From: Phycisphaerales bacterium
GTDB lineage: Bacteria; Planctomycetota; Phycisphaerae; Phycisphaerales; UBA1924
NCBI GenBank assembly: GCA_029260495.1
Contig: JAJDDD010000016.1
Location: 62,001 to 126,000 of the forward strand
DNA length: 64,000 bases
Reading direction: 5' to 3'
The position numbers and the translations under genes were made by a program. Below, in pieces: positions 1 to 64,000 of the stretch. The notes beneath the pieces are model-generated. The model was not told the origin of the DNA. It made no database searches and saw nothing but the letters and a program-made list of their open reading frames with translations. The first letter of the stretch is position 1; the number at the start of each line of letters is the position of its first letter.

Positions 1-1827
1 GGTGTTGTGCTGGAAGTGCTGAACTATTCGCAGCTTCCCGGCTATAAGACAGGCGGAACCATTCACGTCGTCATAAACAACCTCATCGGTTTCACCACAG
101 GTCCGGAGGAAGGGCGCACGTCCCGGTATTGCACCGATGTGATGAAGACGATCAACGCCCCTGTGTTGCACGTTAATGGTGAAGATCCCGAAGCGGTCGC
201 GTTTGTCGCGAAGCTGGCGCTTGAGTATCGCCAGACATTCAAGAAGGACATCGGGATTGACATGCTCTGCTATCGCAAGTGGGGGCACAATGAAGGTGAT
301 GATCCCACGTTCACCCAACCGATCATGGCGGCGCTTATCAAAAAGAAAAAAGGCGTTCTGAAGACATATGCGGAGCGGCTGCTCGCCGAGGGCGCGATTA
401 CTGAAGAAGATGTGCAGACGATCCGCCGCGAGCTTGATGAGCAGATGGAGCGTGCGCAATCCAAAGCGACTGAAAACCCGCAGGATCCAACGATTGAACC
501 CGGAAGCTGGCGATGGCAAGGTATAACCGGGGCCTACTCCCATGCGCCGGTCGATACAACCGCTCCATTGGAGGCGCTCACCGAAGTTGCGGATGCGATT
601 GCGAGTTGGCCCGAGGGGTTTCAGGTTCATCGCAATCTTCAGAAGATTCTCACCAAGCGCGCAGACGCGGTGAAGAACGATGAGGCGCTCGACTGGGGCG
701 CCGCGGAGGCCTTGTGCTACGGTTCGTTGCTGCTTGATGGTGTGCCTGTCCGGCTAAGCGGGCAGGACAGTCGCCGCGGGACGTTCAGCCACCGGCATGC
801 GGTCCTGCGCGAAGCGAACACCGCCGAGCCATACGTCCAGCTGAACCACATGCGCGAGATGGGGCAGCTCGGAGTCGAAGGAATGACCCCGGGCACAATT
901 GGCGCTGACGGCAAGCCGCGCCAGGCGCGGTTCTGTGTGTATGACAGTCCGCTTTCTGAAGCCGGCGTGCTTGGGTTTGAGTATGGCTACTCGCTTGCGG
1001 ATCCCAACATGCTTGTCATCTGGGAAGCCCAGTTTGGCGACTTTGCCAACTGCGCCCAGATCATCATCGATCAGTACATCGCCTCCGCGGAGCTGAAGTG
1101 GCAGCGCTGGTCGGGACTCGTGCTGTTGCTGCCGCACGCCTACGAGGGGCAGGGTCCGGAGCACTCTTCCGCCCGGCTCGAACGATTTCTCCAGCTCGCT
1201 GCAGATGACAATATGCAGGTGGTGTATCCCACAACACCGGCGCAGTTCTTCCATGTCATGCGGCGCCAGCTTCATCGGAATATCCGCAAGCCGCTCATTG
1301 TTATGTCTCCCAAGAGCCTGCTGCGATTGCCCGAGGCCACCAGCTGCGTGAGCGAGCTCACGGGCGGCGCCTTTGTTGAAATCATTGATGATCAATACTT
1401 TGAATCTGGGGGGAATGATCGGAAGAAGGTGAATCGCGTTATTTTGTGTTCGGGCAAGGTGTATTACGACCTGGAGCGGCGCCGGCGCGAAGAAAAGCGC
1501 TCCGATATCGCGCTGGTTCGTGTCGAACAGCTTTATCCATTGCACAGCGAGCTGCTCCAGGAGATCGTTTCGCGCTATCCAGCCCAGGCCGAGCGGGTCT
1601 GGGTGCAGGAAGAGCCGCGCAACGCGGGCGCCTATTGGTATATGGTGGTCGAATGCAATCAGCGTCTTGGTTGGGAGCCGCTGCCCTTCATCGGTCGCGA
1701 TCCCAGCGCAACGCCGGCGACCGGCTCCAAGAAACAACATGAATCGGAACAGAACAAGTTGCTTCAGAATGCACTCAACGTCGGAGTCGCGACTCCCATG
1801 CGCGACGCCGTCTGCGCGTCTTCCTGA
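1..1827 (+). CDS. sucA: 2-oxoglutarate dehydrogenase E1 component, 3' part
   Basis: Thiamine-diphosphate E1 subunit that decarboxylates 2-oxoglutarate and passes the succinyl group to the lipoyl E2 (TCA cycle, cytoplasm). The frame is open from base 1, so the N-terminal third lies outside the window: about 608 residues are present, against roughly 930 or more in the family. Visible E1o signatures are the GGTIHVVINNLIGFTT block near the start, the CYRKWGHNEGDDP block, and the C-terminal QEEPRNAGAYWYM and GRDPSATPATG segments typical of the OGDH family rather than pyruvate E1. sucB follows 70 bases downstream in the same direction, so the two are probably co-transcribed. Family assignment is secure; only the 5' end is unknown. 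Confidence 0.96.
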   Translation, partial: GVVLEVLNYSQLPGYKTGGTIHVVINNLIGFTTGPEEGRTSRYCTDVMKTINAPVLHVNGEDPEAVAFVAKLALEYRQTFKKDIGIDMLCYRKWGHNEGDDPTFTQPIMAALIKKKKGVLKTYAERLLAEGAITEEDVQTIRRELDEQMERAQSKATENPQDPTIEPGSWRWQGITGAYSHAPVDTTAPLEALTEVADAIASWPEGFQVHRNLQKILTKRADAVKNDEALDWGAAEALCYGSLLLDGVPVRLSGQDSRRGTFSHRHAVLREANTAEPYVQLNHMREMGQLGVEGMTPGTIGADGKPRQARFCVYDSPLSEAGVLGFEYGYSLADPNMLVIWEAQFGDFANCAQIIIDQYIASAELKWQRWSGLVLLLPHAYEGQGPEHSSARLERFLQLAADDNMQVVYPTTPAQFFHVMRRQLHRNIRKPLIVMSPKSLLRLPEATSCVSELTGGAFVEIIDDQYFESGGNDRKKVNRVILCSGKVYYDLERRRREEKRSDIALVRVEQLYPLHSELLQEIVSRYPAQAERVWVQEEPRNAGAYWYMVVECNQRLGWEPLPFIGRDPSATPATGSKKQHESEQNKLLQNALNVGVATPMRDAVCASS

Positions 1828-1897
1828 TACGTTATTCATTTGAGATCCACCCGCTGGCGCAACTGCGTCCAGCAGCACGCACGAAGCGAGCACACAC

Positions 1898-3229
1898 ATG
1901 CCTACCGACATCGTGATCCCAACCGTCGGCGAATCCATCACCGAAGGCGTCATCGGCGCCTGGCTCAAATCCGATGGGGACTACGTCGATCGCGATGAGC
2001 CCATCCTCGAGATCGAAACGGACAAGATCACCGTCGAGGTGCCAGCCCCGGTCGCCGGACTTATCAAGACGGGCGCCGGTGAAGGCGATACCGTGCAGGT
2101 TGGCGCGGTGGTTGGGTCGATTGATGAGTCCGCCGACGTCCCGGCTGCGAAACAGGGGGGCGCGAAGACAGAATCTGAAGTGGCCGCAGGGGGATCGGGC
2201 GCCTCGAGCGCGAAGTCTGCCACCGCCACTAAAGAACGCGCCGCATCCGAACCACAACCGCCCGCATCCGCCTCGAAGAACGGCGCCGCGAGCCCGAGCG
2301 AAGACATCCGCATGACTCCCCTCGCGCGAAAAATCGCTGACGAGAACGGTGTTAATGCTTCAACCATCACCGGCACCGGACCCGGCGGGCGCATCCGTGA
2401 GCAGGATGTCATCGCCTTCATGCAGAAAGGCGCCGCCTCGACTGCTGCGAGCAAACCGGTCAGCGCCGCGCCTGCTTTTCAGCCGTCGCCTCGTTTGGAT
2501 TCACGCGAAATCACACGCGAGCGCATGAAGCCGCTCCGGCAGAAAATCGCCCAGCGCCTCGTTGAAGCTCAGCACACCGCCGCGATGCTCACCACGTTCA
2601 ACGAGTGCGATATGTCGCAGGTGATGGCCCTCCGTGCTCGTCACAAGGAAGCCTTCCAGAAGAAGCACGGCGTCAAGCTCGGGTTCATGTCCTTTTTTAT
2701 CAAGGCGGCTGTCAGTGCGCTCGAGAGCTATCCCCTCGTGAATGCGCAGATCGCCACTGGAGATTCCGGCCCGGAAATTCTTAAGCACCACTATTGTGAT
2801 ATCGCCGTCGCGGTGGGCACGGACAAGGGTCTTGTTGTGCCCGTTGTGCGCAACTGTGAATCGCTCTCCTTTGCGCAAATCGAGTCTGCCCTCGTTGATC
2901 TGGCGACCCGCGCCCGCGATGGCAAACTCGGCCTGGAAGAAATGCAGGGCGGCACCTTCACCATCTCAAATGGCGGCGTCTACGGCTCGATGATGTCAAC
3001 GCCCATCCTCAACCCGCCGCAATCAGGCATTCTCGGCATGCACAACATCATTCGTCGGCCTGTCGAAAATCCCGATAAGCCGGGCTCCGGCGAAGTCACT
3101 GTGCGCCCGATGATGTACCTCGCTCTTTCCTACGACCATCGAGTTGTCGATGGCGCTGGCGCCGTCGGTTTCCTCAAGCACATCAAGGCAAACATCGAGT
3201 CCCCCGAGTCAATGTTGCTGGGCGTTTGA
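1898..3229 (+). CDS. sucB: dihydrolipoyl succinyltransferase, E2 of 2-oxoglutarate dehydrogenase
   Basis: 443-residue E2 that takes the succinyl group from E1 and transfers it to CoA. Domain order is complete: one lipoyl domain (about 1-77, with the lipoylated lysine at K43 in ETDKITVEV), an Ala/Ser/Pro-rich linker, a peripheral-subunit-binding domain (about 138-175, MTPLARKIADENGV), a second linker, and the catalytic acyltransferase domain with the HRVVDG active-site motif at about 414-419. The GESITEG block at the N-terminus is typical of succinyl rather than acetyl E2. It follows sucA. No E3 (lipoamide dehydrogenase) gene is in the window. The next gene converges on it 12 bases away. Confidence 0.97.
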   Translation: MPTDIVIPTVGESITEGVIGAWLKSDGDYVDRDEPILEIETDKITVEVPAPVAGLIKTGAGEGDTVQVGAVVGSIDESADVPAAKQGGAKTESEVAAGGSGASSAKSATATKERAASEPQPPASASKNGAASPSEDIRMTPLARKIADENGVNASTITGTGPGGRIREQDVIAFMQKGAASTAASKPVSAAPAFQPSPRLDSREITRERMKPLRQKIAQRLVEAQHTAAMLTTFNECDMSQVMALRARHKEAFQKKHGVKLGFMSFFIKAAVSALESYPLVNAQIATGDSGPEILKHHYCDIAVAVGTDKGLVVPVVRNCESLSFAQIESALVDLATRARDGKLGLEEMQGGTFTISNGGVYGSMMSTPILNPPQSGILGMHNIIRRPVENPDKPGSGEVTVRPMMYLALSYDHRVVDGAGAVGFLKHIKANIESPESMLLGV

Positions 3230-3241
3230 GAGTGAAGTGAT

Positions 3242-3736
3242 TCAACAAATGGCGTCGAGCATCCCGGCGCACGCTCGCTGGATCATGCTGAACGCCTGAT
3301 CGAACCCGTCCACTCCTCCGTAATAGGGATCGGGCACATCAAGATCTGCGGCCTTGGCGCCGCTGAGCGTCACATCAAACGATCGCAGCAGGCGCACACG
3401 CTCTCGCGGGGCCCCTTCGGTCAGCATCTCTCGTTCATTTTCGCTGTCCATCGCGATCAGCCAATGAAAGCGGTCGAAATCTTCGAAGGGATCGAGCTTT
3501 CGAGCCCGGCTGGGAAGTTTGACGCCGTGCTTCTTCGCGACCGCCACCGAACGGTGATCCGGGCGTTCGCCGACATGCCACCCGCCCGTGCCGCACGAAT
3601 CCACATGGAATCGATCCTCCATGCCCCGCTCGTGAGCGAGGTGTAGGAAAACTCCTTCCGCCAGCGGCGAACGGCAGATATTTCCCAGGCATACAAAGAG
3701 CACACCTGTCCGTTCTATCTGTTTCCGTGCGCTCAC
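3242..3736 (-). CDS. low-molecular-weight protein-tyrosine phosphatase
   Basis: 164-residue cytoplasmic phosphatase of the LMW-PTP family. The P-loop C-X5-R is present near the N-terminus (C16 to R22, VCLGNICRSPLAEGVF), and the general-acid aspartate lies in DVPDPYYGG at about D136. The size is normal for the family. The start is a GTG at 3736 preceded by AGGAG with an 8-base spacer. It is convergent with sucB and divergent from the helicase gene. In other bacteria such enzymes act on tyrosine-phosphorylated polysaccharide-export kinases, but no kinase or export gene is nearby, so the substrate is unknown. Confidence 0.93.
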   Translation of the reverse strand: MSARKQIERTGVLFVCLGNICRSPLAEGVFLHLAHERGMEDRFHVDSCGTGGWHVGERPDHRSVAVAKKHGVKLPSRARKLDPFEDFDRFHWLIAMDSENEREMLTEGAPRERVRLLRSFDVTLSGAKAADLDVPDPYYGGVDGFDQAFSMIQRACAGMLDAIC

Positions 3737-3795
3737 GGTGTGATTCTCCTGTTCACGGGCGCAACTCTCTTCCCATCGCCGCTACGATAGTCGCT

Positions 3796-6700
3796 ATGAG
3801 TGAAGCAGACCTGCTCTGGTCGCAACACAGTGATGATCCATCGCGCACCGCGCCTGCCGCAGCCGACGCCGCCACTGAAGCAGAGCCAGAAATCAACATG
3901 GAATCTGAACCAGACTTTCTGAACGATCTCGATGAGGCCCAGAGGCAGGCCGTGCTGCATGACGATGGGCCTCTGGTTGTGCTGGCTGGCCCCGGCGCCG
4001 GCAAGACACGTGTGATCGTGCATCGCCTGGCGCGCCTTCTGGCGCCGCGAGAGCAGGGGGGCGCCGGGGCAGAGCCCGAATCCATCCTCGCGATCGCTTT
4101 CACCATCAACTCCGCTGAAGAGATGCGCGAGCGACTCGCTGAGCTCATCGACCCGCGAATCGCTCGACGTGTTCGATTGAGCACCGCCCATGCGTATGGG
4201 CGATCACTTGTTCGCCGCTTCGGCGACATGCTCCCGCTCGGCGCCGAAGACCACATCATGGACACCGCGCAGCGAAAACGCATGTTGCGCGAACTCATGA
4301 TCGAGCATGGAATCTTCGACAATCGCCGGGCAGAAGGACGCGATCGGCTCATTCCTGAAATAACGACGTTCATCAAAGATTGCGCCAATGCCGACGTATT
4401 GCCCGACGATGCTGTTGCATGGCTCGACCGCGAACGTCAGCGCATCGCCAGCGTTGCTGATCCAGTTGAAGCCGAGGGTGAACAAGCTCTAGTTGAGCGT
4501 TATGCCCAGCTTGTCAAGTGTTTCCAGGTATACGAGGAGCGTCGGCTCTCTGACGGCGCCCTGACGCTGGATGACTATATCGCGCTCCCGCTTCGGATTC
4601 TCCGTGGGAATACGGCTGTCGCTTCGATCATCCGCAGTGAAATCAAACACGTTGTTGTCGATGAGTTCCAGGATTGGAATCCCGCGCAGATTGAGCTCCT
4701 CGCAGCCCTGGCGCCGGGTGGTGGCTCGAGTTCACCTGATATGTGCATCGTGGGAGATGACGATCAGGCGATTTACGGCTTCCGTGGCGCTGATGTGCGC
4801 GCATTTCAACGCTTTGCATCGCACTACCCAAGTCACAAGACGTTGCGCCTGACGCGCAACTACCGCAGCGCTCCGGTCATCATCAACGCTTCCAACGCGA
4901 TCATTGCCAAAATAGATGATCGATTCGCAGAAGATAAGCAAAGCGAGCCCGATCCCGACCGCATCGCCCCCACATGCGAATCGCCGGAGAGCGTCGAGGC
5001 TTATGCGCTCGATGACTGGAGAAGTCAGGGCTCACTCATCGCTGCGCTCATCCTCGCTGACCAAGCCAAAACGAAACGCCCGTTTTCCGAATACGCCGTT
5101 CTTGTGCGCTCAAACTCCGATCTTGTTGGGGTCGCGGATGCTCTCGATCTCAGTGGCATTCCGTTTTCCGCAATCGACCGCGCCTCGATTCTCGAAGAGC
5201 CCGCGGTCAGGCGTTTGCTCAACTGGATCGCGCTGCTCGCCAGCCCGCGCGAAAACGTTTGGGCTCAACAACTGCTCACCGCTCCGCCATTCAGCATCCC
5301 CGCTGACCGCGTCTCCCTCTGGCGCGGTGAACATCTGCGGGCTGCTTCAGATGGCAGCCAGCTCAGTTTTCTCGATTGGCTGAGCGAACATCACAGCCAG
5401 GACCGGGCGGTCAGCGATTTCGTGCAGACCGTCGAGCGCCTGCGCCAGTGCGCTGCCCAGGAGACAGCAGATCGCGTCGCAGAGCGCATCATTCACGAAG
5501 CATGCCTCGTCGAGGGTGATGCGCCGAAAGCGCGGGCGCGGTCGCAGCGGGTCCGCTCGCTCATTAAAGCCCTCCGCTTCATTCGCGGGCGAATAGACGC
5601 TCTTGAGCCACCCGCAGATATCGCTGCCTTTCATCGACACTATCAGGATCTTGATAAAGGCGAACAAGGGTTCGATTTTATTAACGAAGATCGCACCGAT
5701 GTCGATCCCAACAAGAAGGGCGATGAAGAGGGCGTACGCGTTCTCACCGCGCATGGCGCCAAGGGGTTGCAGTTTGACACAGTCTTTGTCGCTCGCGTTA
5801 TGCCGGGCCATGGTTTTCCAAAAACTCAGGGCGGAATTGACAAAGACCCACTTCCCGAATCCCTGTCCGGACAACTTCCGGTTGACCGTCTTGATGAAGA
5901 GCGTCGCGTGTTCTATGTCGCGATCACCCGCGCCAAACGCCGGCTGGTTCTTGTCGGCAAAAAGCGCAAAAACCCCTCTAAATCAACGTGTTTCTTCGAT
6001 GAGCTCACCCTTGCAGCCCCTCAGCTTGAAGCCCCGGTCATCGACGGAGACGCAATCATTGAATCTTCCCCGCTTCTGGCAGGTGGATCATCGCTCGCGG
6101 AGACGCTTATTGAAAATGGAGAACGCCTTGAACGCGTAATCGAAGGCGCCCGGCGTCAAGCCGCCGCAACAATCCGCAGAGCTGAAGCTGAAGATGCTTT
6201 GGACGCTGACAACCTCGATGCACTGGTGGATTCTGCCGGCGATGCGCTTCGCACGATCGTCATCGCTTCCGCTCTCAAGCGAGGGCGCGAGCCTGAACCG
6301 GCGCTCATGCCAGCTGGTTTCTCAGGTGAAGTCGTCCAGCGAATGATCGAGCGCTACGCACGCGAAGAAGCGCCGATCGTTGGTCCGCAACCACCGCCAT
6401 TCTCTCTTTCATACTCGAAAATCAGCGATTTTCTCCGATGCCCGCGATGCTACGCTGTCAAGAACATTCTAAAGCTCGACGAACCCAAGACACCGGCGCT
6501 CGTCGTGGGGAGCGTGGTTCACAAAGCACTCGAAGAGTTTTACAACAAGTATCGGCTTGCTGACTCCGAAGGCCGGGCGGCGCCGGACCTCAACCATTTG
6601 TTGCAACTAGGTCAGCTTCAATTGCGCCGGCAAACGCCGCGCCATATCCCAATCGACCCATCGACTGAGGATCAACTCGAAGGCCTGCTTACAGCGGCGC

Positions 6701-7149
6701 ACAACGAGCTGCGCGAGGAAAACCTGCATGTCATCGAAGTCGAGCGAAGTGTTCAGTTTCCATATGAACATAACGGTGTCGAGCACAGTTTCATCGCCAA
6801 GATCGACCGCGTCGACATGCTTCCAGATGGACGCCAGCGCCTGGTGGATTACAAGACGGGGAGTGCGTCGAAGAAGCTGAAAACTCCTCCGAAGAAGGAC
6901 CTACAACTTTGTATTTACCTCATGGCGCTCATGCACGAGCAGGATCTCGACGCCCCGCCTGAGGGGATTGCTGAGTATCACATCCTCTCAACCGGCGAGC
7001 GCGGCGCCATTGATTTCGACGCTCTCGACCTCGCCGGCGCCCGTCAGGAAATCAACGGCGTGATCGACGCCTTGCTCGCGGGCAGATTCGAACCTGGCGA
7101 TCCGAGCAAGTGTAAAAAGCTCTGTGCTCTTCTTGGCTCAGCCATCTAA
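3796..7149 (+). CDS. UvrD/Rep-type helicase fused to a RecB-like PD-(D/E)XK nuclease
   Basis: About 1117 residues. The N-terminal two-thirds is a superfamily 1A DNA helicase: Walker A GPGAGKT (about 65-71), DEAD-like box VVVDEFQDWN (about 286), GDDDQAIYGFRG (about 319), LTRNYRS, LTAHGAKGLQFD (about 647) and EERRVFYVAITRAKRRL (about 700). The last 250 residues form a RecB/AddB-like nuclease domain with SYSKISDFLRCPRC (about 872), an IDRVD segment (about 1003) and the catalytic LVDYKTG (about 1015). This suggests DNA end processing or recombination repair. I prefer the ATG at 3796 over the upstream in-frame codon at 3727, which would overlap the divergent phosphatase gene. The extreme C-terminus has only two cysteines (CKKLC), where related nucleases often have a fuller iron-sulfur set. 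Confidence 0.93.
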   Translation: MSEADLLWSQHSDDPSRTAPAAADAATEAEPEINMESEPDFLNDLDEAQRQAVLHDDGPLVVLAGPGAGKTRVIVHRLARLLAPREQGGAGAEPESILAIAFTINSAEEMRERLAELIDPRIARRVRLSTAHAYGRSLVRRFGDMLPLGAEDHIMDTAQRKRMLRELMIEHGIFDNRRAEGRDRLIPEITTFIKDCANADVLPDDAVAWLDRERQRIASVADPVEAEGEQALVERYAQLVKCFQVYEERRLSDGALTLDDYIALPLRILRGNTAVASIIRSEIKHVVVDEFQDWNPAQIELLAALAPGGGSSSPDMCIVGDDDQAIYGFRGADVRAFQRFASHYPSHKTLRLTRNYRSAPVIINASNAIIAKIDDRFAEDKQSEPDPDRIAPTCESPESVEAYALDDWRSQGSLIAALILADQAKTKRPFSEYAVLVRSNSDLVGVADALDLSGIPFSAIDRASILEEPAVRRLLNWIALLASPRENVWAQQLLTAPPFSIPADRVSLWRGEHLRAASDGSQLSFLDWLSEHHSQDRAVSDFVQTVERLRQCAAQETADRVAERIIHEACLVEGDAPKARARSQRVRSLIKALRFIRGRIDALEPPADIAAFHRHYQDLDKGEQGFDFINEDRTDVDPNKKGDEEGVRVLTAHGAKGLQFDTVFVARVMPGHGFPKTQGGIDKDPLPESLSGQLPVDRLDEERRVFYVAITRAKRRLVLVGKKRKNPSKSTCFFDELTLAAPQLEAPVIDGDAIIESSPLLAGGSSLAETLIENGERLERVIEGARRQAAATIRRAEAEDALDADNLDALVDSAGDALRTIVIASALKRGREPEPALMPAGFSGEVVQRMIERYAREEAPIVGPQPPPFSLSYSKISDFLRCPRCYAVKNILKLDEPKTPALVVGSVVHKALEEFYNKYRLADSEGRAAPDLNHLLQLGQLQLRRQTPRHIPIDPSTEDQLEGLLTAAHNELREENLHVIEVERSVQFPYEHNGVEHSFIAKIDRVDMLPDGRQRLVDYKTGSASKKLKTPPKKDLQLCIYLMALMHEQDLDAPPEGIAEYHILSTGERGAIDFDALDLAGARQEINGVIDALLAGRFEPGDPSKCKKLCALLGSAI

Positions 7150-7169
7150 ACGCACGCGCTCGTTGAGCG

Positions 7170-7841
7170 TTATTCGATGCTCCACGTCTCCCCCGCGGTC
7201 ATCTTTCTGACCTTCACACCCGCCGGCGCAAAGGCGGAAATATCCTGCGCCAAGAGCGGCCAGGTGCCGTAATGCACTGGCACAGCGAACTTCGGTTTGA
7301 TCATCTCCGCTGCCCGCGCGCCGTGCTCGGGCCCCATGGTAAACCGATCACCCACGGGAATGAACGACACGGTCGGTTTGTAAAGTTCGCCGATCAGTTT
7401 CAGGTCGCTGAAGAGTGCGGTGTCCCCGAGATGGTGCAGAGTCACACCCCCGATGTTCGCCACCACGCCGCAGGGCTGGCCCATGTAGACGCCCTCGTAG
7501 CTCGACGAATGAAAAGCCTGCGTGAAGGCGACCCATCCGAAATCTGTCGCGATGCGTCCACCCGGATTGCCCGGTTCCAGTTTCCCAACACCCTGAGACT
7601 CTAGGTAGCTGGAGAGCTCGAAGGCCGCGATCACGGTCGCGCCATTCGCCCGGGCGATCTCAACGGTGTCGCCGAGATGGTCCGCGTGTCCATGCGTCAG
7701 TGCAATATGCGTACACTTGATGTCCTTCGGCGTGTGCCTGGCTGCCGGATTGCCCGTGAGAAACGGGTCGATCGCCAGCGTATGCGCCCCAGCCTGAATC
7801 AACACCCCGGAATGACCAAGAAACGTTATTTCAATGCCCAT
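7170..7841 (-). CDS. UPF0173-type metallo-beta-lactamase-fold hydrolase
   Basis: 223 residues, the usual size for the UPF0173 (YtkL-like) family of predicted metal-dependent hydrolases. It opens with MGIEITFLGHSGVLI and carries the metal-binding HGHADHLGD loop (H-X-H-X-D-H). Further ligands are likely in HLGDTALFSDL and near the C-terminal VPVHYGTWPLL. It has no signal peptide, so it is cytoplasmic. The physiological substrate of the family is not established. It converges with the helicase gene (20 bases between stops) and diverges from the FkbM methyltransferase gene. Confidence 0.92.
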   Translation of the reverse strand: MGIEITFLGHSGVLIQAGAHTLAIDPFLTGNPAARHTPKDIKCTHIALTHGHADHLGDTVEIARANGATVIAAFELSSYLESQGVGKLEPGNPGGRIATDFGWVAFTQAFHSSSYEGVYMGQPCGVVANIGGVTLHHLGDTALFSDLKLIGELYKPTVSFIPVGDRFTMGPEHGARAAEMIKPKFAVPVHYGTWPLLAQDISAFAPAGVKVRKMTAGETWSIE

Positions 7842-7949
7842 AGTTCACTCTCCAAACTCAACGCCGCCGTTCGATGCGCCAGAAAGAATCGGCCTGCACG
7901 TCCTTGACTCAGTCTCCGTCGTCGGAGCTCACTGGGGAGTCACCCTGCT

Positions 7950-8672
7950 ATGGTGAAGAATACGCTTCTTTCGTTGCGCCGCACAGTGCTCCTCACCTGG
8001 CGTCGGGCTCGCCGCGCAAAAATAGTCAATCATGCCGGCGTGAAGCTCGCCATCACCGACGTGATCACACCGACCGTCAAGCGGTACATCTACGCGGGCG
8101 ACTACGAAAAGAGTGAACTCAAGGGCATTAGGCGGGCGCTGGCCCCGGATGACATTGTCCTTGAGCTTGGCGCCGGCCTCGGATTTATCTCAACATACGT
8201 CGCTCAGCGTATCGGCGGCGACCGAGTCTTTGCCTATGAAGCGAACCCCGCCCTAGAGCCAACCATCCGTCGCAACTATGAGTTGAACCGCGTCACGCCG
8301 ACGCTGGAGCTTTGCATGCTTGGCGCCGAGACCGGCGTGCACACATTCTACATCGAGCAGGACTTCTGGACATCCTCAACCATCGCCAGCGACCATGCCC
8401 GCGCCATTACCGTCCCCGTCAAGCCCGTCAATGAAGTCATCCAGCACATCAAACCCACCATGCTCATCATGGATGTCGAGGGCGGCGAGATTGACCTTAT
8501 CCCCATCATGAACCTGAACACCGTCCGCAAGATCGCGGTCGAGCTTCACCCCGAAACCGTCGGTGAGCAAGCTGCCGCCGACCTCTGCGCCTATCTCAAG
8601 CAATCAGGCTTTCAGATCGCATTCTCTGCTGACGGCGGGAAGAATCTTCTCCTTCTTCGTGACAACTCATAA
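7950..8672 (+). CDS. FkbM family SAM-dependent methyltransferase
   Basis: 240 residues. A class I SAM-binding core is visible: VLELGAGLGFISTYVAQR (about 70-87), then FAYEANPALEPTIRRNYELN, and LIMDVEGGEIDLIP, which is the characteristic FkbM-family motif. These enzymes O-methylate sugars or small molecules. The N-terminal 60 residues are basic (LRRTVLLTWRRARRAK) and may be a separate short module. There are no glycosylation or polyketide genes around it, so the acceptor is unknown. The start at 7950 is the first in-frame ATG. Confidence 0.88.
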   Translation: MVKNTLLSLRRTVLLTWRRARRAKIVNHAGVKLAITDVITPTVKRYIYAGDYEKSELKGIRRALAPDDIVLELGAGLGFISTYVAQRIGGDRVFAYEANPALEPTIRRNYELNRVTPTLELCMLGAETGVHTFYIEQDFWTSSTIASDHARAITVPVKPVNEVIQHIKPTMLIMDVEGGEIDLIPIMNLNTVRKIAVELHPETVGEQAAADLCAYLKQSGFQIAFSADGGKNLLLLRDNS

Positions 8673-8706
8673 CATCGCACAGAGGCCGAGTGATTATCGC
8701 GCCGCG

Positions 8707-9552
8707 CTACACGATCACTCCCGGCGACTCATCCAACAAATGCCCTGCGAATCGCTCCATCTCATCGCGAAGCTGCTGGAACGACTCCAGCACATATAAA
8801 ATCGGTTGGTAGTGGTCGATCTCAAACGAAGTGTTCCGCACGACATCTAGATCAAACGGCCGCCGCTCAACCTCATCGCTGTGAATCGCGTGACGCCCTT
8901 CACCTTCACTTGAGATCAGCCCCGAGCCGTACAGTTTGAGCCTGCCGTCCTCACGAATCAGCCCAAACTCAACCGTAAACCAGAAAATACGAGCGAGCTG
9001 CTCCGTCAGCTCCGGGTCATCCGTATGCAGCGCCGCCTTGCCATACAGCTGCAGAAACTCCGCAAATACCGGATCCGCATGCAAAGGCACATGCCCGAAC
9101 ACATCATGAATAATGTCCGGCTCCGGTAGATAGTCCATGCTCTCTTTCGGCCGCACCGCAACCGTTGTCGGAAACCGGCGCTTCGCCAGAAACGCAAAGA
9201 ACGACTTCGCAGGCAGATACCCCGGCACACCGCAACTCTGCCAACCCGTCATCGGCAGGAGGTTCTCGTTCACCTCGCGCAGGTCCGGAACACGGTCGGG
9301 ACGAAGATTGATGATCTCAAGCCCGCGCAGGAACACATCCGAAGCCTCAACCTCAAGCTGCTTCATCCGCTTCTGGAACAAGATGCTCCAGACTTCGTGG
9401 TCTGTGTCTGAGTACCGGTCCCAATGCTGCGTAATCATCATTGGCTCGATGTCGATCTGACCCGCCGACAGCCCTTCGCTCGCCGCCGCTGCTTCAAGTG
9501 CTCGCTTGGCGTCGTCGGACGCGATTGCTGGATGCCAGATGCTCTGAGACAT
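8707..9552 (-). CDS. phhA: phenylalanine 4-monooxygenase
   Basis: Converts phenylalanine to tyrosine using Fe(II), a pterin and O2. The catalytic core of the aromatic amino acid hydroxylases is evident: iron ligands in HDVFGHVP (H149 and H154) and FTVEFGLI (E195), with GYLPAKSFFAFLAKRRFP upstream. I take the ATG at 9552 (281 residues) because GGGAG lies 8 bases upstream. An in-frame GTG at 9624 would add 24 residues without a good ribosome site. There is no N-terminal ACT domain, as is usual in bacterial monofunctional enzymes. It lies downstream of mreD on the same strand but about 160 bases away, so it is probably transcribed separately. Confidence 0.93.
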   Translation of the reverse strand: MSQSIWHPAIASDDAKRALEAAAASEGLSAGQIDIEPMMITQHWDRYSDTDHEVWSILFQKRMKQLEVEASDVFLRGLEIINLRPDRVPDLREVNENLLPMTGWQSCGVPGYLPAKSFFAFLAKRRFPTTVAVRPKESMDYLPEPDIIHDVFGHVPLHADPVFAEFLQLYGKAALHTDDPELTEQLARIFWFTVEFGLIREDGRLKLYGSGLISSEGEGRHAIHSDEVERRPFDLDVVRNTSFEIDHYQPILYVLESFQQLRDEMERFAGHLLDESPGVIV

Positions 9553-9712
9553 ATCAGGAACTCCCATGTTCACAATGTCGCGGTCGAAGGAGGAAAATGG
9601 CTGGTCGAAGGCGTCGTGCCTCACGGATCAACCGCCACGCCCCACATTGTATTCCGATCATGAGGCGGTGGGTTGGATGCGCCGGCATTACCCACAAGGC
9701 TTGCTGATCGGC

Positions 9713-10282
9713 TTACCCCCGTGCCCATCCCGTGCGCCGATTCGCCTGCGGAAAGCCAAAAACCGGCTTCATCCACATGAGTAGCGGCCCGAGCACCAGC
9801 GCGACAAACCCCGTATACACCGCCGACCCCATCCGCTCCAGTAGTTCCCCGCCCGCGTCGATCCCGATCAAGGGGTCATACCACGATCGCACCGCTGCAA
9901 TCGCGATCACAATCACACCCGCCATCAACGCCGCCACAACACTCAGGAACGCCAGCGTCAACAGGTTTTGCCGAATCACGAGCGTGCGCACTGTCAGCAC
10001 CGCATATCCAGCAATCACAAACCCCAACGCATACGGACCGATCAGCACAACCGCGCTCTCTCCGCTCGGCGTGGGACGCGCATGCGTCAGGTCCATCACG
10101 ATCCCCAGCGCCAGGCACGCCCAGTACACCGTCATCCGCGGCGCTGACGCACCAATAAACGCCAGCAGCACAATCACAAAGCTCGGCGCCACCCCCGCGC
10201 GCCCCAGCTCCAACCCGCCCTTCAGGCCCAGCTCAAGCCCGAAAAACACCCACGCCGCCAATAGAAAGACGAGACAGCTCAT
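9713..10282 (-). CDS. mreD: rod shape-determining protein MreD
   Basis: 189-residue polytopic membrane protein with about five hydrophobic segments, starting MSCLVFLLAAWVFFGLELGL. Sequence similarity within MreD is always weak. The assignment rests on size, hydrophobicity and position: it is the last gene after mreB and mreC, and its ATG overlaps the mreC stop by four bases (ATGA), which implies translational coupling. In the elongasome MreD bridges MreC to the RodA/PBP2 machinery in the inner membrane. Confidence 0.88.
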   Translation of the reverse strand: MSCLVFLLAAWVFFGLELGLKGGLELGRAGVAPSFVIVLLAFIGASAPRMTVYWACLALGIVMDLTHARPTPSGESAVVLIGPYALGFVIAGYAVLTVRTLVIRQNLLTLAFLSVVAALMAGVIVIAIAAVRSWYDPLIGIDAGGELLERMGSAVYTGFVALVLGPLLMWMKPVFGFPQANRRTGWARG

Positions 10283-11154
10283 CCATCCACCTCATCAGCC
10301 ACGCGCAACACCACTCGCCGAACCCGCGCCAGATCCACATCAGGCACAACATCGATCTCCATGCGCAGCGGCGCATCCTTCTTGCTCCCGACGCGCTCGA
10401 TGCGTCCAAGGACAAGCATCTGCGCCGAGTCCGGCCAGTTCGGATCGCGCAGCCGAACAATCTGTCCCACCTCAATGTTCTCAGCGTCCTGATGCACATC
10501 CCCGCGCAGCCTCCCGTCGCGCGTCGCTCGCAGCTGACACGACCACGAGCGATCCAGCCCCTCAACATGTATCACGCCGCCAATCCACCCTCCGTCCTGC
10601 TCACTCTTCCGACCGCGCGGTGAATGCGTGATCGGCAGCACCTCGGAAATACTCGGCCCAACCTTCACCACGCGCCCCACAATCTGCACGCCGTTGACCA
10701 CCGCCACCGTTTCCCTCTTCTCAACGCCGCGATCACTTCCCGCCCGCACCAGAAGCAGCCCATCGGAAGGATCGCTGCTCCGACCGACAACGCTCGCCTC
10801 GATGGGAATAATCGGCGATCCCCGATGCGCGCTCAGCCCCTGTTGCAGTTCATCGACAAGTCGTTCCAAATCAGCAATGCGCCCTTCCGCGCGGAACAGC
10901 TCTGATTGCAACACATCGCGCTCAATTTGAAGGTCAGCCAGCGCCGGATCATCAGGCAGCGTCCGCGACCGCGCCGGACGAAACACTCCGGAAACAAAGG
11001 AAAAAGTGTGCGATATTGGCGCGATCACAAACTGCGTCGGCGCCTGAAACCACTCGGCCCAGCGCGTCACCCGCGCCGGCGCGAGCGCCAGAACTGCCAT
11101 CAACGCCAGCAGCGCGATAAAGACCCGCGGTTGTGAGATCCGAGCCCTGCTCAT
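10279..11154 (-). CDS. mreC: rod shape-determining protein MreC
   Basis: 291 residues: a short cytoplasmic N-terminus, one membrane helix (about 10-30, FIALLALMAVLALAPA), a coiled-coil stretch (about 70-105, LQIERDVLQSELFRAEGRIA), then the periplasmic beta domain with ASVVGRSSDPSDGLLLVRAGSD and VEKRETVAVVNGVQIVGRVV. This is the canonical MreC architecture. It follows mreB by 23 bases and overlaps mreD by 4. It forms the periplasmic scaffold of the cell-elongation complex. Confidence 0.94.
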   Translation of the reverse strand: MSRARISQPRVFIALLALMAVLALAPARVTRWAEWFQAPTQFVIAPISHTFSFVSGVFRPARSRTLPDDPALADLQIERDVLQSELFRAEGRIADLERLVDELQQGLSAHRGSPIIPIEASVVGRSSDPSDGLLLVRAGSDRGVEKRETVAVVNGVQIVGRVVKVGPSISEVLPITHSPRGRKSEQDGGWIGGVIHVEGLDRSWSCQLRATRDGRLRGDVHQDAENIEVGQIVRLRDPNWPDSAQMLVLGRIERVGSKKDAPLRMEIDVVPDVDLARVRRVVLRVADEVDG

Positions 11155-11177
11155 CGCTCCCCGCAGCCTGACACCGA

Positions 11178-12248
11178 TCAGTACTCCATGTCGTTCTGAA
11201 GCGTGTCTTTCCAGGTATCCAGGTTCTCAAGATAAATCGCGGTTCCACGCGCAACGCACGTCAACGGATCATCCGCCAGAAACACTTCAAGCCCAGTGCT
11301 TGTCGAAAGAATCGAATCACATCCGCGCAAGAGCGCACCGCCGCCCGCAAGTTTAATTCCGTTGTTCACCAGATCCGCAGAAAGCTCCGGCTCCGCCCGC
11401 TCAAGCGTGCGCGTCACTGTGTCCACAATCGCGGAAAGCGGCTCCTGCAGCGCCTCGCGAATCTCCTCGCTCGTAATCACCATCTTGCGAGGAAGACCAG
11501 AAATCATGTCCCGTCCGCGCACTTCCATCGAACGCTCTTCATCCATGGGCGCCGCCGACCCAATCTCGATCTTGATGCGCTCAGCCGTCTGCTCCCCGAT
11601 CATCAGGTTGTACGTCTTCTTGAGATGGCTGATGATCGCCTCATCCATATCATCGCCCGCTGTGCGCACCGACTCACACACCGCGATTCCCCCCAGCGTC
11701 ATGATCGCGACTTCCGTCGTCCCGCCGCCAATATCGACAATCATGGACGCCGTCGGTTCAGCAAACGGCAGCCCGGCGCCAATCGCCGCAGCGACAGGCT
11801 CCTCCACCAGATAGATCCTTCTCGCCCCCGCTCGCTCTGCTGAATCAAAAACCGCCCGCTTCTCCACCGCGGTGATCCCTGAGGGCACCGAGATCACAAC
11901 GCGCGGCCCGAAGATCCGGCTGCGACCATTCACCTTCCGAATGAAATACCCCAGCATCGCCTCCGTGATCTCGAAATCCGAAATCACGCCGTCCTTGAGC
12001 GGACGAATCGCAGAAATCGAGCCCGGAGTCTTGCCCAGCATCTCTTTGGCGACCCAACCCACCGCCATCCCGTTATTGAGCACCTGATTCGTGCCCTTCT
12101 TGACGGCAACGACACTCGGCTCATTGAGAACGATGCCCTCGCCCCGCACCGCAACCAGCGTGTTGCAGGTGCCGAGGTCGATTCCCATATCGACACTGAA
12201 CCAGCCAAGAAGATTCTCAAAGCTCACGTTTTTCAGCGTCTCCAGCAC
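11178..12248 (-). CDS. mreB: rod shape-determining actin homologue MreB
   Basis: 356 residues, close to the usual length with about 15 extra at the N-terminus. Actin-fold motifs are clear: phosphate 1 [12 protein letters not shown] (about 21), phosphate 2 [15 protein letters not shown], and the adenosine motif [15 protein letters not shown]. The N-terminus ([17 protein letters not shown]) may form the membrane-binding amphipathic helix. The start codon is GTG at 12248. It leads the mreBCD unit. Many planctomycetes lack the FtsZ division system, so a complete MreBCD set is informative about growth mode. Confidence 0.97.
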
Positions 12249-12457
12249 AGGTCAGCCTCGCCTGACGCAAGAGCGACGCTCACACGCGCGGCGCCGCTCC
12301 GTCGGGCCTTGTCATCCTTCCCTATCCTCACAGTCCACGAAGTTATCGGATATTCACTTCGGCTGCATCCACCCCATCACCCAAACACATCTCAGCGTCG
12401 CTATCGCCAGCGCGCAACAACAACCTCCTGCCCCTCACAAGCCGCCTCAGCCGCCTG

Positions 12458-12664
12458 TCACTGGCTCAACTTGATGGTGTTGGGGTCCTGTAGCGTCCAG
12501 GGCATCGAGTCCGGTGAGAGCGACGCGCCCACCTGCCACACGATCGCCACCGCTGCCACCAACGCCAGGGCAGCCAGAAACAACAGCCCCGTATAGATAT
12601 TCATCTGCGGCCCCATCGCGACGTGAGCGCCCGGGAGGTTCATCTTCAGTTGACTCATCATCAA
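12458..12664 (-). CDS. small single-span membrane protein
   Basis: 68 residues. One hydrophobic helix (about 23-44, IYTGLLFLAALALVAAVAIVW) is followed by a short polar tail (about 24 residues). I do not recognise the family. It sits 9 bases downstream of the coiled-coil gene and about 210 bases upstream of mreB, all on one strand, which suggests an envelope role in the same transcriptional unit. The ATG at 12664 has the purine-rich AAAGGGAGG immediately upstream. A second and a third Met follow within four residues. Confidence 0.68.
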   Translation of the reverse strand: MMMSQLKMNLPGAHVAMGPQMNIYTGLLFLAALALVAAVAIVWQVGASLSPDSMPWTLQDPNTIKLSQ

Positions 12665-12673
12665 CCTCCCTTT

Positions 12674-13507
12674 TTATCGAATGCGCGTCTGTACGCGGTC
12701 TCCGCGACGCACGTCAAACGACTGATTGCCCGGAATCCGCACTTCGCCGATCGCCACGTTCAAGTCCACATTGTCGACGACAAGATTCCCGAGGTACTGA
12801 TTCCCGCGGAAGATCGTCAGCTTCATGCCCTCTTCGACCCGATCCGCGCTGCCGAGGTTGACTTCCGCCAGCATCCTTCCCGCCGCGTCCTCACGAACAT
12901 CCGTGATGGTCCCGTACACCGGGCCGCGGGCTGTAGTTGTGCGCGAGCCCTGTGGGACTCCGCCTCCGCTCGGCTGCAGTGATGCAAGTCGTTCCTGGAG
13001 CGCACGGTTTGTTTCAATTGCCACCTCAAGCTCGGCGCTCAAATCGCTGATTCGATCTGCCAGCTGAATCTCCTGCTGGCTCGACCGCAACTCGCTTTCA
13101 CGCAGGCTCGAAACTTCACCATACATACTGTCCAGCAACTCCGATTGCGTCTGCGAGGTCGCAGCAAGCTGATCGATTCGCGATTGGATCGAATCCGCGT
13201 CAAGCCGTGCGGTTTTCGCGTCAGCAAGAAGCTGATTGTTCTCACGCTGAAGAATTTCCTTTTCTTTCAGCGCGTCGCTCGTCTGCTGCCGCAGCATTTC
13301 AGCCTCGGTCTGCAGCCGCGCGAGTTCCGCCGAACTGTCTGCGACGGCCTGTTGCAGCGTCGCGCTGATCGTCTCGCGCTTCATCGTCTCGTCAAGATAT
13401 TTCTCGCCGATCCGCTGCGCGTTTGTCGTCACCGCCACCGAAAGCGCCGCCAGCGCAATCGCCAGCACCGCCGCCAGGACCACCAGAATCTTTGTGACTG
13501 GATGCAC
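12674..13507 (-). CDS. membrane-anchored coiled-coil protein with MreC-like C-terminal domain
   Basis: 277 residues from a GTG at 13507, chosen because GGGAG lies 8 bases upstream. An in-frame codon at 13591 gives 305 residues. Layout: membrane helix (about 5-24, ILVVLAAVLAIALAALSVAV), a long heptad-rich coiled coil (about 40-175: LARLQTEAEMLRQQ, ILQRENNQLLADAK), a Gly/Thr-rich linker, then a beta-rich C-terminal domain with LGSADRVEEGMKLTIFRGN and YLGNLVVDNVDLNVAIGEV. The order and the LGSADRVEEGM block recall MreC. It precedes the small membrane protein and mreBCD on the same strand. I infer a periplasmic scaffold role; no named family is claimed. Confidence 0.72.
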   Translation of the reverse strand: MHPVTKILVVLAAVLAIALAALSVAVTTNAQRIGEKYLDETMKRETISATLQQAVADSSAELARLQTEAEMLRQQTSDALKEKEILQRENNQLLADAKTARLDADSIQSRIDQLAATSQTQSELLDSMYGEVSSLRESELRSSQQEIQLADRISDLSAELEVAIETNRALQERLASLQPSGGGVPQGSRTTTARGPVYGTITDVREDAAGRMLAEVNLGSADRVEEGMKLTIFRGNQYLGNLVVDNVDLNVAIGEVRIPGNQSFDVRRGDRVQTRIR

Positions 13508-13735
13508 CCTGTCTGCTCCCTTTCTAGTCAGCCTGACCTCGGCCTCGCGTCGCACGCGATGAACCAAGCCCGGCTCTTTCGCAATTCTCAACTCAGATAC
13601 GCACCAAACCTGCTAGCGGATCCCCTGGAACATCCACCATCAAGCTCAGCATAGCTAAACAAGATACCGAAAATCGGCCTTGATGACTCAAACCCCCTCC
13701 CCCAGCCTGCCCGGCTTCTGGTCAACCTATCCGTT

Positions 13736-14827
13736 TCAGGACGCCCCATCTCCCGCCATCCGATCCGTGATTCGCAAAATTGCCGCCGCCGCCGCCACCC
13801 GAACCAGACCGGACTCATCATCCAGCATCTCCTTCAGTTTCGGCAGGTTCGCCATCACTGCGGTCTCTCCAAAGACAAAGGCCGACTGCGCCCGCAGAGA
13901 CGCCTGATCGTGCCGCCAGAACTCATCCGCGATAAACGAGCCCCGGGGGTTCCCCAGCTGCGCCAAGCTCGCCGCCGCCGCCAGGCGCACCTCCGCAGGC
14001 ATCGTCGCCTGCTGCTCATCCACCCGAGCCGTGAGGTAGATCAAGCTCGACATCGAACGCTGATCGCCCACCTGCCCAATGATTTGCGCCGCCAGCGCCG
14101 CGGTTTCATACTCCTCGGGCCTGCTCGGATACAGGCTCGCCCGCACCGTTTCCAATGCTTCGTCTTTGCCGAGTTTCACAAGCGCCTCTGCGATCTGCAG
14201 CCGCATGATCTTCACATCAACCAAGGGCGCCCGAGGAATGTCATCCCCCGCAGCCTCGGTCAGCATCCCAACTGCCGACGGATCCCCAAGCTCACCGAGA
14301 ATAAATGCAGCATGAGCCCGCACGTTCGCATGGGGCGAGTGAAGAAAATTCGCCAACGGCGTCGGACTGACTCCCATTCCCAAACGCCGCAACGCATAGA
14401 TCGCCGCCGCCCGCACCATTTCCGATTCATCCGCAAGCAGCGGCTCGATGAACGCCCTTGATTCACTCAACCGAAGCTTCCCCGCCGTCATCGCCGCGAC
14501 CGTGCGCACGCCCATGTTTTCATCATTCAGTCCCGAACGCACGAGAGGCTCCGCCCGCGCCCGCGCAGGCTGTAATCCCTCGATCGCATTAGCGCGCAGC
14601 AGAGGGTATGTGCTCAGGCCAGCTTCAGAAAGCAGATCCAGCGCCCGCTCGCGCAGCTCAGAACGCGCCAGAGGCGAGTGATACTCGCTCATCACGCTGT
14701 TGGTTCCGCTCACGACGGGCTGTGGCGCTGCTCCGCGCCGCTGTGCGCACCCGGAAGCAGCAACCGCGATCGCGCCCGCAAGAATCGTCGTCCGCCACAC
14801 ATGGCTGCATTTTAAAAAATCGTTCAC
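13736..14827 (-). CDS. HEAT-repeat lipoprotein
   Basis: 363 residues. A lipoprotein signal peptide ends in the lipobox AASGC (C27). The rest is a series of roughly 30-residue alpha-helical HEAT-like repeats, for example MGVRTVAAMTAGKLRL, MVRAAAIYALRRLGM, NVRAHAAFILGELGD and EVRLAAAASLAQLGN. Such solenoids bind other proteins; no catalytic motif is seen. The start is a GTG at 14827 with AAAGG upstream. The gene lies 30 bases downstream of lnt, the enzyme that would complete its own lipid modification. The partner is unknown. Confidence 0.82.
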   Translation of the reverse strand: MNDFLKCSHVWRTTILAGAIAVAASGCAQRRGAAPQPVVSGTNSVMSEYHSPLARSELRERALDLLSEAGLSTYPLLRANAIEGLQPARARAEPLVRSGLNDENMGVRTVAAMTAGKLRLSESRAFIEPLLADESEMVRAAAIYALRRLGMGVSPTPLANFLHSPHANVRAHAAFILGELGDPSAVGMLTEAAGDDIPRAPLVDVKIMRLQIAEALVKLGKDEALETVRASLYPSRPEEYETAALAAQIIGQVGDQRSMSSLIYLTARVDEQQATMPAEVRLAAAASLAQLGNPRGSFIADEFWRHDQASLRAQSAFVFGETAVMANLPKLKEMLDDESGLVRVAAAAAILRITDRMAGDGAS

Positions 14828-14857
14828 GGTTCGCCTTTGCCCTTTCGCTCCATCTGC

Positions 14858-16633
14858 CTACGCAGCATCCTTCGCTGCGTTCGATCCATCCTTATCGGCC
14901 TCTTCCCCCCGTCTCCCCAGCCGATCGCCAGAGATCGCAGCGATCAGACCCGCCAGCGTCAACCCCAGCAGCGTCCAGCCCGGCGCCTCCCCAACCAGAG
15001 CGTAGATCGTCCGCGGACCCGTCGAAGCCGCGCCCTCAATATCAAGCCGCCACAGCGCCGCGCCCGCGACGCGCTCCCTCGGGTCCACGCCGCTCTCGCG
15101 TCGGGCCAGGCGCCCACGCGAGTCAATCACAGCGGAGATTCCCGTATTCGCCGCCCGAACCATCGGAGTTCCTAGCTCGATGCACCGCCATCTCGCCGTC
15201 TGCAGGTGCTGCTCGCGTCCGCCGGTCCAGTCACCGAACCACCCGTCATTCGTGAGATTGACAATCAGATTCGCGCCCTCACCTTCGGTCGCGAGTTTTC
15301 TGCACACACCCGACATCGTCGCTTCAAAGCAGATCGGCGTCGCCACACGCACGCCGCTCGCCTTCGCGTTTTCAAGCGGAATCGTCAGCAGCCCCGCCCC
15401 GCGCCCACGCTCCAGATCAAACCGCATCCCGCCCGCGCCAATATCCAGCAGCTTCGTCTCAAGCCACTCGCTCCACGAGATGTACGGCATCACCTCGCCG
15501 AAGGGCGTCAGATGTCGCTTGTCATACCGACCACTCTGCACGCGCCCATCAACAATCACAAAGGCGCTGTTGTAGCTCGCGTCTGAGACGGGTTGCACGC
15601 CGCCATCCGGCAGTTCTTCAAATCGCAGGTTCTCCCGCGCCGACGCGCCGATCAACATCGGGATTCCGATGCTCTGTTGCAGTGCAAAAAGCTCATCCGC
15701 GAAGAAGGTTGTCGGTGTCGGCCCGCGCGATGTGCGAAATGTCAGGCCCGCCAGACGTTCGGCAGCGATCGCATCCGCATTCAGCGCCATCCCGGGAAAC
15801 ATCGTTTCGGGCCAGACAATCACATCCGGACCCAGGGCTGCCGCTTCGAGTGTGGTCTGTTTAAAATCCTCCCAATCCGCCAACTGCCGATCCGGATCCC
15901 ACGCCATCTTGTTGTCCTGCGGCACGTTCGTCTGCACCACCGCAATGCTCAGTGTTACACGATCATCAACGGCGCCGGTGCGCGCAAGTGATGAATACCC
16001 CAAGCCAGCGCCCCAGCCAACCACAATCACCACGACTGCAGCGCCGAGCATCCCGGCCCTCGCCTTCATCCCCTTAAGAACCACCGCCTGCGCAATCAGT
16101 CCGTTCACAATCGCCGTCATCCAGCTCACACCGTACGCACCAAGCACCCCCGCGCACGACGCCCAGTTCGTCCACTCGATCGTCGGATGTCCCACCAGAA
16201 ACCACGGATATCCGTAAAACACCACCGATCCGCGCACCACTTCAAGCCCCGTCCAAACAATCGGCGCGATGATCCACACCGGCGCGCGCCCAATCGTCGC
16301 GCTTCGCCGCATGCGCACAACCATCCACACGAACACTCCCGGATACACCGACAAGTACATCGCCAGCAGCGGGTAGCCAGCCATGGTCACATCCATCACC
16401 CAGCGTTGGTGAAAGAGCCACACACCAAGCCACATGAGCGAAACGATGATCCCCGCCCGCCCGCCGCGCTCGAGACTTCCCGCCAGCGTGAAGAGCGGAA
16501 CGAGCGCGACAAACGCGAGCGGCCACATATGAAAGGGTGGAAACGCGAGCGCAAACATCACCGCCGAAGCGCCCCCAAGCGTCGCCGCCGCCAGAACTGG
16601 CCGACGGTTCGCCACCGTGCGCACATTCATCAT
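14858..16633 (-). CDS. lnt: apolipoprotein N-acyltransferase
   Basis: 591-residue inner-membrane enzyme that adds the third acyl chain to lipoproteins. The N-terminal half holds several membrane helices. The C-terminal half is a nitrilase-fold domain with the catalytic triad in VWPETMFPG (E near 273), YDKRHLTPFGE (K near 370) and TPICFEATM (C near 435), plus LTNDGWFGD. A final helix (WTLLGLTLAGLIAAI) closes the protein. It is slightly longer than the E. coli enzyme. The start codon shares one base with the accD stop (TAATG), so the two are translationally coupled. Confidence 0.95.
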   Translation of the reverse strand: MMNVRTVANRRPVLAAATLGGASAVMFALAFPPFHMWPLAFVALVPLFTLAGSLERGGRAGIIVSLMWLGVWLFHQRWVMDVTMAGYPLLAMYLSVYPGVFVWMVVRMRRSATIGRAPVWIIAPIVWTGLEVVRGSVVFYGYPWFLVGHPTIEWTNWASCAGVLGAYGVSWMTAIVNGLIAQAVVLKGMKARAGMLGAAVVVIVVGWGAGLGYSSLARTGAVDDRVTLSIAVVQTNVPQDNKMAWDPDRQLADWEDFKQTTLEAAALGPDVIVWPETMFPGMALNADAIAAERLAGLTFRTSRGPTPTTFFADELFALQQSIGIPMLIGASARENLRFEELPDGGVQPVSDASYNSAFVIVDGRVQSGRYDKRHLTPFGEVMPYISWSEWLETKLLDIGAGGMRFDLERGRGAGLLTIPLENAKASGVRVATPICFEATMSGVCRKLATEGEGANLIVNLTNDGWFGDWTGGREQHLQTARWRCIELGTPMVRAANTGISAVIDSRGRLARRESGVDPRERVAGAALWRLDIEGAASTGPRTIYALVGEAPGWTLLGLTLAGLIAAISGDRLGRRGEEADKDGSNAAKDAA

Positions 16634-17478
16634 TATTTCCCTGCGTAATCGATGATCCGGGCGATCTCATTGCGCAGCTCGCGCCGCGGCGCGACCCGAT
16701 CCACCATGCCCCCCGCCAGCAGGCTCTCCGCCCGTTGGAAACCTTCGGGAAGTTCCTGCCGAATCGTATTCTGAATCACACGCGGCCCCGCAAAGCCGAT
16801 CAGCGCATTGGGCTCCGCGAGAATCACGTCGCCAAGCATCGCAAAGCTCGCGGTCACGCCGCCTGTCGTCGGATCAGTTAGCACAGAAATAAACAGTCCG
16901 CTCGCATCATCAAACCGCGCCAGCGCTGCGCTGGTCTTGGCCATCTGCATCAGCGACAACCCTGACTCCTGCATCCGCGCTCCACCGGAACAGCTCACAA
17001 TAATCAAAGGCAGATCACGGTCGAGCGCCGTCTCGATCGATCGGGTCACTGCTTCGCCCACCACACTGCCCATAGAACCCATCATGAATGTGAGGTCCAG
17101 GCAGCACAGCATGACAGCCCGACCCTTGATAAACGCCGCCCCCGCCTGCACTGCTTCAGTTTGCCCCGTGCGCTTCTGTTCCGCCGCCATCCGCTCCGGA
17201 TACTTCTTCCGATCGACGAAACTCAGCGGATCGCTCGTGCGCAGCTCCGTGAACATCGGCTCAAATGAATCAGGATCGGTAAGCTGCCGAACGCGCTCCT
17301 TCGCACCAATGCGAAAGTGATGGCTGCACTCCGGACAAACATGCAGATTCGCCTCCATGCGCTTCCGGTAGATCATCTTCTCACACGAGGGGCATCCGAG
17401 CCACAATCCCTCGGGGATTGAAGCCCGCCGGGTCGTGACCTTGAGGTCTGTCCAGGATCTTCCAGCGACCTGAGTCAT
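16633..17478 (-). CDS. accD: acetyl-CoA carboxylase carboxyltransferase subunit beta
   Basis: Transfers carboxyl from biotin to acetyl-CoA, forming malonyl-CoA (first step of fatty acid synthesis). The N-terminal zinc ribbon (C29, C32, C48, C51: CPSC and CPEC) and the carboxyltransferase fold (LPLIIVSCSGGARMQESG, GGVTASFAMLGDVILAEP, FAGPRVIQNTIRQ) are complete. I prefer the ATG at 17478 (281 residues) because its N-terminus aligns in length with known AccD. An in-frame ATG at 17544 would add 22 residues. It is coupled to lnt by a one-base overlap. accA is not in the window. Confidence 0.95.
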   Translation of the reverse strand: MTQVAGRSWTDLKVTTRRASIPEGLWLGCPSCEKMIYRKRMEANLHVCPECSHHFRIGAKERVRQLTDPDSFEPMFTELRTSDPLSFVDRKKYPERMAAEQKRTGQTEAVQAGAAFIKGRAVMLCCLDLTFMMGSMGSVVGEAVTRSIETALDRDLPLIIVSCSGGARMQESGLSLMQMAKTSAALARFDDASGLFISVLTDPTTGGVTASFAMLGDVILAEPNALIGFAGPRVIQNTIRQELPEGFQRAESLLAGGMVDRVAPRRELRNEIARIIDYAGK

Positions 17479-17735
17479 GCGCTTCGGATCGTGCTCCGTG
17501 CTTATGCCTGCATTGGCTTTGTATAAAAAAAAGACACCAACCATCCGCCATCAATACTGATGTTGACCGCAGCGCGAATCGACCGCTCCGGCCATCGCCG
17601 GCCAGATTTTCACGCCCGCGCCCTCTTCTATTTGGTCGCCAACCGTGAAAACTTCAGCCAACAACGAGCCCGGGAGGATAGCACCGCCCCGCCCATTGAG
17701 CCATATTCACCTTGGGGTGATCGCCCCGATTTCAT

Positions 17736-18815
17736 CTACTCAACAGTCGGAAGCCACTTTGTCAGCAGATCGCGGTACGCCTGAACATCCACTCTGTCCG
17801 CCATCTCGGTCACCGTGTGGATATTTCGCAAACCGACCAGCAGGGCCGCCGCCCGACAACCGGACGCCGCCATCTGCGCCGCCCCGCCATCCTGACCCCC
17901 CCGAGGCAGAATCGTCCGCTGCACAGGAATGTCGTTGGCGAGCGCGACCTTCTCCAGATCCTCAATCAGCCGCCAATCAGCGATCATCGAGCCATCCATC
18001 ACGCCGATCCCCACGCCCTTGCCCTGCACCGTCACCGACTCATCCTCGGGGACGCCAGGCGTATCGCAGGCGAGCGTCGTATCAACACCAATCGCAATAT
18101 CAGGCTCAATCCCAAACGAACTCGTCCGCGCCCCGCGCAGCCCTACCTCTTCCTGCACAGTGAACGCCACTGTGATGTCCGCAGCATGATTCACGCCCGC
18201 CTTCTCAATCCCGCGCACCGCCTCAATCCCCACCCAGCACGCCAGCCGATTATCCAGACACTTCGAAACCAGTTTGTCGCCCACCTCAATGAACGGCTCC
18301 TCGATCGTCACCATGTCCCCCACACGGATCATCTCATTTACCTTCTCCGCCGGGAGTCCCAGATCAATGATGAACTCCTTCATCTCAGGAATCTTCTTCT
18401 TGTCCTCCTCCGTCGCGATATGAATCGGCCGCCCTCCCGGATTCATCACGCCAATGATGTCTCCATGCTCGCGCGTGCTGATGCGCACCCGCCGGGCAAA
18501 GAGATTCCGCGTGTCAAACCCGCCAGCGTTCTGAACTCGCAGAAAACCCTTGGAGTCGATGTGCTTCACATAGAACCCGATCTCATCCATATGACAGAGC
18601 AGCAACACGCGCTTCGCCTTGCTCCCGCCGCCCGAGCCCCGCGCCCGTCGAGTGCAGATGAGCGAGCCCATTGGGTCCGTGGTGATCTCGTCAAACAGAC
18701 CCTCTGATTCACTCTTGATGAGTTCGCGCACGCGATCTTCGCGCCCCGGCACCCCCGGCGTCTCGCACAGTCTTTTCAGCAAGTCAATATTCAACGCAAT
18801 TACCCTTTCCTTCAT
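17736..18815 (-). CDS. M42 family metallopeptidase
   Basis: About 359 residues from the ATG at 18815 (MKERVIALNIDLLKRLCETP). The open frame runs 42 codons further upstream, but that part overlaps the divergent neighbour and has no family resemblance. Dinuclear-metal signatures of M42 aminopeptidases: VLLLCHMDEIGFYV, the dimetal aspartate in CLDNRLACWVG, the general-base pair in VQEEVGLRGA, and GVDTTLACDTPG. These cytoplasmic, often dodecameric enzymes trim peptides or act as endoglucanase-like proteins. About 255 bases of non-coding sequence separate it from accD. Confidence 0.92.
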   Translation of the reverse strand: MKERVIALNIDLLKRLCETPGVPGREDRVRELIKSESEGLFDEITTDPMGSLICTRRARGSGGGSKAKRVLLLCHMDEIGFYVKHIDSKGFLRVQNAGGFDTRNLFARRVRISTREHGDIIGVMNPGGRPIHIATEEDKKKIPEMKEFIIDLGLPAEKVNEMIRVGDMVTIEEPFIEVGDKLVSKCLDNRLACWVGIEAVRGIEKAGVNHAADITVAFTVQEEVGLRGARTSSFGIEPDIAIGVDTTLACDTPGVPEDESVTVQGKGVGIGVMDGSMIADWRLIEDLEKVALANDIPVQRTILPRGGQDGGAAQMAASGCRAAALLVGLRNIHTVTEMADRVDVQAYRDLLTKWLPTVE

Positions 18816-18892
18816 AGTCCGCGCAGCTGTTGAACCGCCTGACCTATCATTGCCTCTTCTTCGCCCACCCGGCCCCTCAGAATAAAGACACC

Positions 18893-20020
18893 ATGACGCA
18901 TCCAACGCCCCTTCGCAATCTGCACGTCCAGGCATCTTCACATTTCACCCCGCATTCGCCCCGCCTTCTTGAAATGAATCTTGCTGCGACGCCTTCAATC
19001 GAACTTGTCCAGGATTTCAGCGACGCCAACGCGGAGTACGCCGCGATCACCACTGACGCCGGGCTTCTCGATCGCCCCGACCGCGCGGTGATCTCTGCCA
19101 CCGGGGCCGACCGCCTCGAGTTTCTCAACCGCATGTTGACACAGGAGCTCAAGGATTTCACCCCGCTGCACTCGCGCCGTTCATTCTGGCTCAGCCGCAA
19201 GGGGCGCGTCACCACAGATATGACTCTGTTCGAGCTGGGCGAAAAAATGCTGGTTGAAGTCGATGCCCTGCGCGCGCACGAAACCCTCAACACGCTCGAA
19301 GAGTTCATTATTGTTGACGAGGTTCAACTCGAAGATATTTCTACTTCGATGCACAAACTGGAGCTGATCGGCCCGCGCGCTCTCGAATTCCTCGGCGCCG
19401 TGATCTCGATCAGTAATGGTGAGTTCGCACCAGGTCGATGCGCACAAGGCGACATCGCCGGCGCCCAAACCCTCATCGAAATATCAGACGAAGCAAACCT
19501 GTCGCGCATCGGCATTTACACGGCGCCCGCTGACGCTCTTGCTGTATATCAACGCCTTATCGAAGCCGGCCCGCGCCCGGTTGGTCTTGACTCCTGGAAC
19601 ATCGTTCGCACTGAATCGAGCCTTCCCCTCTTCGGCGTCGATTTCGGCCCCGACTCCCTCCCCCACGAAACCGGCCTGCTCGACGCCCGTGTCTCCTTCA
19701 TCAAGGGCTGCTATCTCGGCCAGGAGGTTGTCGCGCGCATGCAATCGCTGGGCAAGCCCAAGCAAGTCATAGTCGCGCTGCATATTGAAGACCCCGCAGC
19801 CGCGCTCCCCACGCCGGGAACATCTGTTTTCTCCGCCAATGATTCATCAGCGGACGCAGTCGGCGTCATCACCACCAGCGTTCTGAGCCCCAAACTCGCA
19901 GGAAGGCCCCTCGCCCTGGCCCAACTCCGAACCAAACACGCAGAGTCCGGCGCCCCCGTCTTTATCCAGGACGCGGATCGCTATGTCGCTGCAACCATAT
20001 CGATCATTAAGCTGGTCTGA
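18893..20020 (+). CDS. ygfZ: YgfZ/GcvT-like folate-binding protein
   Basis: About 375 residues from the ATG at 18893. In-frame starts at 18830 and 18974 are also possible. The YgfZ signature [14 protein letters not shown] is present (about 269-282), with a GcvT-like N-terminal region ([20 protein letters not shown]) and GRVTTDM. In E. coli, YgfZ uses folate to help repair or assemble iron-sulfur enzymes; this role is family knowledge, not visible here. It is divergent from the M42 peptidase gene, with a shared upstream region of about 77 bases. Confidence 0.87.
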
Positions 20021-20129
20021 GAACAGACCGGAAGCCTATCTCCCTTCACGCCGTCCTCCCAGCTACAGTGCGCCTTGGTTCGACTCTGCCTTCTTTCTTC
20101 ATTCACCCATTTTGAGACACTCACCAACC

Positions 20130-21524
20130 ATGCAATGGCTTGCGATCAATCACGCTCTCGCCGCCGACCCCGGCGCGAAAATCACCATCAAGGGCTGGGT
20201 CCGCACTCGCCGAGACTCCAAAGCCGGTCTGTCATTCATCGCGCTCACCGATGGCTCGTGCTTCGATACGCTCCAGATCGTCGCGCCCGGCGAGCTTTCC
20301 AACTACGAGTCCGAAGTGCAGAAGCTCACCGCCGGCTGCGCCATCGAAGCCGACGGCGAGCTCGTCGAAAGCCAGGGCAAGGGACAGACCGTCGAACTGC
20401 GCGCCACAGACATTCGCGTGGTCGGCTGGGTCGACAACCCGGATACCTACCCCATCGCCCAAAAACGACACACTTTCGAATATCTGCGCGAAGTCGCCCA
20501 TCTGCGCCCGCGCACCAACTCATTCGGCGCCGTCGCGCGCGTGCGCCATTGTCTCGCCGCCGCCATCCACCGCTACTTCCACGAAAACGGCTTCTACTGG
20601 ATCCACACGCCCATCATCACCGCCAGCGACTGTGAAGGCGCCGGTGAGATGTTTCGCGTCTCCACGCTCGACACTGTCAATACGCAGCGCACGCCAGAGG
20701 GCGCCATGGACTTCGAGCAAGACTTTTTCGGCAGGGAAGCCCACCTCACCGTCTCCGGCCAGCTCAACGTCGAGACGTATTGCTGTGCTCTCTCCAAGGT
20801 CTACACGTTCGGCCCGACCTTCCGCGCTGAGAACTCCAACACCAGCCGTCATCTCGCAGAGTTCTGGATGATCGAGCCCGAGATTGCTTTTGCAAACCTC
20901 TCCGACAACGCCGACCTCGCGGAGGACTTCATTAAATCACTCATCAAAACGCTCCTCGATGAGCGCGAGGATGACATGGCCTTCTTCGATCTTCGCATCC
21001 AAAAGGGCGTGGTTGACAATCTCAAACATGTGCTCGAATCCCCCTTCGAGCGCATCACCTACACCGAAGCAGTTGAGCTCCTTGAGAAGGCGGATAAAAA
21101 GTTCGAGTACCCCGTCAAGTGGGGGATCGATCTGCAAAGCGAGCACGAACGCTACCTCACCGAAGAAAAAATCAAACGCCCGGTCGTCGTCACGGATTAT
21201 CCCAAAGGGATCAAGGCGTTCTACATGCGCATGAACGATGACGGCGAAACAGTCGCTGCACTGGATGTCCTCGCGCCGGGCATCGGGGAGATCATCGGCG
21301 GCTCACAACGCGAAGAGCGCCTCGATGTGCTCGATAGTCGCATCGCGGAAATGAAACTGCCAAAGGAAAACTATTGGTGGTATCGGGATCTCCGCCGCTA
21401 TGGCACAGTCCCCCACGCCGGCTTCGGGCTCGGCTTTGAACGCCTGATTCAGTTCGTCACCGGCATGGCCAACATCCGCGACGTGATCCCCTTCCCGCGA
21501 ACCCCACGAAGCGCAGAGTTTTAA
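20130..21524 (+). CDS. asnS: asparaginyl-tRNA synthetase
   Basis: Class IIb aminoacyl-tRNA synthetase, 464 residues from the ATG at 20130, where the conserved N-terminus begins ([20 protein letters not shown]). The open frame starts at 19983 but the first 49 codons resemble nothing and overlap the preceding gene. Domains: OB-fold anticodon-binding (about 15-110), then the catalytic domain with motif 2 ([25 protein letters not shown]) visible in part at 20811-20882 and motif 3 ([16 protein letters not shown]). The ENSNT and AEFWMIEPE signatures separate it from AspRS. It follows the YgfZ gene by 109 bases. Confidence 0.96.
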
Positions 21525-21654
21525 TAAATCGCAGGCGGTACGAAAGGCTTCGGGCTCGCTTATTCAAAGTCCGAGTTGACGAGCGCGTGGATTATCGGGG
21601 TAGGTGTGTTTTGTATTTTTTGCTGTGAGTCTGCCGTCGTCAGGGAGAAATAGC

Positions 21655-21682
21655 TTGACGCAGGCCGCGGAACCAGCACAAT
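21655..21682 (+). promoter_or_regulatory. possible sigma-70-like promoter
   Basis: TTGACG (5 of 6 matches to the -35 consensus) is followed after 16 bases by CACAAT (4 of 6 for the -10). It lies upstream of the small frame at 21696 and the PEP-CTERM gene at 21816. Promoter rules in this phylum are poorly known, so this is only a candidate. Confidence 0.3.
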
Positions 21683-21695
21683 AAAGGAGCACAAG

Positions 21696-21800
21696 GTGAG
21701 GTTTTGGAGTCAGCCTGCCTCATCATTTCGCTATGATGTCTCTCAGGAGGCTGTTAGGCGGTTTCTGCGCGTGGCGCAGCGGCGGCCTGGCAGTGAATGA
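21696..21800 (+). CDS. possible 34-residue small ORF
   Basis: A GTG-initiated frame (begins MRFWSQPASSFRYDV) ends at TGA 21798-21800, 15 bases before the next gene. What supports it is AAGGAG at 21684-21689 with a 6-base spacer, a better ribosome site than many real genes here. The peptide is arginine-rich and has no recognised motif. It could be a leader peptide or a chance frame. Confidence 0.28.
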   Translation: MRFWSQPASSFRYDVSQEAVRRFLRVAQRRPGSE

Positions 21801-21815
21801 GAGGGGAGAGAAACG

Positions 21816-22562
21816 ATGGGAAATCGTGTGGGGACACGGTTTGCAGTTGCTGTTTTGACCGGCGCGTCCGGTTTCGCTTGCGCTGCAAATGCGCTCGATG
21901 ACGATCAGCAATCAGCCTATTTCAGCCTGCGCGGGCACGCCGCCGCTCAGAGTGGTTCTGTCCGGGACGCGACGAATGACCCGTTCACCGCAGTCGTCGG
22001 CGCCAGAAACTTTTTCGGCCATCACTATCTCGACGATGCCCCCGATGATTTCATATTCGGCGCCGGCGCCCAAGACAACGGCGACAATCTGATCACCAGC
22101 GTTGGCACAACCCTCGCCACAACCGAGATTGGTCTTGGCGGCGCTTTGAAGCAGATCATCGTTTCAGCCTTCACCAATGACAGCTCCGAGTGGCTGCCCG
22201 CCGGCTTTGATCCGGGATCACAAGTTCCGCTCGAAGACTTACAGTTCGACATCGGCGGCTGGGAAGCATCAAGCCGCATTGACGGCGTCGCCAATCCAAT
22301 CGAATGGCAAAGCGCGGGCTTTACTGTGCTCAACGCTGAGATTGTCGCCCTCTCTTCAGGCATGCTCGTAGCCAGCAACACACTGCGCAGAGAAGACTAC
22401 AGCGTCGGCCTCGCCGGGCAGGGCGTTCTTTCAGACGCCGCAGGGATGGGGATCGACGAAGTTCAGATCGTATGGACAATCACCGAGATTCCCGCGCCAG
22501 GCGCCGCAGCGCTACTCGGGATCAGCTGCCTGTGGAAAGCCAGACGCCGCCGCTTTATTTGA
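21816..22562 (+). CDS. exported protein with PEP-CTERM-like sorting tail
   Basis: 248 residues. It has an N-terminal signal peptide (about 1-27, cleaving after CAANA) and a C-terminal tail PAPGAAALLGISCLWKARRR: a proline-glycine motif, a short hydrophobic stretch and an arginine cluster. This is the arrangement of PEP-CTERM substrates that are processed by an exosortase and attached to the surface or exopolysaccharide. The central part is an unrecognised, probably beta-rich domain. GGGGAG lies 7 bases before the ATG. The stop lies inside a 13-base tandem repeat shared with the convergent glnN 3' end. Confidence 0.8.
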   Translation: MGNRVGTRFAVAVLTGASGFACAANALDDDQQSAYFSLRGHAAAQSGSVRDATNDPFTAVVGARNFFGHHYLDDAPDDFIFGAGAQDNGDNLITSVGTTLATTEIGLGGALKQIIVSAFTNDSSEWLPAGFDPGSQVPLEDLQFDIGGWEASSRIDGVANPIEWQSAGFTVLNAEIVALSSGMLVASNTLRREDYSVGLAGQGVLSDAAGMGIDEVQIVWTITEIPAPGAAALLGISCLWKARRRRFI

Positions 22563-22580
22563 CAAAATTATTTGACAAAA
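22555..22580. repeat. 13-base tandem direct repeat across two convergent stop codons
   Basis: TTATTTGACAAAA occurs twice back to back (22555-22567 and 22568-22580). The first copy contains the stop of the PEP-CTERM gene, and the start of the second supplies the glnN stop on the other strand. It looks like a slippage duplication at the gene junction. Confidence 0.9.
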
Positions 22581-24787
22581 AGCAGCTCGCGATACGTCGG
22601 CAGCGGCCAAAGATCGCTCGCGACTAAAAGTTCCAACTCGTCAGCGAGTTCGCGGACATCACCCATCGCAGGTTTGACCACATCCTCAAAGTGGTGCGCC
22701 TTCGCCTCAGCGTCTTCAGAAGGGTGAGCCAGCGCCCGTTTCAGCGCATCGATCGTTCCGCGAAACCGCGTAATCAGATCGACAATGTCTTCAAGCATGT
22801 GCCGCTGATCTTCACAATCAACGCCTGCTGATTGAGCAGCAGCAATCGCCTCGCCAACCTGAAGCTGATGCCGCAGCGCCGCCGGAAGAATAAGCTGGCG
22901 CGACAGATTGACCAACGTCGCCGCCTCGATCGAGAGCTGTGTGTTGTAGGTGTCGATAAAGATCGCAAAACGCGAGCGAACCTCCGCCGGGTTCAACACA
23001 CCCGCTCGATTAAAGACATCAACTATGCGCTTCTCCTTGAGCACAGGTAATGCGTCGATCGCATATTTCAGGTGAGGCAGCCCCCGCTTCTTCGCCTCCT
23101 CGATCCAGTCCTGAGAATAGTTGTCACCATTAAAGATAATGCGTTTGTGAGTCTTGACGATCTCGTGAAGAATCGCATGCGCCGCTTTACAGCGCTCCTC
23201 AACGGTGGCGTTTTTCGCCAGGTCTGCTTCAAGCCTCGTCGCGATCCAGTCAAGAGAATCCGCGACGATGATATTGAGAATCGTGTTCGGCCACGCCACC
23301 GCAGCCGACGAACCAACCGCGCGGAACTCAAAGCGATTTCCAGTGAAAGCGAATGGACTGGTTCGGTTGCGATCGCCCGTGTGCGCAGAAATTTGCGGCA
23401 GCGAACGCGCGCCAAGATCAATCGCCCCGGCTTGTTGAGTCGATGTCAGCGACCCCTGTTCAAGCTGCTCGATAATATCGGTCAGCATGTCGCCGAGAAA
23501 GATCGAAACAATCGCCGGCGGAGCTTCATTCGCGCCCAGCCGATGCGCATTGCCCGCGTTCGCGATAGAGGCGCGAAGCAAGTCCGCATAGAGATCAATC
23601 GCCCGTAAAACAGCGCACAAAAACGTGAGAAAGACAACGTTAGTGTGAACCTCATCCCGCGGATTGAGAAGGTTGTCGCCTGCGTCGGTCATCAAAGACC
23701 AGTTGTTGTGCTTGCCTGACCCGTTCACCCCCGCAAAGGGCTTCTCGTGCAGAAGTGCGCGCAGGCCAAAGCGCGGCGCCACACGCTCGATCTTCTCCAT
23801 CACCAGCATCTGATGGTCAGCAGCAATGTTCGCCGCCTCAAACATCGATGCAATTTCGTATTGACCAGGCGCCACCTCATTGTGCCGAGTGCGCACCGGG
23901 ATGCCCAGTGCGTACAGCTCGAGATCGAGCTCCGCCATAAACGCCAGCACCCGCGATGGAATAGACCCGAAGTAGTGGTCTTCAAGCTGTTGATCTTTCG
24001 GGGGCTTGGCGCCCACGAGCGTGCGCCCGCAAACCATAAGATCAGGACGCTGGAAAAAGAAGTTTCGATCAACAAGAAAATACTCTTGCTCCACCCCGAG
24101 CGTCGTAAAGACCCGCTTGACATGATCATGTTCACCCAGCGCGCGCAGAACACGCAGCGCCTGCTTCGAAATCGCATCCATAGATCGAAGCAACGGCGTC
24201 TTCATATCCAGCGCTTCGCCCGTCCACGAAACAAAAGCAGTCGGGATGCAAAGTGTCACATTGTTGCGCCCGCGATTCAGAAAAACCGGGCTCGTCGCGT
24301 CCCAGGCTGTGTACCCGCGAGCTTCAAAGGTTGTGCGGATGCCCCCGGAAGGAAAGCTCGAAGCATCAGGCTCACCCTGAATAAGCTGGTCGCCGGAGAA
24401 CTCAACAACCGCGCCGCCGGTTCCGTCGGGCACGACGAATGAGTCATGCTTCTCCGCCGTCAACCCCGTGAGCGGGTGGAACCAGTGCGTATAGTGGGTC
24501 GCGCCATTCTCGATCGCCCACTCCTTCATCGCGTTGGCGACGGTGTCCGCGATGGACTGATCCAGAGGCTTGCCCCGCTCAGCCGTCCGCTTGACCGCTT
24601 CATAAACCTCGCGCGGCAGGCGCTGGCGCATCACACGGTCTGAAAAAACATCCCGCCCGTAGATATCTTCAATCTTCTGCTCATCCGCGCGGGCCGACGC
24701 CACATGCGGCCCCTGCCAGGGCGCATCAGCTTCAATATGGTCTTGTGGTTGTCGAACGGGTTGTGTCGCCACGGTGGTCATCCCCAT
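22568..24787 (-). CDS. glnN: glutamine synthetase type III
   Basis: 739 residues, the size of GSIII, much larger than GSI or GSII. It makes glutamine from glutamate, ammonia and ATP. GSIII signatures include the N-terminal [13 protein letters not shown], the substrate region [61 protein letters not shown] and [12 protein letters not shown]. The ATG at 24787 has GGAG 6 bases upstream. A second ATG two codons later is also possible. No PII or ammonium transporter gene is adjacent. It lies about 98 bases downstream of trpA and may have its own promoter. Confidence 0.96.
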
Positions 24788-24885
24788 TGCAGGCTCCCGA
24801 AGATCATGGTTCTCGTTCTATCTTCTTTTCTCGGCATAATGAAGTCATCGTCACCGGACGGTGGAGTCATTTTTTTCGGATCGAA

Positions 24886-25698
24886 TCATCGATTCAAAGA
24901 CGAGATCGGAAGGCCGACTGCCAGCTCTTTTGCGAAGCGGGCTCCCTGGGCGATCACGTCAGCCCCAGTGTCCGAGGCTTTCTCAAGAAGGTGGACCAAC
25001 GACGATCCAACAATCGCAGCGTCAGCGTGCTCAACGACGGCTCGGACGTGTTCGGACGTTGATATGCCGAACCCGCACGCGATCGGAAGGTCCGTAATGC
25101 GGCGCAGGGCCGCGACACGAGCGCCGATATCGGGCGTTTCAGAGCGTTCACCCGTGATCCCAATCCGAGCAAGCAGGTACACGAAGCCGGTGGAAAGAGC
25201 TGCGATGCGCGCCATCCGATCGTCCGTCGTGGTGGGGGAGATGAGCAGCGATGCAGTCAGCCCGCGTTCGCCAGCGGCGCCGACGAGAGATTCAGCCTCT
25301 TCCAGCGGGGCATCGGGGAAAATAAACCCGTCAAATCCAGCTTCAGCGGCGCGATCGAGAAACCGCTCCGTCCCCCAGCGCGTCACAATGGAGACGGTGA
25401 CCATCGCGACCAGCCCGAGCTTAAGCGTCGGCCGCGCCTTTTCCACAGTGTCGAAAATCGCATCAACCGTCACGCCCGCTTCAAGAGCGCGATGCATCGC
25501 CGCAGCGATGACAGGGCCGTCCGCGATTGGGTCAGAAAACGGAAACCCAAGTTCAACAATCGACGCGCCGGCGTTCTCGACCCCTGCCAGAAGATCAGGG
25601 AGGGCCTCCAGTGACGGGCGCCCGGCGCACAAAAAAGGCATCAGCGCCTTTTCGCCGGCGGCTCGTTTAGCGTCAAAAATGTCAACAATCCGGCCCAT
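24886..25698 (-). CDS. trpA: tryptophan synthase alpha chain
   Basis: 270-residue TIM-barrel enzyme that cleaves indole-3-glycerol phosphate to indole. The catalytic glutamate and aspartate are in VELGFPFSDPIADGPVI (E near 48, D near 59). Phosphate-binding loops are in GFGISTSEHVRAVVEHA and AAIVGSSLVHLLE. It starts 4 bases after the MazG-like gene stop, so the two are probably co-translated. trpB is absent from the window, and trpE lies alone at 32 kb: the tryptophan pathway is scattered in this genome. Confidence 0.95.
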   Translation of the reverse strand: MGRIVDIFDAKRAAGEKALMPFLCAGRPSLEALPDLLAGVENAGASIVELGFPFSDPIADGPVIAAAMHRALEAGVTVDAIFDTVEKARPTLKLGLVAMVTVSIVTRWGTERFLDRAAEAGFDGFIFPDAPLEEAESLVGAAGERGLTASLLISPTTTDDRMARIAALSTGFVYLLARIGITGERSETPDIGARVAALRRITDLPIACGFGISTSEHVRAVVEHADAAIVGSSLVHLLEKASDTGADVIAQGARFAKELAVGLPISSLNR

Positions 25699-25702
25699 CG
25701 TC

Positions 25703-26068
25703 TTAGCTCTTTACGCCCTTGACACGGTCGGGGTCTGTGTATTTCTCAATCGCCGACTCAAAATCAACGCCGGTGATGTTGGCCAGCGTCGCCAGCCATG
25801 CCAGACAGTCAGCAAACTCCTCGACAAGATTTGCCTGCGCTTCAGGCGTGGGATCGCGTTGGGGGGCGTTGGCGTGGATCGCTGTGGCTAGTTCGCCAAC
25901 CTCTTCAATGAAAAGAACAAATGTCCCGTCGGCCCCCCGCGCCGAGTCCGTGGCGTAATAGCGCTCACGGATAAGCTGCTGAAAATCACGAAGCGTGTGC
26001 CCAGCCTGCCCCGGATCGCGCGTTGTTTCACCAGTGTTCACGCGTGGAAGCTTAGCGTTCAGTTTCAC
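25703..26068 (-). CDS. MazG-like nucleotide pyrophosphohydrolase domain protein
   Basis: 121 residues with the all-alpha NTP-PPase (MazG/dUTPase-2 superfamily) metal motif: FIEEVGELATAIHAN (E-X-X-E) and LVEEFADCLAWLATLANITG (E-X2-D-like). Proteins of this size hydrolyse non-canonical or surplus nucleotides. The GTG start at 26068 overlaps the upstream lipoprotein stop by four bases (GTGA), and trpA begins 4 bases after its end. In other bacteria a related pyrophosphohydrolase acts in histidine synthesis (HisE), but the sequence here is MazG-like rather than HisE. Confidence 0.8.
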   Translation of the reverse strand: MKLNAKLPRVNTGETTRDPGQAGHTLRDFQQLIRERYYATDSARGADGTFVLFIEEVGELATAIHANAPQRDPTPEAQANLVEEFADCLAWLATLANITGVDFESAIEKYTDPDRVKGVKS

Positions 26069-26739
26069 CCGCCGCTGCGAATCTCCCGGTCGGTCATCGG
26101 GCTGCGGTTCCGCCCTCGCTGACGTTCTTCACGCAGCTCGCGGGCCCGGCGTTCAAGCTCAGCCCAGGCTTCAGAAGAGCGCAGACGGGTTTCAAGCTCT
26201 TCGTATTCCTTGAGATTGTCGAGGTAAGCGGAGTCAATCTCCCGTCCGTCAAGCTCAAGAAGCACGAACGTGCGATATTGGTCGCCTTCGAGATACGTCT
26301 CCTTGCGCACGACGTGGCTGCCGTAAATCGTCCTGCTCGTCACAATCGCATTGATATTCTGGAATCGCTGGAGAAGATCCGGACCGACCGATGTGTCGAG
26401 CTCCTCCTGAAAGTTGCGCTGAAGCGCATCGACGCGAGACTCGATCGTCGTTGCAAGCCGCTGCCGGGCGATGTTGATCGCGATGCTCTCTGAAAGCGAT
26501 GGCGTCACGCCAAGCGCCTGGGAGGTTTCAACAAACAGCCCGTCATCCCGGCGCGGCGTCTCTTCGTACCACTCCGGCGTGAAGACGCGCGTCACTTCTG
26601 TCGGCGTGACCGAAATCTTCGGTTTGGAGTTGCGTTTGGACTTGCACCCCGCGGTGAGCGCGAGAGCGCTAGCGCACACAGCTAGCACGAGAAGGCGGGC
26701 GCCGTTGTCACGGTGAAGCTGAGAAAGGCCGATGCCCAT
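26065..26739 (-). CDS. LPP20-like lipoprotein
   Basis: 224 residues from the ATG at 26739, chosen because GGGAG lies 7 bases upstream. The open frame runs further, to 26886, without support. A signal peptide ends in LTAGC (lipobox cysteine C32). The body has the pattern of LPP20-type domains: an aromatic TPEWYEE start, then LSESIAINIARQRLATTIESRV and a long helix, and ends in a charged coiled-coil (LETRLRSSEAWAELERRARE). It is divergent from a second lipoprotein of the same general type, and overlaps the MazG-like gene. Function unknown. Confidence 0.75.
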   Translation of the reverse strand: MGIGLSQLHRDNGARLLVLAVCASALALTAGCKSKRNSKPKISVTPTEVTRVFTPEWYEETPRRDDGLFVETSQALGVTPSLSESIAINIARQRLATTIESRVDALQRNFQEELDTSVGPDLLQRFQNINAIVTSRTIYGSHVVRKETYLEGDQYRTFVLLELDGREIDSAYLDNLKEYEELETRLRSSEAWAELERRARELREERQRGRNRSPMTDREIRSGG

Positions 26740-26936
26740 TATGAAACTCCCTGGAGTCTGCGAACGGCGGGCGCAAAAGACGCCGATACTGTCCTGCCTG
26801 CCTATGGAAGAATGATCGACCAAATGATTGGCGGCACTCCTGCTAGTTTGGGCTAACATTGGCTGGTTCGTAGGGGCTGCTGACAAGAATACCAGAGAGT
26901 GATTCCGATAACACTGACACAGCGCCGGGACGTGTG

Positions 26937-28016
26937 ATGAGCAAGTCGAAACTCGCTATGACGAAGAGCCCAGCGCCTTTTTTCTTGCGCAGGTTGTTCG
27001 GTCGCCTTCTCGCGGGTTTGGTTCTGACAATGAGTTCTGGTTGCGCCATCAACACCGCCTCAGCAGATGCGCGGGCGCCGGCGTGGGTTCAGGAGCCTCA
27101 TCGCGAGCACCCAGAAGGGCACTATCTTGTCGCTGTTGGAACAGGAGGGACCGCCGAGGGGGCGGAGAAACGAGCTTTGGCGGCGCTCGCGACGCAGATT
27201 AAAGCGAAGGTGGAGTCGCGCGAGGTGTTTTACTCAGCCAGCGCCAGCGGGGAAAGCCCGAAGGACGATTTAGCGCGACTCATCTCAATTGAAACACAAC
27301 TGACGCTCATCGGGGCGCGCATTGTCGAGCGGTTTGAAAATGCGAGCGGACAGTGGCACGCGCTCGCAGCGCTGGAGCGGCGGGCGGGCGCGATGTTTTA
27401 TGAAAACGAAGCAGCGCGACTTCGTGCCCAGCGAGAACTGGCGATGCAGCAGGCGGGCGACACTCGTTCGACTTTGGAAAGAGTGGGGGCGCTGCGTGAG
27501 GCGCTGGAGTTCTCACTGAAGCTTGACGAGGCGCGCGCGGTGCTTGGTGTGATCGACCCGGGGCGGGGCGCTCCTGGAGAACATGCAGGTGCGCGCACAT
27601 TGTTGGAAAATGTGCGCACGACTTTTGAGATTAAGCGCACGCTGGATGGTGTTCTGTCTGAGGTTGGCGTCGCGATTGAAGTGCGCGGCGAAGGCGCCGA
27701 GGGGATGCTGGCTGGGGCGCAGCGGGCGGTGCGGAGATTGGGGATGCGGGTTGTATCGGGCGTGCGGACTGATGAAGTAGACGCATTGATCCGGATTGAA
27801 GGAAAGACTGAGCGGCGCCGATCATTCGATCGCCGGCGCGCCGTTTCAGCGTGGAGTGCGCATATCGACGTGGTTGATGTTGCAACCGGAGAAGTTGTTG
27901 CGACAACATCGGCGGAGGGACGGACCGAAGGCGCAAGCGCAGCAGAAGCTGCGCGGCGAGCGCAAAGGGAACTGGCGCATGCTATTCAGCGATTGGTGCG
28001 GGAGGGACTTGAGTAG
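26937..28016 (+). CDS. LPP20-family lipoprotein
   Basis: About 359 residues (a GTG one codon earlier at 26934 is also possible). A basic N-terminus and hydrophobic core end in the lipobox TMSSGC. An LPP20 domain follows: APAWVQEPHREHPEGHYLV, then a helix with AEGAEKRALAALATQIKAKV. The C-terminal third (about 230-355) resembles a second alpha/beta module that may be LPP20- or FlgT-like (VAIEVRGEGAEGML, SAWSAHIDVVDVATGEVV). LPP20 proteins sit at the outer membrane; their role is unclear. The stop TAG abuts the convergent icd stop with no base between. Confidence 0.78.
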   Translation: MSKSKLAMTKSPAPFFLRRLFGRLLAGLVLTMSSGCAINTASADARAPAWVQEPHREHPEGHYLVAVGTGGTAEGAEKRALAALATQIKAKVESREVFYSASASGESPKDDLARLISIETQLTLIGARIVERFENASGQWHALAALERRAGAMFYENEAARLRAQRELAMQQAGDTRSTLERVGALREALEFSLKLDEARAVLGVIDPGRGAPGEHAGARTLLENVRTTFEIKRTLDGVLSEVGVAIEVRGEGAEGMLAGAQRAVRRLGMRVVSGVRTDEVDALIRIEGKTERRRSFDRRRAVSAWSAHIDVVDVATGEVVATTSAEGRTEGASAAEAARRAQRELAHAIQRLVREGLE

Positions 28017-29246
28017 TTACCCCATCTGACCGACGATTTTCTCTCCAAACTCGCTGCATTTGACGAGTGTCGCGCCTTCCATGAGGCGGTGAAAGTCGTA
28101 GGTGACAGTCTTGTTTTTGATCGCGCCGTTGACGCCCTTGATGATGAGATCGGCGGCTTCGGGCCAGCCCATGTAGCGGAGCATCATTTCGCCCGAAAGG
28201 ATGAGTGAGCCGGGGTTGACCTTGTCCTGGTTTGCGTATTTGGGCGCGGTGCCGTGTGTCGCTTCGAAGATGGCGGTTCCGGTGACGTAGTTGATGTTGG
28301 CTCCCGGCGCGATGCCGATGCCGCCAACGCAGGCAGCGAGGGCGTCGGAGATGTAGTCGCCGTTGAGGTTCATGGTGGCGATGACATCGTATTCAGCAGG
28401 GCGTGTAAGAAGCTGCTGAAGGAAGGCGTCCGCGATGACATCCTTGATGATGATTTCGTCGCCGGAGCTGGTCTTGAGTGTGTGCCAGGGCCCGCCATCG
28501 AGAGGGCTGGCGCCAAACTCTTTCTTGGCGAGCTCGTAGCCCCAGTCGCGGAAGGCGCCTTCGGTGAACTTCATGATGTTGCCCTTGTGAACAAGGGTGA
28601 CGCTCTTGCGTCCTTCATCAATCGCGAAGCGAATCGCAGCCCGGACGAGGCGCTCGGTTCCTTCCTGGGAGGTTGGCTTGATGCCGAAGCCTGACGTCTC
28701 GGGGAAGCGCACTTTCTTGAAGAGTTCGGGGAAGTTTTCGGCGCAGATTTTCTTGAAAAGTTTGCATTCGTCTGTGCCTTGCTCAAACTCGACGCCGGCG
28801 TAGATGTCTTCGGAGTTCTCGCGGAAGATGACCATGTCGGTGAGTTCGGGGCGCTTGACGGGGCTGGGGACGCCCTCGAACCAGCGGACGGGGCGCAGGC
28901 AGACGTAGAGGTCGAGGATTTGGCGCAGCGCAACGTTGAGTGAGCGGATGCCGCCACCGACGGGGGTTGTGAGCGGGCCCTTGATGCCGACGAGGTATGT
29001 TTTGAAATCGTCGAGTGTCGCTTGCGGGAGCCAGTCGCCGGTTTGTGTGTGTGCTTTTTCGCCAGCGAGGACTTCACGCCATTCGATTTTGCGTTGCCCG
29101 GAGTAGGCCTTTTCGATGGCGGAGTCGAGGACATGCACTGTGGCGCGCCAGATGTCGGGGCCGGTGCCGTCACCTTCGATGTAGGGGATCACGGGGTGAT
29201 CGGGAACGTTGAGGCCTTTGTCGGTCATTGTGATGGTGGTGGTCAT
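28017..29246 (-). CDS. icd: isocitrate dehydrogenase (NADP)
   Basis: 409 residues. Oxidative decarboxylation of isocitrate to 2-oxoglutarate, the substrate of the SucAB complex at the window start. Landmarks: [20 protein letters not shown], the substrate motif [20 protein letters not shown] and [33 protein letters not shown], the metal-binding aspartates in [11 protein letters not shown], and the NADP region [12 protein letters not shown]. It resembles the E. coli-type dimeric enzyme in length. The stop codon directly abuts the stop of the convergent lipoprotein gene. Confidence 0.96.
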
Positions 29247-29419
29247 GGCGGTCGTTCTCTCCGGCGCTTTTGTGTGAATGCGTGTGGGGGGCTTGATGTT
29301 TGGAAGTTGAGAGGCCGGGCCAGGCGGCGCGGCGCAGGGAGACAGGATAGCAGGGAAGCTCTGAAAGGAGAATGGCCCTTAAAATTGGCCAAAATCCCCA
29401 ACTGCCTTGCTTGGGGAGG

Positions 29420-30436
29420 TCAACCAACGAGGTCGATCCAAATTTCGACGGCGAGCGTGGCGGGTGGAGCGTCTTTGGCAGTTTCGGGGAGTTGGTTGAG
29501 GGGCTCGCCTTCCGCGATCCAGTTATAGAGGGCGTCGATGAGGGGGCCGTCAACGGGGCGCGAGCCGGAGGAGCGGATGAGATCGACGCTGTGTACGGCG
29601 CCATCGCGGCGGAACTTAATAATCACACGCGGGTTGCGGGGCGCCGCAGTGAGCTGGATGAAGGTGCTCCAGCGCGGGCGGACGGTTTTGATTTCAAGAC
29701 CTTCTGCAGCGGCAGGCTGGCCTGGGCGCCACTTGATGGGTTTCTCAAGGGCGAACGCCTGAGATTCCTTGTCGGAGGGCAGGCCGGGCTCGGCGGGTTC
29801 AGATGATGGACTTGCTTGCTCGGGCTTGGTGCTCGTGTCGGATGTTTGCGACGGGGATTGGTCGTCAGCGTCAGCGGGACGGGCCTTGTCTTCGATTGGT
29901 TTGGGCGTGGCGTCGCGCTCTGGTGTAGCGGTGTCTTCGGGTGCGGGGGGGCCCATCGCTGTTTCGAGCTGCGCATGGAGGCGGGCTGGGGCGTTTGGAA
30001 TTAGGTCTGGCGCGGGCTTGAGAGGAAGCTGAGCGAGGTCGATTGGAGATGGCTCTTCCGGACTGGCGTCTTCGGTTGGAGCAAGGTCGGCGGCGGCGGG
30101 CGCTGGGGCAGCTGACGTGACGGCAGGCGTAGGCGGCATCGGGGCGGGGGCAGTCGCGGCGCGGGTGAAGGCCGGCTGTTCGACGTCAGCTTGCTCAGCG
30201 TGGTGTTCGGTGGGGGTTTCGGCGCCGAGCCAGTTGATGGTGGCGGCGCGTGATTTTTTCAGGCCAAGCGTGGTGTCGTTTGGGCGCGGTTTTTCGGCGG
30301 ATTTCTCGAGTGTCATGGCGCGATCAGCGGCGTCAGCTCCGATATGAGCAAGCGTGACGGCGGCGAGCATGTGCAGGAGCAGGCTGAGAGCGATGCTGAT
30401 GAGCAGGCGTGAAGATGTGCTGGTCGCACGGGTCAT
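29420..30436 (-). CDS. TonB-like energy-transducing protein
   Basis: 338 residues with the TonB plan: a short basic N-terminus, one membrane helix (about 10-31, LLISIALSLLLHMLAAVTLA), a long Pro/Ala/Glu-rich periplasmic spacer (about 60-250) and a C-terminal beta-alpha-beta domain (RVIIKFRRDGAVHSVDLIRS, then GPLIDALYNWI). TonB C-terminal domains contact outer-membrane receptors, and this type (IxFxxDGxVxxVxxxxSSG) is common in planctomycetes. An exbD gene lies 1.2 kb further along, also on the minus strand, separated by a plus-strand thioredoxin gene. No receptor or exbB is seen. Confidence 0.78.
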   Translation of the reverse strand: MTRATSTSSRLLISIALSLLLHMLAAVTLAHIGADAADRAMTLEKSAEKPRPNDTTLGLKKSRAATINWLGAETPTEHHAEQADVEQPAFTRAATAPAPMPPTPAVTSAAPAPAAADLAPTEDASPEEPSPIDLAQLPLKPAPDLIPNAPARLHAQLETAMGPPAPEDTATPERDATPKPIEDKARPADADDQSPSQTSDTSTKPEQASPSSEPAEPGLPSDKESQAFALEKPIKWRPGQPAAAEGLEIKTVRPRWSTFIQLTAAPRNPRVIIKFRRDGAVHSVDLIRSSGSRPVDGPLIDALYNWIAEGEPLNQLPETAKDAPPATLAVEIWIDLVG

Positions 30437-30619
30437 GGCGTCATTCTAGGATGTGAGTTGAAGGAATAAGGTGCGGCCTCCGATGAGTTCATCGGTAGAA
30501 GGAGCGCCGAGAGAGGAGAGCCGGCCTGGTGGGATGCGAGTTTTCACTGGGCGGGTGTATTTGAGCCTTATCCAATAGCCCTGGAAAGCGAGCAAAGAAG
30601 CTCGCAGGAGCGACGACTG

Positions 30620-31648
30620 ATGAATCGAATGTTGACTGTCATGATGGCCGCACTTGGAACAGCTTTGGTGACGGCGTTGTCGCCGTTGGCGCTGGCTGGA
30701 CCATTGAAAGTAGCTGAGCAGATGCCCGATCTTGGCGGGAAGGTCAACTGGCTGAAGGGTGAGGAGTCCTTGAAGTTCGAGGAAGGGACGGTGTACGTTC
30801 TGGACTTCTGGGCGACATGGTGCGCGCCTTGCATTCAGGCGATGCCTCATGTGAATGAGCTTGCGGAAATGTATCGGGATGATGACGTCGAGGTAATTGG
30901 CGTTGCGGTTTTCGAGCAGGCTGGGCAGGCGCCGACGGATCGCTGGGTGGAGCGCAAGGGTGACGAGATCAGCTATGCGATGGTGGAGAGCGTAGATGGC
31001 GCGGTCGAGGAAGCGATTCTCAGACCTTTGGGTGTGACGGGGATTCCGACGATCGCGATTGTTGATCGTTCCGGGCGATTGGCGTGGACAGGGCATCCGT
31101 ATGAGATGGACCGTGTGCTCGAGCGCGTTGTTGCGAATGTTGATGTGGCGGGGCTGTTGGGGAAGTCTGAGGGGATGCTGCGGGAAGCGAATAAGCTGGC
31201 GCAGGGGGGCGACTGGGACGGGGCATTGCAGAAACTTGAAGATGTGATTGCGCTGGATCATTCGCTGTTTGGGAACTATGCAGTGAACAGCTATGGCGTG
31301 CAGCTGGTTCGGCTGAAGCGCGAGGAAGAAGCTGCGACGTATGGGCGCACGATTATTGAGAATGTGATCAACGAGAGTCCGGACGATTTGGCGAATCTTG
31401 CGTATTTCATTGTGAGTAAGCCTTTGGCAGAGCGGGATCTCAAGCTGGCTGCGATGGCGATTGAACGGGCGCAGAAGCTGCGGCCGGATGATTCGATGTT
31501 GCTTGATATTCATGCGTCAGTGCTGCACATGCAGGGAGACGCTGAGGGCGCGGTGAAGACGCAGGAGCGAGCGATTGAGCTTGCGGAAGACGACGCAGAG
31601 CGGAGCCGGCTGAAGGCGAAGCTGACGGAATATGCGGCGGCCAAGTGA
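30620..31648 (+). CDS. exported TlpA-like thioredoxin with TPR region
   Basis: 342 residues. Signal peptide about 1-26 (LSPLALAG). Thioredoxin-fold domain (about 27-175) with redox motif CAPC in FWATWCAPCIQAMP and cis-proline in VTGIPTIAIVD. The C-terminal half is helical with tetratricopeptide-like repeats (WDGALQKLEDVIALDHSLFG, AAMAIERAQKLRPDD, AEGAVKTQERAIELAEDD). A periplasmic thiol-disulfide role is likely. AGGAG lies 9 bases before the ATG. It is flanked on both sides by minus-strand TonB-system genes. Confidence 0.88.
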   Translation: MNRMLTVMMAALGTALVTALSPLALAGPLKVAEQMPDLGGKVNWLKGEESLKFEEGTVYVLDFWATWCAPCIQAMPHVNELAEMYRDDDVEVIGVAVFEQAGQAPTDRWVERKGDEISYAMVESVDGAVEEAILRPLGVTGIPTIAIVDRSGRLAWTGHPYEMDRVLERVVANVDVAGLLGKSEGMLREANKLAQGGDWDGALQKLEDVIALDHSLFGNYAVNSYGVQLVRLKREEEAATYGRTIIENVINESPDDLANLAYFIVSKPLAERDLKLAAMAIERAQKLRPDDSMLLDIHASVLHMQGDAEGAVKTQERAIELAEDDAERSRLKAKLTEYAAAK

Positions 31649-31657
31649 GGCGTGTGA

Positions 31658-32062
31658 TTATTCCGCGGGTGAGCTGACGAGGCTGAACTCGCCGAGGCCG
31701 GCGTCGACGAGTTGGTCGATAAGGGTGAGGAGGGCGCCGCTGGTGGTGCGCACGTCGGCGGCGACGAGGAGCTTGGCGTCGGGGGAGCGGAGCTGGGCGT
31801 CGCGGATCTGGCTGACGAGTTGGTCGCTCAAGACGGATTGACCATCGACATAGAGGGCGCCGGCGCTGTCAAGGCCGATGGTGATGACATTGACGCGTGT
31901 CGCGGGGTCGCCGGCGACGAGTGCGGGGACGCGGATATCGAGGACATCAGCGCGGATCATGAGGACGAGGGAAAAGACGAAGAAGGTGAGCAGCAGGAAG
32001 ACCACGTCGATGAGAGGCATGATCTCAAGACGGGCTTCGGGCATGGAGCGTCGCACGCGCAT
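31658..32062 (-). CDS. exbD: ExbD/TolR-type biopolymer transport protein
   Basis: About 134 residues from the ATG at 32062. The longer open frame, to 32227, overlaps the start of divergent trpE and has no family resemblance. Typical ExbD order: cytoplasmic ARLEIMPLID, one membrane helix with the conserved proton-path aspartate (D in PLIDVVFLLLTFFVFSLVLM), then the periplasmic domain (VNVITIGLDSAGALYVDGQ). ExbD works with ExbB as a proton-driven motor for TonB. ExbB is not in the window. The TonB-like gene is 1.2 kb away on the same strand. Confidence 0.88.
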   Translation of the reverse strand: MRVRRSMPEARLEIMPLIDVVFLLLTFFVFSLVLMIRADVLDIRVPALVAGDPATRVNVITIGLDSAGALYVDGQSVLSDQLVSQIRDAQLRSPDAKLLVAADVRTTSGALLTLIDQLVDAGLGEFSLVSSPAE

Positions 32063-32110
32063 GGGATAAAGGATACTGCGCGGCGCTGGTCGCGGCTTTA
32101 CACTTTCAAG

Positions 32111-33745
32111 ATGCCAACACTTTCGCGTGAAGAGTTTGTTGCTTTGGTTGAAGGTGCTCGCCGAGAGACGAGGCCAGGGGCGCCGGAGATTGTGGTCCCC
32201 CTGAGCGTGCGTCTGTTGGCGGACCAACTGACGCCGGTGTTGGCGTACCGACGGCTGGTGGCTGCGGATGATCGGACGGCGCCTTCGTTTTTACTGGAGT
32301 CAGTCGAGGGTGGCGAGCGGCAGGGGCGGCACTCGATCCTGGGGGCGCAACCTGCGCTTGAGATTGTGGCTCATGGGAATCAGGTGGTCATCGAGGATCA
32401 TGGAGCGGGCAGGACGCAGCAGGTGGAGTCTGCGAATCCGCTTGAGACACTGCGCGAGCTTTCGGCCCGATTTCACTATGTCCAGCCACCGGCGGCGGAT
32501 GGGACGCCGGGGGGGTTGTTGCCGGAGTGCGTGCTTGGCGGGTGGTTTGGGTATGCAGCGTATGACGCGGTGCGGTACGCCGAGCCGGAGAAGCTCTCAT
32601 TTGCGGGGGCGCCAAAGGATGATCGAGGGCTGCCTGATCTGCACTTTGGGTTCTATGACGAGGTGGTGGTCTTCGACAACGTTGACAAGCTCGCGCATTT
32701 GATCCGGCTCGTTGTTGTTGATGCGCGAGATAATCCAGGGGAGCGATATGACGCGGCGCTCGTGAAGCTGGAGGAGTTTGTGAAGCGCGTTCAGACGCAT
32801 TCGATGCCGCTGGCGTCCGGGCGTGTGGATCGAGCGCAGACGACGGGGGAGGCGCGAGCGGGGGAGCTTGCATCCAACATCACGAAGGAGGAGCACGGCG
32901 CGATGGTTGAGCGGGCGCGGGAGTACATCCGCGCGGGGGACATTTTTCAGGTGGTGCTGGGGCAGCGTTTTGAGCGGCGATCACGGGTGGATCCCTTTGA
33001 TGTGTATCGGGCGCTGCGTGCGGTGAATCCGAGTCCGTACATGGTGTACATGCAGGCGCGCGGGTGCATTTTGGTGGCTTCGAGCCCGGAGATTTTGTGC
33101 CGGGTTCGGCGTGATGGCGCGACAGGGCGGTCGGCGCTGACGAATCGGCCGCTCGCGGGAACGCGGCGGCGGGGGAAGACGGCTAAGGAGGACGCGGCGA
33201 TGGAGAAGGAGCTTCTGGCGGATGAGAAAGAGCGGGCTGAGCACATCATGCTGGTTGACCTGGGGAGGAATGATGTCGGGAAGGTGTGCGCCCCGGGGGG
33301 GATTCACTTGGCCGCCTGCATGGAGATTGAGCGGTATTCACATGTGATGCATATTTCCTCAACAGTGACGGGGGAGCTGCGCGCGGGGATGGACTGTTGG
33401 GATGCGCTGGCGGCGACGCTGCCGGTGGGGACGATTTCGGGAGCGCCAAAGATTCGCGCAATGCAGATTATTGATGAGCTTGAGCCGTTGCGTCGCGGGC
33501 CTTATGGCGGGGGGATGGGGTATGTGTCGCTGGATGGGCAGATGGATATTGCGCTGACGCTGCGCACGATTGTGTGTCCTACGGCGCTGCGCACAGATGC
33601 AGACGAGTGGACATATCACCTGCAGGCAGCGGGGGGGATTGTGGCGGAGTCGCAGGCGGAAGCGGAACATCAGGAGACAGTGAATAAGGCGGCGGCGCTG
33701 TCGCGGGCTATTGATGTGGCGGAGCGCGCATTTTTGCGGACGTGA
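32111..33745 (+). CDS. trpE: anthranilate synthase component I
   Basis: 544 residues from the ATG at 32111 (MPTLSREEFVALVEGAR). An upstream extension, to 31712, lies antisense to exbD and is not part of the gene. The N-terminal domain carries the tryptophan-binding site (SFLLESVEGGERQGRHSILG). The chorismate-binding domain has FQVVLGQRFERR, NPSPYMVYMQ, SSPEILCRV, RPLAGTRRRGKT, ELLADEKERAEHIMLVDLGR and VGTISGAPKIRAMQIIDELE. It makes anthranilate from chorismate together with TrpG, which is not adjacent. No attenuator or leader peptide was recognised in the 48 bases upstream. Confidence 0.95.
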   Translation: MPTLSREEFVALVEGARRETRPGAPEIVVPLSVRLLADQLTPVLAYRRLVAADDRTAPSFLLESVEGGERQGRHSILGAQPALEIVAHGNQVVIEDHGAGRTQQVESANPLETLRELSARFHYVQPPAADGTPGGLLPECVLGGWFGYAAYDAVRYAEPEKLSFAGAPKDDRGLPDLHFGFYDEVVVFDNVDKLAHLIRLVVVDARDNPGERYDAALVKLEEFVKRVQTHSMPLASGRVDRAQTTGEARAGELASNITKEEHGAMVERAREYIRAGDIFQVVLGQRFERRSRVDPFDVYRALRAVNPSPYMVYMQARGCILVASSPEILCRVRRDGATGRSALTNRPLAGTRRRGKTAKEDAAMEKELLADEKERAEHIMLVDLGRNDVGKVCAPGGIHLAACMEIERYSHVMHISSTVTGELRAGMDCWDALAATLPVGTISGAPKIRAMQIIDELEPLRRGPYGGGMGYVSLDGQMDIALTLRTIVCPTALRTDADEWTYHLQAAGGIVAESQAEAEHQETVNKAAALSRAIDVAERAFLRT

Positions 33746-33813
33746 GTGAGAGGAAAGAGGCGGTTTGGGCAGTTTTTTCTTTCACACGCTGAAATTGAGC
33801 GCATGCTTGGGGG

Positions 33814-34140
33814 ATGTCTGAAGACCATTCACGACAGATTCAACAAGTGTGGGCGCCGCAGCGCGCGGCGGCGCTGGCGGCTGGCCGACGTGCGGTGGCA
33901 ATTGCGCTGTTGAGCTGGATCGTTGCGGGGGGAGGCGCGGGGTGTGGTCGAACAGGGATGTCTTTGGATTCAACTGAGCGATCTGCGCGCGCATCGCAGG
34001 TGCTTGCTCCGGAGTTGCTCCATGAGATGGAGCGTCGTTCGAATTACGCAATCTTCCTACTTGACGCTGAGCGCCCGGAATTCACGCGGCGAGATCGTGA
34101 TCTTGGAGTTCGTGATATTCGGGGGCGTCTTGTGCGTTAG
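33814..34140 (+). CDS. possible small lipoprotein, unrecognised
   Basis: 108 residues. A central hydrophobic stretch (about 26-40, AVAIALLSWIVAGGG) ends in GAGC, which could be a lipobox, but the N-terminal region before it is long and charged. The remainder is charged with an aromatic patch (YAIFLLDAERPEF). No known family is apparent. GGGGG lies immediately before the ATG, too close for a normal ribosome site, so the start is uncertain. It sits 68 bases after trpE in the same direction. Confidence 0.4.
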   Translation: MSEDHSRQIQQVWAPQRAAALAAGRRAVAIALLSWIVAGGGAGCGRTGMSLDSTERSARASQVLAPELLHEMERRSNYAIFLLDAERPEFTRRDRDLGVRDIRGRLVR

Positions 34141-34214
34141 CGTGCGTTTACGCAGGGGTTTTGAGAAAATTGGGGATATGGGCAGGAATGCGGCGCGGTA
34201 ATTTGCGTAGGCCG

Positions 34215-34244
34215 TTGACCTGAGAGCCGAAAGGGTTCATACTG
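34215..34244 (+). promoter_or_regulatory. possible promoter for the HU gene
   Basis: TTGACC at 34215-34220 (5 of 6 for the -35 box) is followed after 18 bases by CATACT at 34239-34244 (4 of 6 for the -10). It lies in the 272-base gene-free stretch before the HU-type gene at 34413. No other structure was seen in that stretch. Confidence 0.32.
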
Positions 34245-34412
34245 GACGCTCCACGCGACGGGCATGTGTATCACCCGAACGCGAACATAGTCGGTTTCTG
34301 TGATTTGGTTTCCTGGTGAAGACGTTCAGCCTGCCCGGGGGTGTTGCTTCCACGGAGTTGGAGTGCGCTTTAAGGGTTGAGTGGGACACCAGCGAAGGCA
34401 GGCGGTTCTTCG

Positions 34413-34805
34413 ATGGCGACGATCACCAAAAAAGACCTCATCGACAGAATCGCAGAAGAAACGAGCCTGAAAAGAGTTGATGTGAAACGGATCGTCCAGA
34501 CGCTTCTGGATGAGATGACGCGCGAGTTGGGCGAGGGAAATCGGCTGGAGTTTCGGGATTTTGGCGTGTTTGAGCCGAAGGAGCGTGCGGCGCGGAAGGC
34601 GCAGAACCCGAAGACGCTTGAGCGTGTTGATGTGCCTGCGAAGCGCACGGTGAAGTTCAAGGTTGGGCGGCTGATGCAGAAATGCGTTGATGACCCTGAG
34701 GGGATGCGCGAGGAGATGGATGCGCGGGCGGCCCAGATTGTGGTCACGACGCGAGCGGCGCGGAACTCAGTTGCGCACGCCTTGGTAAACGGGAAGAAAC
34801 GCTAG
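34413..34805 (+). CDS. HU/IHF-family DNA-binding protein with C-terminal extension
   Basis: 130 residues from the ATG at 34413 (MATITKKDLIDRIAEET). The HU core is complete: helical dimerisation part (KRVDVKRIVQTLLDEM), then the beta arm (LEFRDFGVFEPKERAARKAQ, VDVPAKRTVKFKVG). HU proteins are usually about 90 residues; this one has roughly 35-40 further residues (MREEMDARAAQIVVTTRAARNSVAHALVNGKK) at 34707-34802, predicted helical and ending basic. A nucleoid-packing or architectural role is expected. bioF follows 11 bases downstream. Confidence 0.92.
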   Translation: MATITKKDLIDRIAEETSLKRVDVKRIVQTLLDEMTRELGEGNRLEFRDFGVFEPKERAARKAQNPKTLERVDVPAKRTVKFKVGRLMQKCVDDPEGMREEMDARAAQIVVTTRAARNSVAHALVNGKKR

Positions 34806-34816
34806 CGGGCTGGCGT

Positions 34817-36073
34817 GTGAATTCTCACACGAGTTTAACTGTCATAGAGCATGAACACGCGTCAGGCAGCGGGAAGCCGGGGTGGCTTGCGCGGCTGGGG
34901 GAGCGTTTGCGCATTCGGCGAGCGGGTGGATGGCATCGACAGGCTGTGGCGGGCGTCCTGCCGAAAGGGGCGATCAATCTTTCGACGAATGACTATCTCG
35001 GGCTGGCGCAGCATCCACGGGTGATTGAGGGCGCCGTGCGGGCGGTGCGGGAGAGTGGGGCGGGGTCGCGGGCGTCGCGTCTGGCGGGGGGGAGTCTGGA
35101 GCTGCACGAAAGGCTTGAAGCGAGGCTGGCGCTCTTCAAGGGGGCGCAGGGGGCGAGGCTGTTCCCGACGGGATATATGGCGAATCTGGGAGTGTTTTCC
35201 GCATTGGTGGGGGCGGACGATTTGGCGCTGGGGGACAAACTGAACCATGCGTCGCTGTTGGACGGGGCAGGGCTCGCCGCGGGACGGGCGCGGGTCTATC
35301 GGCACGGAGACATTGCGCGGGCGGAGGAGCTGGCGAGGCGGCATCTTGAAGAACGGCCTGAGGCGACGGTGTGGCTGGTTTCTGATTCGGTTTTTTCGAT
35401 GGATGGGGACGTGGCTGCGATCGCGGAGCTCGGGGCGATGCGGGATCGGCTGGGGCGCGAGTTTCCGGAGGGCGGGGTGTGCTTGATTTTGGATGAGGCG
35501 CACGCGACGGGCGTGCTCGGGCCTGGGGGAGCGGGGCTTGATGCAGCGGCGGGGCATGTGGCGGACATCACGATCTCCACGGCGAGCAAAGCACTGGGTT
35601 CACTTGGCGGGTTTGTGTGCGGGCGGGTGGAGGTGATTGAGGCGCTCGACAATTTTTCACGGCCTTTCATTTTCACGACGGCGGCTGCGCCAGCGCAGGT
35701 CGGGGCGATCGACGCGGCGCTGGATATGATTCGTGACGAGCCGGAGCGAAGAGCCCGGCTGGGGGATGTGATTGTGCAGGTGCGCACGGGTCTTCGTGAG
35801 GCTGGCTGGCGGGTTGCGAGCGCGGATGAGGCGCTGACGCCGATCGTTCCGCTGGTGGTGGGGGAGGCGGAGGATGCGGTTGAGTTGTCGAGGAAGATGG
35901 CGGAGGCGAGGATTTGGGCGCCAGCCATTCGCCCGCCGACCGTAGAGCGGGGCGGGAGCCGGGTGCGGATTTCACTTCATTCAGAGTTGAGTGAGCGAGA
36001 CATTGAGAAGATTTTGGATTGTTTGGATCGCGCGAGGCGAGAGTTTGGTGGCGGAAGTGCGCCATCCGATTAG
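34817..36073 (+). CDS. bioF: 8-amino-7-oxononanoate synthase (or related alpha-oxoamine synthase)
   Basis: 418-residue PLP enzyme of the alpha-oxoamine synthase family. In biotin synthesis it joins pimeloyl-ACP/CoA with alanine. Signatures: NLSTNDYLGLAQHPRV, GSRASRLAGGSLELHERLE, DDLALGDKLNHASLLDGAGL, DEAHATGVLGPGGAGLD, and the PLP lysine in ISTASKALGSLGGFVCG. Starts with GTG at 34817, shortly after the HU gene. The sequence alone does not separate BioF firmly from glycine C-acetyltransferase, and no other bio gene is close. BioF is favoured by the GSRASRLAGG motif. Confidence 0.85.
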   Translation: MNSHTSLTVIEHEHASGSGKPGWLARLGERLRIRRAGGWHRQAVAGVLPKGAINLSTNDYLGLAQHPRVIEGAVRAVRESGAGSRASRLAGGSLELHERLEARLALFKGAQGARLFPTGYMANLGVFSALVGADDLALGDKLNHASLLDGAGLAAGRARVYRHGDIARAEELARRHLEERPEATVWLVSDSVFSMDGDVAAIAELGAMRDRLGREFPEGGVCLILDEAHATGVLGPGGAGLDAAAGHVADITISTASKALGSLGGFVCGRVEVIEALDNFSRPFIFTTAAAPAQVGAIDAALDMIRDEPERRARLGDVIVQVRTGLREAGWRVASADEALTPIVPLVVGEAEDAVELSRKMAEARIWAPAIRPPTVERGGSRVRISLHSELSERDIEKILDCLDRARREFGGGSAPSD

Positions 36074-36112
36074 ACTCAATCAGCGCATGATGCTGCTGAG
36101 AAGGAGAAGTTG

Positions 36113-36469
36113 ATGAGTCTGCGTGAAGTCGAGTTGTTGCGGGCGGCGTGTTGCATTGCAGGGCTGGATGGGGATGTGGACGCGACTGAGCATCCGCACC
36201 TTCGGAAGCTGGCGGACAATGCGGGGGTGGGGGCGGCGTCGCTTCGGGCGATGGTGAATCGGGCGGTGGAAGATCGGGACTTTTATAAGGAGCAGTTTGC
36301 GATCATCACGATGGACGCCGAGGAATCGATGAAGGCGCTCTTTGAGGTGGCGCTGGCAGATGGCGTGATTTCAACTGAACAGCGCGTGATTCTGCACTAC
36401 TTCTCGGATAAACTGGGGATGGGCGCGGAACGCTTTGATGAAATCTTGAAAGCGGCGGAGGGCGGGTGA
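36113..36469 (+). CDS. TerB-like helical protein
   Basis: 118 residues from the ATG at 36113, with AAGGAG 6 bases upstream. An in-frame TTG one codon earlier is less likely. The helical pattern and acidic motifs match TerB/DjlA-like domains: VELLRAACCIAGLDGDVDATE in the first helices (seen at 36128-36190) and FEVALADGVISTEQRVILHY in the second half, with the repeat-like D-G-x-(V/I) turns that bind metal in TerB. TerB domains occur in membrane-associated stress systems, but no other ter gene is nearby. It follows bioF by 39 bases. Confidence 0.75.
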   Translation: MSLREVELLRAACCIAGLDGDVDATEHPHLRKLADNAGVGAASLRAMVNRAVEDRDFYKEQFAIITMDAEESMKALFEVALADGVISTEQRVILHYFSDKLGMGAERFDEILKAAEGG

Positions 36470-36517
36470 CGCGATCGTGAGAGATAGCCGCGCGACCGGA
36501 CGGAAACTGGATTGGAT

Positions 36518-37543
36518 TTAGACGCCGGCGCCGGCTCTGGAATAGAACGCTGGCAGCGGCTGGCCTTCCTTGTTCCAGTGGGCGACGACCTCGTCGGTTT
36601 TTCCGGCGCTGTTGAGCATCTGGAGTTTGCGTTTGACGAGTTCGCAGATGGAGTCACGGGCGGGGCCGAGATACTTGCGGGGATCGAACTCCGCTGGATC
36701 AGCGGTGAAGACTTCACGGATTTTTGCAGTCATGGCGAGGCGAAGGTCGGTATCGATATTGACTTTGCAGACGCCATAAGTGCGCACGGCACGGGCGATC
36801 TGATCTTCGGGGACGCCCATGGCGCCGGGAAGTTTGCCGCCGTTGGCGTTGACGATTTTGACGAGATCCTGCGGGACGCTGGAGCTTCCGTGCATGACCA
36901 GGGGGAGTCCGGGGCAAGTTTTCATGATGTTTTCGATGCGGTCGAAGGCGAGCGTTGCTTCGTGCTTGAACTTGAAAGCGCCGTGACTTGTGCCGATTGC
37001 GACCGCGAGTGAGTCGATCTGTGTGCGGTCTGCGAAGTCACGGGCTTGCTCGGGATCGGTGAGAAACTGCTCGATATTCTTGTGATATTCCTCAGCGTCG
37101 AGTCCGACGACGTCTTCCTCGATGCCGCCAAGCATGCCGAGCTCACCTTCCACGACGACTCCGGCTTCGTGCGCGACATCGACAGCGGCGCGCGTGATCG
37201 CGACATTTTCTTCATAGGGGTGATGACTGCCGTCGAGCATGACGGAGGTGTAGCCGTCATCGATGCACTGCTGAATGAGCTCGACAGTGTCGCCGTGATC
37301 GCAATGTATTGCGATGGGAACCTCGGGATATTCTTCGACGCAGGCGTCGATAATTTTTTTGAGGAACCGAATGTTGGCATAGGCACGGGCGCCCTTGGAG
37401 ATTTGGAGGATGACGGGGCTGCGTTCGGCGTGGCAGGCTTCCATGACGGCCTGCGTGATTTCCATGTTGTTGACATTGAAAGCGCCGACGCCGAAACCGC
37501 CGGAATAGGCGAGGTCGAACATTGGCTTGGTTGACATAAGCAT
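36518..37543 (-). CDS. fba: class II fructose-bisphosphate aldolase
   Basis: 341-residue zinc-dependent aldolase of glycolysis and gluconeogenesis. Zinc and catalytic residues appear in AIHCDHGDTVEL (catalytic D and zinc H), LDGSHHPYEENV, VEGELGMLGG, AIGTSHGAFKFKHE and LVMHGSSSVPQDLVK, followed by the phosphate site VCKVNIDTDLRLAMT. AGGAG lies 9 bases before the ATG at 37543. It is a class II type B-like enzyme in length. It is convergent with the TerB-like gene and divergent from the LolA-like gene, with about 300 bases between. Confidence 0.96.
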   Translation of the reverse strand: MLMSTKPMFDLAYSGGFGVGAFNVNNMEITQAVMEACHAERSPVILQISKGARAYANIRFLKKIIDACVEEYPEVPIAIHCDHGDTVELIQQCIDDGYTSVMLDGSHHPYEENVAITRAAVDVAHEAGVVVEGELGMLGGIEEDVVGLDAEEYHKNIEQFLTDPEQARDFADRTQIDSLAVAIGTSHGAFKFKHEATLAFDRIENIMKTCPGLPLVMHGSSSVPQDLVKIVNANGGKLPGAMGVPEDQIARAVRTYGVCKVNIDTDLRLAMTAKIREVFTADPAEFDPRKYLGPARDSICELVKRKLQMLNSAGKTDEVVAHWNKEGQPLPAFYSRAGAGV

Positions 37544-37846
37544 GGCGGGAATCTCCTGGGGCGAGCCGCTCTTCCACCCGGCTCGGGTGCGTTTTGAGCA
37601 GTGTATTTTACGGGCACGAGCGGCGGTTGGGCCGTCCGAGGCTATCGTACCTGCGCATCAGCGTGGTGTGCGTCGCTGGAGGTCTTGTTTGAGTGGGGCG
37701 GTGAAAAAGTTAGGGCAACCCCCTCGCAACGGCGATGGAGGGAAGCCGTAGAATAATCGGTCTGTCAGCATCGGTGAATCAGCTTAATCATGACATTTGG
37801 CGAGAGATGCCGGGATTCCGGCGAACGCCAATCGAAAGGAAGAACA
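37544..37846. other. divergent intergenic region
   Basis: 303 bases between fba (minus) and the LolA-like gene (plus), and presumably the promoters of both. The only visible hint is TAGAAT at 37749-37754, which resembles a -10 box for the rightward gene but lacks a convincing -35. No hairpin or small gene was recognised. Confidence 0.5.
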
Positions 37847-38611
37847 ATGGGGAAGGTACTCTCAGGTTTCTTGTTTGCAGCGGTGATTGTTTTCGCCATC
37901 CTGGCGCCGCAACAGGTGAGAGCTGATGATGTCGTTGTGGATTGGTCGGGGCGCGAGATTATTGCGACCCACATCAAGAAGATCGGCGGCGAGCGTGCGA
38001 TTAAGGATATCAAGTCGTATCACCTGGTTGGAAAATACTTGATGCCTTCGTTTGGTCTCGAGGGTGATCTGGAAGTGAAGTACTCCCGGCCGAATCGGAT
38101 GTTGGTCAAGGTGGATATGGGATCGTTTGGAACGCAGCGGCGGGGGTTTGACGGGGTAGTTGCATGGACCATGGATGGGCAGGCGGGAGCGCAGCTGCTC
38201 GAAGGCGATGAGATGAGAACCGCGACGCGAGACGCGACGACGGGATACAACCTGCTGCCCACAATGCAGATTCTTGATGGCGTGAAACTGATTGGCGAAG
38301 AAAAGTTTGCGGATCAGATGTGTCATCATGTCGAGGTGACATACGACGGCGAGACGTATACTGAATTTTATAGCGACAAGACCGGGCTTCTGATGGGTCG
38401 GGTCGAGATGTTCGAAACTCCGCAGGGGCCGGCGGAGCTTACGATAACGCTGAGCGATTACAAAGAGTTTGACGGTTTGTTGATCGCAACGAAACTGAAT
38501 CATGAAGTGAGCGGGATGGAGTGGGTGGTGAACTATAGTTCGTTTGAAGCCAACACCATCGAGCCGAGCGTGTTTGATCTGCCTGATGAGGTCAAGAGCC
38601 TGGTGGAGTGA
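37847..38611 (+). CDS. exported LolA/LolB-fold-like protein
   Basis: 254 residues from the ATG at 37847, with AAAGGAAG 6 bases upstream. The signal peptide (about 1-26) ends in QQVRA. The mature part is mostly antiparallel beta (YHLVGKYLMPSFGLEGDLEV, RPNRMLVKVDMGSFG, CHHVEVTYDGETYTEFYSD, ITLSDYKEFDGLLIATKLNH), the pattern of outer-membrane lipoprotein-sorting (LolA-like) and related lipid-binding folds. No catalytic motif. The next gene, 39 bases downstream on the same strand, encodes a probable lipoprotein. Confidence 0.75.
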   Translation: MGKVLSGFLFAAVIVFAILAPQQVRADDVVVDWSGREIIATHIKKIGGERAIKDIKSYHLVGKYLMPSFGLEGDLEVKYSRPNRMLVKVDMGSFGTQRRGFDGVVAWTMDGQAGAQLLEGDEMRTATRDATTGYNLLPTMQILDGVKLIGEEKFADQMCHHVEVTYDGETYTEFYSDKTGLLMGRVEMFETPQGPAELTITLSDYKEFDGLLIATKLNHEVSGMEWVVNYSSFEANTIEPSVFDLPDEVKSLVE

Positions 38612-38650
38612 CGGTTCATCTGTTTTTACATTGGAAAAGGCAGGTAAAGA

Positions 38651-39313
38651 GTGCGGTTGTCTTCTGGATTCATCGTGGTGGCGGTTTGGATTTGCGCGCT
38701 TGGATCGTGTGACAACGGGGGACTGCCAGCTGTTGGGGGTGACGAGCTGATCGCGGAGGCGGGGGAGGGATCGATGTGCGCGTGTGAGCTACGCAGCTGG
38801 GTGGTGGCGGGGCGTGGTCGGCATATGTATTTGGAGATTGACTGCCCGGATGAGTTTGATCATCTGGATGGCGTTGTGGAGTTTGGATCCGCGATGCAGC
38901 GTTCAGATTGGCGCGGGCGCTGGGAGCGGGAGAACATGCCTCGGGTGGCGAAGATCAATCGGGGCGTGCGGATCGAGCCGGTGTTGGTTGAAGCGGACAA
39001 TCGTCTTGAAGCAGAGTACGCGGTGACGCTGGAGCAGGCTTCAGAGCTGCATCGAGATCGGCTTTGGGAAGATGTGTACCGGCTGCTGGGGCCGAACAGC
39101 ACGAGTGCGATGCTGCGGGCGCTGTCGGAGGCGAAGCTCGCGCTGCCTGAACATGTCCTGGCGGAGGGGAGGCCGTTTGCTTCGTTTCCCGGGGCGGAGT
39201 TTGAGTTGGGTGAAGAGGCGGTGGCGGAGCGGTGGGGTGAGTTTGGATTGCCCGACGGGCCGGAGGAAGCGCCCACGCCAGCGCCCGAACGTGTGGGAGA
39301 TCATGAGGAATGA
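38651..39313 (+). CDS. probable lipoprotein, unrecognised
   Basis: 220 residues from a GTG at 38651. The hydrophobic N-terminus ends in ALGSC (lipobox, C20). The mature part has two close cysteines (CACEL), a mixed charged body and a Pro/Glu-rich C-terminus (PDGPEEAPTPAPE). No family recognised. It follows the LolA-like gene by 39 bases and could share its transcript. The N-terminal cysteine cluster could hold a metal or disulfide, which is only a guess. Confidence 0.65.
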   Translation: MRLSSGFIVVAVWICALGSCDNGGLPAVGGDELIAEAGEGSMCACELRSWVVAGRGRHMYLEIDCPDEFDHLDGVVEFGSAMQRSDWRGRWERENMPRVAKINRGVRIEPVLVEADNRLEAEYAVTLEQASELHRDRLWEDVYRLLGPNSTSAMLRALSEAKLALPEHVLAEGRPFASFPGAEFELGEEAVAERWGEFGLPDGPEEAPTPAPERVGDHEE

Positions 39314-39562
39314 GGGGGCTGGCGGTGTTGGATCGGGTGTTGTTTGGCGGAGGACTTGGGCCTTTCTGATATTGAATGCCGGGGGCTTCATGGGGTTCGG
39401 GTTGTGCGGGTTATTCCGGTGGAACACCCGGCCAGAATCCTGCCAATATGTCTGTGGATGAGGCTGGCCGGCTGAGGCGGGTTATGCTGATGTGGAGCTG
39501 TGTGGGAAGCGGCTGCGACGGCGTTTTTGAGCCCTTGCTCGGGGCTCTTGAGGGAGCGAATG

Positions 39563-40972
39563 ATGGAGAGACTTCACACTGGCGTCATTGTGGGCATGTG
39601 CTGCGCGTTGGCGACCGCGGGGGCGGCGCTGACCGGGCCGGGCGCGCCGGAGGACGTCTTGGCGGGGTCGCTTGATGGTGAGGTTGCGTGTGCTCTATTT
39701 GCGCCGGGGACGCCGGATGATTATGTGCAGGAGGTGACGGCGGCGTTACGGGGAAGCGCTCGCCATCAGGCCAGCAATCAGAGTTGGTTTGGTCTTGGGT
39801 CAACGGGTGACCTGACCTACAGCTTTCCAGCAGATGGATTCTTTGTTCCCGGGGGGCAGGGGATTCCTGATGCGCCGGGCGCCAATGTTTTGCACCAACG
39901 GCTCAATACTGCGTTCGCGCCCGGAGGTGAGAATGCCTGGAAACAGGTGTTCCAATCGGTCTTTGGTCGCTGGTCTGAGATTACAGGGATTCACTATCAG
40001 GAAATCGCAGACGATGATGGCGCTTTCGGGGCGGGCGGGAGTTTCGGGCGGGGTGATGTGCGCATTGTGATGAAGACGATTGATGGGCCGGGTGGAATTC
40101 TGGCGTACAACATGTTTCCGCCCAATGGGGACATGGTGCTGGATCAGGCGGAGAATTGGGGCAATCCGGTTAATCTTTTTCGCTTCGCCAAGAACATTAT
40201 CTCGCATGAGCATGGGCATGGCATTGGTCTGAATCACAACTGTCCAGCCAACGGCACCAAGCTTATGGAGCCATTTCTCAATACAAACTTTGATGGGCCT
40301 CAACACGATGATGTACGGGGTGGGCAGTGGCTGTACAACGATCGCTTTGGGCCGGCGTTTGTTCTTGGGGGATCGCCGACCATTCCAAATATTGGCAATG
40401 TCAATGTTGGTGAGCAGGTGGTTGTTGAAGAGGTTGCGATTCGCGCGCCCAGTGATGCGGATCGTTTTGGTTTCAACGTGCAGGCGTCTGCTCTTGTGAC
40501 GGTGACGCTGGAGCCGGTCGGGCTGACGTATCCGGAAGGGCCACAGGGGCCGGGGTGCCCGATGTCGTCCACCATCAACTCTTTGGCGATAGCCGATCTA
40601 CGACTTGATCTGCTAGAGCCGAACGCTCAGATGATTCTGGCGACAGCGGATCAAACGGAACGGGGTGAGGCGGAATCAATTGTGGAGTTTGAGTTGGGCA
40701 ATAACTCCGCAGAGACATTTTTCGTTGGTGTGACTGGACACGATTTTACGGATGACACACAGCTGTACCGAGTCACGATTGCGGTGAACGCGAGTGTGGC
40801 GACGTGCCCTTCTGATTTGAACGGTGATGGCGAGACGGATGCAACGGATCTCGCTGTGCTGCTCGGTGGGTGGGCAGTAGATTCAGCAATTGCCGATGTG
40901 AATGGAGATGGCGTCAACAATGGTGCGGATCTGGCGTTTCTGCTCGGCGCGTGGGGAGTTTGTCCAGAGTGA
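39563..40972 (+). CDS. secreted matrixin-type metalloprotease with dockerin-like tail
   Basis: 469 residues from the ATG at 39563 (AGGGAG 6 bases upstream). Signal peptide about 1-22. The catalytic domain has the metzincin zinc motif H-E-X-X-H-X-X-G-X-X-H, seen as ISHEHGHGIGLNHN (H215, E216, H219, H225). A PPC-like beta domain follows (about 275-410: PSDADRFGFNVQASALVTVT). The last 55 residues are two Ca-binding loops, DLNGDGETDATDLAVLLG and DVNGDGVNNGADLAFLLG, bracketed by cysteines (ATCPS and GVCPE), as in the GC-type dockerins of Phycisphaerae. Probable extracellular protein degradation. No metzincin Met-turn was confirmed by eye. Confidence 0.88.
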   Translation: MERLHTGVIVGMCCALATAGAALTGPGAPEDVLAGSLDGEVACALFAPGTPDDYVQEVTAALRGSARHQASNQSWFGLGSTGDLTYSFPADGFFVPGGQGIPDAPGANVLHQRLNTAFAPGGENAWKQVFQSVFGRWSEITGIHYQEIADDDGAFGAGGSFGRGDVRIVMKTIDGPGGILAYNMFPPNGDMVLDQAENWGNPVNLFRFAKNIISHEHGHGIGLNHNCPANGTKLMEPFLNTNFDGPQHDDVRGGQWLYNDRFGPAFVLGGSPTIPNIGNVNVGEQVVVEEVAIRAPSDADRFGFNVQASALVTVTLEPVGLTYPEGPQGPGCPMSSTINSLAIADLRLDLLEPNAQMILATADQTERGEAESIVEFELGNNSAETFFVGVTGHDFTDDTQLYRVTIAVNASVATCPSDLNGDGETDATDLAVLLGGWAVDSAIADVNGDGVNNGADLAFLLGAWGVCPE

Positions 40973-41008
40973 GCGCACGGGTCGAGGCGAGGGGATGGGG
41001 ACAATCAC

Positions 41009-41686
41009 CTACGGTTTTTTGCGCGCAATTAGCACACCTTCGCGCAACGGAGCAATGACTGCTTCATAGTCAGCGTGGGCAGCGATCATCCTGTTGAATG
41101 CATCGACTGCGTCGCGCGTTGGATCTGTCCCGGGTGGGTCATCGATCCAGAAGCTGGAGCCGAGCGCGTTGTCAGCCAGGAGCAGGCCGCCTGGCTTGAT
41201 AAGCGGATGGCACAGCTCGAAATACGCGGGATATTCGATTTTGACAGCGTCGAAGAAGGCAACGTCGACAGAGGCGGGCGGCAGTTCGCGCGAGAGTTCA
41301 ACGAGAGCATCAAGCGCAGCGGCGCGGCGCAGGTCGATGCGATCGGCAACCCCGGCGTCGTGAAACTCTTGCTGCGCGAAGGCAGCGTGGTGTTCGTCGA
41401 TTTCGACGGTGATGAGCTTGCCGCCCGGAGCAAGTGCGCGGGCCATCCAGATAGCGGAATAGCCGCCGAGCGTTCCGAGTTCGAGGGCGAGGGCGGCGCC
41501 AAGACCCAAGTTGGTTAGGGAGGTGAGGATGGCGAGGAGCCGGCCGACATCGGCGGAGATGGCGATATCGGGGAGGCCGGCGGCGGTGGCGCGAGCCTGG
41601 AGTCCGGCGAGGTGACCATCCTCAACGCCGAAAACATTACGGATATAGGAAGAAGTGTAGTTCCAGCGGGCGGGGGTCATTTCCAT
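41009..41686 (-). CDS. SAM-dependent O-methyltransferase
   Basis: 225 residues, of the CCoAOMT-like O-methyltransferase family 3. The SAM site is ALELGTLGGYSAIWMARAL (about 68-86), followed by LITVEIDEHHAAFAQ; the catalytic metal-site aspartate region is VDVAFFDAVKIEYPAYFEL, and DNALGSSFWIDD follows. It is cytoplasmic. Small phenolic acceptors are typical of the family, but the substrate cannot be read here. It is convergent with the metalloprotease gene and divergent from moaA. Confidence 0.9.
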   Translation of the reverse strand: MEMTPARWNYTSSYIRNVFGVEDGHLAGLQARATAAGLPDIAISADVGRLLAILTSLTNLGLGAALALELGTLGGYSAIWMARALAPGGKLITVEIDEHHAAFAQQEFHDAGVADRIDLRRAAALDALVELSRELPPASVDVAFFDAVKIEYPAYFELCHPLIKPGGLLLADNALGSSFWIDDPPGTDPTRDAVDAFNRMIAAHADYEAVIAPLREGVLIARKKP

Positions 41687-41780
41687 GGGGGGAATCGTAT
41701 CAATGGAAGTTCCGCGGTGGGGAGAGGCTCGGGGGTAGAATCATCGTGGTTGTTCTACATGGATCAAGAATGGAGTTTGT

Positions 41781-42842
41781 GTGACACTCGCATTGCCAGT
41801 TATCTCGGATCAAATGTCGCCGCCGAGCGCGCCTGCGCAGCGGGGAGAATCTTCTGAGTTGGTTGATTCGCATGGGCGGGTGATTCGTGATTTGCGCGTG
41901 AGCGTGACTGATCGATGCAATTTTCGATGTGTGTACTGTCTTGATCCGGACGCAAGGTTCATGTCGAAGCAGGAGGTGCTGACGGCCGGGCAGATGTTGC
42001 AGGTCGTGGAGGCGGCGGTTGAGCTTGGCGTGCGGAAGGTGCGTGTGACTGGCGGAGAGCCGACGCTGCATCCCGAGCTTGGAAAGATTGTTGCAGGCAT
42101 CGCTGAACTGGGCGTCAATGACATCGCGCTGACGACGAACGGGTCGCTACTTGACGAGCACATGGCCAATGCGCTCAAGAGCGCAGGGCTTACGCGCGTG
42201 ACGGTGAGTCTGGACACGCTGCGCGAGGATCGAAGCCGGAAGATAACACGCGTTGAGGCGGCGCCGGAGCGAGCGATTGAGGCGGTGCGCTGCGCTCAGC
42301 GCGCGGGTCTGGGGCCGAACAAGATGAACTGCGTGGTGGTGCGTGGTGTAAATGAGGATGAGGTTGGAGATCTGGCGGAGCTAGGGCGTGAGCTTGGGGT
42401 GGAGGTGCGGTTTATTGAATTCATGCCGCTCGATTCAGGGAAGCGGTGGGATCGCGGGCAGGTGGTGAGCGCCGATGAGATTCTGGGGGCGATTGGCCAG
42501 CGGTTTCCACTCGCGCCAGTTGGGCGGGAGGATGCGCACGCGACGGCGCAGCGGTATCGATTTACAGATGGGGCGCCGGGCTCGGTCGGTGTGATTGCGT
42601 CGGTGACGAGGGCATTCTGCGGGGCGTGTTCACGACTTCGGCTGACTGCGGATGGAAAGATTCGGCCGTGCCTTTTCAGTGCGCGCGAGTGGGACATTCG
42701 TCCGGCGCTGCGAGCGGGAGCGGGGCGCGAGGAGATCAGAAAATTTCTCATCGACGCGACCTGGACGAAGCAGGCGGGGCACGGGATTGGTGACGCAACG
42801 TTTACGCCGCCGGATCGGCATATGGCGGCGATCGGGGGATAG
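41781..42842 (+). CDS. moaA: GTP 3',8-cyclase, molybdenum cofactor biosynthesis
   Basis: 353-residue radical-SAM enzyme that starts molybdopterin synthesis from GTP. The N-terminal 4Fe-4S site is DRCNFRCVYC (C46, C50, C53), followed by RVTGGEPTLHPELG. The second cluster at the C-terminus is in FCGACSRLRLTADGKIRPC. The usual C-terminal GG is present (MAAIGG). It starts with GTG at 41781; an ATG 12 codons downstream (41814) is an alternative. No other moa, mog or moe gene is in the window. Confidence 0.94.
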   Translation: MTLALPVISDQMSPPSAPAQRGESSELVDSHGRVIRDLRVSVTDRCNFRCVYCLDPDARFMSKQEVLTAGQMLQVVEAAVELGVRKVRVTGGEPTLHPELGKIVAGIAELGVNDIALTTNGSLLDEHMANALKSAGLTRVTVSLDTLREDRSRKITRVEAAPERAIEAVRCAQRAGLGPNKMNCVVVRGVNEDEVGDLAELGRELGVEVRFIEFMPLDSGKRWDRGQVVSADEILGAIGQRFPLAPVGREDAHATAQRYRFTDGAPGSVGVIASVTRAFCGACSRLRLTADGKIRPCLFSAREWDIRPALRAGAGREEIRKFLIDATWTKQAGHGIGDATFTPPDRHMAAIGG

Positions 42843-42962
42843 CGCGCCCCGCATGGTCGGGTTCTATTGAATAGCCCTGGGTTGTCGCCGCAAGATTCTG
42901 CTTTGATAGAGGGTTCTGTAGCCGTATGCTGTTTCCAGCACATCCTTGAGGAGGAGGCTCCC

Positions 42963-44717
42963 ATGAAGGAGCATGCGTTCACTACTGCCGCCGCTCTTGT
43001 TGTTTTGGCTGGGACGACCCATGCGCTTGCCGGGGGGCTGTTTCCGGCAGTGATTGAGCTTTCTTCCCTGAACGGGGGCAACGGCTTCGTTCTCAACGGC
43101 GTCGATGCGCACGATTTGAGCGGCTATTCCGTCTCCGGCGCTGGTGATGTGAACGGCGACGGCGTTGATGACATCATCATCGGGGCCAGCTACGCCGATC
43201 CGAACGGCTCCTACAGCGGCGAGAGCTATGTGGTTTTCGGCAACGCCGGCGTGGGCGCGGGTGGCTCTCTCGAACTCTCCACTCTGAACGGAGTGAACGG
43301 CTTCGTCATCAACGGCGTCGACGCAAGCGACCGCAGTGGCTATTCCGTCTCCGCCGCGGGCGACGTGAACGGTGACAGCGTCGACGACATCATCATCGGG
43401 GCATACGGCGCCGATCCGAATGGCGCCGAAAGCGGTGAGAGCTATGTGGTCTTCGGCAGCGTAGGCGTGGGCGCAGGCGGCGCCATCGAGCTCTCCAACC
43501 TGAACGGAACTAACGGCTTCGTCATCAACGGCGTCGACGCATCCGACTTCAGCGGCGGTTCCGTCTCCGCCGCCGGCGACTTCAACGGCGACGGCATTGA
43601 CGACATCATCATCGGGGCCCATTTCGCCGATCCGAACGGCGCCTCGAACAGTGGCGAGAGCTATGTGGTCTTCGGCGACGCCAGCGTGGGCGCGGGCGGC
43701 GCCATCGATCTCTCCTCCCTCAACGGAACCAACGGCTTCGTCATCAACGGCGTCGACGCAGATGACTTCAGCGGCTTTTCCGTCTCCGGCGCCGGCGACA
43801 TGAACAGCGACGGCTTTGACGACGTCATCATCGGGGCCTTCTTCGCCGCACCGAACGGTGACAGAAGCGGCGAAAGTTATGTAATCTTCGGCGGCCCGAG
43901 CGTGGGCGCGGGCGGCGCTTTCGAGCTCTCCTCCCTCAATGGAACCAACGGCTTCATCCTCAACGGCATCGACGAGCTCGACAGCAGCGGCGTTTCCGTC
44001 TCCGCCGCTGGTGATCTCAACGGCGATGGCGTCGACGACATCATCATCGGGGCAAGCTCCGCCGATCCGAACGATATCTTCAGCGGCGAGAGCTATGTGG
44101 TCTTCGGCGGCGCCAGTGTGGGTGTGGGCGGCGTCATCGAACTCTCCACCCTCAGCGGAACCAACGGCTTCATCCTCAACGGCGTCGACGCATACGACCG
44201 CAGCGGCCGTTCCGTCTCCGCCGCTGGTGATCTCAACGGCGATGGCGTCGACGACATCATCATCGGGGCAAGCTCCGCCGATCCAAACGGTAGTAGAAGC
44301 GGCGAAAGCTATGTGGTCTTCGGCGGTGCAAGCGTGGGTGCGGGCGGCGCCTTCGAGCTCTCCTCCCTCAACGGAGCGAATGGCTTCGTCATCAACGGCG
44401 TCGATGCAAACGACGTTAGCGGCGGTTCCGTCTCCGCCGCGGGCGATGTCAACGGCGATGGCGTCGAAGACATCATCATCGGGGCTAAATTTGCTGACCC
44501 GAACGGTTCCTACAGCGGCGAGAGCTATGTGGTCTTCGGCAGGCAGTCATTTCCTGCAGACCTGAGTGGCGATGGTTTGGTTGGCGCCGCCGACCTCGCG
44601 ATACTGTTGGGAAGCTGGGGTCTCTGTCCGCCTGCCGCATGCCTAGCCGACATTGACGGCGATCACTCTGTAGGCGCAAGCGACTTAGCGATCTTGCTTG
44701 GTTCGTGGAGTTCGTAA
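42963..44717 (+). CDS. secreted seven-repeat FG-GAP propeller protein with dockerin-like tail
   Basis: 584 residues from the ATG at 42963, behind a purine-rich GAGGAGGAGG. Signal peptide about 1-23. Then seven near-identical 72-73-residue repeats (about 32-528), each with a Ca-binding DVNGDGVDDIIIGA loop and an ESYVVFG strand. Seven blades suggest a closed integrin-like beta-propeller. The C-terminus has DLSGDGLVGAADLAILLGSW and DIDGDHSVGASDLAILLGSW, a dockerin-like pair with two cysteines between rather than around the loops. Probably a surface or matrix protein; ligand unknown. Its C-rich plus strand contrasts with its neighbours. Confidence 0.9.
   Translation: MKEHAFTTAAALVVLAGTTHALAGGLFPAVIELSSLNGGNGFVLNGVDAHDLSGYSVSGAGDVNGDGVDDIIIGASYADPNGSYSGESYVVFGNAGVGAGGSLELSTLNGVNGFVINGVDASDRSGYSVSAAGDVNGDSVDDIIIGAYGADPNGAESGESYVVFGSVGVGAGGAIELSNLNGTNGFVINGVDASDFSGGSVSAAGDFNGDGIDDIIIGAHFADPNGASNSGESYVVFGDASVGAGGAIDLSSLNGTNGFVINGVDADDFSGFSVSGAGDMNSDGFDDVIIGAFFAAPNGDRSGESYVIFGGPSVGAGGAFELSSLNGTNGFILNGIDELDSSGVSVSAAGDLNGDGVDDIIIGASSADPNDIFSGESYVVFGGASVGVGGVIELSTLSGTNGFILNGVDAYDRSGRSVSAAGDLNGDGVDDIIIGASSADPNGSRSGESYVVFGGASVGAGGAFELSSLNGANGFVINGVDANDVSGGSVSAAGDVNGDGVEDIIIGAKFADPNGSYSGESYVVFGRQSFPADLSGDGLVGAADLAILLGSWGLCPPAACLADIDGDHSVGASDLAILLGSWSS
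43056..44546 (+). repeat. seven tandem 216-base coding repeats
   Basis: In-frame tandem repeats begin at 43056, 43272, 43488 (219 bases), 43707, 43923, 44139 and 44355; the seventh is shorter. They encode the FG-GAP blades. Many stretches are identical at DNA level, for example the segment around GACATCATCATCGGGG in almost every copy, so the array is recent or kept uniform by recombination. Confidence 0.93.
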
Positions 44718-44755
44718 ACATCCCAGCCAGAACACGATCGCGCAAGTTGCTCTGG

Positions 44756-44792
44756 CGTCTCGCAGTGAGCATCGTTCTTTCACTGCGAGGCG
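44756..44792. terminator. inverted repeat between convergent genes
   Basis: CTCGCAGTGA at 44759-44768 pairs perfectly with TCACTGCGAG at 44780-44789 across an 11-base loop. Three further pairs (one G-T) extend the stem to 13. It lies between two convergent stops (44717 and 44799) and could terminate both transcripts, although there is no run of T on either strand. Confidence 0.5.
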
Positions 44793-44798
44793 GCGGGT

Positions 44799-45830
44799 TC
44801 ACCAGAAGATGTCGTCGATTTTGTGGTGAAGCAAGGATTCGCGCGATGCGCGTATGCCTGTGAAGATGCTGCCGCGCGGGTACCAGCGGGTTGCGTCTGA
44901 TTTTGATTCCGCTTCGCTCAACCCGTCGACGTGGCCATCGAGGAACGTGACGTTGATGCCGCCGCCGTGACGGTAGGAGAGGTTCTTGTTGTATGGGTAC
45001 GTCGATCGTGATTCGTGACGTTCACTATTAAACTGTGGGTGATGCGGTTCGCGTCCGTAGGCGGTTGAGCCGGAATAAATAGGTGAAGATGATGTGAATG
45101 AGCCGTAATACTTCGGCGACGGTGAGATATCGAAGTCCAGGATGCCGCCTTTGGTGAGGTAGCGTGTGCCGTCGGCGATAAAGATTTTGCCGGAGAGTTG
45201 CGTGCCGACGCGGTCGAGGCGCGGGAGATAACTCTGAGGCGGGATGGCGGGGCCGCTCCAGCCGTATCGGCGGCCGGTGCCTGCGCCGGGGGGCGCGGGG
45301 CCGACGAGGTGGAATGGGCCGGGCGAGAGATAGCTGATTTGGCCGATGCCTTCGCTGTCGATGAGTGTCTGGAAGTCAGGCGTTTTGTCAGTAGCAAAGC
45401 CGTAAAGTTTGTCGTTGAAAGCGCCGGCGGAAGGGCAGCCGAGATCTTCAAAGATTTGCTTGGTCCTGCGGGCCCGGTTGCGATCGAGATTGGCGTCCAG
45501 ACCAATGGACGGGCTGATCCAATCGAAGGTTTGGGTGGGTGTGTTTGGGGAGGAGTCGAAGAGCATCTCGGGGATGTGCGTCGTTGCTCCGAGCGATCCA
45601 AGATATTTTCTGCCTGTCGTGTTAATGCCGGGGAGATTGTCGCTGTTGGAGTTGGCGTAGTTTTGGACGCCCATGAAGAGATTGCGCTGCATGGCGGCGC
45701 AGCCGGCGGATTTGGCGGCGCCGCGAACGCTTCCAAGGACGGGCACGAGGACGCCAAGCAGGAGCGCGATGATGGAGACGGCGACAAGTATTTCAACGAG
45801 TGTGAAGCCTGATCGTGGGGAGGGACGCAT
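44799..45830 (-). CDS. type II pseudopilin with H-X9-DG motif
   Basis: 343 residues. The prepilin cleavage/methylation motif SG-FTLVEILVAVSIIALLLG sits at the N-terminus (cleavage after G8), followed by the pilin helix. The C-terminal part has the motif H-X9-DG (RHGGGINVTFLDGHVDG), shared by the large planctomycete and verrucomicrobial family of pseudopilin-like proteins. No secretion or pilus assembly gene is adjacent; such genes are often scattered as orphans in this phylum. Function unknown beyond inner-membrane or fibre location. Confidence 0.9.
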   Translation of the reverse strand: MRPSPRSGFTLVEILVAVSIIALLLGVLVPVLGSVRGAAKSAGCAAMQRNLFMGVQNYANSNSDNLPGINTTGRKYLGSLGATTHIPEMLFDSSPNTPTQTFDWISPSIGLDANLDRNRARRTKQIFEDLGCPSAGAFNDKLYGFATDKTPDFQTLIDSEGIGQISYLSPGPFHLVGPAPPGAGTGRRYGWSGPAIPPQSYLPRLDRVGTQLSGKIFIADGTRYLTKGGILDFDISPSPKYYGSFTSSSPIYSGSTAYGREPHHPQFNSERHESRSTYPYNKNLSYRHGGGINVTFLDGHVDGLSEAESKSDATRWYPRGSIFTGIRASRESLLHHKIDDIFW

Positions 45831-46039
45831 GGGAATCTCCCGCGTGCGCTGGCTGGCCTGTGGTCAGAGTAGAGCCCCGTGGCGTGCGGGGCCATCGGTC
45901 GGGTGAGTGTGGAGAAGAGAGGCGCGGGTGGATTATTTCTAACTGGTTTGGTGGCAAAGGCTTAGTCGAAAGAGATTTGTGGCTGGCTAGCGGATGACGC
46001 TTTGGGCGAGAGGAGCGTCGCCCGAGGTAGCATGGCGGG

Positions 46040-47512
46040 ATGGATGTGCTTTCGTGGTGGCCGGCGGTGTCGGCGGGGTTGGTGGTTCTCTTGCAGCTTG
46101 CGTTGGCGCTGCGCATTTTGATGCGCCGGCAGCCGCTCGCAAATACGCACGCATGGCTGCTGCTGGTTTTGTTTCTGCCGGTGGCGGGGGCGGGGTTGTA
46201 TGTGTTGATCGGTGAGAATCGATTGGGCTCTCGGCGTCTGCGGCGGTTCGAGAAGGCAGCGGCGGAAGTGGAGCCTTACGCGACGCGACTGTGGAAGCAT
46301 CGAGAGCATCGATGGGATGATGACGAAAAAAGATTCTGGCATTTGGCGCGTCTGGGGAACAACATATGCAATGCGCCCGCGCTCATCGGAAATGACTTAC
46401 ATCTGCTGGCGAGCGCAAGCGAAGTGCTTGAGGCCATGATCGCGGATATCGACAGCGCGGAATCCTACTGCCACCTGCTGACATATATCTTTCAACCGAC
46501 TGGGAAGGCGGTCGAGGTTGCGGAGGCATTGATGGGAGCGGCAAGCCGTGGGGTCGAATGTCGCTTGGCGGTTGACTCTGCGGGGAGTCATGCGTTTCTT
46601 GAAAGCGAACTGGCTGCAAAGTTGCGCGAAAATGGCGTTGAGATTCTTGAGATGCTCCCGGTGAGCTTCTTTCGTTTGCTGTTCGCGCGGATTGATTTGC
46701 GCAATCATCGGAAGATGTGCATTGTTGATGGGAAGGTTGCATATTGCGGATCGCAGAATGTGACGGATGAAACCTTTGGCCCGCGGGGGCGGAACGGGGT
46801 TGGCTCGTGGGTAGACGCGACGGTTCGATTGGAGGGGCCGGCGGCGCAGGGGCTTTCGCTGCTGTTTATCAGTGATTGGAACTCGGAAGCAGAGGCGAGG
46901 ATCAGCGATTTGGATCGATATGTTCCGCCAATGGACGTTTTCCGGGAGCAGGACGGAGCGCGAACGTCAGCGGTGCAGCTCCTGCCGTCTGGGCCGGGGC
47001 TTCGGCCGCGAGCGATTCAGACGATGTTTACAACAACGATGTATGCGGCCCGCGAAGAGATCATCATGACGACGCCCTACTTCGTTCCCGATCCGACGAC
47101 GCTGGCTGCGCTGATGAGCGCTGCGTCTCGGGGGGTGGAAGTGACGCTAGTGTTGCCGAAACGAAACAACAAACGCCTGGTCGCAGCGGCGAGTCAGTCA
47201 AGTTATGAGGATTTGCTTGAAGTGGGGGTTCGAATTAAGCATTACAGCGCCGGGCTTCTGCATGCGAAAACAGTGACGGTTGATCGGGATATCGCGTTGA
47301 TCGGGTCGGCGAATCTGGATCAGCGTTCGTTCTGGATTAACTTTGAAATCACGCTGGCGGTGTATGACACAGATTTTGCAAGTCACCTGCGATTGTTGCA
47401 GAAGCAATACATGGGCGATTCGGATGGCGTGAATCTGGCGGAATGGAAACAACGCGGCATATGGCGGCGTGCCAGCGAAAACATAGCGCAGCTTTTCAGC
47501 CCGCTGCTTTGA
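46040..47512 (+). CDS. cls: cardiolipin synthase
   Basis: 490 residues. Two N-terminal membrane helices (about 5-25 and 35-55) precede two phospholipase D domains with HKD motifs: NHRKMCIVDGKVAYCGSQN (about 221) and LHAKTVTVDRDIALIGSAN (about 410). The enzyme joins two phosphatidylglycerols to form cardiolipin in the inner membrane. Length and motif spacing match ClsA-type enzymes. The last 17 bases overlap the 3' end of the convergent MBL-fold gene. Confidence 0.93.
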   Translation: MDVLSWWPAVSAGLVVLLQLALALRILMRRQPLANTHAWLLLVLFLPVAGAGLYVLIGENRLGSRRLRRFEKAAAEVEPYATRLWKHREHRWDDDEKRFWHLARLGNNICNAPALIGNDLHLLASASEVLEAMIADIDSAESYCHLLTYIFQPTGKAVEVAEALMGAASRGVECRLAVDSAGSHAFLESELAAKLRENGVEILEMLPVSFFRLLFARIDLRNHRKMCIVDGKVAYCGSQNVTDETFGPRGRNGVGSWVDATVRLEGPAAQGLSLLFISDWNSEAEARISDLDRYVPPMDVFREQDGARTSAVQLLPSGPGLRPRAIQTMFTTTMYAAREEIIMTTPYFVPDPTTLAALMSAASRGVEVTLVLPKRNNKRLVAAASQSSYEDLLEVGVRIKHYSAGLLHAKTVTVDRDIALIGSANLDQRSFWINFEITLAVYDTDFASHLRLLQKQYMGDSDGVNLAEWKQRGIWRRASENIAQLFSPLL

Positions 47513-48407
47513 AAGGCGTCCAGAGTTCACCGGGGTGAGCGCGAATGATGCGTTCGTTGTCGGCGCGGGCGGCGCGAAGGAGCCTGCGCATGGGTTCATC
47601 GGGATGTTCGTCGCTGAGCTCGAACGTGGAATGATGCACGGGCAGGAGATGGTCGGCGCCGAGGGCGCAGAACATGGACCACACCTGTTCGGGCGTGGCG
47701 TGGGCGTGTTCCCAGGGGTCGTAGGCGCCGATGCCGAAAATCGCCAGCCGGATCGATTCGAGCGCATTGAATGCGTGCGTGACAGCGGTGTCGCCAGCAT
47801 AGAGGATGCGGTCAGCGTTGTGTTCGAGGAGGTAGGCGTTGACGCCGCGTCTGCGGTCGAGCACCATGCGCGCCCCCCAGTGGGTTGGCTGGAGAGTTTG
47901 AATCGAGACACCGTCATAGTTCAGTTGCTGGCCGCAGGGGAGTTCGATGACATCATTAAAGCCGGCGGGAATGAGCCGGCCGGTGCGTTCAGCCGTGATG
48001 ACGGTTGTTCGCGGGCAGGCAAGGCGCCGGAGTGTTGGGCGGTCAAGATGATCGAAGTGAGCGTGGGAGATGAGGATAAAGTCGATGGGCGGGAGCTTCG
48101 TTGGGCAGAGGGGAAGGGGCAGATCGCGCCCGATGCCGATGGTGCGCCGGCCGACTCGGACGCCGATGCGATCGGAGAAGACGGGGTCGGTGAGTATCCA
48201 CCGTCCGCCGATATGGAGAAGCGTGGAGGAATGGCCGAGCCAAATGGCGCCGAGCGTGTTGGGGGCGGGGCAGAGTGACGCAGCGGGAGTGGGTGTGTGC
48301 AGTTGGGCGTTGTTGCGGCGCAGCGAACTCGCGAGATGGCGCGGGTAGCGTCGCAGACCGGAGCGAATCATGCGGGCGAGCTTGGTTGGAGGGAATGGCG
48401 CGTTCAT
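47496..48407 (-). CDS. MBL-fold hydrolase, NAPE-PLD/UlaG-like
   Basis: 303 residues. Metal motif ISHAHFDHLDRPTL (H-X-H-X-D-H), then ILYAGDTAVTHAF and LPVHHSTFELSDEHPDEPM, which match the phospholipase D-type or UlaG-like subgroup of metallo-beta-lactamase-fold proteins. The N-terminal stretch LGHSSTLLHIGGRWILTDPVF is also typical. No signal peptide. The convergent overlap with cls raises the possibility of a shared lipid theme, but that is only inference from position. Confidence 0.87.
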   Translation of the reverse strand: MNAPFPPTKLARMIRSGLRRYPRHLASSLRRNNAQLHTPTPAASLCPAPNTLGAIWLGHSSTLLHIGGRWILTDPVFSDRIGVRVGRRTIGIGRDLPLPLCPTKLPPIDFILISHAHFDHLDRPTLRRLACPRTTVITAERTGRLIPAGFNDVIELPCGQQLNYDGVSIQTLQPTHWGARMVLDRRRGVNAYLLEHNADRILYAGDTAVTHAFNALESIRLAIFGIGAYDPWEHAHATPEQVWSMFCALGADHLLPVHHSTFELSDEHPDEPMRRLLRAARADNERIIRAHPGELWTPFKAAG

Positions 48408-48452
48408 GCGCGCAGATGATAGGCGGGCGAGTTGAGCGGTGTTGGGCGGGTT

Positions 48453-49415
48453 TTACTTGCCCTTCCAGGCGAGGCGTTTGGGGAGTTTGCCTTTGGATGC
48501 GATTTTGAGAGTGATTATGGCATCGAACGTGTTAGCTATCAAAATGACAATCAACGCTGTTAAGACACCAGCGATAATCCCACCAGAAGTTGTTGCTGCG
48601 ACGGCTCCGGCAAGAAAGGCGAAGCCCAACACAAACAAGAAGCCAATAGCCTCAAGCACACCAATAAAGTGATTTCCAAGGTAAGCATCTCCCAAGCCCG
48701 GTAAGAGCAGTGACAATAGAGCGGGCGTACGGGGCTTAATGAACTCTTCGCTGCACTCCGAACAGTTGTAGTGTTTGTGTTGCACAGGCGTGCCGCATGT
48801 GGTGCAGAGGGAATCGCAAGGGGCATGGCTTGGAAAAGCGAAGCTGGGGTCTTGAACTTGTGCTACTCGGGACCTGACATATTCTCTTAAACTCTTTCGA
48901 TCGCGACTGGGAACACCAGAAAAGTTAAGCGTGCCCGAGCCTACAAGCTTAAAACGAAGAGAGCTGGAAAGTCTTCCGGCGCCGAATTTTTTCATACGGT
49001 CGTAGGGAATTTGCCACATCATGGCTTTGGCGCGACCTTCGCCATCACTGCTCACGAGAATGACTCGATAGTTTGTAAACAGAAAGAGGGTGCGATTGAT
49101 GAAAACAGACCAAATGCCCAATAAGAACTGTTCAAGAAAACTATTAAGTGTTCCCTTGGTGATGAACTCAATGCGTTCACCAGGGTAGAGAAGATATTCC
49201 AGCCGCGGCTCCACGCTCTGCAGCATGCGCACGCGGCGTTTGACGTCGCCGGCGGCGCCCATGCCGGTCGTCTTGGGGAATATGTTGTGCCAGTCGTAGG
49301 CGTCAAGCTGCGTCAGCGTCACGAGTTCCCGGCGTATTTTTTCATTTTCAATTTCAGCCAGGAACTCTTCTGCGGAACCGGTGTTCACGCTCTCACTTGA
49401 TTCGATCATGCTCAC
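48453..49415 (-). CDS. membrane protein with PH-like domain and zinc ribbon
   Basis: 320 residues. The N-terminal half contains a bacterial PH-like segment (LLYPGERIEFITKGT, LFLFTNYRVILVSSDG, MMWQIPYDRMKKFGAGRLSS). A zinc ribbon follows (CTTCGTPVQHKHYNCSECS, about 206-224), then two or three membrane helices (about 235-305) and a basic C-terminus. No named family is certain. Two more small zinc-ribbon membrane proteins lie within 4 kb. The next gene, 45 bases downstream on the same strand, is the MBL hydrolase. Confidence 0.78.
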   Translation of the reverse strand: MSMIESSESVNTGSAEEFLAEIENEKIRRELVTLTQLDAYDWHNIFPKTTGMGAAGDVKRRVRMLQSVEPRLEYLLYPGERIEFITKGTLNSFLEQFLLGIWSVFINRTLFLFTNYRVILVSSDGEGRAKAMMWQIPYDRMKKFGAGRLSSSLRFKLVGSGTLNFSGVPSRDRKSLREYVRSRVAQVQDPSFAFPSHAPCDSLCTTCGTPVQHKHYNCSECSEEFIKPRTPALLSLLLPGLGDAYLGNHFIGVLEAIGFLFVLGFAFLAGAVAATTSGGIIAGVLTALIVILIANTFDAIITLKIASKGKLPKRLAWKGK

Positions 49416-49509
49416 GATATGGATCTCCGGCGTTCTGCCTCACCTCTACAGATGAACGCCTGAGCATCGTACAGTTAACTAATCAATCGAGTGTTCGAAT
49501 GTGATGTTC

Positions 49510-51033
49510 TTACGGACACGCGCCCCACTGGCCGAGCAGGAAGGCGAGATCGCCGGAGCCGACGTTGCCGTCGCCGTCAAGGTCTTCTACTCCGCCGGGA
49601 TTGCCCCAGGCGCCGAGGATGAGGGCAAAATCAGCAGAGCCCACATTGCCGTCTCCGTCGAGGTCGCCGGTGCAGGCGTTGATGACTTCACCCATCAGCA
49701 TGACGAGGCGCACCGGCTCATCGGGCGCGTCGGAGTTGATGGTGAGAAAGCCTGACATCACACCCGGAGACGACGTGTCCATCGTGATGATGTGCATGTT
49801 GGAGGCGCCGCCCGCGTCGTCGGTGAAGGCGCCGGCTGGCGCGGTGAATCCCGCCGGGGCGGTGAGCATGTAATCCAGCGTGTCAACGCCAGCCGCTGTC
49901 CACAGCGCAACGTCGCCGTCGTTGGCGACCGTGAGATTGAGCATGGCTGAGCTGTCCATCGCGACCTGGCCGAAATCAATAATGGTGTCGGAGGTGATCT
50001 CGGAAGGAACGCGCATGTTCATCACGACGGGGAGGTGCCCGCCTGAGACTGCGGACGTGACGAGCGCCTGCGCGATCGTGGCGCCGACCATGGTGTTGCC
50101 GGCGATAGTCATCCCGACGTTGAAGCTTGTGCCATCGTTGCCCCATGAGCGATAGGAGTGGTTGGGATCATCCCAGTCAGTGGTGCTGTAGGGGAAGGTG
50201 GGATCGCCGATGTAGTCGAACCCGTCGCCATCAAGAAGATCAGCGCAGGCAAGGAGTTGGTCGTGGCGGTCATCCATGCCGCCTGCGCCGGCGGGATCCT
50301 GCGTGTGCACAAAGCGGAACGAGCCATTGTTGTTCCAACTGCCCGGCGTTGAGATGGGGTCAAACAGGCGGCCGTCGTTGTTGGCCTGTGAGTTGGTCAT
50401 CTCTCCATAGGCCAGTTGGTTGGAGGACTGGATATTGAAGTCGCCTCCGAGCACAAACTTCCAAGTTAGGGGGAGCGACTCTGCGTCAGTGCGGATGGCC
50501 TGCGCTTCGAGGAGCCGGCGAGCCTGATCGTCGCTGCCTGAGCCTGCTTTCATGTGCGAGGAATAGCAGGCGAGGATGGCGTCGTCAGCGGTGTAGCCTT
50601 TGAGTCGAACGTCGTAGCGGTTGACATCGCGCGGGTGATTGGGTGGTCCGCTGCCGACCGCGACAACGGTCATGCCCAGGAAATCCACCCGGGTGGTGCG
50701 ATAGAAGAATGCGTTGTCCGTGTCGTTGCCGTTGCTGAATGGGGCGGCGGCCCAGTCGCCGGGGCTACCCGTAGCAGTGTTGAGGATGTTGAGGAAGTTG
50801 GTGACACCCGACGCGGAGAGAAACTCCTGGCCGATGAGGATGTCGGGCGCGAGTGACCGACCTTCGAAGACGCCGTAGATCGCCGTGCCGAACTCATTGA
50901 CCCGGCCAGCGGAATAGTTCGTGACATTCCACGTCGCGACGCGGAACTGCGCGTATGCGACGGGGGCGATCGCGGAGACTGTCAGCGCAGCCATCACAGC
51001 GCAGAAACAACGACGAATGAGACAGTGACGCAT
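49510..51033 (-). CDS. secreted endonuclease/exonuclease/phosphatase-fold protein with dockerin-like tail
   Basis: 507 residues. Signal peptide about 1-29 (APVAYAQ). EEP-fold catalytic part: FRVATWNVTNYSAG, ILIGQEFLSASGVTNFLNIL (metal glutamate), FVLGGDFNIQSS (D and N) and a C-terminal GGHLPVVMNM (final histidine). An Ig-like anchor domain follows (about 330-445: IIDFGQVAMDSSAMLNLTVA). The C-terminus has GDLDGDGNVGSADFALILGA and EDLDGDGNVGSGDLAFLLGQ between ACTGD and GACP, a GC-type dockerin. A secreted nuclease or phosphatase is likely. Confidence 0.9.
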   Translation of the reverse strand: MRHCLIRRCFCAVMAALTVSAIAPVAYAQFRVATWNVTNYSAGRVNEFGTAIYGVFEGRSLAPDILIGQEFLSASGVTNFLNILNTATGSPGDWAAAPFSNGNDTDNAFFYRTTRVDFLGMTVVAVGSGPPNHPRDVNRYDVRLKGYTADDAILACYSSHMKAGSGSDDQARRLLEAQAIRTDAESLPLTWKFVLGGDFNIQSSNQLAYGEMTNSQANNDGRLFDPISTPGSWNNNGSFRFVHTQDPAGAGGMDDRHDQLLACADLLDGDGFDYIGDPTFPYSTTDWDDPNHSYRSWGNDGTSFNVGMTIAGNTMVGATIAQALVTSAVSGGHLPVVMNMRVPSEITSDTIIDFGQVAMDSSAMLNLTVANDGDVALWTAAGVDTLDYMLTAPAGFTAPAGAFTDDAGGASNMHIITMDTSSPGVMSGFLTINSDAPDEPVRLVMLMGEVINACTGDLDGDGNVGSADFALILGAWGNPGGVEDLDGDGNVGSGDLAFLLGQWGACP

Positions 51034-51351
51034 TCAGCTTCTCTCCTATTTGAGAGCCCGTAGATTTGGTTTTCCAGATACTCGCGCTAGGGCTCGGAGA
51101 AAACAATAGCCTGCATGGATGTCAAAACTCTGCGCAAAATTGGCTGTTCAGCGAGAAATGAAGGCTCACCCGCCTTCGCAACCCTGACATAATGCTTACA
51201 TTGAGTTCAGATCATGGAGGAACGCCGATAAGCAGGATTGGGCGTCTCCTCGGGAGGCGGAGATGAGACAGGCTGGGGCGCACAGTGGCGGGGATGATTT
51301 CCGAATAATGCCAGGGGAGGGATGTGAACTGATGCAACGAAGCGAGGAAGT
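51034..51351. other. divergent intergenic region
   Basis: 318 bases between the dockerin-tagged nuclease-fold gene (minus) and a PH-domain gene (plus); it should hold both promoters. CATAAT at 51188-51193 resembles a -10 box, but no matching -35 was found. No RNA gene, repeat or small gene was recognised. Confidence 0.5.
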
Positions 51352-51981
51352 ATGACGTCAATCATTTGTGACAGATGCGATCGTGAACTGGATGTCGCAG
51401 GGCATGAGCCCGGGACGAAGGTCGAATGCCCCCATTGCGGGGATGTGAATATCGTTCCCGACGCTCGTGACACAACGGCGCGCACAAGGGGGAGGGCAAC
51501 CAGTGAATCTGCCACGAATGTGCGCGAAAATGAGCGCACGTTGTTGGTGGTTCGGCCGTCATATTGGCGCAGTCAGCCGATCAGGTTTGCGCTGCTGGCG
51601 TTTGCGCCTCTGGCGCTCAATGGGGGGCGCGTAGCGATGGGGTGGACAGCAGCGAATGAGCCTTGGTGGATTGGATGGGGGATTGTGCCGCTGGCGGGCT
51701 GGGTTGTTCTGGGTGCGTTTTGGTTTCGGAAGGCGATGTTTACGTCGCTGACGGTGACAAATGAGCGGACAATCAAGCGGGATGGGTTCTTCAGCAAGCG
51801 GACCAGCGAGGTTCACCATCGGGATATCCGCAATATCGAAGTTCAACAAAGCGTTATGAATCGCGTGTTCAATGTTGGAGCGATTGGCATATCGAGCGCA
51901 GGGCAGGATGATGTGGAGATTCGGACAGCTGATGTGCCTCAGCCCGAGCGGATCCGCCGGATTATTGACAGACATCGGTAG
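51352..51981 (+). CDS. zinc-ribbon and PH-domain membrane protein
   Basis: 209 residues. N-terminal zinc ribbon (C6-X2-C9 and C26-X2-C29: ICDRC, ECPHC), a polar linker, two membrane helices (about 80-97 and 108-122) and a YdbS-like bacterial PH domain (about 125-205: SLTVTNERTIKRDGFFSKRT, EVHHRDIRNIEVQQSVMNRV). These domains are membrane-attached and of unknown function. AGGAAG precedes the ATG. It stands alone on the plus strand, about 100 bases from a smaller zinc-ribbon protein gene. Confidence 0.82.
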   Translation: MTSIICDRCDRELDVAGHEPGTKVECPHCGDVNIVPDARDTTARTRGRATSESATNVRENERTLLVVRPSYWRSQPIRFALLAFAPLALNGGRVAMGWTAANEPWWIGWGIVPLAGWVVLGAFWFRKAMFTSLTVTNERTIKRDGFFSKRTSEVHHRDIRNIEVQQSVMNRVFNVGAIGISSAGQDDVEIRTADVPQPERIRRIIDRHR

Positions 51982-52086
51982 CGGCAGATTGGATAATTTT
52001 ATCTGAGAGGGTGAGCCCTGGTTGTCGATATACTTGATCAGGCACGATGTCTGTAATTTTTTGAGGAATTCAGGGGACGAGCTGGC

Positions 52087-52404
52087 ATGACGCTCATTGA
52101 GAAAGTTCGGTTGCGGCTGCTTGTCATTGTGGTCGGGATTCCTCTGGCGGCTTTTGCGACGATTTCGCTCGGGCCTTCGTGGCTGGCGACGCTGCCGGTG
52201 GTGGGGGTGGTGGTGCTTGCGATGGCGCGCACGCTGAACACAACGTCCAGCAAGATGGCCAAGCCAATCTGCTGGACGTGCGGCGGCGATCTTTCGACGG
52301 AGCCGGGCGGTGCGATGGGGGTTGTGTGTCAGGAGTGCGGGTCTCTGAATCAGCAGTCCTCACTCCAACAACACAAGCAGGCCGAAGAGTCTGAGCGGGT
52401 ATAG
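52087..52404 (+). CDS. small membrane protein with zinc ribbon
   Basis: 105 residues. Two hydrophobic helices (about 8-28 and 33-48) then a C-terminal zinc ribbon, CWTCGG and CQECGS (four cysteines), and a short polar tail. No family recognised. It follows the PH-domain protein gene by 105 bases on the same strand, and its ribbon type resembles that gene's N-terminal ribbon. Perhaps both are parts of one membrane complex, which is inference. Confidence 0.62.
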   Translation: MTLIEKVRLRLLVIVVGIPLAAFATISLGPSWLATLPVVGVVVLAMARTLNTTSSKMAKPICWTCGGDLSTEPGGAMGVVCQECGSLNQQSSLQQHKQAEESERV

Positions 52405-52437
52405 CGCCGGCCGGAATAATGCCGAAACTGCTGCTTG

Positions 52438-53193
52438 CTATTCGAAATGCTGTGAGGCGATTGTTTGCCGGAGGGGTTGGATGAGGAGGGGGAGAGCTTT
52501 TTCCTGGCTCAACTCTTCGGCGTAGGTCGTGAGTTGCTTAAATACCTCGGGGAGTTGGCGGATGTCATCGGGGGCACCGATTCGGCGCACGATGACGTAG
52601 ACGCTGATGGCTTCCTCGCGAAAGCGCCCTTTGCGCACCTGACTGGTCGATGTGCGGGCTTTGACCTCGAAACTTGCCTGGAATTCACATGTAGGCGTGA
52701 GCGAGACTCCGACCTCTGGTGAAACATTGATGGCGGCGCCATTTTCTGAATCAGCGAGGGCGGCGAGGGGGCTTCCTCTGAGCAGGGCGTCGCGGATGAT
52801 GGCGTGATGATTTCCCTTGGTTTCAAAGTCGAACCCGAAGACGACTTCGAGATGGGAGATATCCAGCGCGTTGATGGTAAGAAAGGAGGGGGCGAGCTGA
52901 ACGATAAGGTTGTGCAGCGCGTACGCCTGTTCGAGGGAGTCAGGGTTGACGAAACCGGCGCGGATATTGTTTCGGCGCAGTGAAATCCACTGCTGGGGGC
53001 CGCCGGCGCGCTGGGCGGATTCGAGCGCGAGCTCTTCTTCATATCGACGGAATCGGCGCAGATCAGGAACGCTGCGGCGGAGGCGCTCGAAGAGATCGAG
53101 AACGGTCTCGCGATTGGTCGGCAGGTCCATGCGGACCCCGATTTTTGAGTTGATGTAGAAGTCGGAGCAGAGCGCCCCAAAGCTTGTCGTCAT
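52438..53193 (-). CDS. conserved-looking protein of unknown function
   Basis: 251 residues from the ATG at 53193 (GAGAGG 9 bases upstream). The open frame extends to 53319 but that part overlaps the divergent gene. No signal peptide, membrane helix or catalytic motif. The N-terminal half is helical and charged (TVLDLFERLRRSVPDLRRFR), the middle has LDISHLEVVFGFDFETKGNH and DALLRGSPLAALAD, and the C-terminal half is beta-like (CEFQASFEVKART). It looks like a soluble protein; I do not recognise the family. Confidence 0.7.
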   Translation of the reverse strand: MTTSFGALCSDFYINSKIGVRMDLPTNRETVLDLFERLRRSVPDLRRFRRYEEELALESAQRAGGPQQWISLRRNNIRAGFVNPDSLEQAYALHNLIVQLAPSFLTINALDISHLEVVFGFDFETKGNHHAIIRDALLRGSPLAALADSENGAAINVSPEVGVSLTPTCEFQASFEVKARTSTSQVRKGRFREEAISVYVIVRRIGAPDDIRQLPEVFKQLTTYAEELSQEKALPLLIQPLRQTIASQHFE

Positions 53194-53262
53194 GGATTTT
53201 GACCTCTCTTCTCCGCGATCAAGTTTAAGGAGGGGGTCCGGGATTGTCGATGCGGGAAGGTG

Positions 53263-53667
53263 ATGATTAATTACACAAGCGATTGGCGGGCGAAAACAGG
53301 CGTTATTCTCGGAGCGCATGCTACCGGGGCGATCGCTCTGGCGGCGTGGCTGGGCTGGATGACGCTGGCGGGATGCGAGGAGAGCGGCTCAGAGGCGACG
53401 CGGATATCCGCACTGAGCGATACGGAGAGGGGGGCGTCGGCGAGCACTGCCGCTGCACATAGAACGATCAATGGGATGTGCCCGGTCTACCCTGAAGAGG
53501 TGGTGGATGGTGCGACCGTTGTGGAGTGGGAGGGAGAGCGGATCGGGCTGTGCTGCGATGAGTGCGTGCATGAGTGGGACAACTGGTCCAATGATGCGCG
53601 CACAGAGTACGTGGATCAGATGACGATCCAGCCGACGATTCTAGCGAATGTCAACGAAGTCGAATAA
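53263..53667 (+). CDS. lipoprotein with YHS-like metal-binding segment
   Basis: 134 residues from the ATG at 53263 (GTG at 53260 is an alternative). The N-terminal hydrophobic region ends in MTLAGC (C38), a plausible lipobox. The C-terminal part has INGMCPVYPEEVVDGATVVE and GLCCDECVHEWDNW, resembling YHS domains (CPV followed by a CC-X2-C), which bind metals. Possibly a periplasmic metal-handling protein. No transporter is adjacent. It is divergent from the unknown gene, with about 70 bases between the starts. Confidence 0.62.
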   Translation: MINYTSDWRAKTGVILGAHATGAIALAAWLGWMTLAGCEESGSEATRISALSDTERGASASTAAAHRTINGMCPVYPEEVVDGATVVEWEGERIGLCCDECVHEWDNWSNDARTEYVDQMTIQPTILANVNEVE

Positions 53668-53680
53668 GCGCGGCTGATTT

Positions 53681-54913
53681 TCACCACAGTGTGCGCACGC
53701 GGATCGTTTCGGGGATATTTCTGGAGGCGTCGGCGATGGCTTGAGCCTGGCTGCGTTCGACGTCGAGGATGACGTAGCCGTGGTGGGGGTCGGATTGCAG
53801 GTATTCAGCTGAGATATTGACGCCGCGGTCGGCGATGATCTGGTGGAGCTTGGAGAGCACGCCCGGGACGTTTTGGTGGTAGTGGAGAATGCGCTGGTTG
53901 TCCTGGTGCAGGATGGGCAGTTCAACTTCGGGAACGTTCAGAGCGGTTGTGGTTGAGCCGTTATTGGTGAGCTTGATGAGCTTGGTTGCGACTTCGTCGG
54001 CGATCGCTTCTTGCGCTTGTTCGGTGCTGCCGCCAATGTGGGGTGTGAGGATGACGTTGGGCAGACCAGAGAGTGGGCAGGAGAAGGGCTGGTCAGCGGA
54101 CTTGGGCTCTACCGGGAAGACATCGAGCGCGGCGCCGGCGATATGACCGGAGCGAATCGCATGGGCGAGAGCGTCAAGATTGACGACGGCGCCGCGCGAG
54201 TTGTTGATGAGCAGGGCGCCGGGCTTCATGCGCGCGAGTTGGTTGGCGCCGAGCATTTGTTCGGTTTGGCTGGTGGCGGGAACGTGGAGGGAGACGGCGT
54301 CGGCGCGGGCGAGGAGATCTTCGAGTGGATCGACCTGCTGAGCGTTGCCGATCGGCAGACATTTGACGACGTCGAAATAGAGGACGCGCATGCCCATTGC
54401 TTCGGCGAGGATGGAGACCTGGGAGCCGATGCGTCCGTATCCGATGACGCCGAGCGTTTTGCCGCGGACTTCGTGGGAGCCGACAGCGGATTTGTCCCAC
54501 TTGCCCGCGTGCAACTGGGAGGAGCGATCACAGAGTCGACGGTTCAGCGCGATGATCTGGGCGATGGTCATCTCAGCGACGGAGCGCGTGTTGGAGAAGG
54601 GCGCGTTGAAGACAGCGACGCCGTTGGAAGCCGCGGCGCTGAGATCGACCTGGTCGGCGCCGATACAGAAGCAGCCGATTGCGAGAAGGCGCGGCGCCTG
54701 GGTGAAGAAGTTTGGATCGACAGTGGTGCGCGAGCGGATGCCAAGCAGGTGTGCGTCCTGCGCGGCGTCAAGCAGTTCATCGGGATTGAGGGCGCTGGGG
54801 AGGTGTTCTACGGTGTAGCCGGCATTGGTGAGGAGATCGGCGGCGCTTTTGTGGACGCCCTCGCAGATAACGGCTTTGATCTTGTGTAATGGAAATGATG
54901 TGGCGCGTGTCAT
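53681..54913 (-). CDS. serA: D-3-phosphoglycerate dehydrogenase
   Basis: 410 residues, the size and layout of E. coli-type SerA. First step of serine synthesis from 3-phosphoglycerate. NAD-binding LGVIGYGRIGSQVSILAEAM, catalytic arginine in INNSRGAVVNLDALAHAI, catalytic histidine in LTPHIGGSTEQAQEA, then a C-terminal ACT domain (about 335-410: VPGVLSKLHQIIADRGVNIS) that should give serine feedback inhibition. It lies 42 bases downstream of the nucleoside transporter on the same strand. Confidence 0.95.
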   Translation of the reverse strand: MTRATSFPLHKIKAVICEGVHKSAADLLTNAGYTVEHLPSALNPDELLDAAQDAHLLGIRSRTTVDPNFFTQAPRLLAIGCFCIGADQVDLSAAASNGVAVFNAPFSNTRSVAEMTIAQIIALNRRLCDRSSQLHAGKWDKSAVGSHEVRGKTLGVIGYGRIGSQVSILAEAMGMRVLYFDVVKCLPIGNAQQVDPLEDLLARADAVSLHVPATSQTEQMLGANQLARMKPGALLINNSRGAVVNLDALAHAIRSGHIAGAALDVFPVEPKSADQPFSCPLSGLPNVILTPHIGGSTEQAQEAIADEVATKLIKLTNNGSTTTALNVPEVELPILHQDNQRILHYHQNVPGVLSKLHQIIADRGVNISAEYLQSDPHHGYVILDVERSQAQAIADASRNIPETIRVRTLW

Positions 54914-54955
54914 TTTGGTCAGATTCTCTTTCGGCTTCTCATTCGGCTCATCGGG

Positions 54956-56242
54956 CTAGCGGATAAAGATGCTGGCGATGCTGGCGGTCATCCAGGATGC
55001 CAAAGCGCCAGCGATCATGGCGCGCAGGGCGAGTGAGGCGAAGTCCTGCCTGCGGGAAGGCGCGATTCCACTGAGTCCGCCGATCTGAATCGCAAGTGAT
55101 GGCAGATTGGCGAAGCCACAGAGGGCATAGGTTGCGATTTGAGCGCTGCGGCTGGAGAGCAGGGGTGGGTCGGCGAGGATGGCGTCGCGGAGTGAGTCGT
55201 AGGCGATGAACTCAGTGACAATGATCTTTTCGCCGAGCAGGGCGCCGAAGATATTGCTCTCCGCCCACGGGACTCCCATGGACCATGCGATGGGCTGAAA
55301 GATGACGCCGAGCATCATTTGGAGTGAGAGGGGGCCGATGTCATTGGCCTCGCGCCAGGAGCGGATGGGGGCCCAGTCGCCGACTGCTTCGATGGGCCAG
55401 TTGACGAGCGCGAGGAGGGCGACGAATGCGATAAGCATGGCGGCGACATTGAGGGCGAGGCGCAAACCATCGGTGGCGCCGGTGGCTGCGGCGTCGAGGA
55501 GGTTGCTCGTGGTGCGCTCTTCGGTGATGTGGAGGTTCGTTTCGGACGGGGGTGTGTCGGTTTCAGGGATCATGATCTTGGCGATCACGAAGGCGGCGGG
55601 TGCGGACATGATGCTGGCGGTGAGGAGGTGTTTTGTGAACATGATGCGGGTGGCGTCATCATTTCCGCCGAGCCAGCCGACGTAGACAGCGAGCACACTT
55701 CCGGCGATGGTTGCGAAGCCGCCTGCCATGAGGGTCATGAGCTGGGAGCGTGTCATGCGGTCGATGTAAGGCTTGACGCAAAGGGGTGCTTCAGTCTGGC
55801 CGACGAAGACATTGGCGGCCATCGCGAGGGCTTCGATTCCGGTGACGCCGAGAGTTTTTCGCAGGCACCAGGCGAGGGCGGCGATGACTCGCTGCATGAG
55901 TCTGAGGTGGTAAAGGACAGCCATGAGCGCAGAGAAGTAGATGATGACGGGGAGTGCTTCGATGGCGAACATGACGCCCCACGGGCCGCTGTGGTCCGCG
56001 AGATTGCCGAAGACGAACTCTGTTCCAGCGCGGCTGAAGCTAATGACCTTGTTCACGCCGGCGGCGATAAGCTCGAAGGCGCGAACGGCGGGGGGAAACA
56101 CGAGCAACAGATAGCCGAGCAGGAGTTGGAGCAGAACACCAACGGTGACGATGCGCAGGGAGATTGCGCGGCGATTGGTGGAGAGCGCGAGGGCAATCGC
56201 GAGCATGGTGAAGACGCCGAGCAAACCGTGAAGTTGAGTCAT
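54956..56242 (-). CDS. concentrative nucleoside transporter (NupC family)
   Basis: 428 residues, with about ten membrane helices as in CNT-family symporters. The family signature NVFVGQTEAPLCVKPYIDRM lies mid-protein, followed by GGFATIAGSVLAVYVGWLGG. Further on, LCGFANLPSLAIQIGGLSGI is a second conserved CNT segment. It imports nucleosides with H+ or Na+. The gene is divergent from the uridine-kinase-like gene with 65 bases between starts, which points to a nucleoside-salvage pair under one control region. Substrate preference cannot be read. Confidence 0.93.
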   Translation of the reverse strand: MTQLHGLLGVFTMLAIALALSTNRRAISLRIVTVGVLLQLLLGYLLLVFPPAVRAFELIAAGVNKVISFSRAGTEFVFGNLADHSGPWGVMFAIEALPVIIYFSALMAVLYHLRLMQRVIAALAWCLRKTLGVTGIEALAMAANVFVGQTEAPLCVKPYIDRMTRSQLMTLMAGGFATIAGSVLAVYVGWLGGNDDATRIMFTKHLLTASIMSAPAAFVIAKIMIPETDTPPSETNLHITEERTTSNLLDAAATGATDGLRLALNVAAMLIAFVALLALVNWPIEAVGDWAPIRSWREANDIGPLSLQMMLGVIFQPIAWSMGVPWAESNIFGALLGEKIIVTEFIAYDSLRDAILADPPLLSSRSAQIATYALCGFANLPSLAIQIGGLSGIAPSRRQDFASLALRAMIAGALASWMTASIASIFIR

Positions 56243-56307
56243 GGAGGAGACCAGGTGGGAGTCGGGGGCGACTGGGAGAAGGGGGTGATGGTACCTTCGG
56301 CGTCGAT

Positions 56308-56925
56308 ATGGGAGCGTCGCCGATCAGATTGGGCTGGGATGAGGGGCTGGCAGAGGTTCAGCGGCGCATCGAGCTTCGTAGCGCGGGTGACGAGGTGGTG
56401 ATCGTGTGTGTGAGCGGGCCGGTTGGGGCAGGAAAGACCAGCTTTGCACGGGGGCTGGGCGGAGTCGTTATTTCGACGGATGATTATCTGCCGGACTATT
56501 CGAGTGTTGCGATGCACGAACGGGATGACCCGGAGCGAGCGGACTTGGAACTGCTTGCGGAGCATCTTCGCGAACTGACGGCGGGGCGCGCGGCTGCGAT
56601 TCCGAGATGGTCTTTCAAGGAGCATCGCCGGGTTGGGCACTGTGTGGTTGAGCCGGGCGAGCTGGTGGTGTGTGAAGGGATCTTTGCGCTGCATGAGCGC
56701 GTGGCTGCGGGAGGTGATGTGTGTGTTTTTGTCGAGGCATCGGCAGAGGCGCGCTGGCGGCGGTGGGAGGAGATTGAGGAGACGGGCGAGAGAGGATGGG
56801 GGGCTCAGGCGGCGCGGGAGCACTTTGAGGGTGTGGCGGAGCCGACTTTTGCGAAGCACGCGGCTGGCTACCGGGCCCGGGCGGATGTGATCGTCGTGAA
56901 TGATGAGCGGCGCACGATCGGGTAG
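56308..56925 (+). CDS. uridine kinase-like P-loop kinase
   Basis: 205 residues. P-loop CVSGPVGAGKTSFA (GPVGAGKT at 37-44), the uridine kinase-type STDDYLPDY segment, a helix with RADLELLAEHLRELTAGR, the following IPRWSFKEHRR, and the VCEGIFAL strand. These match the uridine/phosphoribulokinase P-loop family rather than generic nucleotide-binding proteins. It would phosphorylate uridine or cytidine after uptake by the divergent CNT transporter. No clear ribosome site precedes the ATG, so the start is not certain. Confidence 0.8.
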   Translation: MGASPIRLGWDEGLAEVQRRIELRSAGDEVVIVCVSGPVGAGKTSFARGLGGVVISTDDYLPDYSSVAMHERDDPERADLELLAEHLRELTAGRAAAIPRWSFKEHRRVGHCVVEPGELVVCEGIFALHERVAAGGDVCVFVEASAEARWRRWEEIEETGERGWGAQAAREHFEGVAEPTFAKHAAGYRARADVIVVNDERRTIG

Positions 56926-57080
56926 GGCCGGGGTTTCCTGACGGATCGAACAACGAAACATTTTTAATTTTTTCTTCTCTGCGCGTGAGTCGCTTCGTCT
57001 TGCTGACGCCTTCAACGTGAGCGGCAAGCAGAAGCAAACACAACGCCGCAAAACACCTCACACGAGAAGGAGAAACTCAA

Positions 57081-57878
57081 ATGCGTAAGAACACCACCAG
57101 CAGTGTCAACAGCGTTCTTTCTACGACCATTCACAAGCTCATCTCAAGGGCGGGAGCGGCGAAAACCGCTTCGGCATTGGCATTTGTCGTTGTAGCGGCG
57201 TCGCAGGCGAGCGCTGCATTTACAGTGGCGGGGCCGACGAACCATGTCGCGTCGGTGCCGCTCACAGGGTTTACGGCGCCGTGGAATGCGACGTCGGTGC
57301 TTGATCCGGATCCTGTCACGAAAATTGGTGTCCCGGCGCTTGGCTCGAACTTCTTTACGACATTTGCAGGCGACGCGCCAGCGGAGTTTGCGGGCTGGAC
57401 GGCGGTTCGCGGCGGTGAGCTCGCGGGCACACTCTCGATCAAGGACTATCAGGCGAAGGATCTGGGTGGCCGAAAAGGTGGCGCTCGTATGGACGCGACT
57501 TATGCGCCGGGTGTGGGAGAGAGCGGTTTCAATCTGCGCTGGGTGCAGATGTTTAACTCATCGCTTTCCGGCAGGCACATTGACCCCAAACCCAATGACG
57601 ACACCCAGCCCTTCTACTACACCGATGCAGAGTTCGGTGTAGCTGGGCTTAACTTTGTTGACAATCCAAGTCTGGGCCCGCTTCCGAACGCGGCCTTCAG
57701 CTATTCAGTTACGTTTGATCTCTTCCTCGTTAGCGCCGACATCACGAACAAGAAAGTGACGGTGCATGATGGAATTCGGTGGGGCTACAAGCTAAATGTT
57801 GTGCCGGGCCCTTCAGCGCTGGCGAGCTTTGGCGGACTGCTGATGCTTTCCGGGGCGCGACGTCGCCGATCATCCTGA
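57081..57878 (+). CDS. exported protein with PEP-CTERM-like tail
   Basis: 265 residues. A long N-terminal signal-like region has its hydrophobic core about 33-48 (ALAFVVVAASQASAA). The C-terminus is VVPGPSALASFGGLLMLSGA followed by RRRR: a PGPS motif, hydrophobic stretch and arginine cluster, as in PEP-CTERM substrates of exosortase systems. The middle is unrecognised, with a beta-rich look. GAAGGAGAA lies just before the ATG. It is the second such protein in the window; no exosortase gene is present. Confidence 0.8.
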   Translation: MRKNTTSSVNSVLSTTIHKLISRAGAAKTASALAFVVVAASQASAAFTVAGPTNHVASVPLTGFTAPWNATSVLDPDPVTKIGVPALGSNFFTTFAGDAPAEFAGWTAVRGGELAGTLSIKDYQAKDLGGRKGGARMDATYAPGVGESGFNLRWVQMFNSSLSGRHIDPKPNDDTQPFYYTDAEFGVAGLNFVDNPSLGPLPNAAFSYSVTFDLFLVSADITNKKVTVHDGIRWGYKLNVVPGPSALASFGGLLMLSGARRRRSS

Positions 57879-58071
57879 AGAATCAGATTCGACTGACATC
57901 CAAACTCTTCGCAAGAGGCGGCGTGGGATCCGACACCTTCGTGTTGGCCCCACGTCGCTTTTTAGCGGTATTCGACAGGCTGGAGGGGCGGGGGCGATGT
58001 TTCGAGGTCACTTTCTGGTGTTTGTCGCGGCTGTTGAGAAATCGTCCTATTGTTTTTTGGAGATACATGCG

Positions 58072-58647
58072 ATGAAACAGATCATCATCCATCATGCCGT
58101 TCTTGTTTTCATTGTGGTGGGAGTTGTTGTTCTTGGGGCTGTGTTCGTTCGCGCAGGCGAGGTGGGGAGTCGAAATACGCCTGTTTCCGTTGATCGGCTG
58201 GCTATTCCGGAGGGGCAAGAGGGGATGCTTATGCGCAACGACATCAAACTGAAGCTGACTATTGAGGGAGACGCATTCCGTTCGGGTGAGGCGATTCTTT
58301 ACGAAGTGATGATTGTAAATGAGTCGGAGGCGCCGGTTGTGATTTGGGGATCGGGATTTTGGCCGAACCATAGAGTTGATGTATTGGATGAGCGAGGCGA
58401 ACTGGCGCCAATCACTGAAGCGGGAGCAATCCGGCGGGAGGTGTTTGCGCCGCGGGGTTTGCGGGACAAGAACGTTGAGTTTGAGATTGAGCCGGGCGGC
58501 TCTTTCCAGACTGGGAAGGGTGAACTGTTGCATCTCTTTGAGTTGGCGCCGGGGCGATATTCCGTGAACGTCACCTATGAAGACACTCAGGAGCCGACGC
58601 CGTTGCAGCTCATATCTGCCGATGTGGAGTTTGTGATTCTGCCGTAG
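58072..58647 (+). CDS. exported protein with probable beta-sandwich domain
   Basis: 191 residues from the ATG at 58072 (GGAG about 8 bases upstream). One N-terminal hydrophobic helix (about 8-26, HAVLVFIVVGVVVLGAVFV) could be a signal anchor. The rest resembles an immunoglobulin-like or Intracellular proteinase inhibitor-like sandwich: LKLTIEGDAFRSGEAILYEV, MIVNESEAPVVIWGSG, GRYSVNVTYED. No catalytic motif is seen. It is the last plus-strand gene before convergent hflX. Family uncertain. Confidence 0.65.
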   Translation: MKQIIIHHAVLVFIVVGVVVLGAVFVRAGEVGSRNTPVSVDRLAIPEGQEGMLMRNDIKLKLTIEGDAFRSGEAILYEVMIVNESEAPVVIWGSGFWPNHRVDVLDERGELAPITEAGAIRREVFAPRGLRDKNVEFEIEPGGSFQTGKGELLHLFELAPGRYSVNVTYEDTQEPTPLQLISADVEFVILP

Positions 58648-58655
58648 CTGGCGAG

Positions 58656-60026
58656 CTACGAATTCATGCTATTTGGCGTGGCAACAGTAATCTTTGCGCC
58701 GCCGGTTCGGATTTGGTCAAGCATGCGCACTCCGATGCGCACGCGCATGGTCACAGAATCGGAGGAATAGGCGCGTTCGAGAACTTCGGCGCGATTTTCC
58801 AGCAGGTTGATCGCCTTAGCGTCTGCGAGGGGCAAGGTGAGGTCCAGTTCGCGCACATCGCCCCGGGCTTCGGTGAGAACTGTGCTTCTTAGATCTTCGA
58901 GTCCGGGATGGTGTTCGTCGCGGGCGCAGAGGGCGACAGCGCCGGGGCAGCGTTGGCGCCAGACCAGAAGCTCGGCATTGTCGGCGAGCTGATCGATTTT
59001 ATTTAAAATGACAAGGCGGTCGGGCTCTTCCCAGGCTTCGCCTTCCTTTTCTTCAATTTCGCGCGTCTCGGTGAATAGATCATCAAGCGTGCGCGTGACC
59101 GTTTCATAGTGGAGGTCGGCGGCAGGGTCTGACACGTCGACCATGAGAAGCAGAAGGTCGGCGTGGGTTGTTTCCTCAAGCGTGGCGCGGAAGCTGGCGA
59201 CGAGATTGTGGGGGAGGTCGCGCACGAAGCCGACAGTGTCGGAGAGCATGACGGTGACGCCGCCGCCAACTTCCCATTCACGGGTGCGCGTCATGAGTGT
59301 GGCGAAGAGGCGGTCGTCGGCGTAAGCGCCGCCTGCGGTGAGCTGATTGAAGAGCGTTGACTTGCCAGCGTTGGTGTAGCCGACGAGACCGACGGTGAAA
59401 TGATCCATCTTGCGCTTGCGGACACTTCGACGTTTTCGCTGCTGAATGTCCTCAAGCTCGCGGCGGAGCTGGGTGCGTTTGCGCTGGACGATTCGGCGGT
59501 CAATTTCGAGCTGCTGTTCGCCAGGTCCGCGGGCGCCGATGCCGACAACGCCTCCGACGCCAACAATGCGTTCGAGATGATCCCACATGGCGCGCAGGCG
59601 CGGGTAGGTGTATTCGAGCTGGGCGAGTTCGACCTGGAGCTTGGCTTCGTGGGTGGTAGCGCGGCTGGCGAAGATGTCGAGAATGAGTTCAGAGCGATCG
59701 ACAACCTTGCGCTGGACGACTTCTTCAATGTTTCCGATTTGGCCAGGTGACAGGTCATTGTCAAAAATGACGAGGGTTGCATTGACAGCGTTGCAGAGAT
59801 CGCGGAGCTCTTCGAGCTTGCCTTTGCCCATGAAGGTTCCCGCTTCCGGGCGATCGCGACGCTGGACGAGCTCGCCGACGACTTCGGCGCCGGCTGTTTG
59901 AGCTAAGGAGGTGATCTCGCCCATGGGATCGCGCGGATCGAGGCGGCTTTGGGGCAAATGCAAGGCTGCGAGGACGGCTCGCTCTGATGCGACTTTTAGA
60001 TCGGTTCGCTCGGTTGTTCGGCCCAT
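58656..60026 (-). CDS. hflX: GTPase HflX
   Basis: 456 residues from the ATG at 60026. A longer frame, to 60194, adds residues of no family resemblance; an ATG at 60065 is another option. HflX features: N-terminal nucleotide-binding domain (TFMGKGKLEELRDLCN, VIFDNDLSPGQIGNIEEV), a coiled-coil linker (RRIVQRKRTQLRRELEDIQQ), then the G domain with G1 VGYTNAGKSTLFNQL, G3 LSDTVGFVRDLPH and G4 LNKID. It splits stalled ribosomes in stress. It is divergent from the Nfu-type gene, about 120 bases apart. Confidence 0.93.
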   Translation of the reverse strand: MGRTTERTDLKVASERAVLAALHLPQSRLDPRDPMGEITSLAQTAGAEVVGELVQRRDRPEAGTFMGKGKLEELRDLCNAVNATLVIFDNDLSPGQIGNIEEVVQRKVVDRSELILDIFASRATTHEAKLQVELAQLEYTYPRLRAMWDHLERIVGVGGVVGIGARGPGEQQLEIDRRIVQRKRTQLRRELEDIQQRKRRSVRKRKMDHFTVGLVGYTNAGKSTLFNQLTAGGAYADDRLFATLMTRTREWEVGGGVTVMLSDTVGFVRDLPHNLVASFRATLEETTHADLLLLMVDVSDPAADLHYETVTRTLDDLFTETREIEEKEGEAWEEPDRLVILNKIDQLADNAELLVWRQRCPGAVALCARDEHHPGLEDLRSTVLTEARGDVRELDLTLPLADAKAINLLENRAEVLERAYSSDSVTMRVRIGVRMLDQIRTGGAKITVATPNSMNS

Positions 60027-60145
60027 GTGCTGACGGTTCTCCAACTCGGTTTTCTTGATGCGCATCATAGACGAGTCAATCAGGAGCGCATGCGATGGCA
60101 GCTGGTTTCTTTGATCTTCAGCGGCGGCATCCGTAGGCTGACGTA

Positions 60146-60412
60146 ATGCCCTGGAAAGTGATGCGATATGAACAGACGCCGAATCCCAACGCATTGAAGC
60201 TAATTCTCGATGGGCCGATTTCGTTTCGCCCGCGCTCGTTTCGCTCGCGTGATGAAGCTGCCGGCGATGCGCTGGCTGCGGATATCTTCGCGGCGTCGGG
60301 TGTGGCGTGTTTGTTGTTTTCGGGTGAATGGATGACGGTGAACAAGACGCCTGATGCGAAGTGGCCTGCGGTCAAGCAGGGTGTGGAGCGGGCGCTTGCT
60401 GAGGCTGACTGA
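60146..60412 (+). CDS. stand-alone Nfu/NifU N-terminal domain protein
   Basis: 88 residues that are one Nfu_N domain: EQTPNPNALKLILDGPISFR at the N-terminus and ACLLFSGEWMTVNKTPDAKW near the end. This domain is normally attached to the cysteine-bearing Nfu C-terminal domain of iron-sulfur scaffold proteins, but no CXXC part follows. The stop overlaps the mutY start by one base (TGATG), so the two are translationally coupled. MutY is itself an iron-sulfur protein, so a role in cluster supply to MutY is a plausible inference. Confidence 0.85.
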   Translation: MPWKVMRYEQTPNPNALKLILDGPISFRPRSFRSRDEAAGDALAADIFAASGVACLLFSGEWMTVNKTPDAKWPAVKQGVERALAEAD

Positions 60413-61488
60413 TGGCTGGGTGTGCGGCGAACTCTCGATCGCGCGATCGGCGGATGGCGGCGACGATCGCGGAGTGGTTTCGAGCTTCACAACGGGCGCT
60501 GCCTTGGCGCACGTCGCCGCGCGATCCATATCGCTCGCTTGTGGCGGAAACGATGCTGCAGCAGACGCAGGTGGCGCGTGTGGTTGAAAAGTATGAAGGA
60601 TTTCTGCAGCGGTTTCCGGATGTGGAATCGCTTTCGCGGGCGGCTGAACAGGATGTTCTGGCGGCGTGGTCGGGGCTCGGGTATTACCGACGGGCGCGAA
60701 ACTTGCATCGCGCCAGTAGGCGCATCGTTGAAGACTTGGATGGCCGGGTCCCCGACATGGTGGATGAGTTGAAAAAGCTGCCGGGTGTGGGGCGCTATAC
60801 CGCGGGCGCCATCGCGAGCATTGTATTTGAAAAACGGGCAGCGCTTGTTGATGGAAATGTCGCGCGGGTGCTGCTGCGTCTTGAGGGTATGCGGCTGGCG
60901 TCTGATGATCGAGGAGCGGAGGAGCTTGCGTGGCGTCGGGCGGAGGAGTTGGTTGTCGCTGCGCCGGCAGCGGACGTAGCTGCGCTGAATGAAGGGTTGA
61001 TGGAGCTTGGAGCGGTTGTGTGTAAGCCTGTCGGCCCTCGGTGCGGGGAGTGTCCGTTGCGGCGGAGGTGTGCTGCGCATCGGGCGGGGACGCAGGATGA
61101 GATTCCATTGCCCAAGGCGCGGGCGAAGCGGCGGGAGGTTTTTCACACCTGCGTGGTGGCGCGAGATAGTGACGGGCGTGTGCTGGTGGCGCCGCGATCG
61201 GAGGATGGGCTGTGGGCGGGCATGTTCCAGCCGCCGACGATTGAGAATGAGGGCGGGCATGCGAGCGTTGATGATCTTGCCCTGATGCTCCCTTCAGTCG
61301 AGGTGGAGGGCGAGCGACAGGATTTCACCCACCACACGACCCATCGGATTGTCCAGTTCGGCGTGCATCGGGGGCGTGTAAGACTGCGGGAGGGCGCCCC
61401 TGCGGCTCCGTCGCGGTGGTTGAGCAGAGATGAGCTTGCTGCTGTTCCCCTCTCAAACCCGCACAGGAGGATGCTGCTGGAGGAGTAG
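60412..61488 (+). CDS. mutY: A/G-specific adenine glycosylase
   Basis: 358 residues. Removes adenine mispaired with 8-oxoguanine or guanine. Helix-hairpin-helix LPGVGRYTAGAIASIVFEKR with the catalytic aspartate in ALVDGNVARVLLRL, and the 4Fe-4S loop C-X6-C-X2-C-X5-C (CKPVGPRCGECPLRRRC, at about 204-220). The C-terminal NUDIX-like domain (about 240-355: VVARDSDGRVLVAPRSEDGL) recognises 8-oxoguanine. The ATG at 60412 is taken because it couples to the Nfu gene; a start at 60454 also fits the family. Confidence 0.94.
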   Translation: MAGCAANSRSRDRRMAATIAEWFRASQRALPWRTSPRDPYRSLVAETMLQQTQVARVVEKYEGFLQRFPDVESLSRAAEQDVLAAWSGLGYYRRARNLHRASRRIVEDLDGRVPDMVDELKKLPGVGRYTAGAIASIVFEKRAALVDGNVARVLLRLEGMRLASDDRGAEELAWRRAEELVVAAPAADVAALNEGLMELGAVVCKPVGPRCGECPLRRRCAAHRAGTQDEIPLPKARAKRREVFHTCVVARDSDGRVLVAPRSEDGLWAGMFQPPTIENEGGHASVDDLALMLPSVEVEGERQDFTHHTTHRIVQFGVHRGRVRLREGAPAAPSRWLSRDELAAVPLSNPHRRMLLEE

Positions 61489-61599
61489 ACGGGGGGGCGT
61501 CACGGTGGGGGAGTTCGCCAGATGTCATCGTCCCTGCTACATTATTTGGCTCGCCTCTGATCCGGCCGTGTTGGTTGGGGGGCGACATACATCTTTCAC

Positions 61600-61630
61600 A
61601 GCCCCGAGCGGGGTCCGGCGCCCGCCGGTT
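61600..61630 (+). promoter_or_regulatory. two tandem hairpins in the rpsA leader
   Basis: CCCC-GAGC-GGGG (61602-61613) and CCGGCG-CC-CGCCGG (61615-61628) are adjacent small inverted repeats in the 230-base stretch upstream of rpsA. In other bacteria ribosomal protein S1 represses its own mRNA through leader structures; these could be the equivalent. Function here is inferred from position only. Confidence 0.35.
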
Positions 61631-61718
61631 ATCACGGGCCGCCCAAGCGAAGCTCTATCTTCCGGATTTGTAATGGAATCGATGGAGGCAGCCGGGCGGA
61701 AAGGACAACAACTGAATT

Positions 61719-63479
61719 ATGATCGATGAAACGCTTATCGCGTCACTTGGAATCGGTGACGCCGAGGCAGAGCAGCTCGTCTCGGAAGCTTTCGGCGCCA
61801 GCGTTGGCGAAGGCGATATGGACTCCATTCTGCAGGGCGCGATTGCCGACTGCACCCCCGGATCGATTCTCGACGGCGTGATCGTGGGGATGGCTGGCGA
61901 CGATGTCGTCATTGAAGTGGGCCTGAAGTCTGAGGGGCTTGTCGCGAAGGAAGAGTTCAACGATCCATCGGAGATCAAAGCCGGCGAGAAGGTCAAGGTG
62001 TTGCTCGAAGACCTTGAGGGTGAGGGCGGCGCGATCAAGCTCTCGAAGCGCAAGGCTGACCGCATTATTAGTTGGAATCGGATCGTCGAGACGGCGCGCG
62101 AGGGCGACATTATTGAGGGCATTGCGACGCGGAAGATCAAGGGCGGCTTACTGGTCGATATCGGTGTGCCGGTCTTCCTGCCTGCTTCGCAGGTGGATAT
62201 TCGTCGGCCTAGCGATATTGGTGAATATATCGGGCGCAGCGTGCGGGCTGAGATCCTCAAAATTGATGAGCAGCGGCGCAATATCGTTATTTCCCGGCGC
62301 AAGCTCATTGAGACTGAGCGCGAGCAAGCGAAGTCCTCTTTGCTCGAGCGCATCAATGAGGGTGATACGGTCACGGGCACGGTCAAGAACATTGCTGACT
62401 TCGGCGCCTTCGTCGATCTCGGCGGACTGGACGGGTTGCTGCACATCACGGACATGTCCTGGAGCCGGATTAACCATCCCTCTGAGATGCTCAGGATTGA
62501 TGACAAGATTGAGGTGATGATCCTCAATATTGATCGCGACAAAGAGAAGATCGCGCTTGGGCTCAAGCAGAAGGAGGCTTCCCCGTGGGAGTCCATCAAA
62601 GACAAGTTCCCGGTCGGATGCAGGATCAAGGGCGAGGTGGTCAACATCATGTCCTACGGCGCGTTCGTGCGGCTTGATGACGGCATCGAGGGGCTCGTGC
62701 ATATCTCGGAGATGAGCTGGACGCGGCGCATTAACCATCCGTCTGAGCTACTCAACGCTGGGGATGAGGTTGATGTTGTCGTTCTTGATATCGATCAGAA
62801 CAAGCATGAAATCTCATTGGGCATGAAGCAGACTGAGGTCAACCCTTGGGAGTTGGTCTCGGAGAAGTATCCGACGGGGACGATGATCGAGGGCGCTGTG
62901 CGCAATCTTGCGAACTATGGCGCGTTCATCGAGATCGAGCCTGGCATTGACGGGCTTCTGCACGTTTCTGATATTTCGTGGACCAAAAAAGTTGCGCACC
63001 CGAATGAGATATTCAAGAAGGGTGACAATATCACCTGCGTTGTTCTTGATGTCGATCGGGACAAGCAGCGCATCAGTCTTGGTCACAAGCAGCTCACCGA
63101 GGATCCGTGGGAGTCGGCGATTCCCGGCGCGTACCAGCCTGGCATGGTTGTACGAGGGAAGGTGACCAAGATCACGAACTTCGGTGTCTTCGTCGAGCTC
63201 GAAGACGATCTGGAAGGCCTGCTCCACATCTCCGAGCTCGCGGACCACAAGGTCGAAAACCCGCAGGATGTCGTCAAGGCTGGCGAAGAGCTGGATGTGA
63301 AGATCCTTCGTGTGGACACTTCTGATCGGAAGATCGGGCTGTCGCTCAAGCGGGCTCAGTGGGGAGCCGCGGATGAGGCTCGGGCTGAGCGCGAGGAGGG
63401 CCGGATTGATTCTGCCGGTCCCGCAAAGGGAGGCATGGACGATCACGGCGCGATGGGTACGGACAAGATCGAGCTTTGA
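61719..63479 (+). CDS. rpsA: 30S ribosomal protein S1
   Basis: 586 residues. Six S1 RNA-binding repeats can be counted. Repeats 3 to 6 share the DFGAFVDL-type strand and a GLLHI-S/T-(D/E)-M/I core: DFGAFVDLGGLDGLLHITDM, SYGAFVRLDDGIEGLVHISE, NYGAFIEIEPGIDGLLHVSD and NFGVFVELEDDLEGLLHISE. Repeats 1 and 2 are more divergent, as in other S1 proteins that contact the ribosome. It binds mRNA and helps initiation. GGAAAGGA lies upstream of the ATG. A clear intrinsic terminator follows. Confidence 0.96.
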   Translation: MIDETLIASLGIGDAEAEQLVSEAFGASVGEGDMDSILQGAIADCTPGSILDGVIVGMAGDDVVIEVGLKSEGLVAKEEFNDPSEIKAGEKVKVLLEDLEGEGGAIKLSKRKADRIISWNRIVETAREGDIIEGIATRKIKGGLLVDIGVPVFLPASQVDIRRPSDIGEYIGRSVRAEILKIDEQRRNIVISRRKLIETEREQAKSSLLERINEGDTVTGTVKNIADFGAFVDLGGLDGLLHITDMSWSRINHPSEMLRIDDKIEVMILNIDRDKEKIALGLKQKEASPWESIKDKFPVGCRIKGEVVNIMSYGAFVRLDDGIEGLVHISEMSWTRRINHPSELLNAGDEVDVVVLDIDQNKHEISLGMKQTEVNPWELVSEKYPTGTMIEGAVRNLANYGAFIEIEPGIDGLLHVSDISWTKKVAHPNEIFKKGDNITCVVLDVDRDKQRISLGHKQLTEDPWESAIPGAYQPGMVVRGKVTKITNFGVFVELEDDLEGLLHISELADHKVENPQDVVKAGEELDVKILRVDTSDRKIGLSLKRAQWGAADEARAEREEGRIDSAGPAKGGMDDHGAMGTDKIEL

Positions 63480-63522
63480 GCGTGGTCTGACCGGTTCCAG
63501 CAAGCCGACTCTACAATCTCAC

Positions 63523-63554
63523 AAGCCCAGTCATTCACATGGCTGGGCTTTTTT
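63523..63554 (+). terminator. intrinsic terminator of rpsA
   Basis: AAGCCCAG (63523-63530) pairs with CTGGGCTT (63543-63550) around a 12-base loop, and a run of T follows (63549-63554). This is the clearest rho-independent terminator in the window, 44 bases after the rpsA stop. Confidence 0.88.
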
Positions 63555-63873
63555 CGTAGGCTGAGATGTTGAAGAAGGAGGCTCTGTGTCGAACCTCTTG
63601 CAGTGGCATAAGAATCTGATTGCAGATGTTTAGCAGAGAACAAGGAAGGTCAACATCGTCAGAATCGCCATCCGGCGGCGCTGCTCGGTGAGTTCAAAGA
63701 CCAACATGCTTGTCTTAATCGCGTGGGTCATCCTGGCTGGACGCCTCCGTCAGATCTTTGCTGTTGCGCCGCTGCATGCTGCGCAGAAAAGGGGTCAAAT
63801 GCGTTGCTCTTTAGATATACACCAGGATAAAGCTGAAGCGAATACAAAAAATCATGGTTTGGGTCGATTACAG
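63555..63873. other. gene-free stretch after rpsA
   Basis: About 320 bases with no recognised gene. A 15-codon frame (GTG at 63586 to TAG at 63633) has AAGGAGG four bases upstream, but is too short to call. The rest has no visible hairpin or repeat. AT content rises from about 63820 onward, which may include the promoter of the next gene. Confidence 0.45.
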
Positions 63874-64000
63874 ATGGTTTTTTTTCGGCTCTTTGATGTG
63901 ATGCGAGATTTTTTCGGACGTGGTCTGCTCATTGCGACTATTAGTGCGTGTATTGTAGTTGGGCTGGCGCCGAGCGCCGGGGCGTCGAAGCCGCCGGATG
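63874..64000 (+). CDS. start of an exported protein, truncated by window end
   Basis: Open from an ATG at 63874 (or the in-frame ATG at 63901) to the window end. The visible 42 residues look like a signal peptide: FFGRGLLIATISACIVVGLA, then SAGA before a polar KPPD. No ribosome site is obvious for either start. The identity of the mature protein cannot be read from this window. Confidence 0.5.
   Translation, partial: MVFFRLFDVMRDFFGRGLLIATISACIVVGLAPSAGASKPPD

Follow-up and report, generated by a model that had tools for sequence, protein, structure and literature searches.

P0001 and P0002, two neighbouring genes in the 64,000-nucleotide stretch of Phycisphaerales DNA analysed here (the window), are read as a conserved two-gene unit of the Planctomycetota that would serve as a periplasmic scaffold or tether, a reading to which we give an even chance. 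P0001 encodes a membrane-anchored protein with a predicted coiled-coil rod and C-terminal barrel, and P0002 a small single-span partner; P0001 and its relatives are called rod proteins below. The best reading of the history of the pair is that it was ancestrally encoded with the Rod operon and is not dependent on that operon, while its function is one that we infer. Most of the Planctomycetota genomes examined keep the two genes together, including where genes for cell-wall elongation are gone, and this points to an envelope scaffold of the phylum that is so far uncharacterised.

Gene order at the locus

On the minus strand of the window the genes follow in the order lnt, HEAT-repeat lipoprotein, P0001, P0002, mreB, mreC and mreD (Table 1). 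The first-pass annotation had assigned 12458-13507 to a 277-residue MreC-like protein with a 68-residue single-span protein between it and mreB. Both open reading frames lie there on the minus strand, but the range is that of the whole pair and the larger protein occupies only part of it. The smaller protein is confirmed as ORF 12458-12664, its 68 residues counted from an alternative TTG start at 12664. The ATG start of P0002 at 12658 lies 15 nt from the P0001 stop and directly behind AAGGGAGG, with a ribosome site between both genes, and an AAGGGAG-type ribosome site precedes the GTG start of P0001. On sequence conservation both are genuine genes and not chance ORFs, because relatives are kept: those of P0001 in 40 of 41 related genomes, and a tblastn search recovered those of P0002 at 24 of the 30 loci fetched. 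The regular mreC that had been noted further along the operon is indeed present. The scores for mreD are below cut-off, and the call is supported by its position behind mreC.

Table 1 Features of the locus; positions are counted from the first nucleotide of the window
Feature	Position	Strand	Description or basis
lnt, apolipoprotein N-acyltransferase	14858-16633	minus	PF20154 88.9 bits and PF00795 67 bits
HEAT-repeat lipoprotein, upstream of P0001	13736-14827	minus	PF13646 91.9 bits; lipobox ASGC at 24-27
P0001	12674-13507	minus	277 aa, GTG start; membrane-anchored coiled-coil protein with predicted C-terminal six-stranded barrel
Coiled-coil rod of P0001, residues 30-174	12986-13420	minus	Predicted; model helix and heptad period
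C-terminal beta-barrel of P0001, residues 198-277, contains LGSADRVEEGM	12677-12916	minus	Predicted; model
P0002	12458-12658	minus	Single-span small partner with a conserved MSQ start; 66 aa from ATG 12658
mreB	11178-12248	minus	TIGR00904 485.8 bits
mreC, regular copy	10279-11154	minus	PF04085 41.4 bits, cut-off 28
mreD	9713-10282	minus	PF04093 19.6 bits and TIGR03426 21.7 bits, both below cut-off; position behind mreC

Behind mreD, in place of PBP2 and rodA, comes a gene for an aromatic amino acid hydroxylase of the biopterin-dependent kind (8707-9624, minus strand; PF00351, 180.3 bits). The promoter scan found nothing promoter-like on this strand, and the terminator scan picked out a single weak candidate between P0002 and mreB (12393-12409), with 8 terminator-like sites in all against 4.2 expected; these scans are not informative on transcription units. 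Where the pair is adjacent to mre genes it is probably co-expressed with them, and may be co-transcribed.

Predicted structure of P0001

An AlphaFold2 monomer model of P0001 was computed from 66 sequences (mean pLDDT 90.2, pTM 0.40), the alignment using 65 of 80 fetched loci after partial and near-duplicate entries had been dropped. In the model, residues 3-174 form one unbroken helix that includes the membrane segment, followed by a linker at low confidence (176-191) and by strands at 198-274 that make up a six-stranded barrel. A loose connection between rod and barrel would account for the low pTM of the whole model; residues 190-277 modelled alone reached pLDDT 84.5 and pTM 0.75, as a single barrel of about 80 residues. 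The plan of N-terminal membrane helix, long coiled coil and C-terminal domain put forward in the first-pass annotation is borne out by the model together with the heptad period of the coil. Along the coil, hydrophobicity has its peak at a period of 3.50 residues in the 52 sequences from the window's class and order and at 3.52 in 99 others; shuffled sequences lack this peak. By length arithmetic the rod, at ~145 residues, would measure ~21.5 nm if straight.

The length of the rod is nearly constant. It was taken between K6, the lysine before the membrane helix, and G219, the glycine of the barrel motif, and this distance averages 220.9 residues across 151 loci (SD 5.2, range 209-243) and is exactly 220 in 54 of them. 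Identity between P0001 and its Planctomycetia relatives is about 17-25%, and the rod length is near-constant all the same. Among 157 aligned rows, five residues (K6, G219, D222, R234 and D270) are conserved in 85% or more. Searches of Pfam and NCBIfam with P0001 gave coiled-coil noise only and no family match, and a PDB sequence search with its profile likewise gave coiled-coil noise with myosins on top.

Affinities of the C-terminal barrel

The best profile match of the barrel is FlgT_C (PF16538), which was hit by 43 of 66 C-terminal domains of the family (E up to 10, best E 2.3e-5), but not by the C-terminal domain of P0001 itself; FlgT_C is the best named relative of the barrel. In the VIA structure comparison the N-terminal barrels of F1-ATPase aligned over 66-76 residues with Z as high as 10.0, and a 352-residue LPHT-ring chain, which we take from its length and title to be FlgT, reached Z 9.7. 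The predicted fold class is a common one and would say nothing on function. Foldseek returned nothing at E 0.001 or below, either with the whole model or with the domain alone; MreC is not among the best 50 Foldseek matches listed, which carries no weight against MreC.

The comparison with MreC itself gave a divided result. PF04085 does not match P0001 at E 1, and it is absent from the 16 families matched by the 66 C-terminal domains at E 10 (0 of 66). When the barrel was aligned with the MreC of the same operons by hhalign, a likeness of 33 columns to MreC's first barrel was obtained (57.8%, score 32.7). The best of 100 column shuffles scored 20.2, and this is a weak control, as shuffling destroys the strand pattern. 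With the whole rod profile, hhalign gave 90.4% against MreC over 87 columns, some of which belong to the coil. The MreC-like motif in the P0001 barrel thus appears real but weak, and the P0001 barrel may be distantly related to that of MreC. Of the MreC-like plan first proposed, the membrane helix, the coiled coil and a C-terminal barrel stand, the structure prediction adds the six-stranded fold and the profile alignment the 33-column likeness; the family match and the second barrel do not, and by profile the domain is closer to FlgT_C. P0001 as a second MreC by family was accordingly ruled out, there being no PF04085 match and one barrel, not two.

The small partner P0002

Neither Pfam nor NCBIfam gave a significant match for P0002, and its relatives were followed by position and profile, ORFs in the fetched loci being chosen with a codon-usage picker and six-frame profile scans. 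Of 156 loci, 150 carry a small ORF with a single span within 330 bp behind the rod gene; such an ORF was seen in 9 of 349 control windows taken from these loci. For this count loci with identical ends were merged and those with fewer than 330 bases behind the rod gene were left out. A motif around [DN][VI]Y[TV]xLL, chosen after the sequences had been inspected, occurs in 140 loci against 2 of the 349 control windows. An independent test used a profile for which 27 small proteins from the window's class served as training set; it was run on 96 other loci. At E 0.1 this profile hit 88 of them, always directly behind the rod gene, with no hit elsewhere among 19261 ORFs; L070 shares its genome with L059, one of the training loci, and was dropped for that reason; targets almost identical to each other, L078 and L080 among them, were left unmerged. 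Five loci have no match to the profile at E 1, yet carry a small one-span ORF of acidic type behind the rod gene. Membrane proteins of this kind, 45-100 residues long, are easily missed in annotation and can be traced by synteny.

At eight loci (L060, L061, L062, L063, L064, L066, L068 and L166) which represent one part of the phylum, another type of small one-span protein, mostly acidic at its N-terminus, takes the place of P0002.

Distribution and linkage to mreB and lnt

A profile built from the window's relatives matched 333 of the 392 genomes of the phylum at E 0.001, and a broader rod profile matched 350 of the 392 at 1e-6. What had been described as an extra component in this lineage is instead phylum-wide. 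A pattern scan of the genome collection (A2) gave 25 matches, none of them a relative. The genomes of families f50 and f78 that lack a rod match belong to anammox lineages, HZS_alpha being present in 7 of 8 tested genomes from f50, f78 and f95; a few f50 and f95 genomes gave borderline rod matches (1e-7 to 1e-9).

The gene mreB lies directly downstream of the rod gene on the same strand, with a gap of 253-1485 bp, in 55 of 70 genomes; these 70 are the ones whose best hits for both proteins are among the matches listed (the best 150 for each protein; 307 genomes have both). The remaining 15 comprise 4 genomes with the two genes apart on one contig and 11 with the genes on different contigs. Within the Planctomycetia, tblastn placed mreB behind the rod gene in 16 of 80 fetched loci. 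Conservation of the pair beside mreB, a question raised in the first-pass annotation, therefore extends far past the window's class, but is patchy among the window's own relatives, where 8 of the 30 loci fetched, among them the window's own, have mreB within 1.5 kb. As only these eight loci retain it, the mreB link appears to have been broken repeatedly among those relatives, with the P0001-P0002 pair left mostly intact.

Upstream, the HEAT-repeat lipoprotein gene precedes the P0001 relatives in 26 of the 30 loci fetched for the window's relatives. The fullest arrangement is that of L070 (lnt, HEAT lipoprotein, rod, mreB, mreC, mreD, PBP2), and L068 has a rodA-type gene added to the lnt-to-PBP2 cluster. 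The lnt cluster is found in 21 of 100 loci (L060-L159), and L075 has lnt beside the pair without mreB; in most Planctomycetia loci lnt is not adjacent to the pair. A lipoprotein partner would not be general, because outside the window's class other genes stand in its place, for example a PDZ protein in L074 and a shorter coiled-coil relative in many Planctomycetia.

The PDZ-domain protein of L074 (6249-7250) has a signal-like N-terminus, is encoded directly upstream of the rod gene, and belongs to a genome without mreB. Examples of the shorter coiled-coil relative directly upstream of the rod gene are L085:7224-7895, L119:3507-4157 and L079:6354-7031. Such relatives are about 200-350 aa long, score 40-76 bits to rod profiles and have no barrel in those inspected; two of them gave no match against Pfam. 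More than one rod-profile match was recorded in 41 of 95 loci.

Presence of the rod protein in relation to the Rod complex

In 26 genomes the rod protein is present and MreB is absent at 1e-50. Nine of these (G204, G240, G306, G357, G362, G381, G396, G404 and G407) are 98-99% complete, and they contain no MreB match above 56 bits and no SEDS match; the weak MreB matches are presumably of the kind expected from HSP70-type proteins. A search for MreC was without match in eight of the nine, while G381 gave a sub-cut-off fragment. The reverse is seen in genomes of anammox lineages (G159, G281, G126 and G241), which have MreB, MreC and SEDS and no rod protein. Since nine genomes keep the rod protein without MreB and SEDS and the sampled anammox genomes show the opposite, on gene content the rod protein is neither required by the Rod complex nor dependent on it, and its earlier description as an elongasome component is not upheld. 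In G158 a divergent MreB is encoded 310 bp downstream of the rod gene, and the genome has no match for MreC or SEDS. G158 and G385 (at G158:C10 and G385:C8), each with a divergent MreB beside the rod gene and without an MreC match, look like genomes at an intermediate point in the loss of the Rod complex.

The RodZ C-terminal domain (RodZ_C, PF13464) was found in 0 of 41 related genomes by a search of limited sensitivity, which was positive for 6 of 14 control genomes and missed Caulobacter and Thermotoga. This agrees with the statement in PMC5147048 that no RodZ is reported in Planctomycetes. HTH_25 was also tried as a RodZ marker and rejected as too unspecific, giving weak matches in 33 of the 41 genomes and in archaea too.

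Proposed role and alternatives

We propose that P0001 sits in the inner membrane, with about six residues in the cytoplasm and one membrane helix, and that its heptad coiled coil of roughly 145 residues, about 21 nm if straight, would stand in the periplasm with the barrel at its far end. P0002, with one span and read as an obligate partner, would most likely pair with P0001 in the membrane. The rod may dimerise, and the barrel would connect the inner membrane with a partner located at either the wall or the outer membrane, for which the HEAT-repeat lipoprotein encoded upstream is the first candidate in the window's class. Where MreBCD are present, the pair would be made together with them and could help to place or anchor the Rod complex, a role to be seen against a phylum in which no RodZ C-terminal domain was found. 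Observed are the modelled anatomy, the pairing of the two genes, their linkage to mreB, the near-constant length of the rod and its persistence in genomes lacking MreB and SEDS; the topology, the dimer, the contacts, co-transcription and the tether role are inferred. Against the proposal count the mreB link that is missing in most loci of the window's relatives and in 15 of 70 genomes of the phylum, the anammox genomes that do without a rod protein, and the other genes that stand in place of the lipoprotein outside the window's class.

P0001 might instead be a true accessory of the Rod complex, that is, a distant MreC relative that has lost one barrel and acts as a second scaffold binding MreC or PBP2 in the periplasm, the copies in MreB-less genomes being remnants with a changed role. 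The mreB linkage in 55 of 70 genomes and the place inside lnt-mreBCD-PBP2-rodA clusters are consistent with this, as are the motif shared with MreC's first barrel (33 columns, 32.7 against at most 20.2 shuffled), the 90% over 87 columns, partly coil, of rod profile against MreC, and G158, where a divergent MreB is retained 310 bp behind the rod gene with no MreC or SEDS match. We nevertheless regard this as rather improbable, given the missing PF04085 match, the single barrel, a shuffle control weakened by loss of the strand pattern, the nine rod-bearing genomes without MreB and SEDS, and the anammox genomes that have MreB, MreC and SEDS and no rod protein. A different possibility is that the pair serves lipoprotein or outer-membrane maintenance, as a partner of Lnt or a TolA-like linker of inner and outer membrane, with the mre operon merely a convenient transcription unit. 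The presence of lnt close to the pair whether mre genes are there or not (the cluster in 21 of 100 loci, and L075 without mreB), the HEAT lipoprotein between lnt and the rod gene in the window's class, and a plan that may be likened to that of TolA point in this direction; lnt is, however, away from the pair in most Planctomycetia loci, and the phylum-wide linkage to mreB would be left unexplained, so that we consider this unlikely.

The scaffold or tether reading also has a bolder form, in which the pair is a core part of envelope organisation or division: a strut of fixed length, spanning the periplasm, that would have assumed a RodZ-like link between inner membrane and wall, and kept organising envelope geometry after MreBCD and SEDS were lost. 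We think it improbable in this form. How planctomycetes are shaped and divide without FtsZ, and in many cases without MreBCD and SEDS, is treated as an open question in PMC5147048 and PMC6952346. For Planctopirus limnophila, PMC12283558 lists both mreB (Plim_2620) and mreC (Plim_2621) as non-essential, and deletion of mreB is stated to be without phenotype (PMC6952346). The pair is not described in the article passages covered by our literature search, which included PMC6952346, PMC10632474, PMC12283558, PMC5147048 and PMC8567305; a prior mention is possible. Kept by most genomes of the phylum, located in the mre operon of many and surviving loss of that operon, the pair is a concrete candidate for envelope organisation, and one amenable to deletion in the model strains now available.

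Comparison with known systems

TolA has a plan of membrane helix, long helix and small end domain, to which that of P0001 may be compared. RodZ is a one-span protein tied to MreB, and has a cytoplasmic HTH_25 domain ahead of its membrane helix; P0001 has about six residues ahead of the predicted helix and no HTH match, and RodZ_C (PF13464) does not match it. With the N-terminal barrel of F1-ATPase alpha and beta the P0001 barrel would share a common fold class, and a functional link is not expected. The FlgT C-terminal domain (PF16538) is the best profile match of barrels of the P0001 family, though not of P0001's own domain, and FlgT itself is a soluble protein of the flagellar ring that has neither a membrane helix nor a long coil. 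MreC shares with P0001 the N-terminal membrane helix, the coiled coil, a C-terminal six-stranded barrel and the mreB neighbourhood, but has two six-stranded barrels (PMC8804602) against the one predicted for P0001. P0001 differs further from MreC in its coil of about 145 residues, and in occurring both alongside a regular MreC and in genomes that lack MreC.
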